Assembly: GCF_003730135.1 (NCBI RefSeq)
Contig: NZ_RJVO01000003.1
Coordinates: 310,001-374,000 of the forward strand
Direction: 5' to 3'
Length of the DNA stretch: 64,000 nt
Origin: Stagnimonas aquatica
GTDB taxonomy: Bacteria > Pseudomonadota > Gammaproteobacteria > Nevskiales > Nevskiaceae
Positions 1 to 64,000 of this stretch are shown piece by piece. A program made the translations under genes and the position numbers. Position 1 is the first letter of the stretch. Every line of letters starts with the position of its first letter. The notes below the pieces were generated by a model, which ran no database searches, was not told where the DNA came from, and saw nothing but the letters and a program-made list of their open reading frames with translations.

Positions 1-140
1 CAGCGGTGCCACCGGGTGCCGGGGCAAGTCGGCGCGAATCCCTCTTTCAGCCCGATTCGGCTACTGCGCTTGCGATCTGCGCGCCGGATCGTGCTCACGG
101 CCACTAGGCCGCTCCGCGCGTTCCAGCACGCATCTCGCAA

Positions 141-308
141 TGCTCGCCACGCCGACTCGGGCCGAAAGGCCTGCCTAATCGTGAAGTGCGGGCCCCCAAA
201 TGCTCGTTACGCCAATTCAGAGGCTTGGCGTTTCTGCCCGCCGCGCTCCGCGCTCCGCAGTGCTCTCTACGCCGACTCGGGCCGAAAAGGTTTCTGCATC
301 GACTTGCG
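141..308. repeat. Degenerate tandem repeat, 60-bp period, about 2.8 copies
   Basis: Copies begin at 141 (TGCTCGCCACGCC), 201 (TGCTCGTTACGCC) and 261 (TGCTCTCTACGCC), exactly 60 bp apart. The first and third copies also share GACTCGGGCCGAAA. Read on the minus strand this gives an approximate 20-residue repeat (FGPSRRGEHC, FGPSRRREHC), but no start or ribosome site supports translation. The origin is unknown. It may be an expanded intergenic repeat. Confidence 0.6.
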
Positions 309-326
309 CGTGGCTGGGCGTTTTGC

Positions 327-366
327 TTCCTCCCCCGCTTGCGGGGGAGGATCGAGGTGGGGGCGT
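327..366. repeat. Dispersed GC-rich palindromic element, copy 1
   Basis: The palindrome CCTCCCCCGC-TT-GCGGGGGAGG lies at 329-350 and is followed by a tail ATCGAGGTGGGGGCG. The same design recurs at about 49400-49512 (an inverted pair) and about 55168-55206. A related form is found at 47353-47489. All copies are intergenic. Confidence 0.65.
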
Positions 367-408
367 CGGTGCTATCCCACCGGACAAGCACGATTGCGAG
401 CGTCGTCG

Positions 409-1950
409 CTATTCCACCCGCACCAGAACGATGCCGCCGGCCTGGTATTCGACCACCAGCGGGCGGGCGACTTCGGTTTGCAGGTCTTCCAGGCGGTCGA
501 CGCGGGTGAAGGCCAGTTCGCCGCTGACCGGGGTGCGGTGCGGGGTCTCGGCTTCGCGGTAGACGCTGAAGCTGGGCATGTGGATGCGGTAGGCGACGGC
601 GGGCAGGCCGAGTTCCTTGGCCTTGAGTCCGGCCAGCTTCACCGGCCACTGCTGGCCGTTGGCGAGCAGGGGCAGCACGCCGCCCCAGGCAGCGATGGCG
701 ACCGCCAGGCCGGCGCGCAGGGTCGCCTGCCAGGCCGGCAGGCCCGGGCGGAAGGCGGTGACCAGCAGGAGCAGCAGCGCGCCGCCGCAGGCCAGGTAGT
801 AGCCGGGCGTTACCGTGGCTTGGATCAGTGCCACCAGGCCGCGCTCGTAGAGCCGGTGCTCGGGCGGCGGGAACAGCGGCAGCAGGCTGGGCAGGGCCAG
901 CAGCAGCACTAGGAAGATGGCCGCCGGCAGCAGGGCCAGCCAGCGCCGGGTGATCGCTTCGTGGTGCAGGCCGAACAGCACGAACAGCGGCGTGCAGCCG
1001 TACAGCAGATAGTGCGGCAACTGGGTGGCGGAGGTGGAGAACAGCAGGAACACGCCGCCGAACCAGACCAGCAGATAGCCGGTGAGCGGCTCGCTCTTCC
1101 AGCGCTTGGCGCTGGCCAGGGCCGGCACTAGCCAGGCGCTGAACGGCAGCACGATCAGCGGCAGGAAGGCGGCGTAGTACCAGAGATGGCCGCCGTGGCT
1201 CTCCATGGTGTCGGAGTAGCGGCTGACGTTGTGGTCCAGCAGGAAGTGGCGGAAGAACTCGCCGCCGTCGCGCAGCGTCAGCAACACCGCCCAGGGCAGG
1301 AACACCGCCAGCGCCAGCAGCCAGCCGGGCACGAAGAAGGCGGCCTTCAGGCCCTCGCGCCAGCGGCCGTACAGGGCCGCGAACGGCAGCATCACCATTA
1401 CCGGCAGGGCCACCGCGACCGGTCCCTTGGTCAGCAGCCCCAGGCCGATCCATAGATAGACCCGCAGCAGCACCAGCCGCCGGGGATGCTCGATCCAGCG
1501 CCAGAGGTCGAGCAGCGACAGCGCCAGCAGCAGGTTGAGCAGCGCATCGGCGGTGGCGGCATGGCCGATCAGCCCCGGGATCAGCGACAGCGCCAGGCTG
1601 CCGGCGGCGAACAGGCCTTTCTCGTGCGAGCCGCCGCCGACCTCGCGGGTGAAGCGGTAGACCGCCCAGGCCCAGAGGCTGGCGGCGATCATCGACGGCA
1701 GGCGCAGGGCGAACTCGCTCCAGCCGAGCAGGGCGACGCTGGCGGCCTGCAGCCAGTAGATCAGGATCGGCTTGTCGTAGCGTGGCTCGCCGTCGAGATA
1801 GGTCATCAGGAAGTTGCCGCGCGCGAACATCTCGCGGGTGGCCTCGCTGAAGGCGCCCTCGTCGAGGTCGAACAAGGGCACCGCCCAACTGTTCAGCCAG
1901 TAGCCGCAGAACAGGGCGAGGGCGAACAGCAGCCAGTGCTGGCGCGACAT
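409..1950 (-). CDS. ArnT-like family 83 glycosyltransferase (membrane)
   Basis: 513 residues of alternating hydrophobic segments. The early periplasmic loop DLDEGAFSEATREM carries the acidic pair typical of the ArnT/PMT class, followed by YDKPILIYWLQ. The family transfers a sugar from an undecaprenyl- or dolichyl-type lipid carrier to an acceptor, lipid A in the case of ArnT, on the periplasmic face of the inner membrane. It is last in a three-gene minus-strand cluster, 7 bp after the GT2 gene. The other arn biosynthesis genes are absent here, so the donor sugar and acceptor are unknown and aminoarabinose transfer should not be assumed. Length is close to that of ArnT (about 550 residues). 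Confidence 0.85.
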   Translation of the reverse strand: MSRQHWLLFALALFCGYWLNSWAVPLFDLDEGAFSEATREMFARGNFLMTYLDGEPRYDKPILIYWLQAASVALLGWSEFALRLPSMIAASLWAWAVYRFTREVGGGSHEKGLFAAGSLALSLIPGLIGHAATADALLNLLLALSLLDLWRWIEHPRRLVLLRVYLWIGLGLLTKGPVAVALPVMVMLPFAALYGRWREGLKAAFFVPGWLLALAVFLPWAVLLTLRDGGEFFRHFLLDHNVSRYSDTMESHGGHLWYYAAFLPLIVLPFSAWLVPALASAKRWKSEPLTGYLLVWFGGVFLLFSTSATQLPHYLLYGCTPLFVLFGLHHEAITRRWLALLPAAIFLVLLLALPSLLPLFPPPEHRLYERGLVALIQATVTPGYYLACGGALLLLLVTAFRPGLPAWQATLRAGLAVAIAAWGGVLPLLANGQQWPVKLAGLKAKELGLPAVAYRIHMPSFSVYREAETPHRTPVSGELAFTRVDRLEDLQTEVARPLVVEYQAGGIVLVRVE

Positions 1951-1957
1951 CGCGACC

Positions 1958-2986
1958 TCAGGCCAGTTGGCTGTCGGGGGCGGTGGGGAGCACGGGGGCT
2001 GCCGAAGGCGTGTGCCAGCTGGCCGGCTGCGGCTCGCCGGTTTCGCGCAGGAAGGCCACCCGGGGTTCGTTCTGGTAGAAGATGCGGGACAGCATTTCCG
2101 CCACCACGCCGGTGGTGATGAACTGGATCGAGAACACCAGCAGCAGGATCGACACCAGCAGCAGCGGTCGGCCGCCGATGTTCTCGCCCAGCGCGAACTT
2201 CACGAACAACAGCCAGCTCATCAGCAGGCTGCCGACCAGACCGAAGCTCAGGCCGATGACTCCGAAGAAGTGGCCGGGCCGCGCCTGGAAGCGCATGAAG
2301 AAGAACACCGTCAAGAGGTCGAGGATGACCCGGAAGGTGCGCGAGATGCCGTACTTGCTGGCGCCGAACTGGCGCGCGTAGTGGCGCACCGGCACTTCGT
2401 CAATGCGGTTGGGCGAGGTGACCATCGCCGCCCAGACCGGGATGAAGCGGTGCATCTCGCCGTACAGGCGCACCTTCTTGATCACTTCGGCGCGGTAGAT
2501 CTTCAGCGAGCAGCCGTAGTCGGTGAGGTTGACGCCGGTGACCTTGGCGATCAGCCGGTTGGCGATCTTGCTGGGCAGCTTGCGGCTGACCAGGGCGTCC
2601 TGGCGGTTGGCGCGCTTGCCGGCCAGGAGGTCGAGATCGCGGGCCAGCAGCTCCTCCACCATCATCGGGATGTCGCCCGGGTCGTTCTGCAGATCGCCGT
2701 CGAGGGTGGCGATGATCTCGCCACGGGCGGCGTCGATGCCGGCCTGCATGGCGGCGGTCTGGCCGTGATTGCGCGCGAAGCGGATGACCCGGACATGCGG
2801 GCCGTATTCGGCGGCCGCCTTCATCAGGCGCGGGCCGGTCTGGTCGCTGGAGCCGTCGTCGACGACGATCAGTTCCCATTCGCCGGGGTAGCTGGCCAGG
2901 CCGTCGTGGACGCCTTTCAGCATCGGGGCGACGTTGTCCTGTTCCTTGTACATCGGGATCACGACGGACAGGCGCGGTGCGGTCAT
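1958..2986 (-). CDS. GT2 glycosyltransferase, ArnC/DPM1-like
   Basis: 342 residues. It has a GT-A fold start (VVIPMYKEQDNV), VVDDGSSDQT for nucleotide-sugar binding, and the DxD-type metal site in TLDGDLQNDP (about residue 95). Two hydrophobic segments follow at about residues 230-300 and would anchor it. Members load a sugar from a nucleotide donor onto undecaprenyl phosphate on the cytoplasmic side. Together with the ArnT-like transferase downstream and the membrane protein upstream it forms a plausible charge-flip-transfer route. The sugar is not predictable from sequence. Confidence 0.88.
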   Translation of the reverse strand: MTAPRLSVVIPMYKEQDNVAPMLKGVHDGLASYPGEWELIVVDDGSSDQTGPRLMKAAAEYGPHVRVIRFARNHGQTAAMQAGIDAARGEIIATLDGDLQNDPGDIPMMVEELLARDLDLLAGKRANRQDALVSRKLPSKIANRLIAKVTGVNLTDYGCSLKIYRAEVIKKVRLYGEMHRFIPVWAAMVTSPNRIDEVPVRHYARQFGASKYGISRTFRVILDLLTVFFFMRFQARPGHFFGVIGLSFGLVGSLLMSWLLFVKFALGENIGGRPLLLVSILLLVFSIQFITTGVVAEMLSRIFYQNEPRVAFLRETGEPQPASWHTPSAAPVLPTAPDSQLA

Positions 2987-3014
2987 TGCGGTCAGTAAGG
3001 CAGTAGGGGACGGC

Positions 3015-3935
3015 CTATTGTCTCACAGGGTCGCGGCTGCCCAGCCAGGCCAGGGCGCCGGCGGCGAGCGCCACACCCAGCACCAGCAGATGCAGGTTCA
3101 CCGCCGCCGCCAGCAAGGCCGGACTCGGCGCTGCGAAGGGCGAGACCAGGGCGATCACGCCGGCCTCGTAGGTGCCGAAGCCGCCGGGGGTGTGGATCGG
3201 CAATACCGTAGAGAGATCGCCACCGATGGCCCCCAGCAGCGCCTGCGCGGCGGGCAGGCTGGCGAGCAGCGCGAACACCGCTGCCAGTGCCGCCAGCTTG
3301 ATGCTCCAGGCGCTCCAGCTCAGCAGCAGGTCCAGGCCGACCTGGGCGCTGCGCTGCGGCACGCCGCCCAGCAGCCGGCGCAGCAAGCGGGCGCCGCCGT
3401 TCTCGCGGCCGGCCAGCAGCCGCGCCATACCGCGCTGCACCGCCGGTGCCAGCAGCGGCAGGCCGGCGATCAGCAGCGCCGTCGCGTACCAGCCGCCGGT
3501 GCCGGGCGCCGCCCACAAGCGCGGCCCCAGGGTCGCGGCGGCGAGGCTGGCCAGCACATTGAGATCGAGCAGTCGCAGCCACAGCAGGGTGCCGGCGCCG
3601 TGCGCCAGATCGACGCCGAACCAGCGTTGCAGCAGCAGCGGGAAGCTGGCCTCGCCGGTGCGCGCCGGCAGGATCAGGTTCAGCGCGTTGTTGAGCAGGA
3701 TCAGCCGCAGGCAGTCCAGCCAGCGTCCGCGCGGGATCGCCGGCTCGGCGAGGTAGACCCGCAGCGCGCGCAGCGAATAGCTGGCGAGCTGCGCCAGCAC
3801 CACCAGCAGCACCAGCGCCAGCGGCACCGCCGACCAGGGCGCGAGCAGCCGGGCGAAGCCCCACCAGTGCTCGATGGCCCAGGCGAACAGCAGCAGCACC
3901 GCGAGTTGCGCGAGATAGAGCAGGGAGCGTTTCAA
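3015..3935 (-). CDS. Lysylphosphatidylglycerol synthase TM-like (UPF0104) membrane protein
   Basis: 306 residues with 7-8 hydrophobic segments. It begins MKRSLLYLAQLAVLLLFAW and has the motif HTPGGFGTYEAGVIAL near residues 235-255, the PGGxGxxE signature of the AglD/MprF transmembrane family. The aminoacyl-transferase domain of MprF is absent. Family members have been implicated in lipid flipping or lipid-linked sugar metabolism. It is the first gene of the minus-strand cluster (28 bp before the GT2 gene), so a role in moving or supporting the lipid-linked donor is a reasonable inference. Confidence 0.75.
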   Translation of the reverse strand: MKRSLLYLAQLAVLLLFAWAIEHWWGFARLLAPWSAVPLALVLLVVLAQLASYSLRALRVYLAEPAIPRGRWLDCLRLILLNNALNLILPARTGEASFPLLLQRWFGVDLAHGAGTLLWLRLLDLNVLASLAAATLGPRLWAAPGTGGWYATALLIAGLPLLAPAVQRGMARLLAGRENGGARLLRRLLGGVPQRSAQVGLDLLLSWSAWSIKLAALAAVFALLASLPAAQALLGAIGGDLSTVLPIHTPGGFGTYEAGVIALVSPFAAPSPALLAAAVNLHLLVLGVALAAGALAWLGSRDPVRQ

Positions 3936-3984
3936 AAGTACGGGGCGGCGGCAGGCGAGCGCGCATCTTAGCCCCGCCTCCCGC

Positions 3985-4090
3985 TATAAACTGTGGGCAT
4001 GAGACGCTTTGCTTCCCCTTTGTTGCCATTGTGCGTGGTCTCATGCCGGCGACGGCTCGCCACGCTACGATCCCCACGCGCCGCGTGGGG
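3985..4090 (+). promoter_or_regulatory. dnaX leader: -10-like box and two inverted repeats
   Basis: TATAAA at 3985-3990 resembles a -10 box reading toward dnaX; I see no good -35. Just downstream is a perfect 10-bp inverted repeat, GGCATGAGAC (3996-4005) and GTCTCATGCC (4038-4047). A second hairpin, CCCCACG-CGCCG-CGTGGGG, lies at 4072-4090, about 25 nt before the dnaX start. Neither has a T-tract. I checked for 4.5S RNA, which sits upstream of dnaX in some relatives, and its conserved core is not present. Confidence 0.5.
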
Positions 4091-4114
4091 CCCCTCCACG
4101 CTGCTCGCGTCGCC

Positions 4115-5815
4115 ATGAGCTACCTAGCCCTCGCCCGCAAATACCGTCCCCGCCGCTTCGAAGACGTGATGGGCCAGGCGCATGTCGTCAAGGCGCTGAG
4201 TCACGCCCTGGACCACGACCGCCTGCACCCGGCGATCCTGCTCACCGGCACCCGTGGCGTCGGCAAGACCACGCTGGCGCGCATCATCGCCAAGGGCCTC
4301 AACTGCGAGACCGGCGTCACCAGCCAGCCCTGCGGGCTGTGCGGCAGTTGCAAGGAGGTCGATCAGGGCCGCTTCGTCGATCTGCTGGAGATCGACGCCG
4401 CTTCCAACACCGGCGTCGATGACGTGCGTCAGGTGATCGAGAACGCCCAGTACGCGCCGGCGCGCGGCCGCTACAAGGTCTATCTGATCGACGAAGTCCA
4501 CATGCTCAGCAAGGCCGCCTTCAACGCTCTGTTGAAGACGCTGGAAGAGCCGCCCAAGCATGTGAAGTTCATCCTCGCCACCACCGACCCACAGAAACTC
4601 CTGGTGACGGTGCTGTCGCGCTGCCTGCAATTCAACCTCAAGCGCCTGCCGCAATCGCTGATCCGCGAGCAGATCGCCAAGGTGCTGACCGAGGAGGGTC
4701 AGGGCTTCGAGCCCGGCGCCCTGGCCGAGCTGGCACGCTCCGCCGATGGCTCCATGCGTGACGCGCTCTCGCTCACCGACCAGGCCATCGCCTTCGCCGG
4801 CGGCGGCACCCTGCAACGCGAGCCGGTGGAGGCGATGCTCGGCACCAGCGGCCGGCGCAGCCTGTTCGAGCTGCTGGCGGCGATTGCCGGCGACGACCGC
4901 GAGGCCCTGCTGAGCGGCATCCAGCGCCTGGAAGAGCAGGCCCCGGACTACGCCGCCCTGCTCAGCGAGCTGGCCGCGCAGTTGCAGCGGCTGGCGGTAT
5001 TGCAACTGCTGCCCAAGGCGCAGAGCGAGGACGACGACCCGGCGCTGATCGAGCTGAAGAGCCGGTTCGCGCCGGAAGACCTGCAACTGCATTACCAGAT
5101 CGCAGTGCTCGGCCGCCGCGATCTCGGCTGGGCGCCGGACCCGCGCATCGGCTTCGAGATGACGCTGCTGCGTATGCTGGCGTTCCGGCCGGAAACGCCG
5201 GGGCCGGATGGTCAGGGTCCGCGCCGGGCCGAGTCCGCCACCGCCGCTGGCGCGGGGGCTCGCATTGCTGGCGCTCCCGCCGCCGCCGCGCCGCGCGCCC
5301 CGGTCGCCAGCCAGGCGCAGCCCGCGCCCCAGACCCGCGCGCCAGAGCCGGTGGTGTCGGCCCCGCCCAAGCCCAGCCTGCCTGCCGCTTCCGCACCGGT
5401 CGCGGAGCCGCCCGCCGTGGCGGCGGAGCCGCTGGCCGCCGATGCCAGTTGGAGCATGCGCATCGCCGCCCTGCGCCTGGACGCGATGGTCAAGCAGTTG
5501 GCGCTCAACTGCGCCTGGACCGCCCACGAAGGCGAGGTGCTGCGGCTGACGCTGGACTCCAAGGTGAAGCATCTGCTCACCGAGGAGCGGCGCCTGAGCT
5601 TGCAGAAGGCGCTGTCCGAGCAACTGGGGCAGAGCCTCCAGCTCGCCATCGACCTCGGCATCGGCAGTCTCGATACCCCGGTGGCGCAGGCCCTGGCCCA
5701 GGTCGATGCCCGTCAGAAGGCGGCCGAGGCCAGCATCGAGCAAGACCCGGCGATACGCGCCTTCCGCGAGCAATTCGGCGCCCTGCTGCGCCAGGGCAGC
5801 ATCCGCCCCCTCTAG
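4115..5815 (+). CDS. dnaX: DNA polymerase III subunit gamma/tau
   Basis: 566 residues from ATG 4115 (MSYLALARKYRPRRFEDVMGQ), the usual DnaX beginning; an open frame extends upstream to 4031 but looks non-coding. Clamp-loader AAA+ motor: Walker A GTRGVGKTT, zinc-binding cysteines PCGLCGSC, Walker B YLIDEVHML, and the SRC arginine-finger motif in LSRCLQF. A Pro/Ala-rich linker (about residues 380-450) precedes the tau C-terminal domain that binds the polymerase. I saw no AAAAAAG slippery site, so a separate gamma form by frameshifting is not supported. First gene of the conserved dnaX-ebfC-recR cluster. Confidence 0.97.
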   Translation: MSYLALARKYRPRRFEDVMGQAHVVKALSHALDHDRLHPAILLTGTRGVGKTTLARIIAKGLNCETGVTSQPCGLCGSCKEVDQGRFVDLLEIDAASNTGVDDVRQVIENAQYAPARGRYKVYLIDEVHMLSKAAFNALLKTLEEPPKHVKFILATTDPQKLLVTVLSRCLQFNLKRLPQSLIREQIAKVLTEEGQGFEPGALAELARSADGSMRDALSLTDQAIAFAGGGTLQREPVEAMLGTSGRRSLFELLAAIAGDDREALLSGIQRLEEQAPDYAALLSELAAQLQRLAVLQLLPKAQSEDDDPALIELKSRFAPEDLQLHYQIAVLGRRDLGWAPDPRIGFEMTLLRMLAFRPETPGPDGQGPRRAESATAAGAGARIAGAPAAAAPRAPVASQAQPAPQTRAPEPVVSAPPKPSLPAASAPVAEPPAVAAEPLAADASWSMRIAALRLDAMVKQLALNCAWTAHEGEVLRLTLDSKVKHLLTEERRLSLQKALSEQLGQSLQLAIDLGIGSLDTPVAQALAQVDARQKAAEASIEQDPAIRAFREQFGALLRQGSIRPL

Positions 5816-5869
5816 GTTTTCAGTTATCCCCGCCGGTTCAGACGCCGGCCCCACTCCCAGGAGAATCCG

Positions 5870-6193
5870 ATGAAAGGCCCCATGGCCCAGATTCTGGCGC
5901 AAGCCCAGAAAATGCAGGACAACGTCAAGCGCGCGCAGGACGAGATCGCCCGGCTGGAGATCACCGGCGAAGCCGGGGCCGGCATGGTCAAGGTCACGCT
6001 CACCGGCAAGCACCAGGCGAAGAAGGTCGAGATCAATGCCGACGCCCTGACCGAGGACAAGGAATTTCTCGAAGACCTGATCGCCGCCGCCATCAACGAC
6101 GCCGCCCAGAAGCTGGAAGCGGCGACCCAGGCGAAGATGTCGGCGGTCACCGCCGGCATGCCCATCCCCCCAGGCATGAACCTCGGCTTCTGA
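5870..6193 (+). CDS. ebfC: YbaB/EbfC nucleoid-associated protein
   Basis: 107 residues with the family core [23 protein letters not shown], [11 protein letters not shown], then the C-terminal [14 protein letters not shown]. The protein is a small homodimeric DNA-binding protein with tweezer-like coiled-coil arms. CCAGGAGAATCC gives a ribosome site before ATG 5870. It sits between dnaX and recR, as in most Gammaproteobacteria, and is probably cotranscribed with both. Confidence 0.95.
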
Positions 6194-6203
6194 TCGGACC
6201 CGC

Positions 6204-6803
6204 ATGACCGCTTATTCGCCGCGCCTCGGCCGGCTGATCGAGGCATTGCGTCGCCTGCCGGGCGTCGGTCCGAAGTCGGCGCAGCGCATGGCGCTGCATC
6301 TCTTGCAGCGCGACCGCGAGGGCGCGGAGTACTTGGCGCGCGCGCTCGGTGAGGCGCTGAGCGGCATCGAGCGCTGCCCGCGCACGCGGATGTTCTGCGA
6401 ACCGGCGCACTGCGGCTTCTGTAGTGCCTCGCGCGCCAAGGCCGGCCAGCTCTGCGTGGTGGAAAACCCGGCCGATCTGATCGCCATCGAAAACAGCACG
6501 CCCTATCGTGGCCGCTACTTCGTGCTCGGTGGCCGGCTCTCGCCCCTGGACGGCATCGGCCCCGAGGCGCTCGGTCTGGATCTACTTGCCGAGCAACTGG
6601 CCGACGGCACGGTGCAGGAGCTGATCATCGCCACCAACCCGACCGTCGAAGGCGAGGCCACCGCCCACTACATCGCCGAACTGGCACGCGCCCGCAACGT
6701 CAAGGTGACGCGCATCGCCCACGGCGTGCCCATGGGCGGCGAGCTGGAATACGTCGATGGCGGCACGCTCAGCCACGCTTTCGCGGGCCGGCAATTGCTG
6801 TAG
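6204..6803 (+). CDS. recR: Recombination mediator RecR
   Basis: 199 residues: N-terminal helix-hairpin-helix [18 protein letters not shown], zinc finger region (about residues 54-72), then the Toprim domain ([25 protein letters not shown]) and the Walker-like [18 protein letters not shown]. RecR forms a ring with RecO/RecF partners and helps load RecA at gaps. The zinc finger is unusual: it reads [16 protein letters not shown], so the second cysteine of the first CxxC pair is Thr and an extra Cys lies four residues later. Starts 10 bp after ebfC. Confidence 0.96.
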
Positions 6804-6829
6804 CTGCGCCCGGCGCCGCGCCAGCCCGC

Positions 6830-8730
<1,901 letters not shown>

Positions 8731-8753
8731 TTACGCGACGAGGTGCGATTGCC

Positions 8754-10157
<1,404 letters not shown>

Positions 10158-10273
10158 GCGGCGAGGGGCGGATGACCTTTGGTCGGGATGGCAGATGATT
10201 CCATCGGCAGGCCTGCGCCGAGAGCGGGTTTGCGACTAGGCTTGCCGCAGAAGAACACGCCAGGAGGCACTCC

Positions 10274-11599
10274 ATGTTCCGCAGCTCCGCTCGCAAGCCC
10301 GAACCCGTCGCCGTTGCGCTGCCGCCGGCCTATCTGACCGTCTATGCCGCCGAGGCTGGCCGTCACGATCCGCATCTGGCGCCGGGACTGGAGTCGCTGC
10401 TGCCGCCGGGCACCCGCTACGAACTGGCCGCGCCGCCAGAGCCGCAGCGCGAGGGCACGCCGCTGATCCCCGCCTCCTCCGAATTCGTGGTCAGCCTGTT
10501 CCTCGATCCCGAACAGCTCGACGGCATCGCCGACAAGGTGCTGGCGGCGCGTTCCGGCGGCCGCCACAACAGCCTGGTGATCGTCATCAACGGCCGCCAG
10601 TTCGGCGCTCTTGGCCGCTGGCTGGAGCGGCGCAGTTCCGCCGGTCGCCTGGCCGGCGTGCATCTGATGGTGGCGCGCGATGTCTCCGATGCCCTGGCGC
10701 AACTGCCACGGCGGCTGAGCCCGGTGGTGGAAGACAATCTGATCCGCATGCCGACCTCCACCGAGATCGACAACCCCGGCTACAAGAGCTTCTACATCTT
10801 CAGCCCGGAGCTGCACGCGGTGGTGGCGCGCATCCGTGCCTTCGCCAAGAACGGCGTCAGCCGCGCCTATCTGCTCGGCGGCCCCGGCAGCGGCAAGACC
10901 TCGCTGGCCTTCTACTACTTCCTGGTGCGCAACAAGGGTCGCTTCGTGTCGGTGAACCTGGCGGCGGAAAACACCGGCGACAAGGCGGCGATCAAGTCCC
11001 TGCTCTGCGGCCACGTCTCCGGGGCCTTCCCCGGCGCTGGCGGCCGCACTGGCGCCTTCTCGCATGCCCGCGACGGCGTCTGCTTCCTGGACGAGGCGCA
11101 CGGCGTCACCGGCGCGGTGATGGAAACCCTGATGGAAGCCCTGGACAACGGCCAGTACCTGCCGTTCGGCGCCTCCGCCAAGCAGTCGCTGGACTGCGCC
11201 CTGCTGTTCGCCACCAACCGCAGTTGGGAGCATTTGCGCAACTCGGTGAACATCGACGAATTCACCCGCCTGGGTGCGGCCACCATCTCGGTGCCGGAAC
11301 TGCACCGGCGCGAGGAAGACATGATCGCCGTGGTCGCCGCCAATCTCGCCAAGCTGGGTTCGCGCTGCACCAGTTGGCGGGCGCCGGAGGGCTTGTCGGA
11401 ACCCGCCTGGCAGGCGATCCGCGACTGCCGCTGGCATGGCAATGTCCGCGCCCTGACCCGCGTGCTGGAAGCGGCCTTCGTCGATTCCGCCATGCGCGAG
11501 GACTCGCGCGGCCTGCTGGAGCTGGACGATGTCCGCAACGGCATCGCGCTCTGGGAGCCGGCGGACCACCATAGTCACGCGGTCTACGCCTCCAACTGA
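10274..11599 (+). CDS. Sigma-54 activator-like AAA+ ATPase without a DNA-binding domain
   Basis: 441 residues. The N-terminal 170 residues are not recognised; the AAA+ domain then has Walker A GGPGSGKTS (202-210), a loop GAFPGA (250-255) in the place of the GAFTGA sigma-54 contact loop, Walker B VCFLDEAH (269-276), sensor I FATN (312-315), an arginine finger near R332, and a lid with WHGNVRALTRVLE. The C-terminus ends about 35 residues later with no Fis-type helix-turn-helix. It therefore looks like a bacterial enhancer-binding-protein motor that either works through partners or has been put to another use. AGGAGG precedes ATG 10274. Neighbours are the two fumarase genes. Confidence 0.75.
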   Translation: MFRSSARKPEPVAVALPPAYLTVYAAEAGRHDPHLAPGLESLLPPGTRYELAAPPEPQREGTPLIPASSEFVVSLFLDPEQLDGIADKVLAARSGGRHNSLVIVINGRQFGALGRWLERRSSAGRLAGVHLMVARDVSDALAQLPRRLSPVVEDNLIRMPTSTEIDNPGYKSFYIFSPELHAVVARIRAFAKNGVSRAYLLGGPGSGKTSLAFYYFLVRNKGRFVSVNLAAENTGDKAAIKSLLCGHVSGAFPGAGGRTGAFSHARDGVCFLDEAHGVTGAVMETLMEALDNGQYLPFGASAKQSLDCALLFATNRSWEHLRNSVNIDEFTRLGAATISVPELHRREEDMIAVVAANLAKLGSRCTSWRAPEGLSEPAWQAIRDCRWHGNVRALTRVLEAAFVDSAMREDSRGLLELDDVRNGIALWEPADHHSHAVYASN

Positions 11600-11698
11600 C
11601 AGGGCTGTGGCGGCCGGCTGCCATTCCGGAGCCGGCCAAGTCGGTGGCATTTCGGTAGGATGCGCGCCTGCCGAAAACCACCCGCCAGACGCCCAGCC

Positions 11699-13231
11699 AT
11701 GAGCACCATCCGCCAGGACGACTTCATCCAGTCGATTGCCGACGCCTTCCAGTACATCAGCTACTACCACCCGCTGGACTACATCCAGGCGCTGGGCGAG
11801 GCCTACGAGAAGGAAGAGTCACCGGCGGCCAAGGACGCGATTGCGCAGATCCTGACCAATTCCCGGATGTGCGCCGAGGGCAAGCGCCCGATCTGCCAGG
11901 ACACCGGCATCTGCGTGGTGTTCCTCAAGGTCGGCATGAATGTGCGCTGGGACGCGACCTTGAGTGTGCAGGAGATGGTCAACGAGGGCGTGCGCCGCGC
12001 CTACCTCAATCCCGAGAACAAGCTGCGCGCTTCGGTGCTGGCCGACCCGGCCGGTAAGCGCAGCAACACCAAGGACAACACCCCGGCGGTGATCCACTAC
12101 GAGATCGTCCCCGGCGATCACGTCGAGGTAACCTGCGCCGCCAAGGGCGGCGGCAGCGAGAACAAGTCCAAGCTGGTCTGCCTCAACCCCAGCGACTCCA
12201 TCGTCGATTGGGTGCTGAAGACCGTGCCGACCATGGGCGCCGGCTGGTGCCCGCCCGGCATTCTCGGCATCGGCATCGGCGGCACGCCGGAGAAGGCGGC
12301 GGTGATGGCCAAGGAGGCGATCATGGCGCCGGTGGACATCCATCTGGTCAAGGCCAAGAAGGCGCGCGGTGAAACTCTCACCAAGGTCGAGGAACTGCGC
12401 CTGGAGCTGCTGGAGAAGGTCAACGCGCTGGGCATCGGCGCCCAGGGCCTGGGCGGCCTGACGACCGTGCTGGACGTGAAGATCATCGACTACCCGACCC
12501 ACGCCGCCAGCCTGCCGGTGGCGATGATCCCCAACTGCGCCGCCACCCGCCATGTGCACTTCGAGCTGGACGGCTCCGGGCCGGCGAAGCTGGAAGCGCC
12601 GAAGCTGGAAGACTGGCCGCAGGTGACCTGGGCGGCCGATACCAAGACCTCCACCCGGGTCAATCTCGATACCCTGACGCCGGAAGAAGTGGCGAGCTGG
12701 AAGCCGGGCCAGACCCTGCTGCTCAACGGCAAGATGCTCACCGGCCGTGATGCCGCCCATAAGCGCATCCAGGACATGCTTGCCAAGGGCGAGAAGCTGC
12801 CGGTGGACTTCACCAACCGCGTCATCTACTACGTCGGCCCGGTCGATCCGGTGCGCGACGAGGCGGTGGGCCCGGCCGGCCCGACCACGGCGACGCGCAT
12901 GGACAAGTTCACCGAGATGATGCTGGCCAAGACCGGCCTGATCGCGATGATCGGCAAGGCCGAGCGCGGCCCGGTGGCCATCGAGGCGATCAAGAAGCAC
13001 AAGAGCGCCTACCTGATGGCGGTGGGCGGCGCCGCCTACCTGGTGTCGAAGGCCATCAAGTCGGCCAAGGTGCTGGGCTTCGAGGACATCGGCATGGAAG
13101 CCATCTACGAGTTCGAGGTGGTGGACATGCCGGTGACCGTGGCGGTCGATGCGCAGGGAACTTCCGTGCACGAGACCGGGCCCAAGCTCTGGCAGGGCAA
13201 GCTCGCGGGCATCCCCGTGGTCTCGGCCTGA
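11699..13231 (+). CDS. fumA: Fumarate hydratase class I (iron-sulphur)
   Basis: 510 residues from ATG 11699 (MSTIRQDDFIQSIADAFQ). It is a fused alpha-beta class I hydro-lyase: the alpha part has ICQDTGICVVFLKVG and CAAKGGGSENKSKL, and the beta part has GKMLTGRDAAHKRI and GPTTATRMDKF. A 4Fe-4S cluster at conserved cysteines (including those near ICQDTGIC and CLNPSDS) catalyses fumarate hydration; tartrate dehydratase is a lesser possibility. An upstream in-frame ATG at 11660 is unlikely because the extension is Arg/Pro-rich. dsbB follows after 33 bp. Confidence 0.93.
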   Translation: MSTIRQDDFIQSIADAFQYISYYHPLDYIQALGEAYEKEESPAAKDAIAQILTNSRMCAEGKRPICQDTGICVVFLKVGMNVRWDATLSVQEMVNEGVRRAYLNPENKLRASVLADPAGKRSNTKDNTPAVIHYEIVPGDHVEVTCAAKGGGSENKSKLVCLNPSDSIVDWVLKTVPTMGAGWCPPGILGIGIGGTPEKAAVMAKEAIMAPVDIHLVKAKKARGETLTKVEELRLELLEKVNALGIGAQGLGGLTTVLDVKIIDYPTHAASLPVAMIPNCAATRHVHFELDGSGPAKLEAPKLEDWPQVTWAADTKTSTRVNLDTLTPEEVASWKPGQTLLLNGKMLTGRDAAHKRIQDMLAKGEKLPVDFTNRVIYYVGPVDPVRDEAVGPAGPTTATRMDKFTEMMLAKTGLIAMIGKAERGPVAIEAIKKHKSAYLMAVGGAAYLVSKAIKSAKVLGFEDIGMEAIYEFEVVDMPVTVAVDAQGTSVHETGPKLWQGKLAGIPVVSA

Positions 13232-13264
13232 TCCTTCCTCCACCAGACTTTTGATCGGGACGCC

Positions 13265-13765
13265 ATGAAGGCCTTGCTCAGCTATCGCGGTCTCAGTTTC
13301 CTCGGCTTCGCCGGCTGCGCCAGCGGCCTGTTGATGGCGATCTTCTTCTTCCAGAAGTTCCTGGGGCTGGAACCTTGCCCGATGTGCATCTTCCAGCGCG
13401 TCGCCATGCTGGCGGCCGGGCTGGTATTCCTGATCGCCGCGCTGCACGGCCCCAAGGCCTGGGGGCGCTGGGTCTACAGCGGCCTGGCGACGCTGGCCAG
13501 CCTGATCGGCGCCGGCATCGCCTGGCGGCATGTGTGGTTGCAGGGCCTGCCGGAAGACCAGCGCCCCGCCTGCGGCCCGACGCTGAGCTATCTGATGGAC
13601 ATGATGCCGCTGCAGGAGGTGGTCACCACCATCCTCAAGGGCGACGGCAACTGCGCCAAGATCGACTGGACCTTCCTCGGCCAGAGCCTGCCGTTCTGGA
13701 CCCTGATGGTGTTCTTCGCGCTGATCGCCTGGGCGCTGCTGACGCCCCTGCTGGCCCGGCGTTGA
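13265..13765 (+). CDS. dsbB: Disulphide bond formation protein B
   Basis: 166 residues with four hydrophobic segments. The first periplasmic pair is CPMC in LEPCPMCIFQR (quinone-reactive), and the second pair is the spaced cysteines in DQRPACGPTL and GDGNCAKIDW, which reoxidise DsbA. It passes electrons from DsbA to quinone in the inner membrane. It is 33 bp downstream of the class I fumarase gene and converges with a lipoprotein gene that ends 10 bp away. Confidence 0.94.
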   Translation: MKALLSYRGLSFLGFAGCASGLLMAIFFFQKFLGLEPCPMCIFQRVAMLAAGLVFLIAALHGPKAWGRWVYSGLATLASLIGAGIAWRHVWLQGLPEDQRPACGPTLSYLMDMMPLQEVVTTILKGDGNCAKIDWTFLGQSLPFWTLMVFFALIAWALLTPLLARR

Positions 13766-13775
13766 TCGCGCCGCG

Positions 13776-14198
13776 CTAATTCTTGCCGGCGGTCTCTATC
13801 GAGCTCACCCGGCCGGCTTCGAACTGGACCCGTAGCTTTTCCAGGGCCTCGCCGCCGGTGCCGATGCCAACACCGGCGCCGACGCTGGTGCCGCCGCCGC
13901 TGAATCCGCCCAGGCCGAAGCTGAGCGCGGGGCCGCGGTCCTGGTAGGACCAGACCTCCGCCTCGCCCTCAGCGGTCTGCCGGCTGTAGACGCGGCTGGG
14001 TTCGCCCAGGGCCATACGCACCTGCTCCGGCGTGAAGCCTATGGCGATCTCGCCGGCGCGAATTTTCTCGCGCACCTCGGCCGGGTAGCTGTCGAACTGC
14101 CCCTGCTGTTCACCGATGCGCGAGGCGGTGGTGCTGCAGGCGCCGAGTCCGATACTCAGGCTCAGAGCCAGCAGGGCGGCGGTGTGAGTGGTGGTCAT
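13776..14198 (-). CDS. Putative lipoprotein with BamE/SmpA-like segment
   Basis: 140 residues from ATG 14198 ([24 protein letters not shown]); the lipobox LGAC predicts lipidation at Cys21. A segment [20 protein letters not shown] resembles the BamE/SmpA motif, where a helix precedes a small beta domain (VWSYQDR follows). A glycine-rich stretch ([18 protein letters not shown]) precedes the C-terminal strand [12 protein letters not shown]. An outer-membrane or periplasmic location is likely. It is too short to be sure of a BamE role. Divergent from rraA across 132 bp. Confidence 0.75.
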
Positions 14199-14330
14199 CG
14201 TCGGTCTCCGGTTGGGGTCAGCACTGGGGTTGAGACCCTTCCGGGGACGATGAAGTTGCCGGCAGCGATTCTCAGGGCGGCGGTGAAGCGATACCCTTGC
14301 GACCCGTACTTCTTCGACCGTCCGCCCGCC

Positions 14331-14816
14331 ATGAGCACCGCCACCACTGATCTCTCCGACGCCCATCCTGAAGCCCAGGTCGCCGAGCCGCTGTTCGCCG
14401 ACTACGGCGGCCGCCTAGCGTTTCACGGTCCGATCAAGACCCTGAAGGTGTTCGAGGACAACGCCCTGGTGCGTTCCACCCTGGAGACACCCGGCGAGGG
14501 GCGCGTGCTGGTGGTGGATGGCGGCGGCTCCACCCGTTGCGCGCTGGTGGGTGGCCTGCTGGGCGAATTGGCGGTCAAGAACAAGTGGGCCGGTATCGTG
14601 GTGTTCGGCTACATCCGCGACGCCGCCGAGATCGCCGAGCAGGACTTCGGCCTCAAGGCCCTGGGCACCCATCCGCGCAAGAGTGAGAAGGGCTTGCACT
14701 CCGGGCATGTGGACAAGGTGGTGACCTTCGCCGGGGTGACCTTTAAGCCTGGGGCCTGGCTGTATGCCGACCTGGATGGAATCGTGGTTTCGGATTCTGC
14801 AATTCACAAGAAGTAG
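14331..14816 (+). CDS. rraA: Regulator of ribonuclease E activity A
   Basis: 161 residues from ATG 14331. Signature regions are [37 protein letters not shown] and [13 protein letters not shown], all typical of RraA trimers. In E. coli it binds RNase E and slows mRNA decay. The same fold includes metal-dependent HMG/oxaloacetate aldolases, so an aldolase activity cannot be excluded. A strong terminator follows at 14841. Confidence 0.93.
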
Positions 14817-14840
14817 GCTGGGATTCGGCATGGCCCTTCA

Positions 14841-14870
14841 AGGCCCGCTTCGGCGGGCCTTTTGTTTTGG
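14841..14870 (+). terminator. Rho-independent terminator after rraA
   Basis: AGGCCCGC-TTCG-GCGGGCCT is a perfect 8-bp stem with a stable TTCG tetraloop, followed by TTTTGTTTTG. It begins 24 bp after the rraA stop. Confidence 0.9.
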
Positions 14871-14898
14871 GCAGTGTGGGTCGGTCACGCTGTTTTGT

Positions 14899-14994
14899 TG
14901 TGGTTCGCGCGTTCGCGCTCTGCTGAGTCGCCAATAGGCGAAAAAAAGACAGCAAACAGCACACACAAAGCAGAGCGCGAACGCGCGAACCACA
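14899..14994. repeat. Long perfect inverted repeat (26-bp arms)
   Basis: The left arm at 14899-14924 (TGTGGTTCGCGCGTTCGCGC then TCTGCT) and the right arm at 14969-14994 are exact reverse complements, separated by 44 bp. The spacer contains a second small hairpin, TCGCC-AATA-GGCGA (about 14928-14941), then A-rich DNA. It lies between the rraA terminator and the MATE gene. It could be a REP/MITE-like mobile repeat, or could fold as a structured leader on the MATE transcript. No encoded protein and no recognisable target-site duplication. Confidence 0.8.
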
Positions 14995-15070
14995 GCCCAG
15001 CAAGCAGACGAAAACTTAAACACCCGCCCAGTACACTCCACGACTTCCACCTCAAAAGAACAGACACTCC

Positions 15071-16420
15071 GTGCAAGACATGACCACCGGCCCCATCCGC
15101 AACCACGTCCTGCGGATGATGAGCTTCATGCTGGTCGGCATGCTCACCCAGACCCTCTACGCCCTGGTGGACATCTGGTGGGTGAGTCGCCTGGGCAAGG
15201 AGGCGATCGCCGCCGTCAGCGTCGCCAGCAACCTGATGTTCGTGGTGCTGGCGGTCTCGCAAACCCTGGGCGTCGGCGTGGTGGCGCTGGTGTCACAGGC
15301 TTTCGGTGCCAAGAACGAGCGGCAGGTGCAGTACCTGTTCAATCAGGCGCAGGCGCAATCCATCGCCGCCGCGCTGTTGTTCCTGCTGATCGGCTATGCC
15401 GGCAAGGACTACTACGCCGCTCGCCTGGCGGGCGACGCGATAACGGCCGGGTTGGCGAGCCAGTTCCTCGCCTGGTTCATCCCGGCGCAGAGCCTATTGT
15501 TCCTGATGACCGGCCTGGGCTCGGCCCTGCGCGGCATCGGCGCCATGAAACCGGGGCTGATCGCCCAGGTTGGCTCGGTGCTGCTCAACATGCTGCTGGC
15601 GCCGTTCCTGATCTTTGGCTGGCTGGGCGCTCCCGCGCTGGGCGTGGCCGGTGCCGCGCTCGCCACCTTCCTCGCCACCCTGTCAGCGGTGCTCGGCCTG
15701 GTCTGGTATCTCGGGCGCGCCAGCACCTATCTGCGGATCGACTGGGCGCAATGGCGGCCGGATTGGGCGTTGTGGCGGCGCATGTTGTCCATCGGCCTGC
15801 CTTCCGGGGCCGAGTTCCTGATCATGTCGCTGATCCTGGGGCTGATCTATTGGGTGATACGGCCGTTCGGCGCCGAGGCGCAGGCAGGCTTCGGCATTGG
15901 CATGCGGATCATGCAGGCCGGCTTCATGCCGGCGGTGGCGCTCAGCTTTGCGGTGGCGGCGGTGGCCGGGCAGAACTACGGTGCCGGCCATCACCAGCGG
16001 GTGCGACAGAGCTTCACCGAGAGCGCCAAGCTCAACATCGGCTTCATGCTGCTGTTCACCCTGGTCTGCCAGCTGGCGCCGGCGCTCATGATGGGCTGGT
16101 TCTCCAGCGAACCCACCGTGGTGACGGTTGGTGCCGACTACCTGCGCTATATCTCCTGGAACTACGTGGCCTCCGGCCTGATCATGGTCGCGGCCGGCGT
16201 GTTCCAGGGCCTGGGCAATACCTTGCCCTCGCTGCTGGCCTCGGCTTCGCGACTGCTGAGCTTCGTGCTGCCGGTGCTCTGGCTGGCCGGGCGGGAGGGC
16301 TTTCAGCTGCACCAGGTCTGGATCGCTTCGGCGATCTCGGTGGGGCTGCAGATGGTCCTCAGTCTGGCGCTGCTGCGCCGGGAGTTCCGCCGCAAGCTGA
16401 CGGCTCCCGGTGCTGGCTGA
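15071..16420 (+). CDS. MATE family efflux transporter
   Basis: 449 residues with about 12 hydrophobic segments in two similar halves. The beginning MQDMTTGPIRNHVLRMM and the segment TLYALVDIWWVSRLGKEAIAA are characteristic of multidrug and toxin extrusion proteins (NorM/DinF branch). It exports cationic compounds by sodium or proton antiport. The start is GTG 15071; ATG 15080 is a close alternative, and neither has a strong ribosome site. It converges with the symporter gene that ends 7 bp away. Confidence 0.88.
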   Translation: MQDMTTGPIRNHVLRMMSFMLVGMLTQTLYALVDIWWVSRLGKEAIAAVSVASNLMFVVLAVSQTLGVGVVALVSQAFGAKNERQVQYLFNQAQAQSIAAALLFLLIGYAGKDYYAARLAGDAITAGLASQFLAWFIPAQSLLFLMTGLGSALRGIGAMKPGLIAQVGSVLLNMLLAPFLIFGWLGAPALGVAGAALATFLATLSAVLGLVWYLGRASTYLRIDWAQWRPDWALWRRMLSIGLPSGAEFLIMSLILGLIYWVIRPFGAEAQAGFGIGMRIMQAGFMPAVALSFAVAAVAGQNYGAGHHQRVRQSFTESAKLNIGFMLLFTLVCQLAPALMMGWFSSEPTVVTVGADYLRYISWNYVASGLIMVAAGVFQGLGNTLPSLLASASRLLSFVLPVLWLAGREGFQLHQVWIASAISVGLQMVLSLALLRREFRRKLTAPGAG

Positions 16421-16427
16421 GCCTGAT

Positions 16428-17285
16428 TCAGGCCGCGTTGCGGCCGTGCATGAACTTGGCGAAGGCGCCGGCGGTGAAGAACATGAACACGCCGTATACC
16501 GCCGCCGGGATCACCATCACCGGTGACACCAGGGCGCCGACCGCCATCGCCAGGGTGGTGTTGTGCACACCCAGCTCGATGGCGATGGCGGTGGACTGCT
16601 TGCTGTCCAGCCGCGCCAGCCGGGCGATCTGGAAGCTCAGGCCCATGGCCAGCACATTCAGCGCCAGCACCGCCGGACCGACCTTGCCGATGGCGCCGCC
16701 GAGGTTGTGCCATTCCGCCCAGATCACCACCGCCACCACCAGCACGAAAAAGACCATCGCCAGATTCTTGGCCGGCTTCTCCACCCGTTGCGCGAAGGCG
16801 GGTAGGGCGGCACGGATCGCCATGCCGAAGGCCAGCGGTACCAGAGTGATCAGCAACACCTTCTTGACGATGCCGACCATGTCCAGATTGGGCGCGACCC
16901 CGTCGGCAGCGAAATGGGCGCTGGCCAGGCCCAGGAACAGCGGCACCGTGAACACTGCCGCCAGACTGCTGATCGCGGTCATGGTCACCGACAGCGCGGT
17001 GTCGCCACGCGCGAGGTGGGTGAGCATGTTGGCGGTGGTGCCGCCCGGTGCGGCACCGAGCAGGACCATGCCGACCGCCAGTTCCGGCGGCAGACCGAAC
17101 AGCTTGGCGAGCAGAAAGCCCAGCAGCGGCGACAGCAGCAGCAGGTTGCCGAGGCCGATCGCCACGCCCTTGGGGAACAGCACGACGCGACGGAAGTCGG
17201 CGAGGGTCAGCGCCAGTCCCAAGCTGGTCATGATCACGAACAGGGATAGGGGCAGCAGCGCGCCTGTGAAGCCGGCACCGGTCAT
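16428..17285 (-). CDS. Bile acid:sodium symporter (BASS) family protein
   Basis: 285 residues with 8-10 hydrophobic segments. The family motif GAAPGGTTANMLTHLARGDTALSV (about residues 78-100) is present, as is an early SLFVIMTSLGLALTLADF. Homologues move organic anions with sodium; the bacterial substrate (for example pyruvate, pantothenate or other acids) cannot be inferred from sequence. GGAGGAGAAACCC gives a good ribosome site before ATG 17285. Diverges from aceB, suggesting but not proving a link to carboxylate use. Confidence 0.85.
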   Translation of the reverse strand: MTGAGFTGALLPLSLFVIMTSLGLALTLADFRRVVLFPKGVAIGLGNLLLLSPLLGFLLAKLFGLPPELAVGMVLLGAAPGGTTANMLTHLARGDTALSVTMTAISSLAAVFTVPLFLGLASAHFAADGVAPNLDMVGIVKKVLLITLVPLAFGMAIRAALPAFAQRVEKPAKNLAMVFFVLVVAVVIWAEWHNLGGAIGKVGPAVLALNVLAMGLSFQIARLARLDSKQSTAIAIELGVHNTTLAMAVGALVSPVMVIPAAVYGVFMFFTAGAFAKFMHGRNAA

Positions 17286-17368
17286 GGGTTTCTCCTCCAG
17301 CGGGTTTGTATTTGTGTCCGCATCATCCCGAGGCTGGCTTCAGATCACAAGCCGACGGAGTGCGCCGC

Positions 17369-17374
17369 TATAAT
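17369..17374 (+). promoter_or_regulatory. -10 box for aceB
   Basis: A perfect TATAAT inside CGCTATAATTCGCGCC. The aceA promoter region has the same TATAATTCGCGCC string at 19225, which suggests a common promoter or regulator. No good -35 is visible at the normal spacing, consistent with a need for an activator. Confidence 0.65.
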
Positions 17375-17433
17375 TCGCGCCACTTTTGCGGCCGTGATGC
17401 ATGTCTGCGGCCTTCCGGTTTCCCTTGAACCCC

Positions 17434-17438
17434 AGGAG
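17434..17438 (+). promoter_or_regulatory. Ribosome binding site that sets the aceB start
   Basis: AGGAG lies 7 bp before ATG 17446. It favours that start over the in-frame ATG at 17401, which is only about 26 bp from the -10 box. Confidence 0.75.
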
Positions 17439-17445
17439 TTGCACC

Positions 17446-19026
17446 ATGACCCTGCCTGCCGGCATCGAAATCACGGGCCCGCTGTCCCCGGCCTACAAGA
17501 AAGTCCTGACGCCGGAAGCGCTGAAGTTCCTCGCCAAGCTGGTCCGCAAGCACGGCCCGACCCGCGAGAAGCTGCTCGCCAAGCGCGCCGAACGCCAGAA
17601 GCTGATCGACGCCGGCAAGAAGCCGGGTTTCCTCAAGGAGACCAAGAAGATCCGTGACGGCAAGTGGAAGATCGCCGGCATCCCGAAGGATCTGCTCGAC
17701 CGCCGTGTCGAGATCACCGGTCCGGTCGACCGCAAGATGATCATCAACGCCCTCAACTCGGGCGCGAAGTGCTTCATGGCCGACTTCGAGGACTCCGCCT
17801 CGCCGACCTGGTCGCTGATGATGGACGGCCAGATCAACCTCGCCGACGCGGTGCGCCGCAAGATCAGCTTCAAGAACCCGGACGGCAAGGAATACAAGCT
17901 CAACAAGGACATCGCGACCCTGATCGTGCGTCCGCGCGGCTGGCACCTGGACGAGAAGCATGTGCTGATCGACGGCAAGCCGGTTCCCGGCGGCATCTTC
18001 GACTTCGCGCTGTACTTCTTCCACAACGCCAAGGAGCTGTTGAAGCGCGGCACCGGTCCGTACTTCTACCTGCCGAAGATGCAGTCGCATCTGGAAGCCA
18101 AGCTCTGGAACGCGATCTTCGTCGATGCCCAGAACGAGCTGAAGATCCCGCAGAAGACCATCAAGGCCACGGTGCTGATCGAGACCCTGTGGGCGGCCTT
18201 CGAGATGGACGAGATCCTCTACGAACTGCGCAACCACATCGTCGCGCTCAACTGCGGCCGCTGGGACTACATCTTCAGCTGCATCAAAACCCTCAACGCC
18301 CACGGCGACTGGGTGGTGCCGGACCGTCTGCAGGTGACGATGGACAAGCACTTCCTGGACAGCTACTCCAAGCTGCTCTGCGAGACCACCCACAAGCGCG
18401 GTGCCTTCGCGATGGGCGGCATGGCCGCCTTCATCCCGACCAAGGACGCGGCGAAGAACGAGGAAGTGTTCGCCAAGGTGCGTGCCGACAAGCTGCGCGA
18501 GGTGAAGAACGGCCACGACGGCACCTGGGTCGCCCACCCGGGCCTGGTGCCGGTGGCCATGGAAGTGTTCAACGAGCACATGCCCACCCCCAACCAGCTG
18601 CACAAGCAGTTCAACTACAAGATCAAGGCCGCCGACCTGCTGGCCAAGCCGGAAGGCCAGATCACCGAGGGTGGCCTGCGCAACAACATCAATGTCGGCA
18701 TCGGCTACGTCGAGGCCTGGATCCGTGGCGTCGGCTGCGTGCCGCTGCACAATCTGATGGAAGACGCCGCCACCGCCGAGATCAGCCGCACCCAGGTCTG
18801 GCAGTGGCTGAAGTACGGCGCGGTGCTGGCCGATGGCCGTGGCGTGACCCGCGAGCTGGTGCTGAAGATCGTCGACGAGGAGCTGGAGGCCTACAAGAAG
18901 CAGCTCGGGGCCGAGAAGTTCTACCAGGGCCGCTTCGTCGAGGCCGCCGGCATCATGGCGCGCATGTCGACGGCGCCGAAGTGCGAGGAGTTCCTGACCC
19001 TGCCGGGCTATCGCTATCTGGATTGA
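17446..19026 (+). CDS. aceB: Malate synthase A
   Basis: 526 residues from ATG 17446 (MTLPAGIEITGPLSPAYKKVL). The malate synthase signature is present in IVRPRGWHLDEKH, with FMADFEDSASPTW and GRWDYIFSCIK (conserved Asp/Glu region for magnesium and acetyl-CoA). It condenses glyoxylate with acetyl-CoA to malate, the second step of the glyoxylate shunt. The length is that of the A isoform, not the 720-residue G form. Terminated at 19043, with aceA following under its own promoter; no aceK is present. Confidence 0.97.
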   Translation: MTLPAGIEITGPLSPAYKKVLTPEALKFLAKLVRKHGPTREKLLAKRAERQKLIDAGKKPGFLKETKKIRDGKWKIAGIPKDLLDRRVEITGPVDRKMIINALNSGAKCFMADFEDSASPTWSLMMDGQINLADAVRRKISFKNPDGKEYKLNKDIATLIVRPRGWHLDEKHVLIDGKPVPGGIFDFALYFFHNAKELLKRGTGPYFYLPKMQSHLEAKLWNAIFVDAQNELKIPQKTIKATVLIETLWAAFEMDEILYELRNHIVALNCGRWDYIFSCIKTLNAHGDWVVPDRLQVTMDKHFLDSYSKLLCETTHKRGAFAMGGMAAFIPTKDAAKNEEVFAKVRADKLREVKNGHDGTWVAHPGLVPVAMEVFNEHMPTPNQLHKQFNYKIKAADLLAKPEGQITEGGLRNNINVGIGYVEAWIRGVGCVPLHNLMEDAATAEISRTQVWQWLKYGAVLADGRGVTRELVLKIVDEELEAYKKQLGAEKFYQGRFVEAAGIMARMSTAPKCEEFLTLPGYRYLD

Positions 19027-19042
19027 TGCGCTGGTTCTGTGC

Positions 19043-19070
19043 AAAAAGGGCGCCTCTGGCGCCTTTTTTG
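19043..19070 (+). terminator. Terminator after aceB
   Basis: AAAAAGGGCGCC-TCT-GGCGCCTTTTTTG forms a GC stem flanked by A and T runs, 17 bp after the stop codon. The flanking A-tract would make it partly active in both directions. Confidence 0.88.
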
Positions 19071-19193
19071 TGTCCGAGGCCCTGTTCGCCAGCGCTGGCG
19101 CTACGGGTCTCTCTATATAAGGACCGGTTCGGTGCTGGCCGGTGCAGGGCGGGGCGACCAAGGTCTAGTCCGTTCTGGTCAGGTCGGCCGACA

Positions 19194-19330
19194 AACATGT
19201 TGTGCGGTGCAAAAAAGTCGCCTGTATAATTCGCGCCCGCGAAACCGGCTTTCACCGTTCTGACATCCGCAGGTCGGGTCCAGAGTGCCGGTTTCAACGA
19301 TTTTCTTTCCCACCCGCAAGGACTTCACCG
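19194..19330 (+). promoter_or_regulatory. aceA promoter and leader
   Basis: TATAAT at 19225-19230 is a perfect -10 box followed by TCGCGCCC, matching the aceB promoter. An AT-rich palindrome AACATGTT (about 19195-19202) covers the -35 area and is a candidate operator. A weak -35-like TTGTGC sits at 19200-19205 with 19-bp spacing. AAGGA at 19318-19322 is the ribosome site for ATG 19331. The upstream part of the gap (19071-19190) holds a CTATATAAGG string that could be another -10. Confidence 0.6.
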
Positions 19331-20641
19331 ATGTCGACTCGCGAAGAGCAGATCAAGGCCCTCGAAACCGATTGGGCGACCAACCCCCGCTGGAAGGGCG
19401 TCAAGCGCGGTTACTCCGCCGCCGACGTCGTCCGCCTTCGCGGCAACGTCCAGATCGAGTACACCCTCGCCAAGCAGGGCGCCGAGAAGCTCTGGGCCAA
19501 GGTCAACGGCGGCGCCAAGAAGGGCTACGTCAATGCCTTCGGTGCCATCACCGCCGGTCAGGCCATGCAGCAGGCCAAGGCTGGCCTGGAAGCCGTGTAC
19601 CTGTCCGGCTGGCAGGTCGCCGCCGACGGCAACACTTCCGAGACCATGTACCCCGACCAGTCGCTCTACGCGTACGACTCGGTGCCGACCATGGTTCGTC
19701 GCATCAACAACACCTTCAAGCGCGCTGACGAGATCCAGTGGTCGCGCGGCATCGAAGCCGGCCACAAGGACTACGTCGACTACTTCCTGCCGATCGTGGC
19801 CGACGCCGAAGCCGGTTTCGGCGGCGTGCTGAACGCCTTCGAGCTGATGAAGAACATGATCGCCGCCGGCGCCGCCGGCGTGCACTTCGAAGACCAGCTG
19901 GCGGCGGTCAAGAAGTGCGGTCACATGGGCGGCAAGGTGCTGGTGCCGACCCAGGAAGCCTGCGAGAAGCTGATCGCCGCCCGCTTCGCTGCGGACGTGA
20001 TGGGCGTTCCGACCATCGTGCTGGCCCGTACCGACGCCGAAGCTGCCAACCTGCTGACCTCCGACCACGACGCCAACGACAAGCCCTTCCTCACTGGTGA
20101 GCGCACCCAGGAAGGCTTCTACCGCGTCAAGAACGGTCTGGAGCAGGCGATCAGCCGTGGCGTCGCCTACGCGCCCTACGCCGACCTGGTGTGGTGCGAG
20201 ACCGGTGTGCCGGACATCGGCTTCGCCCGCGAGTTCGCCCAGGCCGTGCTGAAGGCCAACCCGGGCAAGCTGCTGAGCTACAACTGCTCGCCCTCGTTCA
20301 ACTGGAAGAAGAACCTCAACGACAGCCAGATCGCTTCCTTCCAGGAAGAGCTGAGCGCGCTGGGTTACAAGTACCAGTTCATCACCCTGGCCGGCATCCA
20401 CATCAACTGGTTCAACACCTTCCAGTTCGCCCACGCCTACGCCCGCGGCGAAGGCATGAAGCACTACACCCAGATGGTGCAGGAGCCGGAGTTCGCGGCC
20501 CGCGAGAAGGGTTACACCTTCGTCAGCCACCAGCAGGAAGTGGGCGCTGGCTACTTCGACGACGTCACCACCGTGATCCAGGGCGGTTCGTCCTCGGTCA
20601 AGGCGCTGTCCGGCTCGACCGAAGAAGAGCAGTTCCACTAA
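19331..20641 (+). CDS. aceA: Isocitrate lyase
   Basis: 436 residues from ATG 19331 ([15 protein letters not shown]). The catalytic [16 protein letters not shown] loop is present (Cys is the general acid/base), along with [12 protein letters not shown] and [12 protein letters not shown] for metal binding. It splits isocitrate into succinate and glyoxylate, which feeds malate synthase encoded just upstream. Upstream in-frame codons from 19202 overlap the promoter, so the later start is preferred. Confidence 0.98.
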
Positions 20642-20662
20642 AGGCCGCGTAGCGTGTAGGGG

Positions 20663-20683
20663 CCCCAAGCCCGAGGCTTGGGG
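20663..20683 (+). terminator. Stem-loop after aceA (weak terminator or mRNA 3' stabiliser)
   Basis: CCCCAAGC-CCGAG-GCTTGGGG is a perfect 8-bp stem 22 bp after the aceA stop but has no T-tract. It may protect the mRNA end rather than terminate. Confidence 0.5.
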
Positions 20684-20782
20684 ATCCTGGCGTCACGAGG
20701 CCGCAGCACGGCTTTGCGGTCTGCATCGCTCGCTTCGGAGCGTAAGACTCGCCAGGCCGGACGCTGGCAAGCAACACCCAGG

Positions 20783-20815
20783 GGGCGCTGCCAAAAGCAG
20801 CGCCCTTTGTCTTTT
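20783..20815 (+). terminator. Rho-independent terminator before tsaB
   Basis: GGGCGCTG-CCAAAAG-CAGCGCCC followed by TTTGTCTTTT. It lies about 140 bp after aceA and 40 bp before tsaB. Confidence 0.85.
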
Positions 20816-20856
20816 CCGCCTGTCAGGCCTGCCCGGCGGCTAGACTGCCTAGACCC

Positions 20857-21570
20857 ATGAAACTACTTGCTCTCGACACCGCCACAGAAGCCTGTTCCGT
20901 CGCGCTCTGGGTCGATGGCGCCCTGCTGGAGCGTTTCGAACTGGCCGGACGCGACCACACCCAGCGGCTGCCGGCGATGCTGCATGCGCTGATGGCGGAC
21001 GCCGGTCTGGGCTATTCCCAGCTCGATGGCCTGGTCTGCGGCCTGGGGCCGGGCAGTTTCGCCGGCGTACGCATCGGCGTGGCCTATCTCCAGGGGCTGG
21101 CGCTTGCCCACGGGCAGCCGGCGCTGGGTGTGTCCTCGCTGGCGATGCTGGCTCAGGGCGCGATCCGCGCCTGCGGCGCCGAACGGGTGCTGGCGGCCAT
21201 CGACGCCCGCATGGACGAGGTTTACTGCGCCGCCTACGGCCGCGATGACGCCGGCCTGGCCGTGCCGCTGGACGAAGCCCGGGTCTGTCGGCCGGAGCGG
21301 GTGCCGGCGCAGCCGGGGCGCTGGCAGGCGGTCGGTACTGGTTGGGGGCGCTACGAGGCGGAGCTGCGCGCCGCGACCGGCGCCGATCTGTCAGCGCTGG
21401 ATGGCCAGGCCCTGCCTCGGGCTGGGGATGCCCTGCGGCTGGCAGTGCCGGCTTTCGTTTCCGGGGCCGCTGGTGACGCCGCTTTGCTGGCGCCAATTTA
21501 TCTCCGCAACCGGATTGCGCTCACTCTGCTCGAACAGGCCGCATTACGAGCGAAAACCCCGGCTGCCTGA
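20857..21570 (+). CDS. tsaB: tRNA t6A37 synthesis factor TsaB
   Basis: 237 residues of ASKHA fold. It starts MKLLALDTATEACSVALWVDG and has GLVCGLGPGSFAGVRIGVAYLQGLA, both characteristic. TsaB scaffolds TsaD/TsaE for threonylcarbamoyl-adenosine formation in ANN-decoding tRNAs; in other genomes rimI often follows, but here it does not. Its own downstream gap to gyrA is 187 bp. Confidence 0.94.
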   Translation: MKLLALDTATEACSVALWVDGALLERFELAGRDHTQRLPAMLHALMADAGLGYSQLDGLVCGLGPGSFAGVRIGVAYLQGLALAHGQPALGVSSLAMLAQGAIRACGAERVLAAIDARMDEVYCAAYGRDDAGLAVPLDEARVCRPERVPAQPGRWQAVGTGWGRYEAELRAATGADLSALDGQALPRAGDALRLAVPAFVSGAAGDAALLAPIYLRNRIALTLLEQAALRAKTPAA

Positions 21571-21757
21571 ACCGCTCCGGGGGAGTCATCGGCGGGGGCT
21601 GCTGAACAGGCCTGGAAAGCCTGCCTAAATTCAAGTCTGGTCAAGGTCTTACCGACTCTGGCGTGCTACACTCCCAGGGCTTCCAGCGGGCCTAGGAAAC
21701 GATCAAAAAAGTGCCTGCGCGGAAGCCTCGAAAAAATCACGCTTGCTGGTGCGCAAC

Positions 21758-24448
<2,691 letters not shown>

Positions 24449-24597
24449 CCCGATTGGGCTGACAGTTGCGCTAAATAGCGATTCTGGCTTTATTTTCGGC
24501 AGAAAGTCGTTAAACTACGCGACCTTTTTTGGGCCGGGAGCCAGTGTTCGCGCTGGTCCGTCCCGGTCCAGATAACCGTCACAGGCAGGAAAACAGC

Positions 24598-24858
24598 ATG
24601 GTCAAGATTCGTCTCGCCCGCTCCGGCGCCAAGAAGGCTCCGTACTACAACGTGGTCGCCACCGACAGCCGCAGCTCGCGCGATGGCAAGTTCATCGAGC
24701 GCCTGGGCTACTACAACCCCAGCGCCCGTGGTCAGGAAGTCAAGCTCAAGCTCGACCTCGCCAAGATCGAAGGCTGGGCCAAGAACGGCGCCCAGATTTC
24801 CGAGCGCGTGGCGTTCCTGGTCAAGTCCGCCCCCAAGGCGGAAGCCGCTGCGGCTTAA
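24598..24858 (+). CDS. rpsP: 30S ribosomal protein S16
   Basis: 86 residues from ATG 24598 ([25 protein letters not shown]), full-length S16. First gene of the conserved rpsP-rimM-trmD-rplS operon. Upstream lie AT-rich sequence with TTAAACT (about 24511) and a T-run, a likely promoter/leader region. An in-frame start at 24529 would add a non-conserved extension. Confidence 0.98.
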
Positions 24859-24864
24859 GACGCC

Positions 24865-25434
24865 ATGAGCGCCGAAGCGCCCCGCGCTGAAAGGCGGGTG
24901 ACGCTGGGGCGCATCGCCGGCGTCTACGGCATCAAGGGCTGGGTGAAGCTGGTTTCTTCCACCCGACCCGCCGAAGGCATCCTCCGCTACCCCCGCTGGT
25001 GGCTCAGCCGCCCGGGTTCCACGGAAGGCTACGAAGCGAAGTTGCTGGAAGGGCGGATACACGGCGCCGGTTTGGTGGCCCAGCTGTCCAGAGCGGATGG
25101 CACGGCCATCGAGGATCGCGACAGCGCCGCCCGTCTGGTCGGGCTGGAAATCGCGGTGCCGCGTTCGGCACTGCCGCCGACCAAGTCCGGTGAAGTCTAT
25201 TTGATCGACCTGGTGGGTCTGTCCGTCCGCTCGGTCACTGGCGAACCGCTGGGCGTCGTCGAGTCGGTGACCAGCAATGGCGCGCAGGATGTGCTGGTGG
25301 TGCGTGACGCGGCAGTGCTGGACGAGGCCGGTGGGCCGATGCAGCGACTGATTCCCTTCGTCCGCGGGCCGATCATTGAATCGGTGAGCCTGGAAGCGAA
25401 CGAGATCGTCGCGCACTGGCAGCCCGACTGGTGA
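24865..25434 (+). CDS. rimM: 16S rRNA processing protein RimM
   Basis: 189 residues. It opens VTLGRIAGVYGIKGWVKLVSST (RimM N-terminal barrel) and has the PRC-like domain at GEVYLIDLVGLSVRSVTGEPLGVVESV and IPFVRGPIIESV. RimM binds S19 and assists 30S head maturation. It begins 6 bp after rpsP. Confidence 0.97.
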   Translation: MSAEAPRAERRVTLGRIAGVYGIKGWVKLVSSTRPAEGILRYPRWWLSRPGSTEGYEAKLLEGRIHGAGLVAQLSRADGTAIEDRDSAARLVGLEIAVPRSALPPTKSGEVYLIDLVGLSVRSVTGEPLGVVESVTSNGAQDVLVVRDAAVLDEAGGPMQRLIPFVRGPIIESVSLEANEIVAHWQPDW

Positions 25435-25446
25435 GGATGTAGCGCG

Positions 25447-26202
25447 ATGCGGGTGGAAGTGCTGACGCTGTTCCCGGAACTGGTGCAGCAGCTCACCACG
25501 GTTGGCATCCCGCGCATCGCATCCGAATCTGGCGCGCTGACCCTGGTCACGCGACAGTTGCGCGACTTCAGCGGCAATCGCTGGAATCGCGTTGACGAGC
25601 GTCCTTTCGGCGGTGGGCCGGGGATGGTGATGCAGCCCGAGCCTCTGGCTCAGGCGGTGGCGGCGGCAAGACAGGAGTGCGGTGCCAAGGCGCCGGTCCT
25701 GGTGATGTCACCGCAGGGTGAGCGCTTCGACCAGCAATGGGCGGAGCGGCTGGCAAAAGAGCCCGCATGGATTGTGGTATGCGGTCGCTACGAGGGCATT
25801 GATGAACGCTTTCTGGCGAGCGAGGTGACGGCGGAGTTGTCGATGGGCGACTTCGTGCTGTCCGGCGGTGAAATCGCCGTGATGGCGATGGTGGACGCGG
25901 TGACGCGTCTGCTGCCGGGTGTACTCGGTGATGCGGAATCGGCGGTGACGGATTCCTTCAGCGCCGGGCATCTCGATCATCCGCACTACACGCGGCCGGT
26001 CAACTGGCGTGGGAAGCCGGTGCCGGACGTGTTGCTGTCAGGCGATCACAAGGCGATTGCGCAGTGGAGGCTGGCAAACGCACTGGGTCAGACCTGGTTG
26101 AAACGGCCGGATTTGTTGGCCGGGTTGGAGTTGAAGGCGTCACACCATATGTTGCTGCGGGAGTATCTCTCCGAGTACGCCTCGCAGTGGCTTGATAAAT
26201 AG
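25447..26202 (+). CDS. trmD: tRNA (guanine-N1-)-methyltransferase
   Basis: 251 residues. The trefoil-knot S-adenosylmethionine site is [28 protein letters not shown], and the N-terminus is [28 protein letters not shown] carries the tRNA-contacting glycine loop. It methylates G37 in tRNAs with G36, which prevents frameshifting. Located between rimM and rplS. Confidence 0.98.
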
Positions 26203-26228
26203 CGCAGTACGTTTGCGAGGTTTTAAAC

Positions 26229-26594
26229 ATGAACTTGATTCAACAGCTGGAAGCCGAAGCGATTGCCGCCCAGGCCAAGAAGATTCCCGAATTCGGCCCC
26301 GGTGACACCATCGAGGTCAAGGTCAAGGTCAAGGAAGGCGACCGCGAGCGTCTCCAGGCCTACGAAGGCGTGGTGATCGCGGTCCGCAACCGCGGCCTCA
26401 ACTCCGCGTTCACCGTGCGCAAGGTTGCCCACGGCGAAGGCGTCGAGCGCACCTTCCAGACCTACAGCCCGCAGGTCGCCGAGATCGCCGTCAAGCGCCG
26501 TGGCGACGTCCGCCGCGCCAAGCTCTACTACCTCCGCGATCTGGCCGGCAAGGCTGCCCGCATCAAGGAAAAGCTGAGCGCCCGCGCGGAGTAA
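26229..26594 (+). CDS. rplS: 50S ribosomal protein L19
   Basis: 121 residues. Contains [32 protein letters not shown] and the C-terminal [24 protein letters not shown]. Last gene of the operon, ending in a clear terminator at 26648. Confidence 0.98.
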
Positions 26595-26647
26595 TCCGCC
26601 ATCGGGTCGCGGGACGGACTGCTGATCCGTTCCGCGAAGCCGGCTCC

Positions 26648-26688
26648 AAGCGAGCGACGATCCTTACGGGTTGTCGCTCGCTTTTTTG
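26648..26688 (+). terminator. Terminator of the rpsP-rimM-trmD-rplS operon
   Basis: AAGCGAGCGAC (26648-26658) pairs with GTCGCTCGCTT (26673-26683), followed by TTTTTG. The A-run on the other side is short, so it mainly acts on the plus strand but also sits 7 bp beyond the end of the convergent acetyltransferase gene. Confidence 0.9.
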
Positions 26689-26694
26689 TTGGCG

Positions 26695-27261
26695 TCAGCC
26701 CCCGGGCGCGGTGCGCAGCCAGTCTTCGGCGCCGCGCTGGAAGAACGGCATGGCGCCGTAGGGGGCATAGGAGGGGTGACTGAAGGCGCGCTCGCCCTGT
26801 CGCTCCAGCCCGCTTTTCAGCAGCACCCGCTGCGAGCCGGCGTTGTCCGGATGGGTGATCGCGCAGAGGCTGGGTAGGCCGAGCTGCGTGTAGCCGTAGC
26901 GCAGCAGGGCCACGCTCATCTCGGTGGCGTAGCCGCTGCCCCAATACTGGGGAAACAGCCGGTAGCCGACCTGGATCAGCGACTCGCCACGAATGTGGTT
27001 GAGCAGATGAAAGCCGATACAGGCGCCGCTGTGCCGCTCGATGCTGGCCCAGACGCCCAGGCCGGGCTGCTCCTGGTAGTAGCTGAGGATGCGACCTTCC
27101 AGCATGGTGCGGGTGTCTTCCGGCGCCTCCGGGCCACCGAGGTAGCGCATCACCTCGGGGTCGGAGTTCAGCCTTTGCAGCAGCGGCAGATCCGCCAACT
27201 CGAAACGGCGCAGCTGCAGCCGGGCGCTGCGCAGTCCGTCGCGGCCGGCGTCGAAGCCCAT
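26695..27261 (-). CDS. GNAT acetyltransferase, RimJ/RimL-like
   Basis: 188 residues from ATG 27261. It has the ribosomal-protein/small-molecule N-acetyltransferase layout: LQLRRFELADLPLLQRLNSDPEVMRYLGG, then acetyl-CoA-binding YRLFPQYWGSGYATEMSVALLRYGY, and HPDNAGSQRVLLKSGLERQGE. The substrate is unknown. It starts only 2 bp after the stop of the upstream short-chain dehydrogenase, so the two are cotranscribed. Confidence 0.85.
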   Translation of the reverse strand: MGFDAGRDGLRSARLQLRRFELADLPLLQRLNSDPEVMRYLGGPEAPEDTRTMLEGRILSYYQEQPGLGVWASIERHSGACIGFHLLNHIRGESLIQVGYRLFPQYWGSGYATEMSVALLRYGYTQLGLPSLCAITHPDNAGSQRVLLKSGLERQGERAFSHPSYAPYGAMPFFQRGAEDWLRTAPGG

Positions 27262-27263
27262 GC

Positions 27264-28040
<777 letters not shown>

Positions 28041-28131
28041 CGGAAACTCCTCTTTCCTGGGGGCAAAAAACAAACCGGCCGCGTGCGCGGCCGGCGGAAC
28101 AGTGTCACGAACGCCGCGAACGGCGTCCGGA

Positions 28132-29199
28132 TCAGATCACGTAGACCGGGCCGTGCAGGTCCTGGCCGAGGCTCTGGCCCTGGCTGTCGGCGAGGCCGGC
28201 CTCCACCACCACGGTGTAGCGGCCCGGCTTGAGGCTGCGGAACACCGCGAGGCGCGGATTGGCGGCGGCTTCCCAGCTGCCGCTGACCAGCGCGCCGCGC
28301 TGGTCGTAGACCTTCACCGACTGGTTGAGCGCGCCCACACCCGGCGCGCTGGAAAACAGCAGGGCAATCGCCGCCTCGCCCTTGGGCTGGCCGGCATAGA
28401 CCAGGCTGAAGCCGCCAGAGGCCGCCGGCCACCAGGCCTTGAGCGCATCGGAGGCGGGGGAGCTGAGCTTGGGCGCGGCCTTGGCGGGACGCGGACGCGG
28501 CGCCGCCGGCTTTTTTATCGGGGAGGGCTCGCGGGCCGCTGCCGCCGGCTGGGCGACCGGCTCGGAAGCTGCCGCCGCTTGTCCGCCAAATTCTTCGCGC
28601 ACCACACGGCGGGCGGTGCTGGCGGCCACCTGCTGAGCCGCGCGCTTGCCGGCGGCGTAACCGATCTCCTCGGCTTCGGCGGCGCTCAGGCTGCTTCCCG
28701 ATGAGGCGGAGCTGCCGGACTGGGCGGCGAGGGCGGTCTGCACCACTTCCTGCGCAACCCGGCGTCCTTCCTCTTCGCCAATGCGCCGGGCTTCCTCGGC
28801 GCTCAGGCCGCCGCCGGTGGTGCTGGCGGGCGTTTTCGAAAGCTGCTGGTCGACGATCGACTGCGCCACCTGGGCCGCCACCTGGCGTGCCACTTCTTCG
28901 CCGATGCGGCGGGCGTCGGCCTCGCTGAGGCCGGCGCTGCCCGCTTCCGCGCCGACCGCCGCGACGGCGGCTTCGGTGGCGGCGCTGATCGGGTCTGCGC
29001 TGGCGTTGTCGACGCTGGCGGCCGGAGCCGGTTCGGACGCAGTTTCAGCGACCGGCGTAGCGAGGCCGGGCTCGGCCTGCACCTGCGGCTTGGCCTTGTC
29101 CCCGGTCAGGAAGTCGAAGGCGAAATAGGTACCGCCGGCGGCCACCACGGTGGCGACGAGGATGCCAATGGTGAGATTGGTCTGTGAATTCTGGTTCAT
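28132..29199 (-). CDS. Membrane-anchored protein with three tandem alpha-helical repeats
   Basis: 355 residues. A single N-terminal membrane segment (about 9-30, NLTIGILVATVVAAGGTYFAF) is followed by an Ala/Pro/Glu linker. Three tandem units follow at about 90-120, 131-160 and 170-200, each beginning LSxAEARRIGEExxRRVA. After a Pro/Lys-rich linker, a C-terminal domain (about 250-355) has WWPAASGGFSLVYAGQPKGEAAIALLF and KVYDQRGALVSGSWEAA, resembling a periplasmic beta-sandwich. No family recognised. The neighbour ending at 29241 has one similar unit. Confidence 0.7.
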   Translation of the reverse strand: MNQNSQTNLTIGILVATVVAAGGTYFAFDFLTGDKAKPQVQAEPGLATPVAETASEPAPAASVDNASADPISAATEAAVAAVGAEAGSAGLSEADARRIGEEVARQVAAQVAQSIVDQQLSKTPASTTGGGLSAEEARRIGEEEGRRVAQEVVQTALAAQSGSSASSGSSLSAAEAEEIGYAAGKRAAQQVAASTARRVVREEFGGQAAAASEPVAQPAAAAREPSPIKKPAAPRPRPAKAAPKLSSPASDALKAWWPAASGGFSLVYAGQPKGEAAIALLFSSAPGVGALNQSVKVYDQRGALVSGSWEAAANPRLAVFRSLKPGRYTVVVEAGLADSQGQSLGQDLHGPVYVI

Positions 29200-29240
29200 G
29201 GTCTGGGCGTGCTTCGGGTGCGTACCGACCGGGGCCGCGA

Positions 29241-29744
29241 TCAGCGCTGGGCCGCGTCGCGCGCGGCCTGCTCGGCGATGGACTTGGCGGTTTCGGCAGC
29301 GGCCTTGGCGGCGGCTTCGGCGACGATGCGGGCCAGTTCGTCACGGCTGAGGCCGCTGGCTGGCGCGCTGCCGGTCACCGCCGGCGCCGGGGCGGGCTCC
29401 ACGGCGGCAGCCGGTTCGCTTGCAGCCTCGCTGACGGCCGGTTCGGCCGGCGTTTCCGCGACCTCGTTACCGCTGGCAGTCTCCGTCGGCGTGGTCTCGA
29501 CGCTCTCGGTTGGCGCCGTGGCGCTGGCGTCCTGCGCCTCGGGCGCAGGTTCGCTGGGGGTGCCGGCATCGGGAATCGCCGCCGCCTCGCTCTCGCTCAG
29601 GCTGGCGCCGAGCACTTGTTCGGCCTGGATGCCGACGACCGGCGGCGCTTCCTTCTTGTGGGGGAAGATCAGGCCGAGGGCAAAATAGCTGCCAATGGCG
29701 AGGACCAAGGTGATGCCGGCCAGCGGCAGAAAACGGCTGCTCAT
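29241..29744 (-). CDS. Membrane-anchored Ala/Glu-rich protein related to its neighbour
   Basis: 167 residues with an N-terminal anchor (FLPLAGITLVLAIGSYFALGLIF), a long Pro/Ala/Glu linker (about 50-130), and one helical unit, GLSRDELARIVAEAAAKAAA (about 131-150), continuing to the C-terminus. The anchor-linker-repeat design matches the 355-residue protein encoded 41 bp downstream on the same strand. The pair probably arose by duplication and may act together. No function recognised. Confidence 0.68.
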   Translation of the reverse strand: MSSRFLPLAGITLVLAIGSYFALGLIFPHKKEAPPVVGIQAEQVLGASLSESEAAAIPDAGTPSEPAPEAQDASATAPTESVETTPTETASGNEVAETPAEPAVSEAASEPAAAVEPAPAPAVTGSAPASGLSRDELARIVAEAAAKAAAETAKSIAEQAARDAAQR

Positions 29745-29942
29745 TCCAAAACTCCCCTCGAAAAACTGTTGTGTGCGATCCGGTATGTGTTGCTGGGTGC
29801 CGCCGGCTGTTGATCGTCAGCCGCCGTATTCTAGTCATGTAAACCGCCGCGTAGCAGGGTGGTCGCGTCGTTACGGTCAAGGTGGCTAGCCGAAGTGGGC
29901 GGCATAATAGGCACCCCTTTGCCCTCTTCCGATCAGGCCGAT

Positions 29943-31367
29943 ATGCAGGACCGCTATCTCGACTTCATCAACTCCCCCTTCGGCAAGAGCATTGCCAGCT
30001 CGCTGGGGCTGCCCATGCCGGTGCGCCTGAAGCGCGCCACCGCAGGCTACGCCGCGCAGCCGCTGGCCGGTGTCACTGCCTTGCTGGCGGCCGATGCCGA
30101 AGCCACCGCGACCGGCCAGGTGCTGGCCGCGCTGGTTGAACTCGGTGCCGCCGTGCAGATCGCCCCCGCCCATCCAGGGCTGGCGCCGCTCAAGGCCGCC
30201 GCCCAGAAGGCGGGCATTGCGCTCCAGAGCGAGGGCGGCGACAGCGAGCCGGTGGCTCCGGTGATCGTCTTTGACGCTACCGGGGTGTCCGGTGCCGCCA
30301 GCCTCAAGCAGGTTTACGAGCTGTTCCAGCCGCGCCTGCGCCGCCTGCCCAAGCACAGCCGGGTGGTGGTGCTGGCCCGCGCAACCGCCGACACCGGCAG
30401 CGTCGAAGGCGCCACCGCCTCGATGGCGCTGACCGGCTTCGTGCGCTCGCTGGCCAAGGAAGTCGGCAAGAACGGCTCCACCGCCAACCTCTTGGTGCTG
30501 GGCAAGAACGGCGACGCCTGGGTGAAGGGCGCGCTGGCCTTCTTCACCGGCGCCAACTCCGCCTATGTCACCGGCCAGGTGCTGACTGTCGACGGCGCGC
30601 CCAAGGGCGTGAAGGCCATCGCCAGCCCCGAGGCCTCGCTCGCCGGCAAGGTGGCGGTGGTCACCGGCGCCGCGCGCGGCATCGGCGCGGCCATCGCCCA
30701 GGTGCTGGCGCGCGAAGGCGCCACCGTGGTCGGCATGGACCGCCCGGCCGAAGAGGGCGCCCTGGGCGCAACCCTGGCGCCGCTCAATGGCGTCGGCCTG
30801 GCCCTGGACGTGACCGATCCCAAGGCGCCGGAGCGTCTGGCCAGCGAGCTGATCAGCCGCTTCGGCGGTGCTGACATCGTCGTCCACAACGCCGGCGTCA
30901 CCCGCGACAAGATGCTGCGCAACATGGCGCCGCATCTCTGGGACATGGTGCTGGACATCAACCTCGGCGCGATCCTGCGCATCAACGACCGCCTGCTGCA
31001 GGGCGCGCTCAAGGACCAGGCGCGCCTGGTCTGCATCAGCTCCATCGGCGGCATCGGCGGCAACGCCGGCCAGACCAACTACGCCGCCACCAAGGCCGGC
31101 GTGATCGGTTATGCCGAGGCGCTGTCGCAGGTGCTCGCGAAGCAGGGCATGGCGATCAATGCCGTCGCCCCGGGCTTCATCGAGACCCAGATGACCGCTG
31201 CCATGCCGGCCGCCAACCGCGAGGTCGGCCGCCGCATCAACTCGCTGGCCCAGGGCGGCCTGCCGCAGGACATCGCCGAGGCGGTGACCTTCCTGGCCTC
31301 GCCGTTGGCGGCCGGCGTCAACGGCCAGACCCTTCGTGTCTGCGGCCAGAACTGGCTGGGGGCCTAA
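29943..31367 (+). CDS. High-molecular-weight 3-oxoacyl-ACP reductase (FabG4-like)
   Basis: 474 residues from ATG 29943 (MQDRYLDFINSPFGKSIASSLGLP). It has an N-terminal degenerate SDR/flavodoxin-like domain (about 1-210), then a full SDR domain: GKVAVVTGAARGIGAAIAQ, NAGVTRDK, the Ser region CISSIGGIGGNAGQTNY, and YAATK. The HMwFabG group reduces beta-ketoacyl-CoA/ACP in fatty-acid metabolism. An in-frame start at 29859 would add an unlikely extension. Confidence 0.9.
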   Translation: MQDRYLDFINSPFGKSIASSLGLPMPVRLKRATAGYAAQPLAGVTALLAADAEATATGQVLAALVELGAAVQIAPAHPGLAPLKAAAQKAGIALQSEGGDSEPVAPVIVFDATGVSGAASLKQVYELFQPRLRRLPKHSRVVVLARATADTGSVEGATASMALTGFVRSLAKEVGKNGSTANLLVLGKNGDAWVKGALAFFTGANSAYVTGQVLTVDGAPKGVKAIASPEASLAGKVAVVTGAARGIGAAIAQVLAREGATVVGMDRPAEEGALGATLAPLNGVGLALDVTDPKAPERLASELISRFGGADIVVHNAGVTRDKMLRNMAPHLWDMVLDINLGAILRINDRLLQGALKDQARLVCISSIGGIGGNAGQTNYAATKAGVIGYAEALSQVLAKQGMAINAVAPGFIETQMTAAMPAANREVGRRINSLAQGGLPQDIAEAVTFLASPLAAGVNGQTLRVCGQNWLGA

Positions 31368-31386
31368 GCCCTTGGCGGACGCTTCC

Positions 31387-31973
<587 letters not shown>

Positions 31974-31977
<4 letters not shown>

Positions 31978-34034
31978 CCGAGCTGCAGGACGAGGCAGAA
32001 CGCCTGCGTGCCGCCGCCGGGCCGCGCAGCCTGCTGCGCGACCAGTTATCGGGTTCACGCAGCCTGCTGCGTGAACTGGGTTCGCTGACCGTTTCCACCG
32101 TGCAGGTCTCGCGCGGATTCGTGCCGCTGGGACGCCTGCTGGCCTCGACCGAGGATGTCACCTCCGCGCAGTTGGCGGAAGCCATTGACGCGCTGTTCGA
32201 GAAGCTCTACGAACACCCCATCGTCCACCAGTCGCGCCACCTCACCGAGCGGCTGCGCTCGCGCGGGCTGATTCCCAACGAGCAGTCCACCGAGAACCTG
32301 ATCCGCTTCGTCGTTGATCAGTCGCTGCAGCGCTCGCCGGTACCGGTGCCGGAAGCGCTGGTGCAGGAGTTCTGGAACTTCTTCGAGGAGCTGTTCCGGG
32401 CGCCGGAACTGAAAGGGCTGGGCGAGCTGTCGCTGGACATGGTGCGCCTGGTCCTGAAGACCTACGAGCCCTTGCTGACCGAGGTCGTGAACCTCCTGAA
32501 GGCCGGCCGCCGCTTCAACGAATGGCAGCTGCGCGAGGTGCTGCGCCGGGCGGCGCTGGTGCGCAACGACATCGCCATCGTCCGCCGTCAGATCCGCGCG
32601 ATCCGCTACATCAAGCCGTTCTTCGCCGCCGATCCCAAGGATTTCACCGCCCAGGCCGAGATCGTTGCGCAGATGGTCCGCGAGTTCGGGCCGTTCTTCA
32701 TCAAGATGGCGCAGGTCGCCGCCGCCAACGCCGACTTCCTGCCCGAGGAGATCGCCCGGGAGCTGGCGGTGTTCCACGAGGACGTGCCGGCGATGAGCGC
32801 CGAGGAGGTCAACCAGGCCTTCATCGAGTGCTTCGGCAAGCCGCCGGACAAGCTCTACATGGACTTCGACGCCGAGCGGCCGGTGAAGTCGGGCTCCATC
32901 GGCAGCGTCTACTTCGCCAAGAAGCCGTTCATCGAGAACGGTGTCGAGGTGCTGCGGCCGGTGGTCATCAAGGTCGGCCGCCACAACATCGACCGCGAGT
33001 TCGTGATCGGCAAGCTGGTGATCGGCCTCGCCATCATGTCCAGCCAGTACTGGGCGCCGCACTCCAAGCTCGCGCCGTTTTTGCGTGCCTTGCAGGAGCA
33101 GGCCGACGAATTTGTCGCCGGTTTCATGGAGGAGATCGACTTCGAGTCGGAAGCGCGTCACCACCTGCGCTTCCACGAGCGGGCCCAGCGCTCGCAGGTC
33201 TGGCGGGTGCCGCAGCTCTACGGCCATGCGAGGCGCATTCTGGAGATGGAATACCTCGCCGACGCCAGCAGCCTCAACCGCGCGCTGGCGCGGATGCCGC
33301 GTTCGCAACGCCGGCAGTTCCAGTCGCAGGTGCTGGAGCGCCTGCTCTACACCGTGCTGCACCATGTTTTCGTCTACCGGGAGATGCACGGCGACCTGCA
33401 TCCCGGCAATGTGATGATCGGCACCGACGGCGCGCTCTACCTGATCGACTGGGGCAATGTGGTGCCGCTGGACGGCAAGTGGTCGCTGGTCTGGGACTAC
33501 CTGACCGGCGCCATGCTGGCCGACGTCAAGCTGCTCGCCGACGCGATGATCCGCATCAGCACCCAGCCGCAGGAAAACGCCGCCCGGCGTGCCGAGATCG
33601 AGGCGATGCTGAGCGAAACCCTGGCGAAGAAGGGCGTGCAGCCGCTGACCCGCCGCAACTTCATCCGCCAGTTGCAGCGCGGCGGCATGGCCGGCCTGCA
33701 CGCGCGTGGCCAGACCGTGCTGCAGCTGATGAGCAACACCCAGCAGGTCGGCCTGGTGGTACAGAAGGACTACCTGCACCTGTCCCGGGCACTGTTCGCC
33801 GCCGCCGGCAGCTTCGGCTCGCTGTACGAGGGCGACCCCAAGCGCCTGCTGCTGCGCGATCTGGGCTGGTCGCTGGCCCGGTTGCCGCTGACCGTCACCC
33901 AGGACGTCTTTCATCGCGAGATCGCCGCCATCCGCAGCAAGCTGGCGCAGAGCCTGCCGCTGCCCAACTTCCTGCGCCTGCGGATCGCGCCGCCGCCGCG
34001 TCGGCTGGCGCGGCCCGCGCCGGTGTTGCCCTGA
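31974..34034 (+). CDS. ABC1/AarF/UbiB-family atypical kinase
   Basis: 686 residues from GTG 31974, overlapping the ribA stop (GTGA). It has the ABC1-family elements: an Ala/Gly loop KSGSIGSVYFAKKPF, the VVIKVG lysine, EMEYLADASSL, then MHGDLHPGNVMIG (catalytic HGDLHPGN) and metal-binding YLIDWGN (DWG in place of DFG). N- and C-terminal extensions (about 280 residues before the kinase core) are unrecognised. UbiB supports ubiquinone synthesis, but this protein is longer and not in a ubi operon. A lipid- or quinone-related role is inferred. Confidence 0.82.
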
Positions 34035-34117
34035 ATTATTCGTCTGCCGACCCGGACCGAGACGCGGCCCCGGGCGGCAGATTCCGCTAGCCCATCCTCC
34101 GCCTCCCGCACCTGCCC

Positions 34118-35134
34118 ATGCTGTATCAACTGGTCCGCCCCGCCTTGTTCGCGCTCGATGCCGAGCGCGCCCACGATCTGACCCTGGAGTTGCTCCAGCG
34201 CACCCCGGCGCTGGCGGGACTGGTGATGGGGCAGCGCCGGGTGGACGCGCCGGCGCCGCTGCTCGGTCTGCGCTTCCCCAACCGCGTCGGTCTGGCCGCC
34301 GGCCTGGACAAGAACGGTCTCTGCCTGGCGGCCTGGGAGCGCTTCGGATTTGGCTTCGTCGAGGTCGGCACCGTTACCCCGCAGCCGCAACCCGGCAACC
34401 CGCGGCCGCGCATGTTCCGCCTGCCCGAGCACGGCGCCCTGATCAACCGCCTGGGCTTCAACAATCTGGGCATGGAGGCACTGGCGCGGCGGCTGGAGTT
34501 GACCCGCAGCGACTATTCCGGCGTGCTCGGCATCAATATCGGCAAGAACGCGGTGACGCCGATCGAGCGCGCCGCCGACGACTACCTGCTCTGCCTGCGG
34601 CGCCTGCACCGCCACGCCGACTACATCACGGTGAACATCTCCAGCCCCAACACCAAGAACCTGCGGGAGTTGCAGAACGACGCCGCGCTCGACGGCCTGC
34701 TGTTGGCCATCGCCGCCGCCCGCCGCGAGCTGGCGCAAGCGGAAGGCCGGCAGGCGCCGGTGCTGGTGAAGATCGCCCCCGATGTCGCCGACGAGCAGTT
34801 GCCGGGCATGGTCGAGCTGGCCCGCAAGCACGGCATGGACGGGCTGATCGCCACCAACACCACCTTGTCGCGCAGTGCCGTGGCCGGGCACCGCTACGCG
34901 GCGGAGGCGGGTGGGCTGTCGGGGGCGCCCCTGCGCGCCCGCGCCGAACAAGTGTTGCGCGGCCTGCGCGCCGCTGCCGGTCCGGATTTCCCGCTGATCG
35001 GCGTTGGCGGCATCGACTCCGGCGAGGACGCGCTCGCGCGCCGCGCCGCCGGTGCCGATCTGGTCCAGGTCTACACCGGCTTCATCTATCGCGGGCCGGC
35101 GCTGGTGACCGAGTGCGCGCGCGCACTCGCTTGA
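34118..35134 (+). CDS. pyrD: Dihydroorotate dehydrogenase (quinone)
   Basis: 338 residues. The N-terminal membrane-associating helix (MLYQLVRPALFALDAERAHDL) marks the class 2 quinone-linked enzyme. FMN-site and signature segments are GLAAGLDKNG, FGFVEVGTVTPQPQPGNPRPR and INRLGFNN, with ITVNISSPNTKNLR (catalytic Ser region) and GVGGIDSGEDA. It oxidises dihydroorotate to orotate in the inner membrane. 83 bp follow the kinase stop. Confidence 0.97.
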   Translation: MLYQLVRPALFALDAERAHDLTLELLQRTPALAGLVMGQRRVDAPAPLLGLRFPNRVGLAAGLDKNGLCLAAWERFGFGFVEVGTVTPQPQPGNPRPRMFRLPEHGALINRLGFNNLGMEALARRLELTRSDYSGVLGINIGKNAVTPIERAADDYLLCLRRLHRHADYITVNISSPNTKNLRELQNDAALDGLLLAIAAARRELAQAEGRQAPVLVKIAPDVADEQLPGMVELARKHGMDGLIATNTTLSRSAVAGHRYAAEAGGLSGAPLRARAEQVLRGLRAAAGPDFPLIGVGGIDSGEDALARRAAGADLVQVYTGFIYRGPALVTECARALA

Positions 35135-35266
35135 ATCTTGTGTGAAATTTCTTACTCCTCCGTTGCCTGACCCAAGACCGGAGGTTACAGTTCGGTAGCT
35201 TCGCCGGACGGCCCGTCTCCCGCGTCCTGACCATTTCCAAAAAAGACCGACCCAAGGGGTAACACC

Positions 35267-36415
35267 ATGCGCACCACCCACCACGCTTCCGTCTGGGCCG
35301 CTTTGTTTGCCCTGGGCTGTTCGGCACCGGCCCTGGCCGTCAACGCCGACGGCACCAGCGGCAACTACGCCGCTGCCGCCGTCGCCGCTGAGATCAGCGA
35401 CAGCAGCCGCGGTGCCGACACCGGCCTCGGCTACCAGCTCAGCTTCGGCGTGCCGCTGCCGATCAAGAACGGCGCTGTCGAAGTTTCCTTCTACGACGTC
35501 GGTCGCGACCGCGCCATCGACGGCAAGAAGGACTACCAGACCTCGCTGCTGGTCAACTACGTCCACGATCTCGGCACCTACGGCTGGAGCGACAAGGGCT
35601 TTGCCCTGAAGCCCTTCGTGCTGGCCGGCCTCGGTGGCGTGCAGGAAGACGTGCTCGGCGAGAAGCACACCCATTTCGGGGTCGATGTCGGCGCCGGCAC
35701 CCTCATCGGCCTGCCCTGGTACGGCCTGGCGGTGCGCACCGAAGCCCGCGTGCTCAGCCAGATCAACGACCAGTCGGTGCCGGACCAGGACTACCTGATC
35801 GACTACCGTCTGCTGCTCGGTCTGCAGGTGCCGCTGATGCTGGCCTCGTTCGGCTCCGATGCGCCGGCGACGGCGCCGCAGCCGATTGAAGCCTGCTCGC
35901 TGGCGGTGGTCGATCCCGCCACCGGCCGCAGCGACTGCGCCGCCGACTCCGACCACGACGGCGTCGCCGACGGCGTCGACCAGTGCCCGGCCAGCGAGCC
36001 CGGCGCGGTGGTGAATGCCGTGGGTTGCCCGGTGGTCGCCGAGCCGGCTCCGGCCCCGACCGACCCGGTGGTGCCGGTCGGCGAGCCGCAGTCGGTCAGC
36101 TTTCAGCTGAACTCCTTCGACATCGACGAGCCGTCCAAGACCAAGCTCGACAACGTCGCGGCGCTGCTGGCCTCCGATCCCTCGCTGCGCGTGGAGATCG
36201 AAGGCCGCACCGACAATCGCGGTTCCGAGGCCTACAACATCGTGCTCGGCGCCCAGCGCGCCGAGGCGGTTCGCCAGTACCTGCTGGCCAAGGGCGCGGA
36301 TTCGGTGCGTCTCACCACGCTGTCGATCGGCGAGTTCAAGCCGGTGGCCAGCAACGCCACCGAGGAAGGCCGTCGCGCCAACCGTTCGGTGCAGTTCCGG
36401 GTCATCCGCCGCTAA
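35267..36415 (+). CDS. OmpA-family outer-membrane protein
   Basis: 382 residues. The signal peptide MRTTHHASVWAALFALGCSAPALA is followed by a beta-rich domain (to about 205). A thrombospondin-type-3 calcium-binding segment, DSDHDGVADGVDQCPASEPG, comes next, then an OmpA-like peptidoglycan-binding domain (FDIDEPSKTKLDNVAALL, VEIEGRTDNRGSEAYNIVLG, RANRSVQFRVI). It is like OmpA/OprF proteins, anchoring the outer membrane to the cell wall. AAGGGG precedes ATG 35267. It ends at a strong terminator. Confidence 0.92.
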   Translation: MRTTHHASVWAALFALGCSAPALAVNADGTSGNYAAAAVAAEISDSSRGADTGLGYQLSFGVPLPIKNGAVEVSFYDVGRDRAIDGKKDYQTSLLVNYVHDLGTYGWSDKGFALKPFVLAGLGGVQEDVLGEKHTHFGVDVGAGTLIGLPWYGLAVRTEARVLSQINDQSVPDQDYLIDYRLLLGLQVPLMLASFGSDAPATAPQPIEACSLAVVDPATGRSDCAADSDHDGVADGVDQCPASEPGAVVNAVGCPVVAEPAPAPTDPVVPVGEPQSVSFQLNSFDIDEPSKTKLDNVAALLASDPSLRVEIEGRTDNRGSEAYNIVLGAQRAEAVRQYLLAKGADSVRLTTLSIGEFKPVASNATEEGRRANRSVQFRVIRR

Positions 36416-36438
36416 GCCGGAGACGCATCGGGGCAATG

Positions 36439-36477
36439 AAAAGCCGCCTGGACCGCAACCGGTCCAGGCGGCTTTTT
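36439..36477. terminator. Bidirectional terminator between ompA-like gene and lipoprotein gene
   Basis: AAAAGCCGCCTGGACC (36439-36454), loop GCAACC, then GGTCCAGGCGGCTTTTT. A long perfect stem with A and T flanks serves both convergent genes. Confidence 0.93.
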
Positions 36478-36500
36478 ACTGTCCAGCAACCGCCTCGGGC

Positions 36501-37100
36501 TCAGTACCGGCTCTGCTCCAGCAGCCGGCCAGACAGCACCCGGCCCTGGCTCTCGGTTTGGTGCAGGGACTCACGGTCCACCAACAGGTAGGCGTCCATG
36601 CTCTGGCCCAGCGCCTGGTAGCTGATGTTGCCGACCTTGACCGTGCCGGCGCGGCCGTCCCAGTCCGGCGCATAGAGGTAGTAGCGGTCCGGTAGCCGGC
36701 TTTCTCGGCGGTAGGGCGACTGGATCTCCGCCTGGCCGGAAACGAAATACAGATAACTGCCGGCCTCGAAACTCACCGCCAGCCAGTTGGCGCCCGAGCC
36801 CACGACCACCCCCGGTGCCTGGGCGGGAACCTCCAGCTTGTCGATGGCGCGCTGGCCACGATCCACCAGGCGTCCGTCGGCAATGCCGCGCACCGAGGTG
36901 GCGGAGCTGCGGGCGAGGGTGATCGGGCTCGAGAGGTAGTACTGCAGACGCTGCTTGTGCGTCTCTCCGAGGCCGTAGTCCTGGATCAGCGCATCGCTGA
37001 ACGGCAGTTGCTCCGCTACCTGCCGGCTGGCGCAGGCGCTCAGGCCGACCAGCAGACCCAGACTGGCGACGAGCTTGAGAGCGGAGGTCGGTACCGGCAT
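36501..37100 (-). CDS. Putative lipoprotein of unknown function
   Basis: 199 residues from ATG 37100 (MPVPTSALKLVASLGLLVGLSACASR), with lipobox LSAC. An upstream in-frame ATG at 37133 is possible. The mature part reads as mostly beta (SPITLARSSATSVRGIADGRLV, GVVVGSGANWLAVSFEAGSYLYFVSG, RYYLYAPDWDGRAGTVKVGNISY). It resembles small envelope lipoproteins of unknown role. It is divergent from the DUF1289 gene across 81 bp. Confidence 0.72.
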   Translation of the reverse strand: MPVPTSALKLVASLGLLVGLSACASRQVAEQLPFSDALIQDYGLGETHKQRLQYYLSSPITLARSSATSVRGIADGRLVDRGQRAIDKLEVPAQAPGVVVGSGANWLAVSFEAGSYLYFVSGQAEIQSPYRRESRLPDRYYLYAPDWDGRAGTVKVGNISYQALGQSMDAYLLVDRESLHQTESQGRVLSGRLLEQSRY

Positions 37101-37181
37101 GTTGTTCGGCGATCCCCAGTGGGCTTGTGGCATTCTGCGCGGAATCTTACTGCAAGCCCGACTGTCGTCCGCGTTCTGGTC

Positions 37182-37400
37182 ATGTCCTCTGAAGTCCCCA
37201 TCCCGCCGGAGCCGCCGGCCTCTCCTTGCGTCGGGGTCTGCCAGTTGCAGGGACGGCTGTGCATCGGCTGCGGCCGCGAGATTGGCGAGATCGCCGAATG
37301 GGGCTCCGCCAGCCCAGGCCGCAAAAACCAGATCGTCGCGGCCGCCCGCCAGCGGCTGGCTATAATCCAGCCATCTACGAACAGGTCTATCTCCTCATGA
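37182..37400 (+). CDS. DUF1289 domain protein
   Basis: 72 residues. The conserved core is SPCVGVCQLQGRLCIGCGRE, a short CxxxC...CxGC cysteine cluster, then IAEWGSASPGRKNQIVAAARQRL. Family members are cytoplasmic and of unknown function; the cysteines may bind metal. Its stop overlaps the start of the next gene (ATGA). Confidence 0.88.
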   Translation: MSSEVPIPPEPPASPCVGVCQLQGRLCIGCGREIGEIAEWGSASPGRKNQIVAAARQRLAIIQPSTNRSISS

Positions 37401-37801
37401 ATCGCCTGCTGGGTTCGGTAGTGGTCATTGCCTACGTGCTGACCTGCTTCGGGGTCTTCGCCTGGTGGATGCCGCATTTCTTCGCCGTCAACATCGAGTT
37501 GTTGCCGGAAGCCAACTACCGCTATGTCGCGGCCACTGGCATTCCCTTCGGCCTGCTGCTGGTCACGGTGATCGCCCGCCAGTCGCTGAAGGGCTACTTC
37601 TCGCCGGTGATGCTGTTCCAGGTGCTGTTCGCCGGCGCCTTGCTGTACGCCGGCCTGTACGCCTTCTACTTTCCCTTGCAGGCCAATTTCTTCTGCGCGG
37701 CGCACCTGGTGGTCTGCGCGGCGGGTGTGGTCTGGAACCTCTACCGGCATCGCAAAGAGTTGGCGCTCTGGGAGCGCACCCAGGCCGCCGCCGCCGCATG
37801 A
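37397..37801 (+). CDS. Small integral membrane protein
   Basis: 134 residues with four hydrophobic segments (about residues 5-28, 45-60, 68-90 and 98-117). MNRLLGSVVVIAYVLTCFGVFAWW begins the protein and WNLYRHRKELALWERTQ is the cytoplasmic end. Not recognised. 4-nt overlaps with the DUF1289 gene before and the thioesterase gene after suggest one transcript. Confidence 0.72.
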   Translation: MNRLLGSVVVIAYVLTCFGVFAWWMPHFFAVNIELLPEANYRYVAATGIPFGLLLVTVIARQSLKGYFSPVMLFQVLFAGALLYAGLYAFYFPLQANFFCAAHLVVCAAGVVWNLYRHRKELALWERTQAAAAA

Positions 37802-38253
37802 GCGGCGCGGTCCGGCCCAGTCTGGGCGACTTCAGCCACCGCATCGGCCTGACCGTGCGCTGGGGCGACATGGACGCCCTGGGGCACGTCAACAACGTCA
37901 AGTTCTTCACCTACGACGAACAGGCGCGGCTGCAGTACTTCGAGGCCATCGCCGCGATCCAGCCCGGTTTCTGGCAGACCTCCGGGATCATCCTGGCGAA
38001 GATCGGCTGCGACTTCCTGCAGCAGTTGCGCTACCCCGCGACACTCGATGTCGGCCTGCGTATCCGCCGGCTCGGGCGCAGCAGTCTGGATACCGAGGCG
38101 GCGATGTTCGAGGGCGAACGCCTGGTGGCCGTCACCCGCGCCACCCTGGTCTGGTTCGACTACAGCCAGCAGAAACCGAGTCCGATCCCCGAATCCGTGC
38201 GCGAACTGATCCGGCGCCGGGAAGTGTTGCCGCCGGAAGAGGCGACCGGCTGA
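37798..38253 (+). CDS. Hotdog-fold acyl-CoA thioesterase (4HBT family)
   Basis: 151 residues from ATG 37798. The catalytic acidic residue is in VRWGDMDALGHVNN, the motif of YbgC/FadM-type thioesterases, and the helix continues VKFFTYDEQARLQYFE. ATLVWFDYSQQKPSPIP ends the fold. It likely hydrolyses acyl-CoA; the substrate is unknown. Confidence 0.88.
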   Translation: MSGAVRPSLGDFSHRIGLTVRWGDMDALGHVNNVKFFTYDEQARLQYFEAIAAIQPGFWQTSGIILAKIGCDFLQQLRYPATLDVGLRIRRLGRSSLDTEAAMFEGERLVAVTRATLVWFDYSQQKPSPIPESVRELIRRREVLPPEEATG

Positions 38254-38275
38254 TCCCTCCCCGCCGCTCGCGCGG

Positions 38276-39943
38276 CTAGCTTTCGCTCAGCCCCGGTCGC
38301 AACCGCCCGGCCGGTTCCGCCGCGAGATTGGTGACCAGGCGGATGAACGCCCTGACCTGCCGGTGCATGAGCGCGTAGTCGGTGTACTCGCTGGTGACCT
38401 TAGGGATGCCGAAATTGAGCAGGTACACCGGCCCGGTGATGTACTGGATCATCGGCAGCCCCGCCTCGTTGCGGTAGGCCTGGCCCTCGCCGAACGGCAG
38501 TACCGGCGGCAGCACGATGCTGCGGTCCATCTGGCTGGATAGCAGCGCGCTCTCGCGCTCGAACACCGCGCCCAGCGGGCTGACGATCACCTGCGGCTCG
38601 TTGAGGCCGGTCAGCGCCATCACCCCGGGCGCCACTTCCAGCCATTCCCGGGCGCCGACGTGCTCGATCTCGACGGCGGCCAGCACCCGCGCCTGCAGTT
38701 CGTCATGGTGCGCTTCCAGGTATTGCCCGAGCCCGCCGCCGCCGAAGTGGCCGCCGCTGAACACCACCCGCAGGCTGCGCGGCCGCTGCGCCGGCGGCAC
38801 CCGCGTGTAGTAGCGCATCATCCCCAGGATGGCGGCGGTGCCGTTGTCCTCGATGGAGTTGGTGCCGTCGGTGTGCGAGCTGAGCACGATCTCCAGCGGG
38901 CTCACCCCGGGCAGGCGGGCGACGACGTTGTAGGCCTCCACCTCTTCCTCCAGCGCGTCCAGCGTCAACTGCGCCTTCAGCGGTGACAGCGGCCGGCCGG
39001 CGAGTCTCTGCTTGAGCGCCCGCCCCACGTCGCGGTCGAGATAGACCGTCGGCGCAGCGGGCAGGAAGCGCGCGAAGAACGGGTAGTAGGAGCCCTGGGC
39101 GGCTTCCTTCGGGTAGTCGATGATGCCGACCGCGCCGGCGGCGCCCGCAGCCTTCAGCGCGGTGGTCACCACCTGCGCCACCACCATGTCCAGGAAGGGG
39201 CGCGAAAACGGCGTAGTGAACCCCATGGTCCCGGCGTCGTCGGTGACGTGCAGGGCGAGGCTGCTGAGTACGCCGATCGGGATGGTCAGGCGTGGCAGGT
39301 CGTAGACCACGATCTTGCCGCGTAGGTCCAGGCTGCTGATCGCGGCCAGGATCGAGGACAGACCGCTGCCGGTATCGCCCAGCAGCTCGCCGAGATTGCG
39401 CAGCAGGCCCGTCAGCCCGCCGGTGACCGCACCGCTGTCGAGCAGACGGATCAGCACGTCGCTGAGGTCCACCGCCGCCAGTCCGGGCAGGTAGAGCAGC
39501 GAGCCCTCCAGGCCTTCCGCTCCGGTATTGCCGGAGAAGGGGATATAGGAGACCAGCGGCACTGCCTCGCTCTCGCCATTGCCGAGCAGCTCCAGGCGGG
39601 CGGTTTTCGCGCTCCAGCGACTGACCGTGTAGGGCTCCAGGCTGACCTCTGGCACGCCCATCTCCTTGAGCTGAGCCGCCAGGCGCTGGGCGTACGCGAT
39701 CTCGTGGACGCTGCCGGCCGGCCGGAAGCCGCCGTTGAACGCGTCGATCTCGGTCTGCCAGCCGCGCAACTGCGCCTCGCTGGGCAACAGCGCGTCGTCA
39801 ACCTCTCGGCTAGGGTCGATGCCCGGGGTGCCCAGCGGGCTGCTGCTGCCGCAGGCGGCGAGCAGGCTCAGCGCCAGACTCAGCAGCAGTGAAAAACAAC
39901 GGCGACGGCTCTGCCGCACGAACCTTGCGGTCGCGATGCGCAT
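38276..39943 (-). CDS. M28-like aminopeptidase family lipoprotein, altered metal-site residues
   Basis: 555 residues. Signal with lipobox LLAAC (Cys31). A protease-associated-like insert lies at about 145-300. The M28 part begins at about 330 and has SSHTDG (His357, Asp359) and EDNGTA (Asp366). The usual Glu-Glu pair is replaced by GGHFGG (397-402), and the following acidic ligand position reads VEIEHVG. H at 399 might substitute. Canonical two-zinc peptidase activity is therefore doubtful. Orphan on its strand, converging with the thioesterase gene. Confidence 0.72.
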   Translation of the reverse strand: MRIATARFVRQSRRRCFSLLLSLALSLLAACGSSSPLGTPGIDPSREVDDALLPSEAQLRGWQTEIDAFNGGFRPAGSVHEIAYAQRLAAQLKEMGVPEVSLEPYTVSRWSAKTARLELLGNGESEAVPLVSYIPFSGNTGAEGLEGSLLYLPGLAAVDLSDVLIRLLDSGAVTGGLTGLLRNLGELLGDTGSGLSSILAAISSLDLRGKIVVYDLPRLTIPIGVLSSLALHVTDDAGTMGFTTPFSRPFLDMVVAQVVTTALKAAGAAGAVGIIDYPKEAAQGSYYPFFARFLPAAPTVYLDRDVGRALKQRLAGRPLSPLKAQLTLDALEEEVEAYNVVARLPGVSPLEIVLSSHTDGTNSIEDNGTAAILGMMRYYTRVPPAQRPRSLRVVFSGGHFGGGGLGQYLEAHHDELQARVLAAVEIEHVGAREWLEVAPGVMALTGLNEPQVIVSPLGAVFERESALLSSQMDRSIVLPPVLPFGEGQAYRNEAGLPMIQYITGPVYLLNFGIPKVTSEYTDYALMHRQVRAFIRLVTNLAAEPAGRLRPGLSES

Positions 39944-40062
39944 GACTCTCCTCCAGCGTTCAATCTAGGTATGTGCAGCTGTGGAGAAGTTTGCGGCGAC
40001 GGCACCAGCGCCGCCATTGGTGGGTTGCCAGCCGATGTTGTGTCGGCGCACAAGGCCCTGGG

Positions 40063-41355
40063 CTAAGCCGCCAGGCTTTGCGACTCGCCGCGCCCCATGC
40101 GCCGCATCAGCAGCGCGGCACTGAGGCGCGACTGCCAGGAGAGCTTGTCGAGATCGGCCTTGAGCAAGGCTTCGATGCGCTGCAGGCGGTAGGCGAGCGT
40201 GTTGGGATGAATCCCCAGGCTATCCGCCACGGTCTTGCGCTGGCGGCGTTGCAGAAAATAGCAGTCCAGTGTTTCCAGCAGATGCGGCTCGGGCGCGATC
40301 AGCTCCAGCAGGCTTTCCAGGTAGCCGGCGACATTGCGCGATTGCAGTGCGGTGTCGTCGAGCACGTAGTCGGAGTACAGGAACAGCGGCGCCGGCGTGG
40401 CGAGGCGGCGGCCGATGTCGAGCACGCGCAGGGCTTGTTCGGCGCTCAGGCGCCAGCCCTGAGGCCCGCTGCCGGCGAGACCGAGGCCGGCGACCTGTGA
40501 TCGGCCGCGCAGGGCCGGCAGCTGCGCCAGTTGGCTGGACAGAAGCCGCTCGCGATGGACGCTGTTCTCGCCACTGGGGACCGCCATCCAGATCAGCGCA
40601 TGGCCTCGGCGCAGGGTGCCGATGGGGCGCGGTTCGGCGCCGGCGCCGAGCTGGGCGGTGAGCGTTTCCAGTGCGTCCTCCGCGCCGGCGTCGCCCGGCC
40701 CCGGGGTCGGCAAGGCGAACGCCAGCGCGATGCGCCGTCCCAGAGGGTCGATACCCAGGGCCTGGGCCCGCTCGTGAAAGCCCTCGCGGTCTTCGCTGCG
40801 GTCGAAGACGATGGAGCAGAGTTCGTGCTGCAAACGGGACTGCCAGCGCTCGCCCCGGCGCTGCTCGTCGGCATAGGCGTGGCTGATGGTCTGGCCGAGC
40901 AGATCGGTGTGGTAGAGCATGTAGGGCGACAGCCGTAGCAGCACCTCGTCGCGGGCGGAATGCTGATGCTGCACGCCGTCGAGGAAGGCTTGCCAAAGCA
41001 CGGTGCAGCCGACCCGGAACGAGTGCAGCAGGCTGGTCATCGGGATGCCCTGATGCACCCGCCGGCGCGCCAGGTCGGCGACCGGTCGCAGGGTCTCGGC
41101 ATCCGGCGGCCGGCCGTCGAGCAGGGCCCGGAACCAGATGCCGACGTTGATGCGGATCATGTTCTCGATCTCGGCCAGCACCTGCGCATCGCGCACTGCG
41201 GCGTATTCCGCGACCTCGGCGCGCACAGCCGTGTAAACGCGGCTGACGATGTTCTCGCCTTGCTGCGAAAGCGCGCGCACGGTGGGGCGCAGCTGGCGCG
41301 ACAGCATCGGCGAAGCAGAGCCATCGCGCGGCCTGCTGGGCTTGCTCATCTGCAT
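40063..41355 (-). CDS. PucR/CdaR-type transcriptional regulator
   Basis: 430 residues. The C-terminal helix-turn-helix of the PucR family is clear: KTVADSLGIHPNTLAYRLQRIEALL, then LSWQSRLSAALLMRR. The middle has a GGDEF-like beta-alpha region (LIWMAVPSGENSVHRER). The N-terminal half is all helical (SRVYTAVRAEVAEYAAVRDAQV) and may sense a ligand. It is divergent from the lytic transglycosylase gene, which it might regulate together with itself. Confidence 0.83.
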   Translation of the reverse strand: MQMSKPSRPRDGSASPMLSRQLRPTVRALSQQGENIVSRVYTAVRAEVAEYAAVRDAQVLAEIENMIRINVGIWFRALLDGRPPDAETLRPVADLARRRVHQGIPMTSLLHSFRVGCTVLWQAFLDGVQHQHSARDEVLLRLSPYMLYHTDLLGQTISHAYADEQRRGERWQSRLQHELCSIVFDRSEDREGFHERAQALGIDPLGRRIALAFALPTPGPGDAGAEDALETLTAQLGAGAEPRPIGTLRRGHALIWMAVPSGENSVHRERLLSSQLAQLPALRGRSQVAGLGLAGSGPQGWRLSAEQALRVLDIGRRLATPAPLFLYSDYVLDDTALQSRNVAGYLESLLELIAPEPHLLETLDCYFLQRRQRKTVADSLGIHPNTLAYRLQRIEALLKADLDKLSWQSRLSAALLMRRMGRGESQSLAA

Positions 41356-41485
41356 CTCTCCTCGGGACAGCGGGCCGTGTTGCGGCGTCCTGGCGGATGC
41401 GCGTCCGGCTCTTGGTCAATGGCTTGCAAGGTTGTATATCACGGGCGACCACTACAATCGCAACGTTCAAAAACACACCTCGTCC

Positions 41486-42049
41486 ATGAAGCTCCTGCTG
41501 TCGTTTTGCCTGCTGCTGTTCACCGCCGCCGCCCTGGCCGGGCCGGTGGGCGAGCCGGAGCCGGAACTGCGCGCGCGGCTGATGACCGCCATCCGCGCGG
41601 CCGACAGCTTCGAAGACAAGTACGAGGCCCAGGTCTGGCTGCTGGACATGTCCACGCGCTTGCAGCGCTACCAGCCAGACGAGGCCCAACGCCTGGAGTT
41701 TTTGCGGCTGGTGCATTCCGAGGCCAAGCGGGCGCGGCTGAAGCCGGAATGGGTACTTTCGGTGATCCACATCGAGAGCCGCTTCGACCGCTACGCGATC
41801 TCCCACGCCGGCGCGCTGGGCTATATGCAGATCATGCCGTTCTGGCTGGAGGAACTCGGTGAGAAGGGTTCCAACCTGTTCCATGCCAGCACCAATCTGC
41901 GCATGGGCTGCACCATCCTGCGTTTCTACCTGGACAAGGAGCGCGGCAATCTGTTCAACGCCCTGGCGCGCTACAACGGCAGCTACGGCCGCTCCGAATA
42001 CCCCAACAAGGTGCTGGGCGCGCTGCGCAACTACTGGGCCTTCGATTAG
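41486..42049 (+). CDS. Soluble lytic murein transglycosylase (SLT family)
   Basis: 187 residues from ATG 41486. The signal is MKLLLSFCLLLFTAAALAG. The SLT domain shows the catalytic Glu in VLSVIHIESRFDRYA, then SHAGALGYMQIMPFW and LARYNGSYGRSEYPNKVLG. It cleaves peptidoglycan to 1,6-anhydro-muropeptides. Promoter candidates are TTGTAT (41432) and TACAAT (41453) with 15-bp spacing. Its stop overlaps the stop of the convergent ATP-grasp gene by 4 bp. Confidence 0.9.
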   Translation: MKLLLSFCLLLFTAAALAGPVGEPEPELRARLMTAIRAADSFEDKYEAQVWLLDMSTRLQRYQPDEAQRLEFLRLVHSEAKRARLKPEWVLSVIHIESRFDRYAISHAGALGYMQIMPFWLEELGEKGSNLFHASTNLRMGCTILRFYLDKERGNLFNALARYNGSYGRSEYPNKVLGALRNYWAFD

Positions 42050-43194
42050 CCCTTTTGTGCGTTCAACCAGCGCTCCAGCCAGGCCTTGAGCGGCGGGTCG
42101 CCATCGGGAATATCCCAGTCCGCCAGGCCGGCTTCCTGGCCATGGGGATCGCGCAGGCGCTCCTGCGGATACAGGGCCACCGACCAACTCGGCCGCCGCA
42201 GCGGTGACTCGCTGTAGTCCTCGCCGCGCAGCGTCGCCGCCAGCGCCGCCGCCGGATCGGGGCCGGCGCGCGCACCCAGGTGGAGGAAGGGCGAGGGGCG
42301 CGGATTCAGCTCCAGGAACCAGAACTGGCCCTGGGCGTCGATCTGGGCGTCCAGGCTGCCGAAGCCGGTGTAGTGGTTGGCTGCCAGCAGCTGCGCGGTG
42401 GCGGCGCGTAGGGCCGGTTGGGCGCAGACGCGTAGTCGGGAACTGGGGCCATAGGGCGAGGGATGGACGCGTTCCTTCTCAGCGCAGAGCGCCGCCAGCA
42501 GGCGGCCTTGCTCGGCGTAGAAACCGCAGGCCCAGGTGCCGCCGGAAACCTCGCGTTGCAGCAGCCAGGCGCGCGGGCTGGCGCGCAATTCCTGCAACTG
42601 CTCGGCGCGCTCGATGCGCCGCAGACCGACGCCGCCATAGCCGACGGCGGGCTTGGCCAGCAGCGGAAAGCCGAGCCGCTGCAAGGGCTCCAGCCGCGTG
42701 CTGCCGGGCGGCAGCAATTGCCAGTCCGGCACCGCCAGGCCGAGGTCGCGGGCGCGGGTGTTGCCGCAGTGCTTGTCCAGCCAGTCCGACTGCTCGACCG
42801 GCCGCGCGCCGCCGGCGCTGAGCAGCGCCTGCTGCGTGGCGGGCAGCGGTGGCTGCATCTGCATCAGGCGCCGTAGCAGCAGTACCGCCGCGTCGTCCAT
42901 CGGCAAGACCCGCGCGGGCTGCCAGTCTTCGAAGGCCTGTTGCAGCAGCGGGAGGGTCGGCGGCTGTTGGCGGCTGAACAGGTAGCGCTGCTCCAGCGCC
43001 GCGCTGACCGCCATCGGCCCCTCGCTGGGGCAGACCGCCGCCACTGCCAACCCGGCCTCGCGCAAGGCGCCGGCCAGGCGCGGCGGGCCCAGCCAGTCGT
43101 CACGCAGGGCGAGTAGCAGCACGCGCGGCGGCGTGATGCTCGAGTTTGTGCCGTGACCGTCCGGGCTGACGGCGGAGGGGTTGCTTGCGCTCAT
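42046..43194 (-). CDS. ATP-grasp domain protein
   Basis: 382 residues from ATG 43194 (MSASNPSAVSPDGHGTN). The early ALREAGLAVAAVCPSEGP and the ATP-grasp elements (LGFPLLAKPAVGYGGVGLR, AWLLQREVSGGTWACGFYAEQG, GQFWFLELNPRPSPF) are typical of carboxylate-amine ligases. The substrate is unknown. The frame stays open upstream through a heptamer array to an ATG at 43353, which abuts the wrbA start on the other strand. The 43194 start is preferred, but see the finding on the repeat. Confidence 0.8.
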   Translation of the reverse strand: MSASNPSAVSPDGHGTNSSITPPRVLLLALRDDWLGPPRLAGALREAGLAVAAVCPSEGPMAVSAALEQRYLFSRQQPPTLPLLQQAFEDWQPARVLPMDDAAVLLLRRLMQMQPPLPATQQALLSAGGARPVEQSDWLDKHCGNTRARDLGLAVPDWQLLPPGSTRLEPLQRLGFPLLAKPAVGYGGVGLRRIERAEQLQELRASPRAWLLQREVSGGTWACGFYAEQGRLLAALCAEKERVHPSPYGPSSRLRVCAQPALRAATAQLLAANHYTGFGSLDAQIDAQGQFWFLELNPRPSPFLHLGARAGPDPAAALAATLRGEDYSESPLRRPSWSVALYPQERLRDPHGQEAGLADWDIPDGDPPLKAWLERWLNAQKG

Positions 43195-43207
43195 GCCCGC
43201 AGGCTGA

Positions 43208-44304
<1,097 letters not shown>

Positions 44305-44315
44305 TGGCTGGTTGT

Positions 44316-44383
44316 TGGTCGCGGGCAAGCCCGCTCCCACCTACGCAGCGCAGCGGATGCAGGAGCGGGCTTGCCCGCGACCA
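44316..44383. repeat. REP-like inverted repeat (22-bp arms)
   Basis: Arms at 44316-44337 and 44362-44383 are exact reverse complements, beginning TGGTCGCGGGCAAGCCCGCT. Each arm also contains a short palindrome, GCGGGCAAGCCCGC. It sits between the convergent DUF2069 and hda genes. This GCGGGCAAGCCCGC core is the type of repetitive extragenic palindrome familiar from Pseudomonas. It probably also stabilises or terminates transcripts. Confidence 0.85.
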
Positions 44384-44395
44384 GTAGCGCGTTTC

Positions 44396-45094
44396 TCAAG
44401 CGCGCAGCAGCACCGACTGCACGAAGGGAATGGTCAGCCGCCGCTGGGCGCTGAGCGAGGCGCGGTCCAGAGTCTCGACCGCCTCCAGCAGTGAGCCGAT
44501 GTCGCGCGCCAGGCGCTTGAGCAGATAGTGGGCGACATCGTCCGGCAGGTGCAGGCCACGGGCGTGGGCGCGCAGCATCAGCAGGCGCGCGCGGTCCTCG
44601 TCGCTGAGCGGGCGCAGGCCGAAGCTGGCGCAGGCGCTGATCCGGGTGGCGAGATCGGGCCGGGCGAACTGCAACTGGTGCCCGGGCTTGCGCGCCGCCA
44701 GCACCAGGTTGCCGCCACGGCTCTTGATCGCGTCGATCAGCCGCGCCAGCGCCAGCACCCCGGCTTCCGGCAATGGGGCCTCGTCGAGTCCATCCAGGCA
44801 GACCAGCTTGCGCGCTTCCAGTCCGGCCAGGGCCTCGGGCAACTCGGCGAGATGGCTGGGCAGGTGCACATAGGCATGGCTGATGCGCAGGCTGGCAGCC
44901 TCGCGGCCCAGCGCCTGCAGCAGATGGGTCTTGCCGCTGCCGGCCGGGCCGTGCAGCAGCAGCGCCAGTCCGCCTCCCGGGTTCAGCAGACCGCGCAGGG
45001 TGCTCACCGCCTGGGTGTTGGGACCGGCGTGGAAGCTGGCGAAGCTGGAGGTCTCCCGCAGCGCCACCGCCAGTGGCAGTTGCTGACCCTTCAT
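44396..45094 (-). CDS. hda: DnaA regulatory inactivator Hda
   Basis: 232 residues from ATG 45094 (MKGQQLPLAVALRETSSFASFHAG). The QLPLAV N-terminus fits the clamp-binding motif (QLxLxL) by which Hda docks on the sliding clamp. Walker A is HGPAGSGKTHLLQALG; it has LVCLDGLDEAPL as Walker B; and ATRISACASFGLRPLSDEDR. It triggers DnaA-ATP hydrolysis after initiation. ATGA overlap with the transporter gene. Confidence 0.93.
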   Translation of the reverse strand: MKGQQLPLAVALRETSSFASFHAGPNTQAVSTLRGLLNPGGGLALLLHGPAGSGKTHLLQALGREAASLRISHAYVHLPSHLAELPEALAGLEARKLVCLDGLDEAPLPEAGVLALARLIDAIKSRGGNLVLAARKPGHQLQFARPDLATRISACASFGLRPLSDEDRARLLMLRAHARGLHLPDDVAHYLLKRLARDIGSLLEAVETLDRASLSAQRRLTIPFVQSVLLRA

Positions 45095-46227
45095 GCCGCC
45101 GGAGGCTCCCCGCCGGCCGCGCTGTCGGCCGGCGCGGGCAGCGCTTCGGGGACCTGCGGCTGCTCGCCCCAGCGGTAGACATTGCTGTCCAGCCAGCGCC
45201 TCTGCACCTCGCGCAGCCCCACCGCCAGGATCGCAGCGCAGGGCAGCGCCACCAGCACGCCGGTGAAGCCGAACAACTGGCCGCCGGCCATGATCGCGAA
45301 GATCACCGCCACCGGGTGCACACCGATCTTGTCGCCGACCAGGAGCGGCGTCAGCACATTGCCTTCCAGCACCTGGCCAAAGGCGAAGATCGCCACCACC
45401 CAGAGCAGCGGCCAGAGTTCCGGCGACTGCACCAGCATGGCGATCATCGCGGTGGCAAAACCAATCGCGAAGCCGAGGTAGGGCACGAAGCTGAGCAGGC
45501 CGGCGATCAATGCCACCAGCAGCGCCAGCTTGAGTCCGGCCGCCCACAGCGCCAGCGCGTAGTAGAGCGCCAGCGCCAGCATCACCAGGCCCTGGCCGCG
45601 CACGAAGCTGCCGAGCACCTCGTCGCACTCGCGGGCCAGGCGCCGCACCAGCGGCCGGTGGCGGGGCGGGGTGACGGTGTCGAACCAGGCGATCAGATTG
45701 TCCCAGTCGCGCAGCAGGTAGAAGCTCACCACCGGGATCAGCGCGATGTTGGCGATGGTGGCCATCACCTTCAGGCCGGATTCGGCGACCAGGCCGGCGG
45801 CGCCGCGCGCCTCCTTCCAATGGCTGCTGATCCAGTCGCGCAGGTAGTTGGAGTCCAGCCGCAGATTGTCCGGCAACTGGATGCCGAGCTTGGCCAGGCC
45901 CACGTCCTGCAACCAGCGCAGGCCCTCGGGGATGTTCTGCGCCAGGGTCACCGCCTGCTGCTGCAGCATCGGCGCGATCAAGAGGATCAGCAGCACCAGC
46001 GACAGGGTGATGAGCAGAAACACCAGGCTCACGCCCCAGGTGCGCGACAGCCGGCGCCGCTCCAGGGCATCGACCAGCGGGTCGCCCAGGTAGGCGAAGA
46101 TGGCGCCGACCACGAAGGGCATCAGGATCGGGCCCAGCGCGCTGACCAGGGCGGCCAGCGCCAGGACGGCGAGCAGCCAGGGCCAGAATTCGCGCCAGTG
46201 CAGACGGGTATGGGGCTCGGCGTGCAT
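45091..46227 (-). CDS. AI-2E/PerM family transporter
   Basis: 378 residues with about eight hydrophobic segments. The N-terminus HWREFWPWLLAVLALAALV and FVVGAIFAYLGDPLVDALERR, and VALPCAAILAVGLREVQRRWL at the end, match the PerM/TqsA family. Substrates include autoinducer-2 and sodium in characterised members; the substrate here is unknown. Located directly before hda, the same order seen in many Gammaproteobacteria. Confidence 0.88.
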   Translation of the reverse strand: MHAEPHTRLHWREFWPWLLAVLALAALVSALGPILMPFVVGAIFAYLGDPLVDALERRRLSRTWGVSLVFLLITLSLVLLILLIAPMLQQQAVTLAQNIPEGLRWLQDVGLAKLGIQLPDNLRLDSNYLRDWISSHWKEARGAAGLVAESGLKVMATIANIALIPVVSFYLLRDWDNLIAWFDTVTPPRHRPLVRRLARECDEVLGSFVRGQGLVMLALALYYALALWAAGLKLALLVALIAGLLSFVPYLGFAIGFATAMIAMLVQSPELWPLLWVVAIFAFGQVLEGNVLTPLLVGDKIGVHPVAVIFAIMAGGQLFGFTGVLVALPCAAILAVGLREVQRRWLDSNVYRWGEQPQVPEALPAPADSAAGGEPPAA

Positions 46228-46304
46228 GAGGGCGGATCGCGGGTTGGGGCGGAATTATGGGAGTGCGACCGGTAAAATAGCAGCGTTCCCTCACGCGATT
46301 AGCC

Positions 46305-47339
46305 ATGAAAAAGCGCGCTTCCCTGTCCTACCGCGACGCCGGTGTGGATATCGACGCCGGCGATGCCCTCGTCGACGACATCAAGAAAATCGTCAAATCC
46401 ACCCAGCGGCCCGAGGTGCTGGGCGGTGTCGGCGGCTTCGGCGCGCTGGTCAGCCTGCCCAAGAAGTACAAGAACCCGGTGCTGGTCTCCGGCACTGACG
46501 GCGTCGGCACCAAGCTCAAGCTCGGCATCGACACCGGCCGGGTCGAGGGCCTGGGCCAGGATCTGGTCGCCATGTGCGTCAACGACGTGCTGGTCAACGG
46601 CGCCGAGCCCTTGTTCTTCCTCGACTACTACGCCACCGGCAAGCTCGACCAGAAGGTTGCCGCCAAGGTCATCAAGGGGATAGCAACGGGCTGCAAGCTG
46701 GCCGGCTGCGCTCTGGTCGGTGGCGAGACCGCCGAGATGCCCGGCCTCTACGCCAAGGGCGACTTCGACCTCGCCGGCTTCACCGTCGCGGTGGTGGAAA
46801 AGAAGAAGATCATCGACGGCAGCGGCATCAAGGCCGGCGACGTGCTGATCGGCCTGCCTTCGAGCGGTCCGCATTCCAACGGTTATTCGCTGATCCGCAA
46901 GATCCTGGAAGTCAGCAAGACCCGCCTGGACGCGCCGCTGTTCAGCGGCCAGACCCTGGAAGAGGCGCTGCTGGCGCCTACCACCATCTACGTCAAGCCG
47001 GTGCTCAAGCTGCTGGAAGCTGGCATCCCGGTGCGCGGCATGAGCCACATCACCGGCGGCGGCATCGTCGGCAATCTGCCGCGCTGCTTCCCCAAAGGCC
47101 TGGGCGCGGTGGTCGATACCAAGAGCTGGCAGCGGCCGGCGGTGTTCGACTGGTTGCAGGAAAAGGGCAATGTCGAGCAGGACGAGATGTGGCGCGTGTT
47201 CAACTGCGGCGTCGGCTTCGTGCTGGTGGTGCCGCGCCTGAAGCTCGATGCCGCGCTGGCCCAGCTCAAGAAGAGCAAGCTCAAGCCCTTCGTGCTCGGC
47301 GAGATGGTCAAGAGCAAGCAGGAAGTGCGGTTTGTTTGA
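46305..47339 (+). CDS. purM: Phosphoribosylformylglycinamidine cyclo-ligase
   Basis: 344 residues. Conserved segments are [75 protein letters not shown] and [14 protein letters not shown]. It closes the imidazole ring in purine synthesis. A -10-like TAAAAT at 46273 precedes it. purN follows after a repeat-filled gap. Confidence 0.97.
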
Positions 47340-47352
47340 TGCCTTTGCCGTT

Positions 47353-47489
47353 CCCCTCCCCTCTTGTGGGGGAGGGGTGAGGGGAGAGGGGGCGGCGCGC
47401 AGCGCCGTTTCGCATCCGGGTGCGATAAGCACGTCGTCTCCGACGACGCCACCCCTCTCCCTAACCCTCTCCCACAAGGGGCGAGGGGA
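47353..47489. repeat. Inverted pair of the C/G-rich repeat, variant form
   Basis: The left unit is CCCCTCCCCTCTTGTGGGGG (starting 47353), then AGGGGTGAGGGGAGAGGGGG. The right unit (about 47450-47489) is the same design on the other strand: CCCTCTCCCACAAGGGGCGA. It separates purM from purN and may fold into a long hairpin in a joint transcript. Related to the units at 327, 49400 and 55168. Confidence 0.75.
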
Positions 47490-47520
47490 CGGTTCGCGAT
47501 AAGGGGCGAGCGAGTCCTTC

Positions 47521-48180
47521 GTGAAAAACCTCGTCGTCCTGATCTCCGGCAGCGGCCGCAATCTGCAAGCGCTGATCGAGCATTGCGCCGCCGGCCACAT
47601 CCCGGCGCGCATCGCCGCCGTGGTCAGCAACAAGGCCGAGGCCTACGGCCTGGAGCGCGCCCGTCGCGCCGGCATCGCCACCGAGGTGGTGCCGCACGGC
47701 GACTACCCCAGCCGCGAGGCCTTCGACGCCGCGCTCGCGGCTGCCATCGACCGCCACGCGCCGGATCTGCTGGCCATGGCCGGCTTCATGCGCATCCTCA
47801 CGCCCGGCTTCACCCGCCGCTACCTGGGCCGCGCGCTCAACATCCATCCCTCGCTGCTGCCGCGCCATCCGGGGCTGAAGACCCATGCGGCAGCTCTCGC
47901 GGCCGGCGATGCCGAACACGGTGCCAGCGTGCACTTCGTCACCGAGGCGCTGGACGGCGGGCCGCTGGTGCTTCAGGGCGCATTCACCGTCGCGCCCGAG
48001 GATTCGGCGGAATCCCTGGCCGAGCGGGTCATGAACGAGGTCGAGCTGAAGATCTATCCTCAGGCGCTGGCCTGGCTGGCGCGTGGCGATCTGCAGTTGC
48101 GCGGTGACCTGGCCTGGTTGCAGGGCGCGCCGCTGTCGCAGCCCCGTACGCTCGCCGACCTGGAGGAGCCGTTCCGATGA
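47521..48180 (+). CDS. purN: Phosphoribosylglycinamide formyltransferase
   Basis: 219 residues from GTG 47521 (MKNLVVLISGSGRNLQALIEH). It has the family Asn/His pair in LNIHPSLLPRHPGLKTHAAAL and the catalytic Asp in EALDGGPLVLQG. It transfers the formyl group from 10-formyltetrahydrofolate to GAR. The next gene overlaps by 4 nt (ATGA). Confidence 0.97.
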   Translation: MKNLVVLISGSGRNLQALIEHCAAGHIPARIAAVVSNKAEAYGLERARRAGIATEVVPHGDYPSREAFDAALAAAIDRHAPDLLAMAGFMRILTPGFTRRYLGRALNIHPSLLPRHPGLKTHAAALAAGDAEHGASVHFVTEALDGGPLVLQGAFTVAPEDSAESLAERVMNEVELKIYPQALAWLARGDLQLRGDLAWLQGAPLSQPRTLADLEEPFR

Positions 48181-48887
48181 ACCCGCCCTTGCTGCGCCGC
48201 CTCGCCGCGATCCTGCTGCTGCTCCCCGCCCTGGGCTTGGCGGCGCCGGCGCTGAAGCCGATGTCGCTGAGCTACGACGTGTCCTGGGGCGCGACGCCGC
48301 TGGGCGAGGGCCGGCTCACGCTCAGTGCCGAGCCCGGCGAAGACTGCTACCGCTACGAGTTGAACACCCATCCGGTGGGCGTGGTGCGCTGGCTGTACGG
48401 CAGCCCGCGCGAGACCAGCGAGTTCTGCGTGGTCGACGGCGCAGTGGTGCCCAGCCGCATGGAGTTCAACAACCCCAAGCGCAGCAAGGACGGTTTCGTC
48501 ATCGAGTTCGACTGGAAGCAGGGATTGGTGCTCGGTGGCCGCAACGGTCCGCTGCCGATCAGCGCCGGCACCCTGGACCGGCTCAGCGTGCAGCAGGCGG
48601 CGCGTCTGTGGGTGCAGAAGCACGTCGGCGACAAGAAGCCGGCGCCGCTGGTGATCGCCATCGCCGACCACAAGCGGGTGAAGAGCTACACCTTTGCCAT
48701 TGCCGGGCGCGGCACGGTGGAGACGGGGGCCGGCAAGTTCGAGGCGGTGCGCTTCGAGCGCATCGACGATCCCAAGACCACGCTGCGCTTCTGGCTGGCG
48801 CCGGAAAAGGACTACATGCCGGTGAAGGTCGAGCAGGTCGAGGACGGCGAAGCCAAACTCAACCTCAGCCTCCAGGGCCGGCCTTGA
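48177..48887 (+). CDS. DUF3108 domain protein (periplasmic)
   Basis: 236 residues. The signal region is LLRRLAAILLLLPALGLAAP; the domain begins PMSLSYDVSWGATPLGEGRLTL and includes EVGRTLRFWLAPEK-like ligand-barrel strands (RIDDPKTTLRFWLAPEKDYMPVK). DUF3108 proteins are small periplasmic beta-barrel-like proteins of unknown role that commonly follow purN. It overlaps both neighbours by 4 nt. Confidence 0.85.
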   Translation: MNPPLLRRLAAILLLLPALGLAAPALKPMSLSYDVSWGATPLGEGRLTLSAEPGEDCYRYELNTHPVGVVRWLYGSPRETSEFCVVDGAVVPSRMEFNNPKRSKDGFVIEFDWKQGLVLGGRNGPLPISAGTLDRLSVQQAARLWVQKHVGDKKPAPLVIAIADHKRVKSYTFAIAGRGTVETGAGKFEAVRFERIDDPKTTLRFWLAPEKDYMPVKVEQVEDGEAKLNLSLQGRP

Positions 48888-49378
48888 CGCGCAGGCTGGG
48901 CCCGGCCGAACTGGCGGCCCTGCGCGCGGCGGCGGAGGCCAGCCCGCGCCGCCGCGCGCATCTGGAGCTGCATGCCGGCGGCGCCGACGATGCCCTGCAA
49001 CGCTTCCTGGTGGGCATGCTGCCCGGCTCCTATGTGCGCGCCCATCGGCATGTCCAGGCCCACAAGCTGGAGCTGACCGCCTGCTTGGCCGGTGCCTTCG
49101 AACTGCTGCTGTTCGACGACCGGGGCGCGCTGCTGGAGCGCCAGGGGCTGGCGGTCGATGGCAACGGTCTGTGCCTGGTGCAGATCCCGCCCAACACCTG
49201 GCATTCGCTGATCGTGCGCGAAGGCTTTGCGGTGCTGCTGGAAGTGAAGCTCGGCCCCTACGAGGCCGCCAGCGACAAGGACTTCGCCCCTTGGGCGCCG
49301 GTCGAGGGCAGCGCCGAGGCCGACCATTGCCTGCGCTGGCTGCACGGGGCTGTGGCCGGGCAGCGCTATCTGGCCTAG
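48884..49378 (+). CDS. WbuC-type cupin-fold metalloprotein
   Basis: 164 residues from TTG 48884, which overlaps the previous stop (TTGA). The cupin metal-site region is LPGSYVRAHRHVQAHKLELTACLAG with the second half VQIPPNTWHSLIVREGFAVLLEVKLGPY. WbuC-like proteins are found in polysaccharide clusters but occur elsewhere; no specific reaction can be assigned. No ATG or GTG starts the conserved part, so the TTG is preferred. Confidence 0.72.
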   Translation: MTRRLGPAELAALRAAAEASPRRRAHLELHAGGADDALQRFLVGMLPGSYVRAHRHVQAHKLELTACLAGAFELLLFDDRGALLERQGLAVDGNGLCLVQIPPNTWHSLIVREGFAVLLEVKLGPYEAASDKDFAPWAPVEGSAEADHCLRWLHGAVAGQRYLA

Positions 49379-49399
49379 GTGGTCCGGCCGGGCAGCGAT

Positions 49400-49512
49400 T
49401 CCCTCCCCAGCGCAGCGGGGGAGGGTCAGGGTGGGGGGCGGTTCTTGCGCGCGGATCAGGACCGCAAAAAACGCCCCCATCCCGGCCTTCCCCCGCTGCG
49501 CAGGGGAAGGGG
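49400..49512. repeat. Inverted pair of the dispersed GC-rich palindromic element
   Basis: The left unit starts CCCTCCCCAGCGCAGCGGGG (from about 49401) and runs AGGGTCAGGGTGGGGGGCG. The right unit, on the other strand, starts about 49471 (ACGCCCCCATCCCGGCCTTC). Both have the palindrome-plus-tail form of the copies at 327 and 55168. It lies between the convergent cupin and TetR genes and would form a long stem in transcripts from either side. Confidence 0.8.
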
Positions 49513-49518
49513 TTCGAC

Positions 49519-50175
49519 CTAGCCCAGCACGATCCCCAGGCTCGCGGCAATCAATGCCGGGCGCGGCTGCCACCGGAATTCCGGGATGGTGATGAACGCG
49601 TGGCAGAGCCCGATCAGCGCGCAGATCAGCGCCTCGCTGAGCGCTTGCGGATCGCCAGCGCGGCCCTGGCCGGTGGTCTGCAACTGCGCGACCAGCTCGC
49701 GGAACAGGCCGAAGCGCTCCATCAGCGGCGAGCTGTCGACGTAGTAGCGCTCCTCGCCGCTGCGGTGATCCTGGTTGAGGAACACCAGCCGGTAGTGCTG
49801 CGGCTGCGCACACCAGTAGTCGACGAAGGCCGTGGCGGCGCGCTCCAGGCGCTGGCGCGGCGTGCCGCGCCGGCTGGCCTGCTGGACACGCGCGAACAGC
49901 TCGGCGAAGCAGTCCTCCCAGAGGCTGCGCAGGATGGCGTTCTTGCTCTGGAAGTAGCCGTACAGGCTCATGGTGCCGCAGCCGGCTTCCTGCGCCAGCC
50001 GGCGCATGCTCACCGCCTCGAAGCCCTCGTCGACAAACAGCCGGCGCGCGACCTCGCTGATCCGGGCGCGGCGCTGCTGTTCGTGCTCGACACTGCGCCG
50101 AGGTCGGCCACGGCTGCGCAGCAGGGTCTCGGTCGAGGCCGGCCCGGCGGCTGGCGGCGTTGACTTCCTGGGCAT
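49519..50175 (-). CDS. TetR-family transcriptional regulator
   Basis: 218 residues. The N-terminal helix-turn-helix is ISEVARRLFVDEGFEAVSMR, then RLAQEAGCGTMSLYGYFQSKNAILRSLW, the TetR hallmark. A C-terminal ligand domain follows. It is divergent from the amine oxidase gene across 77 bp with an AT-rich central stretch (CCTATTTTCGATAACG), so it likely represses that gene and itself. Confidence 0.9.
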   Translation of the reverse strand: MPRKSTPPAAGPASTETLLRSRGRPRRSVEHEQQRRARISEVARRLFVDEGFEAVSMRRLAQEAGCGTMSLYGYFQSKNAILRSLWEDCFAELFARVQQASRRGTPRQRLERAATAFVDYWCAQPQHYRLVFLNQDHRSGEERYYVDSSPLMERFGLFRELVAQLQTTGQGRAGDPQALSEALICALIGLCHAFITIPEFRWQPRPALIAASLGIVLG

Positions 50176-50252
50176 GGTTTCCTATTTTCGATAACGCGTA
50201 CGGAATATTGCCCGTTCCGCTCCCCGCGCGCCAATCCCAGCAAGGACGCTCC

Positions 50253-51623
50253 ATGCGCAGTGCAAGCACCGAAGTCATCGTCGTCGGCGCCGGTCTCGCC
50301 GGCCTCAGTGCCGCCCGTCAATTGCAGGCCGCAGGCCGGCAGGTGCTGGTGCTGGAGGCACGCGACCGTGTCGGCGGCCGCACGCTCAACCATGCGCTCA
50401 CCGCACCGGGCGCCAAGCCCGGCACCGTGGTGGAGATCGGTGGCCAATGGGTGGGGCCGACCCAGGACCGGGTGCTGGCGCTGATCGAGGAGCTGGGGCT
50501 GTCCACCTTCAAGACCTGGGGCGAGGGCCGGTTTACCGACTACCGGCGCGGCCGCCTGCGCCAGTACTCCGGGCGCATCCCGCCCGGCAATCTGCTCGGT
50601 TCGGTGGAGGCGCAGTTGGCGATCAACCGCCTCAACCGCATGGCCAGGGAGGTGCCGCTGGCCGCGCCCTGGACCGCGCCGCGCGCCGCCGAGTGGGACG
50701 GCCAGACCTTCCAGAGCTGGATGGACCGCCGCCTCTGGACGGGCGGCGCCAAGGAACTGATCGAGCTGGCCATCGAGGCGGTGTTCTCGGCCCAGCCGCG
50801 CGATCTCTCGCTGCTGCATGTGCTGTTCTACATCCACAGCGCCGGCTCGCTGGACCTGCTCATCAACACCGAGGGCGGCGCCCAGGAGGCGCGCATCGTC
50901 GGCGGCTCGCAGCGCATCGCGCTGGCGATGGCCGAGCAGCTCGGCGAGGCGGTGTGGCTGAACGCCGCCGTCGAGCGCATCGAGCAGGACGGGCAGGGCG
51001 TGACCGTCTCCGGCGCCGGCTTTGAAGTGCGCGGCCAGCGGGTGATCGTCGCCGTGCCGCCGCCGCTGGCGGCGCGTATCCGCTATTTCCCGCTGCTCGA
51101 CGGCCTGCGCGACCAGCTCACCCAGCGCCTGCCGATGGGCACCGTCACCAAGGTCAACGCGGTGTACGCCACGCCGTTCTGGCGTCGCGCCGGCAGCAAC
51201 GGCCAGGTCACCAGCGATACCGGGCCGATCAAGCTGGTCTATGACAACTCGCCGCAGGACGGCCATGTCGGCATTCTCATGGGCTTCATCGAAGGCAGCG
51301 AGGGCCGCCGCCTGCTGCGCGAAACGCCGGAGCGGCGACGCGCGCTGGCGCTGGAATGTTTCGCCCGCTACTTCGGCCCCGAGGCGCTGCAAGTGCGGGA
51401 ATACATCGAGCAGAGCTGGGCCGACGAGGAATGGTCGCGCGGCTGCTATGCCAGCTACTTCCCGCCCGGCGTCTGGAGCGACTATGGCAGCGCGCTGCGC
51501 GAGCCGATCGGCCGCCTGCACTGGGCCGGCACCGAGACCGCCGAGGTCTGGAACGGCTACTTCGACGGTGCCATCCGCTCCGGCGAGCGCGCCGCTGCCG
51601 AGGTGCGCGCCCAGCTGCGCTGA
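50253..51623 (+). CDS. FAD-dependent amine oxidase (monoamine oxidase-like)
   Basis: 456 residues from ATG 50253. The FAD-binding motif is VIVVGAGLAGLSAARQLQ and LVLEARDRVGGR, the mid-region has EIGGQWVGPTQDRVLALIEELG, and the FAD-contact end is LHWAGTETAEVWNGYFDGAI. It resembles monoamine/polyamine oxidases, which make an aldehyde, ammonia and hydrogen peroxide; the amine is unknown. No secretion signal. A TetR regulator is divergent. Confidence 0.88.
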   Translation: MRSASTEVIVVGAGLAGLSAARQLQAAGRQVLVLEARDRVGGRTLNHALTAPGAKPGTVVEIGGQWVGPTQDRVLALIEELGLSTFKTWGEGRFTDYRRGRLRQYSGRIPPGNLLGSVEAQLAINRLNRMAREVPLAAPWTAPRAAEWDGQTFQSWMDRRLWTGGAKELIELAIEAVFSAQPRDLSLLHVLFYIHSAGSLDLLINTEGGAQEARIVGGSQRIALAMAEQLGEAVWLNAAVERIEQDGQGVTVSGAGFEVRGQRVIVAVPPPLAARIRYFPLLDGLRDQLTQRLPMGTVTKVNAVYATPFWRRAGSNGQVTSDTGPIKLVYDNSPQDGHVGILMGFIEGSEGRRLLRETPERRRALALECFARYFGPEALQVREYIEQSWADEEWSRGCYASYFPPGVWSDYGSALREPIGRLHWAGTETAEVWNGYFDGAIRSGERAAAEVRAQLR

Positions 51624-51680
51624 GGCCGATCCGGTGCCGGTGGTTTGGCCGCCGGGGCGGGCGATCCCTCACAATGCCGC

Positions 51681-52544
51681 ATGAAAATCCCCAACAGCCT
51701 GCAACCGCTGATCGACGACGGCATCGTCGATGCGGTCTTGCGACAACTGAAAAGCGGCAAGGAAGCCTCGGTGTTCCTGGTCCGCTGCGGCAGCCACATC
51801 CGTTGCGCCAAGGTCTACAAGGATGCGCAGCAGCGCGGCTTCCAGAAGCTCGCCGAGTACCAGGAGGGCCGCAAGGCGCGCGGCAGCCGCGATGCCCGCG
51901 CCATGGGCAAGGGCAGCCGCCACGGCCGCCGCGAACAGGAGGCGGCCTGGAAGAACGCCGAGGTCGATGCGCTCTACCGCCTCGCCGCCGCCGGCGTGCG
52001 GGTACCCCGGCCGCAGGGCTATTACGAGGGCGTGCTGGTGATGGAGGTGGTGGTCGATGAGCAGGGCCAGCCGGCGCCGCGCCTCAACGATGTCCACCCG
52101 GACGCCGAGCAGGCGCGTGCCTGGCATGCGCTGCTTATCAACCAGATCGTGCGCATGCTCTGCGCCGGCCTGATCCACGGCGACCTCTCGGAATTTAATG
52201 TGCTGTTGGCCGCCGACGGCCCGACCATCATCGACCTGCCGCAGGCGGTGGACGCCACCGGCAATAACAACGCCTTCCGCATGTTGCTGCGCGATGTCGA
52301 AAACATCCGCGCCTACTGCGGTCGCTACGCGCCGGAGCTGCTCGACAGCGAGTACGCCTACGAGATCTGGCAGCTCTACCAGGCCGGCGAGCTGCGGCCC
52401 GACAGCCCGCTCACCGGTCGCTACGAGCACCCGCCCGGCGCGCCCGATGTCGACGGCGTGCTGGCGCAGATCGAAGAGGCGCGTCGCGAGGCCGAGCGCC
52501 GCCAGCGCGGCCGCGAGGAAGCCGAGGCGGCGCAGGACGACTGA
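51681..52544 (+). CDS. RIO1-like serine protein kinase
   Basis: 287 residues from ATG 51681. RIO features: LKSGKEASVFLVRCG as the ATP loop, RCAKVYKD (lysine), an arginine-rich insert (about 75-95), VRMLCAGLIHGDLSEFNVLL (catalytic Asp) and PTIIDLPQAVDATGNN (metal Asp). RIO kinases act in ribosome maturation in eukaryotes and archaea; bacterial RIO1 homologues are less understood. The C-terminus is charged helix (EARREAERRQRGREEAEAA). Confidence 0.88.
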   Translation: MKIPNSLQPLIDDGIVDAVLRQLKSGKEASVFLVRCGSHIRCAKVYKDAQQRGFQKLAEYQEGRKARGSRDARAMGKGSRHGRREQEAAWKNAEVDALYRLAAAGVRVPRPQGYYEGVLVMEVVVDEQGQPAPRLNDVHPDAEQARAWHALLINQIVRMLCAGLIHGDLSEFNVLLAADGPTIIDLPQAVDATGNNNAFRMLLRDVENIRAYCGRYAPELLDSEYAYEIWQLYQAGELRPDSPLTGRYEHPPGAPDVDGVLAQIEEARREAERRQRGREEAEAAQDD

Positions 52545-52654
52545 GCGGCGCCGCTTGGTAAAAATGACCCTGGCGCGCGCGGGCGGTCTTGATCGTCAGC
52601 CTGGACCGTGTATTGCTAGCGCATAACCATAAACCTGCTCGCCACCTAAGCCCC

Positions 52655-55135
52655 ATGAAAGCTCTGTTGCTTGCCGCCAGCGCGGCCTTGCTGCTCCCCG
52701 TCAGCGTCCTGGCCCAGTCGGAAGCGCCGACGCCAGTGCCGCCCGAGGGCAGCGCCGACCTGGGCAGCTTGCCGGTGCAGGCGCTGAGCGAATCGGCGCC
52801 GCCGCCGGCCCCGGCCGAGGAGTCCAAGGCCGGCCCGCGCCAGCTCGGCGAGGTGGTGGTTACCGCGCAGAAGACCAAGCAGTCGCTGCGCCGGGTGCCG
52901 GCCTCGGTCACCGCGCTGTCCGGCGACTTCATCAAGGAAACCGGCGCCGCCGACCTCGCCGACGTCTCGCTGTACGTGCCAAATTCCCGCGTCGATGCCG
53001 ACGACATCGGTTCGCCGCAGGTATTCATCCGCGGCTTCGGCACCAACGCCTTCAACCCCAGCTTTGAAAGCTCGGTGGGTTTCGTGCAGGACGATCTCTA
53101 CTTCGGTCGCCCTGGCTACTTCACCGAGTCGATGTTCGACATCGACCGCGTCGAGATCCTGCGCGGGCCGCAGGGCACGCTGTTCGGCAAGAACACCATC
53201 GCCGGCGTGTTCAACGTCATCAGCAAGGGCCCCACCAGCGAGCCCAGCGCCGACGCCCGCTACTTCTACGGCGGCCAGGGCGAGCAGCGGCTGGAAGGCG
53301 GCATGGGCGCCATGTTCGGCGAGCACTTCGGTGGCCGCGTCGGCTTTCTCTACCGCGAGCAGGACGGCCAGACCTACAACCAGTTTCTCGACCGCTACGA
53401 AGATTCCCTGCAGCAGCAGGCCGTGCGCGGCAAGCTCAAGCTGGCCTCGGGCATCTGGAGCAGCGAGCTGATGCTGCTGACCTCCGAAACCACCGCGCCG
53501 TTCTGGCCCTTCCAGCTCATGAAGCTGGACGCCGACACCCGCACCTACCTTCAGCACTTCGATGCCAACATCGAGGACGACCCCTACAACTTCCGCACCT
53601 CTTTCGACACCCCGGGCTGGATCGAGAAGGGCTCCGACACCGTCGCGCTGAAGAACGAATGGGCGATGGGACCGGTGGCCGGGCTCAAGGACTTCAACAC
53701 CGTGCTGGTGCTGGGCGGCTCGCGCTTCCGCATCGACCAGCTCAACGAGTTGGATGTCTCGCCCGCCGACATCGCCCGCCTCGACAACCACGAAGACCAC
53801 CAGCAGCTCACCGCCGAGCTGCGCTTCACCGGCAAGGCCGACAGCCTGTTCGGCCTGGGCACCGGCCTGGAATTCGTCGGCGGCCTGTTCCGCTACGACT
53901 CCGACTACACCCTGCTGGCGCGCATCATGGCCGGCCAGGACCTGGCCTCCTACCTGCTCACCGACGATGCTGCCCAGCTCGCCAGCGGCGGCGCGCTCAG
54001 TTCGTCGCCGCTGGGCTTTCTCGGCTCGTTCGACCTTTCCAATCTGGGTCTGCTGACCGGCCCCCTGATCTCCAACGGCGACTACTACCAGTTCGATTAC
54101 ACCCAGAAGGTCGCCGCCAACGCCCTGTTCGGGCAGTTCACCTGGAACTGGACCAAGCACTTCGCCATCACCCCCGGCGTGCGCCTGGGCATGGAGGAAA
54201 AGAAGATCAGCACCAAGGGTCAAAGCCACTGCCAGATCAAGGATGCGCTGCCGCCCGGCATCCCGGCGCCGCCCTGCGTGATGGAACTGCTGCTGGGCAG
54301 CTCCGACTACGACCAGCCCGACAAGAAGCGCAAGGAATACGACATCTCGCCGAAGCTCTCGATGCAGTACTTCGCCGACCACGGCGTCAACTACTACGTC
54401 TCCTACGCGCGCGGCGACAAGAGCGGCGGCATCAACGCCATCTCGCTCACCGGCGAGAAGCTGGAATACAACGCCGAAACCGCGCAGACCTACGAGCTGG
54501 GCGCCAAGGGCCGCTTCTTCAACAAGACCCTCAACACCAGCCTGACGCTCTACCAGACCGACTTCGACAACCTGCAGGTGCTGGCCTTCAACGGCGTGCT
54601 GTTCGACGTGAGCAATGCCGGCACCGCCCGCTCGCGCGGCCTGGAGGCGGACTTCCAGTGGCTGACGCCCTACCGGCCGCTGCGCATCGTCGGCTCGCTG
54701 GGCCTGCTCGACGCCAAGTACCTCGACTACCCGGGTGCGCCTGCGCCCATTTCACAGGGTATCGGCGCCAAGCAGAACCTCGGCGGCCAGCGCATCGCCT
54801 TCGCGCCCAAGGCCACCGGCACGCTCACGCCCTCGCTCACCTACGAGTTCGGTGAAGTCGCCTTTACGCTGGCGGGCGACATCATTTACCAGGGAGACCA
54901 GTACACCGACGTCGATCTCGACCCGGCGACCCATGTCGATCCCTACTATCAGTACGCCGCGCGCTTCATCGTCGCTGACGTGCGCGAGCGCTGGAGCCTG
55001 TCGGTGGGCGGAACCAACCTGGGCGACAAGCGCGTGCTCAACCAGGTGACCGACGCCACCTTCTTCCCCGGTACCTACTTCGCCCAGCAGGCGCCCGGCC
55101 GGCAGTTGTTCGCCGTGGTCGGCGTCAAGTTCTAA
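52655..55135 (+). CDS. TonB-dependent outer-membrane receptor
   Basis: 826 residues from ATG 52655. Signal MKALLLAASAALLLPVSVLA, a plug domain with VVVTAQKTKQSLRRVPASVTALSG, QVFIRGFGTNAFN and EILRGPQGTLFGKNTIAGVFNV, and a 22-stranded barrel ending in GRQLFAVVGVKF (C-terminal aromatic). This is the common non-siderophore receptor type (substrates such as glycans or other small molecules). No partner TonB or substrate-processing gene lies next to it apart from the downstream hydrolases on the other strand. Confidence 0.92.
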   Translation: MKALLLAASAALLLPVSVLAQSEAPTPVPPEGSADLGSLPVQALSESAPPPAPAEESKAGPRQLGEVVVTAQKTKQSLRRVPASVTALSGDFIKETGAADLADVSLYVPNSRVDADDIGSPQVFIRGFGTNAFNPSFESSVGFVQDDLYFGRPGYFTESMFDIDRVEILRGPQGTLFGKNTIAGVFNVISKGPTSEPSADARYFYGGQGEQRLEGGMGAMFGEHFGGRVGFLYREQDGQTYNQFLDRYEDSLQQQAVRGKLKLASGIWSSELMLLTSETTAPFWPFQLMKLDADTRTYLQHFDANIEDDPYNFRTSFDTPGWIEKGSDTVALKNEWAMGPVAGLKDFNTVLVLGGSRFRIDQLNELDVSPADIARLDNHEDHQQLTAELRFTGKADSLFGLGTGLEFVGGLFRYDSDYTLLARIMAGQDLASYLLTDDAAQLASGGALSSSPLGFLGSFDLSNLGLLTGPLISNGDYYQFDYTQKVAANALFGQFTWNWTKHFAITPGVRLGMEEKKISTKGQSHCQIKDALPPGIPAPPCVMELLLGSSDYDQPDKKRKEYDISPKLSMQYFADHGVNYYVSYARGDKSGGINAISLTGEKLEYNAETAQTYELGAKGRFFNKTLNTSLTLYQTDFDNLQVLAFNGVLFDVSNAGTARSRGLEADFQWLTPYRPLRIVGSLGLLDAKYLDYPGAPAPISQGIGAKQNLGGQRIAFAPKATGTLTPSLTYEFGEVAFTLAGDIIYQGDQYTDVDLDPATHVDPYYQYAARFIVADVRERWSLSVGGTNLGDKRVLNQVTDATFFPGTYFAQQAPGRQLFAVVGVKF

Positions 55136-55167
55136 CTCGAAGCCCAGTCCCCATCCGCTGCGCCAGG

Positions 55168-55206
55168 TTCCCTCCCCCGCAAGCGGGGGAGGGCCAGGGC
55201 GGGGGT
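55168..55206. repeat. Dispersed GC-rich palindromic element, copy 4
   Basis: CCCTCCCCCGC-AA-GCGGGGGAGGG at 55170-55193 is a near-perfect palindrome followed by CCAGGGCGGGGG. It matches the units at 329 and 49400 and lies after the receptor stop, where it may act as a transcript end. Confidence 0.75.
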
Positions 55207-55319
55207 GTTTCAGCGCAGAGCCTGCTGAGCGATCCGCCCGACTAGTGAACTTGTCGCCCCCAGAAACACTCGATGCAGGGTCGCCGCCAAACCGCCCCGG
55301 CATCCGAGATAGCGCCTCC

Positions 55320-55598
55320 ATGACCAAGCTGCCTTTCCGCTCCCAGGCCCTGCGCCCGCTGTGCTTGGCCGCCACCGCCGCCTGTTTGCTCGGCGCCTGC
55401 GGCGGCACCCCCGAGAAGGGCGAAGCCGCGCCCTGCAAGATCGACTGCCAGAGCCAGGAAGACGGCTACCAGTGGGCACAACGCGCCAGCCTGCTCGATG
55501 CCAAGGCCTGCAACGGCTATCCGGCCGAATTCGTCGCCGGCTGCAAGCAGGCCGTTACCGACGCCAGGCTGTCGCTGAACCCGCGCGAAGGTTTTTAG
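55320..55598 (+). CDS. Small cysteine-containing lipoprotein
   Basis: 92 residues from ATG 55320. Signal MTKLPFRSQALRPLCLAATAACLLGAC with lipobox LGAC. The mature part has four further cysteines (APCKIDCQSQEDGYQWAQRA, KACNGYPAEFVAGCKQ), which may form two disulphides. Not recognised. Short, but the composition and lipobox make it a plausible gene. Confidence 0.6.
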   Translation: MTKLPFRSQALRPLCLAATAACLLGACGGTPEKGEAAPCKIDCQSQEDGYQWAQRASLLDAKACNGYPAEFVAGCKQAVTDARLSLNPREGF

Positions 55599-55770
55599 CG
55601 GCGCAGCGGCGAGGCCGTCGCCGGTCAGGGCGACGGCATCGCTGCGTTGGCCAGTCCGGAATCTCCGCGCTTACCGGGCCCGGCGTCGCCGACGCGCTTG
55701 GGAAAAACCTGGCGCTCAGGGAGTCGCACGGCGCGGCGCCCGGGGCAGGGAACCGCGCATCTTCCTCGAC

Positions 55771-58068
55771 TCAGTGGGTGAAGACCTGAAATGCCGGGCC
55801 GGCCCAGGCGGTGCCGGAGTTCGCCGGCGCTGGTGGCAGGGGAGTACCGCCGTAGATCACCTGATTGAGCGGCCCTTGATAGGTTTGCCAGGGGATCGTG
55901 CCTTGCTGGCTGACGCCGGGCTTGCTGTAGTCGCAGACGCCCTCCGGGAACACCGCAGACAGACTTGCCCACTGCGCGTCGGTGAACGGCAACAACCCGT
56001 AGTCGTCATTGCGGTCCAGCGGCTTGAGCTGGCATTTGTTGGTGTCGGTGCTGATGGCGTCGCCGGCCACCGTGCGGGGGGTGCCATACACCGGCACGAT
56101 CAGCTCGGGACACAGGCCCGCACTAATGCGCTGGCCGAGGCCGTCATAGCAGGCGTCAACGACGTTGGTCGGCTTGTGGGTCGTCAGCTTCAGGGCGAGC
56201 GGCATCGGGCTCAGGTCTTGCTCGACGGCGGCCAGCCAGGCGTCCATGGCGGCAAAGCTGTTCCGCGCGCACTCGTTGTCGCCCATGATCAACAGCGGTC
56301 CCTCCCAGATCACCTGGTTGTCGTGATTGCCATGCTCGCGGTCGAGTCGGGCGCGGATCGCGAAGGCGCGGTACGCATCGTGAAAGGCGCCGGGGTCAGG
56401 GCCTCGGCAGTCGATGATGGCGGTTTGGTCGAGGTTGTTGGTTTCGTTGATCAGGCCGGTACGGTAGGCGTTGGCGAGGGCCGGTTGCGCCGCAGGCGTG
56501 CGCGAGGGGATCGGCTTGGTGTCGATGTCGAGTCCACCGATGGCGACGTTCAGATCGACGAACTGCGCGGGCAGGATCAAGCCGGCGCGCAGGGCTCCGA
56601 GCCCGTACTGCACCCCGACGTTATCCACCGGGAAGCCGGCGAATCCCCGCCCAAGCTGCTTCTCAACTTCACCCCAATCCTCCGGCTGGCGCGGTCCGAG
56701 GAGGTTGATCGCGGCATCCATCACCGTGCAACGGACACCGGCCGGATTGTTGGTGGGGTGATAGCGGGTTTCGTCGGTGGTGCCGCCGCAGGGATCGGTT
56801 GCCACGGCCACATGGAACTGGGCGTTTTCGCTGACGATCGCGTTCAGCAACGAGAGGTGTCCCATGACGTCGCCCATTTGCGTGGGCAACCACAAAACGC
56901 CCGCGCCCCAGCGTGAGGGATCCTGAAAGTAGGCGAGTAACAGATGGTAGTCGGCGAACTGGGTGGCGGTGCTCCAGGCATCGGGAAACGAGCAGGTCGG
57001 CAGAATCCCCTGGTAGATCCCCGGATAGGCGTTGGAAATCCACTGCATGGCGAGCGAGCCGCCGGAACAGCCCTGGCCGATGGTGTAGCGCAGGTCTCCG
57101 TACTGCTCGACGACCCGCTCCTTGGCCATGACCAGGGACTCCGCCTGCAAGGCGACGTTGCAGTTGTGGGAGCTGTTGTCGAGTGCCGTCGACATCACTG
57201 CAAAGCCCTTGCCGAGCGCCACCTCGGTGGCGTCGGTCAATACCTCGACCAAGGGCAAGCCGATGGGTAGCTGGCCGCCGACCACTGGAATCGCGGTGCC
57301 GGCCCCCGGGGCCACCGCCGGCGCCGAGGCCGTCTGGTATTCCACCCCGCAGCCGAAGCCGTGGTTGATCACCAGCTTGTGGTTGAACTGCGGTTGCGGC
57401 TCCGTCGCCGTCCAGGCTTGGTCGACCTGGTAGAGCGCCGCGATCTGGTACTGGTCGCGGTCCATGTAGCCGGTTTCGATGCGGACGATGAACGGCAGGG
57501 TCAAGCCGTTCTCGGTGGTGATCTGGGCGACATCGGTGGGCGGATTGCCGGGGTCGTAGGTCTGCATGCCGGCCTTGAGCGGATTGCTCGACTTGTACGC
57601 ATAGCGGTACTCGACCGGCTGATTGCACTGGGCGTCCACCGCGCCGGAGTTGCGGCAAAGCCAGGGCATCAGCTGCGGACCGCTGAACACCGGCCCGCCC
57701 GCAGGATGGTTGACGATCGTGGTGGCCGCGCTACCGCCGGGAAAGCGGGCGACGACGGCATTGGCCCCAAGCTCGAGTCCAGTCAACAGGCTCCCGAGCT
57801 GTCCATTCGGCATCCGCTTGAACGTCGCGGGCGACGATTTGCCATTCAGGCTGAGACTGACGGCTTGTGGCTCGACACCCGCCGGCGCCGCGAAGGCGAC
57901 CAGAGCGTCGCCGCCGCTGATGAGGTCCGCGCGGTTGGAGAGCACCGACATCGGCAGACTTGAGGGGTCAGAACCCGAGGGGTCGGAATTCAGCGGGGGA
58001 GCGCTGTTGCCACAGCCGCCGAGGACGATTGCTGCCGCCAGTACCGCTGATCTGAGATGCCGGTGCAT
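55771..58068 (-). CDS. DUF6351 lipoprotein with serine-hydrolase motif
   Basis: 765 residues from ATG 58068, with AGGAG just upstream; an in-frame ATG at 58086 lies before the ribosome site. Lipobox VLGGC (Cys19). The core resembles an alpha/beta hydrolase: LVINHGFGCGVEYQTASA, then GQGCSGGSLAM (331-341), where Ser335 is the likely nucleophile, like the GCSxGG of tannase/feruloyl esterases. A conserved GNHDNQVIWEGPLLIMGDNE lies later. The substrate is unknown; a secreted esterase role is inferred. Starts 72 bp from the CocE gene stop on the same strand. Confidence 0.75.
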   Translation of the reverse strand: MHRHLRSAVLAAAIVLGGCGNSAPPLNSDPSGSDPSSLPMSVLSNRADLISGGDALVAFAAPAGVEPQAVSLSLNGKSSPATFKRMPNGQLGSLLTGLELGANAVVARFPGGSAATTIVNHPAGGPVFSGPQLMPWLCRNSGAVDAQCNQPVEYRYAYKSSNPLKAGMQTYDPGNPPTDVAQITTENGLTLPFIVRIETGYMDRDQYQIAALYQVDQAWTATEPQPQFNHKLVINHGFGCGVEYQTASAPAVAPGAGTAIPVVGGQLPIGLPLVEVLTDATEVALGKGFAVMSTALDNSSHNCNVALQAESLVMAKERVVEQYGDLRYTIGQGCSGGSLAMQWISNAYPGIYQGILPTCSFPDAWSTATQFADYHLLLAYFQDPSRWGAGVLWLPTQMGDVMGHLSLLNAIVSENAQFHVAVATDPCGGTTDETRYHPTNNPAGVRCTVMDAAINLLGPRQPEDWGEVEKQLGRGFAGFPVDNVGVQYGLGALRAGLILPAQFVDLNVAIGGLDIDTKPIPSRTPAAQPALANAYRTGLINETNNLDQTAIIDCRGPDPGAFHDAYRAFAIRARLDREHGNHDNQVIWEGPLLIMGDNECARNSFAAMDAWLAAVEQDLSPMPLALKLTTHKPTNVVDACYDGLGQRISAGLCPELIVPVYGTPRTVAGDAISTDTNKCQLKPLDRNDDYGLLPFTDAQWASLSAVFPEGVCDYSKPGVSQQGTIPWQTYQGPLNQVIYGGTPLPPAPANSGTAWAGPAFQVFTH

Positions 58069-58140
58069 CGATTTTCTCCTAGCCAATGTGGATCGCCGTC
58101 CGGTTGACAGCGGACGGAAGTGGGATGAGGGCTTCGCGGC

Positions 58141-60060
58141 TCAGCGCGGCAGCGTCAGTGCGTCGGTCGGCACCACCGGCAGCACCAGGCTGGAGCGGTG
58201 CTCGCCGTCGCTATGGACCGTCAGCGCGCCGGCGGCGCTGGCCAGCAGCAGCGGCGCGGGTGGCAAACCACGAGGGAAGTCGCTTGATCCGATGGAAATG
58301 CGGAGACGATGGCCGGCGCGGATCAGCGCGCTGGTGGGAAAGATCTCCACCGAAACCGGGACGATTTCTCCGGCTTCGACGTGATCGGCGCTCGCCGAGG
58401 TATAGCTCAGCCAGGGCTGCAACAACTCGCCATCCAGCCGGCGCGAGCGGGCATCGTCCACGGCGCGCGCCGACAGCATCTGCAGCCCGCTGGTCAGCGG
58501 CTGGATCCCGGCCTCGCTGACATCGTCGACCCGTACCGACAAGCCGGCGTCCCGCGCCGTCGTCGATACCCAGAGCGTCGCCAGGATGGGGCCGTTGACG
58601 TAGATGTCCTCGGCCATCGGATCCGTCTGGTATTGCAGTTCCAGCGTCTCCGCGAAGCGGTTGTCGGTGAGGCAGGGCAGCGGCAGATTGCCCGCCAGGC
58701 CGGCTGTCCACTGCACGGTGCTGGCCGAGCAGAGGCCGCCCAGCGGGTACTGGATCGTGGTGCGGCTGGTTTCTGCGGCCCCGGGTGCGTCCTCGGTGAG
58801 GCGCTGGTCGCCGCGCAGGTACAGGCGTCTGGCCGTGGCGCGCGGATGCGGCCAGTCCTCGCTGCTCACGTAGTGGTCGAAGCCCTGGACGTACTGGGTG
58901 ACGTTCGGCAGCCTGTCGGCGCCGGTGTCCAGACCACGCAAGTAATGATCGAACCACTGCAAGGCGATGTGCTCCAGCGCCGGCACCCCATCGGCTGGCA
59001 GGCCGGCACCCAGCTTGGTGTGGGTCCAGGGGCCGATCAGCAGCTTGGCCTCCCCGTGTTGCTGGATGGCTTCGTAGAGCAGCGGCTCGCCGCGCTGGAA
59101 GATGTCCTGCAGGCCGCCGAGGATGAAGGTCGGCACCGTGATCTGCGCCGCATGCTCGATGGGGGAGCGGCTGCTCCAGAACGCGTTGTCGTACACGGTG
59201 TCGTCGTCGCCGAGCAGCGCCTTGAGCAGGAACGGAACCTCCTGCCGGGTAAGCGCATGCCGCAACTGTCCGACGGTTCTTGGCAGGCCGGTGATGGGGT
59301 CTGCCAGGGTCTCGGGGTTGAGTGCCGACCCACCCATGACCAGAAGAAACCAGGCGGGGATGAAGCTGAGGCTGGTCTGGCCGCCGGCGAAAACGATGTC
59401 GCGATAGGCGTCCGCCATCGGCACTTTCAGGAAGGCGGTCTTGACGGCGGGATGTTGTTTCGAGGCGGCGAGGGCGGCGGTGATGCCCAGCAGCGATTCG
59501 CCATAGAGCCCGATGTTGCCGTCGCAGAAGGGCTGTGCCGCCACCCAGTCGAGGATGGGACGGTAGTCCGCCTGCTCGACGGGGCCGAACATGTCCCAGT
59601 CGCCTCCCGAAGAGCCGGTTCCACGGACATCGACCAGAACCTCCGCATAGCCGTGGCGCCCCAGAAAGGCGCTGACCGGGGTGTTGCCGGGCAGGTTCTT
59701 GTTGTAGCCGGTGAGGGTGACCAAGGTGGGCAAGCGGTCTTGGACGCGATTGCCGTTGGCGTCGGCCGGCAGGCTGACGGCCGCGGAAAGTACGGTTCCG
59801 TCGGCCATGACGATGCTGTGCTGACTGGTGCTTTGACCGGCAAATCGCTCGGCCGGGAGGTAGTCCTGCCAGGCCCCTGCGCCGCGCCAGCCTGCGCCAC
59901 TCCTGGCCGCGCCCTTGTCCGCCGCAGGCGCCGCACGGGTTCCCAGCGTGCTCCATCCAGACAGCCCTGGTGTCCCTGGATCCGGTCTGCCGTCTTGCGG
60001 GTTGGGTAGCGCCGACTCGCCGCAAGCCGCCATCGACAAGCTCAGCACCGCGATCTGCAA
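58141..60060 (-). CDS. CocE/NonD-family hydrolase lipoprotein
   Basis: 639 residues from TTG 60060, preceded by GAGGAG at 8 bp; the frame is open to TTG 60174. Lipobox SMAAC near the N-terminus. The X-Pro dipeptidyl-peptidase/cocaine-esterase fold: DVRGTGSSGGDW, nucleophile GESLLG (about 187-192), acid Asp in GGLQDIFQRGE, and His in GPWTHTKLG (about 343). A C-terminal jelly-roll domain follows. It cleaves acyl esters or amides of unknown type. Cotranscribed with the DUF6351 gene. Confidence 0.85.
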   Translation of the reverse strand: MQIAVLSLSMAACGESALPNPQDGRPDPGTPGLSGWSTLGTRAAPAADKGAARSGAGWRGAGAWQDYLPAERFAGQSTSQHSIVMADGTVLSAAVSLPADANGNRVQDRLPTLVTLTGYNKNLPGNTPVSAFLGRHGYAEVLVDVRGTGSSGGDWDMFGPVEQADYRPILDWVAAQPFCDGNIGLYGESLLGITAALAASKQHPAVKTAFLKVPMADAYRDIVFAGGQTSLSFIPAWFLLVMGGSALNPETLADPITGLPRTVGQLRHALTRQEVPFLLKALLGDDDTVYDNAFWSSRSPIEHAAQITVPTFILGGLQDIFQRGEPLLYEAIQQHGEAKLLIGPWTHTKLGAGLPADGVPALEHIALQWFDHYLRGLDTGADRLPNVTQYVQGFDHYVSSEDWPHPRATARRLYLRGDQRLTEDAPGAAETSRTTIQYPLGGLCSASTVQWTAGLAGNLPLPCLTDNRFAETLELQYQTDPMAEDIYVNGPILATLWVSTTARDAGLSVRVDDVSEAGIQPLTSGLQMLSARAVDDARSRRLDGELLQPWLSYTSASADHVEAGEIVPVSVEIFPTSALIRAGHRLRISIGSSDFPRGLPPAPLLLASAAGALTVHSDGEHRSSLVLPVVPTDALTLPR

Positions 60061-60384
60061 CGCCCGAACTCCTCGGGAACGCCGTTCGCGGCGGCCTCCG
60101 GCACGCGGAAGCCCAGATCGCGGAAACAGCGCCGCAGCGGCGCGGGGGCCAAGACTCACCGGGACTCTCTCCAAGCAGCACAGCGGCTGCTGAGCAGCCT
60201 GCGATTAGTTATTGGGTCACTGCACTGCGGACAGCGCCCGCGTGAGTGATCCGTTCTGCCGCGCTCGCGCCCAGGCTTGCAGGCCGGGGACTGACGCGGG
60301 GCGGCATTCTTTCAGTCCGACGACTCAGCCGCAACTGCCCGCCGTAGCCCCGGGCACAGGGAAAATTCTGGCGGAGGTACTCGC
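60061..60384. other. Intergenic region upstream of the CocE-family gene
   Basis: 324 bp with no supported gene. It holds a perfect 7-bp inverted repeat, GGCTGCTGAGCAGCC (60185-60199), next to AT-rich GATTAGTTATTGGGTCAC. That combination is a candidate operator-promoter for the minus-strand hydrolase genes. The rest shows nothing recognisable. Confidence 0.5.
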
Positions 60385-61431
60385 TCAGCCGGAGCTTTCG
60401 GCGGCGACCGGCCCGAGCGAGATGCGCCGGAATGCGCTGGGAGATTGGCCGGTCCACCGGCGGAAGGCGCGGGTGAAGTTGGCGGGATCGCCGTAGCCGA
60501 TGCGGCGGGCGATCTCCTCGATGCCCAGGGTCGGGTCGGCAAGCAGGTCGAGGGCGTCGCGGCGGCGAACCTCGTCGAGCAGCGCCTGGAAGCTCAGGCC
60601 GTGATCCTGCAAGCGGCGCTTGAGCGTGCGGCTGGAGACATGCAGGGCGGCCGCCAGCTGTTCGAGATCGGGATATTCGCCATTCCGGCCGACCAGCAGG
60701 GCGCGCACCTGCACCAGCAGATCCTTGGCATAGCCGAGCCGCGACAACTCCTGCTCGCACTGCCGGGTCACCAGCTGCGCGGTGATCGGATCGGCGGTCC
60801 GCAGCGGCAGATCCAGCACCCGCGCCGGGAAGCGCAGCTGGTTGGCGGGCATGGCGAAGCGCGCCGGCGGCAAGCGGTCTCGGTAGCGGGCGTAGTAGGC
60901 GGGCTCGGGCGTGTCGAAACAGAGTTCGGCGCGGTTGCGCATCTCCTCCGGCGCGAAGTAGTTGGCCATCTGCCAGATCCCGACCAGGAACAGATCCAGC
61001 ATGCATTGCCGCACGCTGCCCAAGGGCAGGGTTTCGCGCACTTCGATCACCCCCTGCTCGCCGTCCTCGAACAGTCGCAGGCTGAGATTGGGCAGCCGCA
61101 GTTGCAGGAAGCGGGCGCCGAAGCCGACGCCTTCGCGCAGGCTGCGGTGGCTCATCAGGCCGTAGCCGATGAAACCGTGGGTGGTAAGGCCGCTGTGCAG
61201 GCCGATCTCGTAGCCCAGCGCCGGGTTGCCGCTGCGGCGCAGCGCCCGGTACAGCAAATTGTTGGCCTGCAGCATCGACAGCCGCGCTTCCGGGTTGTCC
61301 AGCAGCTCCGGGGCTATGCCCTGGCCGTCGAGCAGGCTCTCGGCGGAGACCCCGAGCTTGCCGGCGACTTCCAGGATCAGCCGGCCGTAGGCCACGGGTA
61401 CAGCCGGCTTGTGCAGGTCTTCCAGCTTCAT
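60385..61431 (-). CDS. AraC-family transcriptional regulator
   Basis: 348 residues from ATG 61431. The C-terminal double helix-turn-helix is LEQLAAALHVSSRTLKRRLQ and IEEIARRIGYGDPANFTRAFR, then RWTGQSPSAFRR. The N-terminal half resembles the arabinose-binding-like domain of the OruR/ArgR group (NPEARLSMLQANNLLYRALR). It is divergent from the RoxA-like cytochrome gene across 150 bp, a control region with inverted and direct repeats, and likely regulates that gene. Confidence 0.9.
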   Translation of the reverse strand: MKLEDLHKPAVPVAYGRLILEVAGKLGVSAESLLDGQGIAPELLDNPEARLSMLQANNLLYRALRRSGNPALGYEIGLHSGLTTHGFIGYGLMSHRSLREGVGFGARFLQLRLPNLSLRLFEDGEQGVIEVRETLPLGSVRQCMLDLFLVGIWQMANYFAPEEMRNRAELCFDTPEPAYYARYRDRLPPARFAMPANQLRFPARVLDLPLRTADPITAQLVTRQCEQELSRLGYAKDLLVQVRALLVGRNGEYPDLEQLAAALHVSSRTLKRRLQDHGLSFQALLDEVRRRDALDLLADPTLGIEEIARRIGYGDPANFTRAFRRWTGQSPSAFRRISLGPVAAESSG

Positions 61432-61449
61432 GCGGTTCGGGGCAAATGG

Positions 61450-61568
61450 GCCACGGGGGCGTGGCCCGATATGACAGCCATCTTGGCATCTTGGCCCCTC
61501 ACGCTGCAAAGCCGGGCGCGCCAAGATGCCTCGTGCAACGGCCAGCCAGGGAGACGGCGTGCCGTCTC
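61450..61568. promoter_or_regulatory. Divergent control region of the AraC and cytochrome genes
   Basis: Three structures. GCCACG-GGGG-CGTGGC at 61450-61465. A direct repeat CATCTTGGC (61479 and 61487, sharing one base), whose second copy extends to GGCATCTTGGC (61485-61495); its exact inverted copy GCCAAGATGCC lies at 61520-61530. GAGACGGC-GT-GCCGTCTC at 61551-61568 ends 13 bp before the cytochrome start and its GGGAGAGAG ribosome site. Direct repeats of this size suit an AraC-type operator. Confidence 0.7.
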
Positions 61569-61581
61569 GGGAGAGAGAACG

Positions 61582-64000
61582 ATGAACAACAACTGGACCA
61601 CCCCTGCGGTGGTCACGGCGCTGGGTCTGGTCCTGGCAGCCTGTTCGGGCAACTACCAGGGCACGGTCGATGCCGCCGGCGGTGGCAACCCCGGGGGCGG
61701 CAGCTTTGCCGACGACAAGGCGTACTTCGCCGGACGGGTGCAGTCCAAGCTGGATTTCTGCCGGACCTGCCATCTGCCCGGCGGCGTGGCCGACACCGCC
61801 GAAGGCCGGCGCTTCATGCTGACCGCCGACCGCAGCCAGGACTACGCCCAGCTGCGGCAGTCCTGGGAAACACTCGGTCGCGGCGTCGACGGCAACCGGA
61901 TTCTCACCAAGGCCTCCAACACCGACTCCCAACCGCATTCCGGCGGTGCGCCCTGGCCCAAGGGCAGCGCCGCTTACTCGGCGATGCGTGTCCTGCTCGG
62001 CTGCTGGGACAGCCCCGGCGCCTGCGCCGGCCTGATCGCCGGCGATGGCGGTGGCCCGGCCGTCGAGGAGCAGGCCCTGCTCGGCAACCCGGGCAAGCAC
62101 TACTTCGTCAACCAGCTCTGCGACGGCGCGCCGGACAACACGGTCATCGACTGGCAGGCCGATCCGCGCCGTTTCATGCTCCAGAGCAGCGGCAACATCG
62201 ACAACGACCAGTACGCCGTCCACTTCAACGATCCCTTCGAGATCTGCCACACCGAGACGCTGTTCGAGAACCAGGCCAAGCAGAACGAACTGCGGCTGGC
62301 CGCCGGCAAGACGCCGATCCACACCGCCAAACCCTATGCCGCGACCTGCGGCGAATGGCGTGCGCGGGTGAAGGAAGGGCATGACTGGATCGCCTACTCG
62401 CCCACCAATTCGCCTCGCAATGGCAGCGGCGGTGGCGGCATCGGCGGCAGCGATGCCCAGTCCTGGAACAAGCTCTGGCAGGTTTGGGGCTATTCGCAGC
62501 GGCCGGACAACTTCGACTCCCAGGTTTCCGAGCGCTACGGCCACTCGCCGACCCCGCCGCGCCCTGGCAGTGCGCCGGGCAGCTACGAGTACGAGTACCC
62601 GAATCCGTATCCGGTGATCGACAGCGCCAAGGGCATTGACGAGACCAAGCTGCTCAGCAAGACCTTCGGCGGCACCGGGCGTCTGCCGCTGGGCTATGCC
62701 CAGGGACGTGATGCCGACGGCGTCTATAACGGCCAGCTAGGGCTCAACTGCTTCAGTTGCCACGCGGGGCAGATCGGCGAGGGCGAGGTAGCCGGCCGCG
62801 ATGGGCTGCGGCAGGCGTTCAGCTACGGCAGCAACTCCGACGGCAGCTTCATGGGGCTGCCCAATACCGACACCGAACTGGGTGTGCTGATCGTCGATCT
62901 GATCCACGCCCAACAGCCGTTCAACCTGCACCTGCCGCCGGTGGGTTACCTGCCGCTGGTCAACACCACCCGCGGCAGCAATGCCGCCGATACCGAGATC
63001 GAGGCGATCGTCGCGATCCGCGATTTCGACACCCTCAACTTCAACCACGCCTTCGTCGACCCCGCGCACCCGAGTTACGGCGACCAGGACCCACCGGCCT
63101 GGTGGTGGCTGCACAACAAGTCGCGCTATCTCTGGTTCGGCGGCCACAGCACCGACTCCTCGCGCGGCAACATGTACTTCGGCAGCGTCAACAGCCTCAG
63201 CGGCGACGACGTGCTCAACAACGAGGGCATCTTCGAGAGCGTGCACGACTGGTCGCTGACGGTGGAGGCGCCGGACTACCCGCAGGGCTATTGCAGCGGC
63301 AGCGACGGCAGCCCGGCGCCGGGCGACAAGGAGGGCTGCATCAACCGGCCACTGGCCGAGCAGGGCGCGATCCTGTTCCACGAAAAAAACCTCTGGGCCG
63401 ACGGCAAGAACGCCGACATCCCGCAGCCCAAGGGCAATGGCGCCTGCGCCGGCTGCCACGGTGCCTATTCGCCGCGCTACGCCAACGACAAACGCTTCCT
63501 GCCCGATCCGAAAATGATCGGCCTGGCCGGCTATACCGTGCCGATCGAGATCATCGGCACCGATCCGGCGCAGGCGACCGGCTGGGCGAAGAACATCCGT
63601 GGCTTCGTCAGCACCTTCTGGTGGTCCTACCCGGATGCCCAGCCCAACTACCGCTTTCCCGAGAACAAGGATCCGCTGACCGAGTTCCTAGACGACTACT
63701 CCGGCTACGTTGACGGCCTCACCAACGGCCCCGCACTCGCCGACCAGCTCGGCCGCAATCTCGACGGCATGGGCCTGCTGCAACCGTTAGGCGATGTGCT
63801 GACGAGCGTGCTCGGCGCCACCTTGCCGCTGATCGCGCCGATCCCGGCCAGCGAGACCATGGGCCGGGTGAAGGGTGCCTGCGGCTTCGAGGAAAAGACG
63901 GTGGGCTATGTGACGCCGCCGCTGCACGGCGTCTGGGCCAGCGCGCCGTACTTTCACAACGGCTCGGTGCCCACCGTCTGGGACGTGCTCAAGCCGAGCG
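61582..64000 (+). CDS. RoxA-like c-type cytochrome with three CxxCH sites (partial)
   Basis: At least 806 residues from ATG 61582; it runs off the right edge. Signal/lipobox region VTALGLVLAACSGN. Haem sites are CRTCH (60-64), CFSCH (390-394) and CAGCH (622-626). The end TPPLHGVWASAPYFHNGSVPT carries the MauG/CcpA-type APYFHNGS motif shared with RoxA/RoxB rubber oxygenases, which are dihaem c-type cytochromes. The first haem site is extra relative to RoxA. The oxidised substrate is unknown, and a di-haem peroxidase-like enzyme is an alternative. Secreted or periplasmic; AraC gene divergent. Confidence 0.75.
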   Translation, partial: MNNNWTTPAVVTALGLVLAACSGNYQGTVDAAGGGNPGGGSFADDKAYFAGRVQSKLDFCRTCHLPGGVADTAEGRRFMLTADRSQDYAQLRQSWETLGRGVDGNRILTKASNTDSQPHSGGAPWPKGSAAYSAMRVLLGCWDSPGACAGLIAGDGGGPAVEEQALLGNPGKHYFVNQLCDGAPDNTVIDWQADPRRFMLQSSGNIDNDQYAVHFNDPFEICHTETLFENQAKQNELRLAAGKTPIHTAKPYAATCGEWRARVKEGHDWIAYSPTNSPRNGSGGGGIGGSDAQSWNKLWQVWGYSQRPDNFDSQVSERYGHSPTPPRPGSAPGSYEYEYPNPYPVIDSAKGIDETKLLSKTFGGTGRLPLGYAQGRDADGVYNGQLGLNCFSCHAGQIGEGEVAGRDGLRQAFSYGSNSDGSFMGLPNTDTELGVLIVDLIHAQQPFNLHLPPVGYLPLVNTTRGSNAADTEIEAIVAIRDFDTLNFNHAFVDPAHPSYGDQDPPAWWWLHNKSRYLWFGGHSTDSSRGNMYFGSVNSLSGDDVLNNEGIFESVHDWSLTVEAPDYPQGYCSGSDGSPAPGDKEGCINRPLAEQGAILFHEKNLWADGKNADIPQPKGNGACAGCHGAYSPRYANDKRFLPDPKMIGLAGYTVPIEIIGTDPAQATGWAKNIRGFVSTFWWSYPDAQPNYRFPENKDPLTEFLDDYSGYVDGLTNGPALADQLGRNLDGMGLLQPLGDVLTSVLGATLPLIAPIPASETMGRVKGACGFEEKTVGYVTPPLHGVWASAPYFHNGSVPTVWDVLKPS

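Follow-up and report, generated by a model that had tools for sequence, protein, structure and literature searches.

Three groups of Rox proteins have been published, and RoxC with 243 members is the largest of them (RoxA, 117; RoxB, 98; PMC10837239). RoxCs that are lipoproteins with an optional third N-terminal haem have already been described (Prakash et al. 2024, PMC10837239); according to the parts of that paper used here, most carry a lipobox signal peptide, and a substantial number also have, towards the N terminus, a third CxxCH together with a second His. The same parts assign no function to RoxCs and report two members that did not cleave rubber. Section 7 of the paper describes two purified RoxCs, in results unpublished there, as all-ferric and without O2 use dependent on latex. 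RoxA is described in the same source as having no third haem and as holding O2 on its ferrous haem already when isolated. A separate line of work has proven experimentally that a DUF3570 protein is a substrate of ApbE (PMC8238504, in the parts cited).

Here we analysed a 64,000-nucleotide stretch of DNA from Stagnimonas aquatica (the window), which ends within a RoxC-group gene on the forward strand (61582..64000, continuing to an extrapolated 64404, L002:4404). From the ATG at 61582 the reading frame gives 806 residues up to the window edge, and the remainder was recovered from the same contig, as the first-pass annotation had advised, yielding a protein of 940 aa with its stop at 64404 and a computed pI of 5.1. 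A lipoprotein signal peptide (61582..61644) ends in the lipobox LAA|C, with Cys21 (61642-61644) called by pattern and followed by CSGNYQG. Three haem sites were found: CRTCH in the N-terminal part (residues 60-64, 61759..61773), CFSCH in the catalytic domain (residues 390-394, 62749..62763), aligning with RoxA His195 in PDB 4b2n, and CAGCH, also in the catalytic domain (residues 622-626, 63445..63459), aligning with RoxA His394. The MauG-type motif APYFHNGSVPT with His792 lies at residues 788-798 (63943..63975), and a degenerate DNA pattern for APYFHNGS matched once in the genome and not at all in the reversed control. All features listed in the first-pass annotation were thus present in the sequence, including the lipoprotein anchor that it had proposed in place of secretion. 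Structure prediction for an 84%-identical orthologue from a three-row alignment gave a mean pLDDT of 26.9, too low to base any claim on.

Profile searches agreed with the proposed membership of the RoxA superfamily. The RoxC model NF051462 matched residues 1-940 against model positions 1-812 with 910.2 bits (E 1.1e-273), just above its curated cut-off of 900 bits, and the RoxA structure 4b2n matched at 1.5e-85; such similarity is far beyond chance. The cut-offs of the RoxA model (390.6 bits against 1000) and the RoxB model (411.9 bits in two pieces against 900) were not reached. An identity as an ordinary di-haem cytochrome c peroxidase was ruled out by the NF040606 score of 100.5 bits, under the cut-off of 150. 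The lipobox Cys21 and the third CxxCH with His119 are RoxC traits as well; the RoxA traits of secretion, no lipid anchor and two haems were absent, since a lipobox and three CxxCH are present. Judged by its sequence, the protein is a predicted lipid-anchored, three-haem member of the RoxC group with a catalytic half homologous to RoxA. Because RoxCs with a lipid anchor and a third haem are published, this headline feature was already known.

The protein differs from canonical RoxCs at the active site. In RoxA, Trp302 is the inter-haem bridge and Phe317 takes part in O2 binding. The loss of both, reported for RoxCs as a non-curated trait, was not seen here: the segment 63133..63180 on the forward strand runs from Trp518 (RoxA W302, 63133-63135) to Phe533 (RoxA F317, 63178-63180), so that this RoxA trait is retained, and the assignments were repeated in independent alignments. 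In contrast, all 25 canonical RoxC rows had Phe or Tyr at 302 and Ala at 317. In a tree from which the truncated G026_C24_2 was excluded, the window protein fell in a separate clade of eight Rox proteins (SH-aLRT 99). Six of the eight hold both Trp and Phe, namely the window protein, one from G003 (same genus), one each from G005 and G037, and two from G030. Such a clade appears to be new within the literature searched. At the adjacent positions of the 4b2n alignment RoxA Phe301 is replaced by Leu517 and Ala316 by Tyr532; the F301L mutant of RoxA is described as retaining 14% activity (PMC6797691, in the part cited).

The N-terminal haem domain proposed earlier was borne out by its conservation. 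The first CxxCH was kept in 8/8 clade members, against the refuting condition named in the first-pass annotation, and three CxxCH were found in 57 of the 71 collected Rox proteins (window protein counted). The candidate second ligand, His119 (61936-61938, forward strand), was present in all 59 N-domains, rows that had been picked by CxxCH and not by His119. G039 and G046 encode the domain on its own, as a lipoprotein whose gene lies near that of a RoxC with two haems, an arrangement that seems new within the literature searched. No PDB relative of the domain was found by sequence (best E 1.7).

The informative neighbours of roxC, DUF4266 and DUF3570, lie just beyond the window edge. The order roxC, DUF4266, DUF3570, all on the forward strand, leaves almost no intergenic space. 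The DUF4266 gene encodes a small lipoprotein ending in GGGGCGCN (extrapolated 64422-64646, L002:4422-4646) and starts at an ATG 17 bp past the roxC stop or at a GTG overlapping roxC. The DUF3570 gene (extrapolated 64646-65833, L002:4646-5833) has both SGAS flavinylation motifs and a C-terminal Phe. Two [S/T]GA[S/T] motifs in DUF3570 and a C-terminal CXC in DUF4266 mark the pair, by sequence, as parts of a predicted ApbE-flavinylation module. Both motifs were found in 27/28 short-type DUF3570 copies checked, this one included and two fragments at contig or stretch ends excluded. DUF3570 had no PDB relative by sequence (best E 0.24). Neither TlpA nor ApbE gave a match at the roxC locus of the window; three ApbE copies lie elsewhere in the genome. 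A scan of genome contigs gave two loci. The second DUF3570-Rox cluster (G000:C4) had a TlpA-like match.

Across genomes the two families were strongly associated. Short-type DUF3570 occurred in 22 of 23 RoxC genomes as compared to 4 of the 38 genomes without RoxC (Fisher p 1.4e-11), and in 15 of the 22 genomes holding both it lay less than 5 kb from a Rox gene, with 0.34 expected; in both comparisons relatives are not independent. G002 and G020 (at most 59 bits) were left out of the 23, and short DUF3570 in G040 was counted from contig-end fragments. In the class sample, matches below 100 bits were not taken as RoxC. In the other seven of the 22 genomes no Rox gene came as close as 5 kb to the short DUF3570. 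A complete run of TlpA-like, DUF4266, DUF3570, ApbE and RoxC was found in G005, and in G097, outside the order, a three-haem Rox gene is divergent from DUF4266-DUF3570-ApbE. TetR and some TlpA-like assignments were made by eye or tblastn, and one TlpA-like protein was tested against Pfam. Among plasmids, five records gave short matches only. Within the clade, only the window genome and G003 had a DUF3570 neighbour; the fetched 20-kb stretches of the Trp- and Phe-bearing members from G005, G037 and G030 (two) held no short DUF3570, and one G030 clade copy had one 14 kb away. The Rox-DUF3570 linkage seems, from these sequence comparisons, to be new within the literature searched.

Upstream, the first-pass annotation had proposed a surface system for the breakdown of a hydrophobic or polymeric substrate, made up of hydrolases, a TonB receptor and an AraC regulator. 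The regulator part stood: a divergent AraC-type gene (PF12625 and HTH, 348 aa, 60385..61431, reverse strand) recurs beside clade members at the G003, G037, G030 and G005 loci. A tblastn comparison (E up to 1e-15) found none of DUF6351, the CocE/NonD hydrolase, the TonB receptor and the RIO kinase at these same loci, and a conserved hydrolase/TonB island was rejected. TonB-receptor matches, all weak (28-33%), were confined to two loci belonging to other Rox clades. The receptor itself, about 6 kb upstream of roxC, scored 113.9 bits with a siderophore-receptor model whose cut-off is 223.5.

The residues following the lipidated Cys were also compared. As a DNA pattern, C-x-G-[DN]-Y-x-G gave 23 matches in 10 genomes, barely above the 20 of the reversed control, and we do not take the raw count to prove a sorting signal; G030, which has many Rox genes, had one strict match. 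The tag is informative only by its position after the lipobox. A looser form stood on 22 of 99 lipobox ORFs, all from loci picked around Rox genes: 18 Rox, one haem lipoprotein, two DUF1592-type and one doubtful 110-residue ORF.

From these data we infer that the protein is an oxygenase or peroxidase at the cell surface which draws electrons from a flavinylated barrel; its surface location, its substrate, the electron direction and DUF3570 as the barrel are all part of that inference. In the reading we prefer, with a probability of about 45%, RoxC would be positioned at the outer membrane and oxidise a hydrophobic substrate outside the cell with electrons received through flavinylated DUF3570 and the N-terminal haem. 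Electrons would start from periplasmic thiols of a thioredoxin-like protein and DUF4266, pass to covalent FMN on the DUF3570 barrel and from there to the bis-His N-terminal haem, and cross the Trp518 bridge to the catalytic di-haem core. There they would reduce the haem that binds O2 or peroxide, or re-reduce it after autoxidation, and the reduced haem would oxidise an unsaturated substrate outside the cell. A role in electron input had been suggested earlier for the extra haem; it is favoured here too, with the gene cluster as added evidence and the direction of flow presumed. The all-ferric, inactive state of the purified RoxCs is what would be expected of an enzyme without its reductant, and the adjoining genes for a predicted flavin-based electron supply suggest why the group looked inactive. 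Ala at 317 could by itself be the cause in canonical RoxCs, and since RoxA holds O2 without a third haem, an additional haem does not have to serve electron input. More tentatively, and on balance improbably, one outer-membrane relay (TlpA-like, DUF4266, ApbE-flavinylated DUF3570 barrel) might power interchangeable large surface cytochrome lipoproteins. In some clusters these would be Rox tri-haem oxidases acting on hydrophobic substrates, in others PSD/DUF1592-type cytochromes, of which several bear a CBM2 cellulose-binding domain. The tag, which both kinds can carry after the lipidated Cys, could then be a surface-sorting or docking signal, and a RoxA-like O2 site would distinguish the window clade.

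A somewhat unlikely alternative is that the protein is a lipid dioxygenase like PA2077/PA2078, or a membrane-lipid oxidase as has been suggested for RoxCs, working without external electrons beside a DUF3570 that is incidental or serves another step. The P. aeruginosa pair, an oleate-diol synthase, consists of RoxA-related di-haem fatty-acid enzymes (PMC4496055, in the part cited), and unsaturated fatty acids were suggested as RoxC substrates by Prakash et al. (PMC10837239, in the part cited). The equivalents of Phe317 and Trp302 are retained, and 4/6 clade members with both lack DUF3570 within 5 kb. However, the general Rox-DUF3570 linkage is far above chance and extends to a genome outside the order, and the extra haem domain would be left without explanation. 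The protein might instead be a CcpA-type peroxidase that reduces H2O2 at the cell surface with electrons from the flavin module, protecting the cell or using outside peroxide. An electron supply suits a peroxidase, the di-haem core is shared, and the di-haem peroxidase model gives a weak match. We consider this unlikely: that match is under the model's cut-off, and the O2 site has the RoxA-type Phe, where RoxA lacks peroxidase acid-base catalysts.

Electron flow might also be reversed, with the protein oxidising an outside substrate, or acting as a terminal metal reductase, and electrons passing through DUF3570. The direction is possible in principle, an iron transporter is described in 25 DUF3570 clusters (PMC8238504, in the part cited), and the upstream TonB receptor has its sub-threshold siderophore-receptor score; as the RoxA-like O2 pocket would be needless and this receptor was not found beside clade members elsewhere, such a flow seems quite improbable. 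A MauG-like enzyme that modifies adjacent gene products, such as DUF4266 at its Gly/Cys tail, instead of acting on an environmental substrate would fit the MauG-family core and the adjoining small conserved protein. It is very hard to reconcile with the large number of Rox matches that a genome can hold (G030 has 14) and with DUF4266/DUF3570 modules on stretches without a Rox gene.

Our preferred reading, an oxidase supplied through flavinylated DUF3570, concerns the largest Rox group, which has no known function and two members inactive on rubber, and the physical linkage makes the Rox protein and DUF3570 testable in one experiment. With the RoxC group the window protein shares the full-length model match, the lipoprotein signal, two catalytic CxxCH, HNGSVP, the third CxxCH with a second His and an acidic pI (5.04 and 4.63 for two RoxCs in PMC10837239 Table 1); it differs in its separate clade, in its length (940 aa as compared to a model of 812) and in having both Trp302 and Phe317 equivalents, which the two characterised RoxCs lack. 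With RoxA of Steroidobacter cummioxidans 35Y (4b2n) it shares the di-haem core, the His ligands, Trp302, Phe317 and PYFHNGSVP, whereas the lipid anchor, the third haem, CFSCH instead of CSxCH, and Leu and Tyr at 301 and 316 set it apart. RoxB/LatA has the CxxCH of haem 1 and the Phe317 equivalent in common with it; RoxB of 35Y has Val at 302 and neither lipobox nor third haem (PMC10837239 Table 1). PA2077/PA2078 (FadCcp) are by description similar as RoxA-related di-haem enzymes with hydrophobic substrates, and unlike the window protein they are periplasmic with two haems. The main text of PMC8238504 has no mention of rubber, RoxA, rox or MauG. The DsbD/TlpA-DUF4266-DUF3570-ApbE system described there, in the parts cited, shares with this locus the CXC tail of DUF4266 and both motifs of DUF3570, with the full set in some relatives, and differs in that here it is joined to Rox cytochromes.

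The window corresponds to G000:C3:310001-374000. The RoxC-group gene runs on the forward strand from an ATG at 61582 to a stop at 64404 in window numbering (L002:4404, on the stretch carrying the gene end) and encodes 940 residues. With the rest of the gene recovered, a sequence check found the first-pass annotation's description of a lipoprotein-like protein with three CxxCH sites and a terminal motif to be exact: the lipobox cysteine is Cys21, the haem sites are CRTCH (N-terminal, residues 60-64), CFSCH (390-394) and CAGCH (622-626), and APYFHNGSVPT occupies residues 788-798. In the alignment the RoxA distal ligand His641 corresponds to His919. Among NCBIfam models the protein matched RoxC over its full length with 910.2 bits (cut-off 900), as compared to 411.9 for RoxB (cut-off 900), 390.6 for RoxA (cut-off 1000) and 100.5 for di-haem peroxidases (cut-off 150). 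Its sole significant PDB match was the RoxA structure 4b2n, covering the catalytic part, and a sequence search of the PDB with the N-terminal haem domain gave no significant match. RoxCs are described as 243 sequences, mostly lipoproteins, with a third N-terminal haem in a substantial number (PMC10837239), and the extra haem site and the membrane tethering are therefore already known features. The window protein belongs to this published group, within which its clade is distinctive.

Loci in genomes of the order supplied 72 Rox proteins; 71 of these, together with RoxA, were used for a tree of the catalytic region (LG+G4, quick search, SH-aLRT support), rooted on RoxA alone. The window protein fell in a clade of eight (SH-aLRT 99) with proteins of G003, G037, G005 and G030, including an orthologue of 84% identity from a Stagnimonas MAG (G003). 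At the RoxA positions 302 and 317 six of the eight carry Trp and Phe, and two carry Trp and Pro. All 25 rows of the canonical RoxC clade have Phe or Tyr at the first of these positions and Ala at the second. A further clade of 35 rows resembles RoxB, and several of its three-haem members exceed the RoxB cut-off. Phe317 of RoxA stabilises haem-bound O2 and its replacement cripples the enzyme (PMC6797691), and the role of an electron bridge between the haems is ascribed to Trp302 (PMC4496055). Three haems are present in 57 of the 71 Rox proteins, with at least seven changes on the tree, and are combined with Trp and Phe in nine, six of them in the window clade. One RoxC (L062, a stretch of G034:C16, 2347-4869) has lost its N-terminal haem ligand by a His-to-Pro change in the first CxxCH, where close orthologues keep His; this is either a natural loss or a sequence error.

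RoxC-model matches at E 0.001 or better were found in 25 of 61 relatives, 23 of which were counted as RoxC genomes (two with scores of at most 59 bits were left out). A class-wide draw of 369 genomes gave matches in 32, only three of them (G000, G039, G097) with more than 500 bits, and the RoxC group is therefore centred on the window organism's order. Rox genes are expanded in G030 (L035-L040, L066), with 14 model matches, some of them pieces, and in G037:C1:403001-440000 (L045, L046; 10 matches per genome), often in tandem and beside genes that look TetR-like by eye. DUF1302-type genes, one of them Pfam-tested, lie on seven of the Rox loci.

Just outside the window, downstream of roxC, lies a DUF4266 gene for a small lipoprotein with a C-terminal CGCN. 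It starts 17 bp past the roxC stop, or overlaps roxC if a GTG start is used, and its stop overlaps by one base with a DUF3570 gene. ApbE has been shown to flavinylate a DUF3570 protein at two [S/T]GA[S/T] motifs, and clusters of DUF3570, DUF4266, a thioredoxin-like protein and ApbE, some with DsbD, are described (PMC8238504). Short-type DUF3570 was taken as 158-218 bits to PF12094, plus fragments in G040; both motifs are present in 27 of 28 such copies checked, the window-locus copy included, the sole exception being that of G005 with one motif. The window-locus DUF3570 ends in Phe; of the 28 ORFs, 13 have this last residue and four more end in Phe-Glu. A C-terminal Phe is typical of outer-membrane barrels, and DUF3570 is a putative barrel. 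Elsewhere in the same genome (G000:C3:223987-225703) a DUF3570 of another type adjoins ApbE and a DUF4266-like ORF; this locus could supply the flavin transferase that acts on the window-locus DUF3570.

Short-type DUF3570 occurs in 22 of 23 RoxC genomes vs 4 of 38 others (p 1.4e-11, relatives not being independent). In 15 of these 22 genomes a Rox gene is no more than 5 kb away from it, vs 0.34 expected from random placement (at most 5 in 200,000 draws). By locus, with L058 and L059 counted as one, a Rox gene was on the fetched stretch of 16 short-type modules, eight had a DUF1592-type cytochrome and/or DUF1552 in its place, and five had neither, with Rox elsewhere in those genomes. The modules that have DUF1552 and/or a DUF1592-type cytochrome lipoprotein where no Rox gene is near were L086-L093 (G045, G038, G048, G003, G042, G031, G019, G008). 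DUF3570 of any type was found in 95 of the 369 class-sample genomes, therefore the family alone is not the signal; all three strong-RoxC genomes of this sample have it within 3.4 kb of a RoxC. Outside the order, in G097, a Rox gene with three CxxCH is divergent from DUF4266-DUF3570-ApbE. G005 has the full run of TetR-like (by eye), TlpA-like, DUF4266, DUF3570, ApbE and a canonical RoxC, and in G003 the DUF4266-DUF3570 pair lies between the window protein's orthologue and, further on, RoxB-like and canonical RoxC genes. Taken over all Rox genes the link is strong, and for the window clade by itself it is thin, because only two of its six Trp+Phe members, the window protein and the G003 orthologue, have DUF3570 within 5 kb. 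We did not find the Rox-DUF3570 cluster in print in the literature searched. The source genome has a second such cluster (L041, G000:C4:147001-167000, about 5952-12710), with TlpA-like, DUF4266 and DUF3570 genes followed by a tandem of two three-haem RoxB-like lipoproteins, the first of which passes the RoxB cut-off (922.7 bits) despite being a lipoprotein that carries three haems.

Two genomes, G039 and G046, encode a RoxC with only two haems close to a separate lipoprotein gene. The product of this gene has the RoxC haem domain as its N-terminal part, plus a second CxxCH, and the gene heads a DUF4266-DUF3570-ApbE-TlpA run. The run overlaps directly into RoxC in G046, and in G039 RoxC follows about 1.4 kb after it; the G046 lipoprotein matched positions 13-153 of NF051462, the RoxC model, with 147.8 bits. 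That the haem domain is fused to the catalytic part in some genomes and encoded by a separate gene nearby in others argues that the two cooperate and that the flavin module stands between them.

The first-pass annotation had suggested a surface degradation system including two hydrolases, an AraC regulator and a TonB receptor, and in relatives only the regulator (PF12625), which lies upstream of roxC in the window, recurred beside clade members, with identities to the window copy of 74% in G003, 55 and 45% in G037, 48-51% in G030 and 45% in G005, there on the same strand as the clade member; the match at the last G030 copy was weak (33% over 160 residues). DUF6351, CocE/NonD, the TonB receptor and RIO kinase had no match at the clade-member loci of these four genomes. 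In the window the lipoprotein-like DUF6351 (55771-58086, minus strand; tannase-like, 710 bits) adjoins the CocE/NonD hydrolase (58141-60174, minus strand), a pair whose presence beside the Rox gene is not conserved. A homologue (36%) of the window's regulator lies beside an overlapping tandem of 643- and 653-residue di-haem peroxidase-family proteins (L042, G000:C4:1001-21000, 6981-10863; 502 and 473 bits to NF040606), arranged like P. aeruginosa PA2077/PA2078.

Many of the Rox and other cytochrome lipoproteins carry C-x-G-[DN]-Y-x-G immediately after their lipidated Cys (window copy 61642-61662). As a DNA pattern it gave 23 matches in 10 genomes, vs 20 for the reversed control. By eye 15 of the 23, window included, directly follow a lipobox; these 15 are without exception large cytochrome lipoproteins, 12 of them Rox and three of the PSD/DUF1592 type. 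CBM2 was found in three of four PSD/DUF1592-type proteins examined (G038:C5, G042, G045:C73) and not in the examined part of the fourth (G038:C14); both Pfam-tested DUF1592-type lipoproteins of Rox-less modules (G038, G042) have this cellulose-binding domain. These observations hint at a common signal for surface sorting or docking and at polymeric substrates outside the cell.

What the sequences show directly for the Rox/DUF3570 system is its domain content, the conservation of candidate ligands, the order and linkage of the genes, and the flavinylation motifs. In the proposed mechanism the window protein would be at the cell surface, electrons would pass from thiols to FMN, the N-terminal haem and the catalytic haem, and O2 or peroxide chemistry at the latter would act on a presumably hydrophobic substrate. 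The link brings two 'function unknown' families together in a single hypothesis that can be tested. The RoxCs of Fontimonas (three haems) and Oceanococcus (two haems) were expressed and reported without rubber oxygenase activity (PMC10837239), and the literature searched held nothing further on RoxC and rubber. The finding that both RoxCs were ferric and inactive on purification is consistent with a missing reductant and equally with their Phe-to-Ala change; the canonical RoxC clade shares its 302/317 state with the two inactive RoxCs of Table 1 in PMC10837239. As compared to RoxA, the window protein has Leu for Phe301 and Tyr for Ala316, which counts against a RoxA-like activity.
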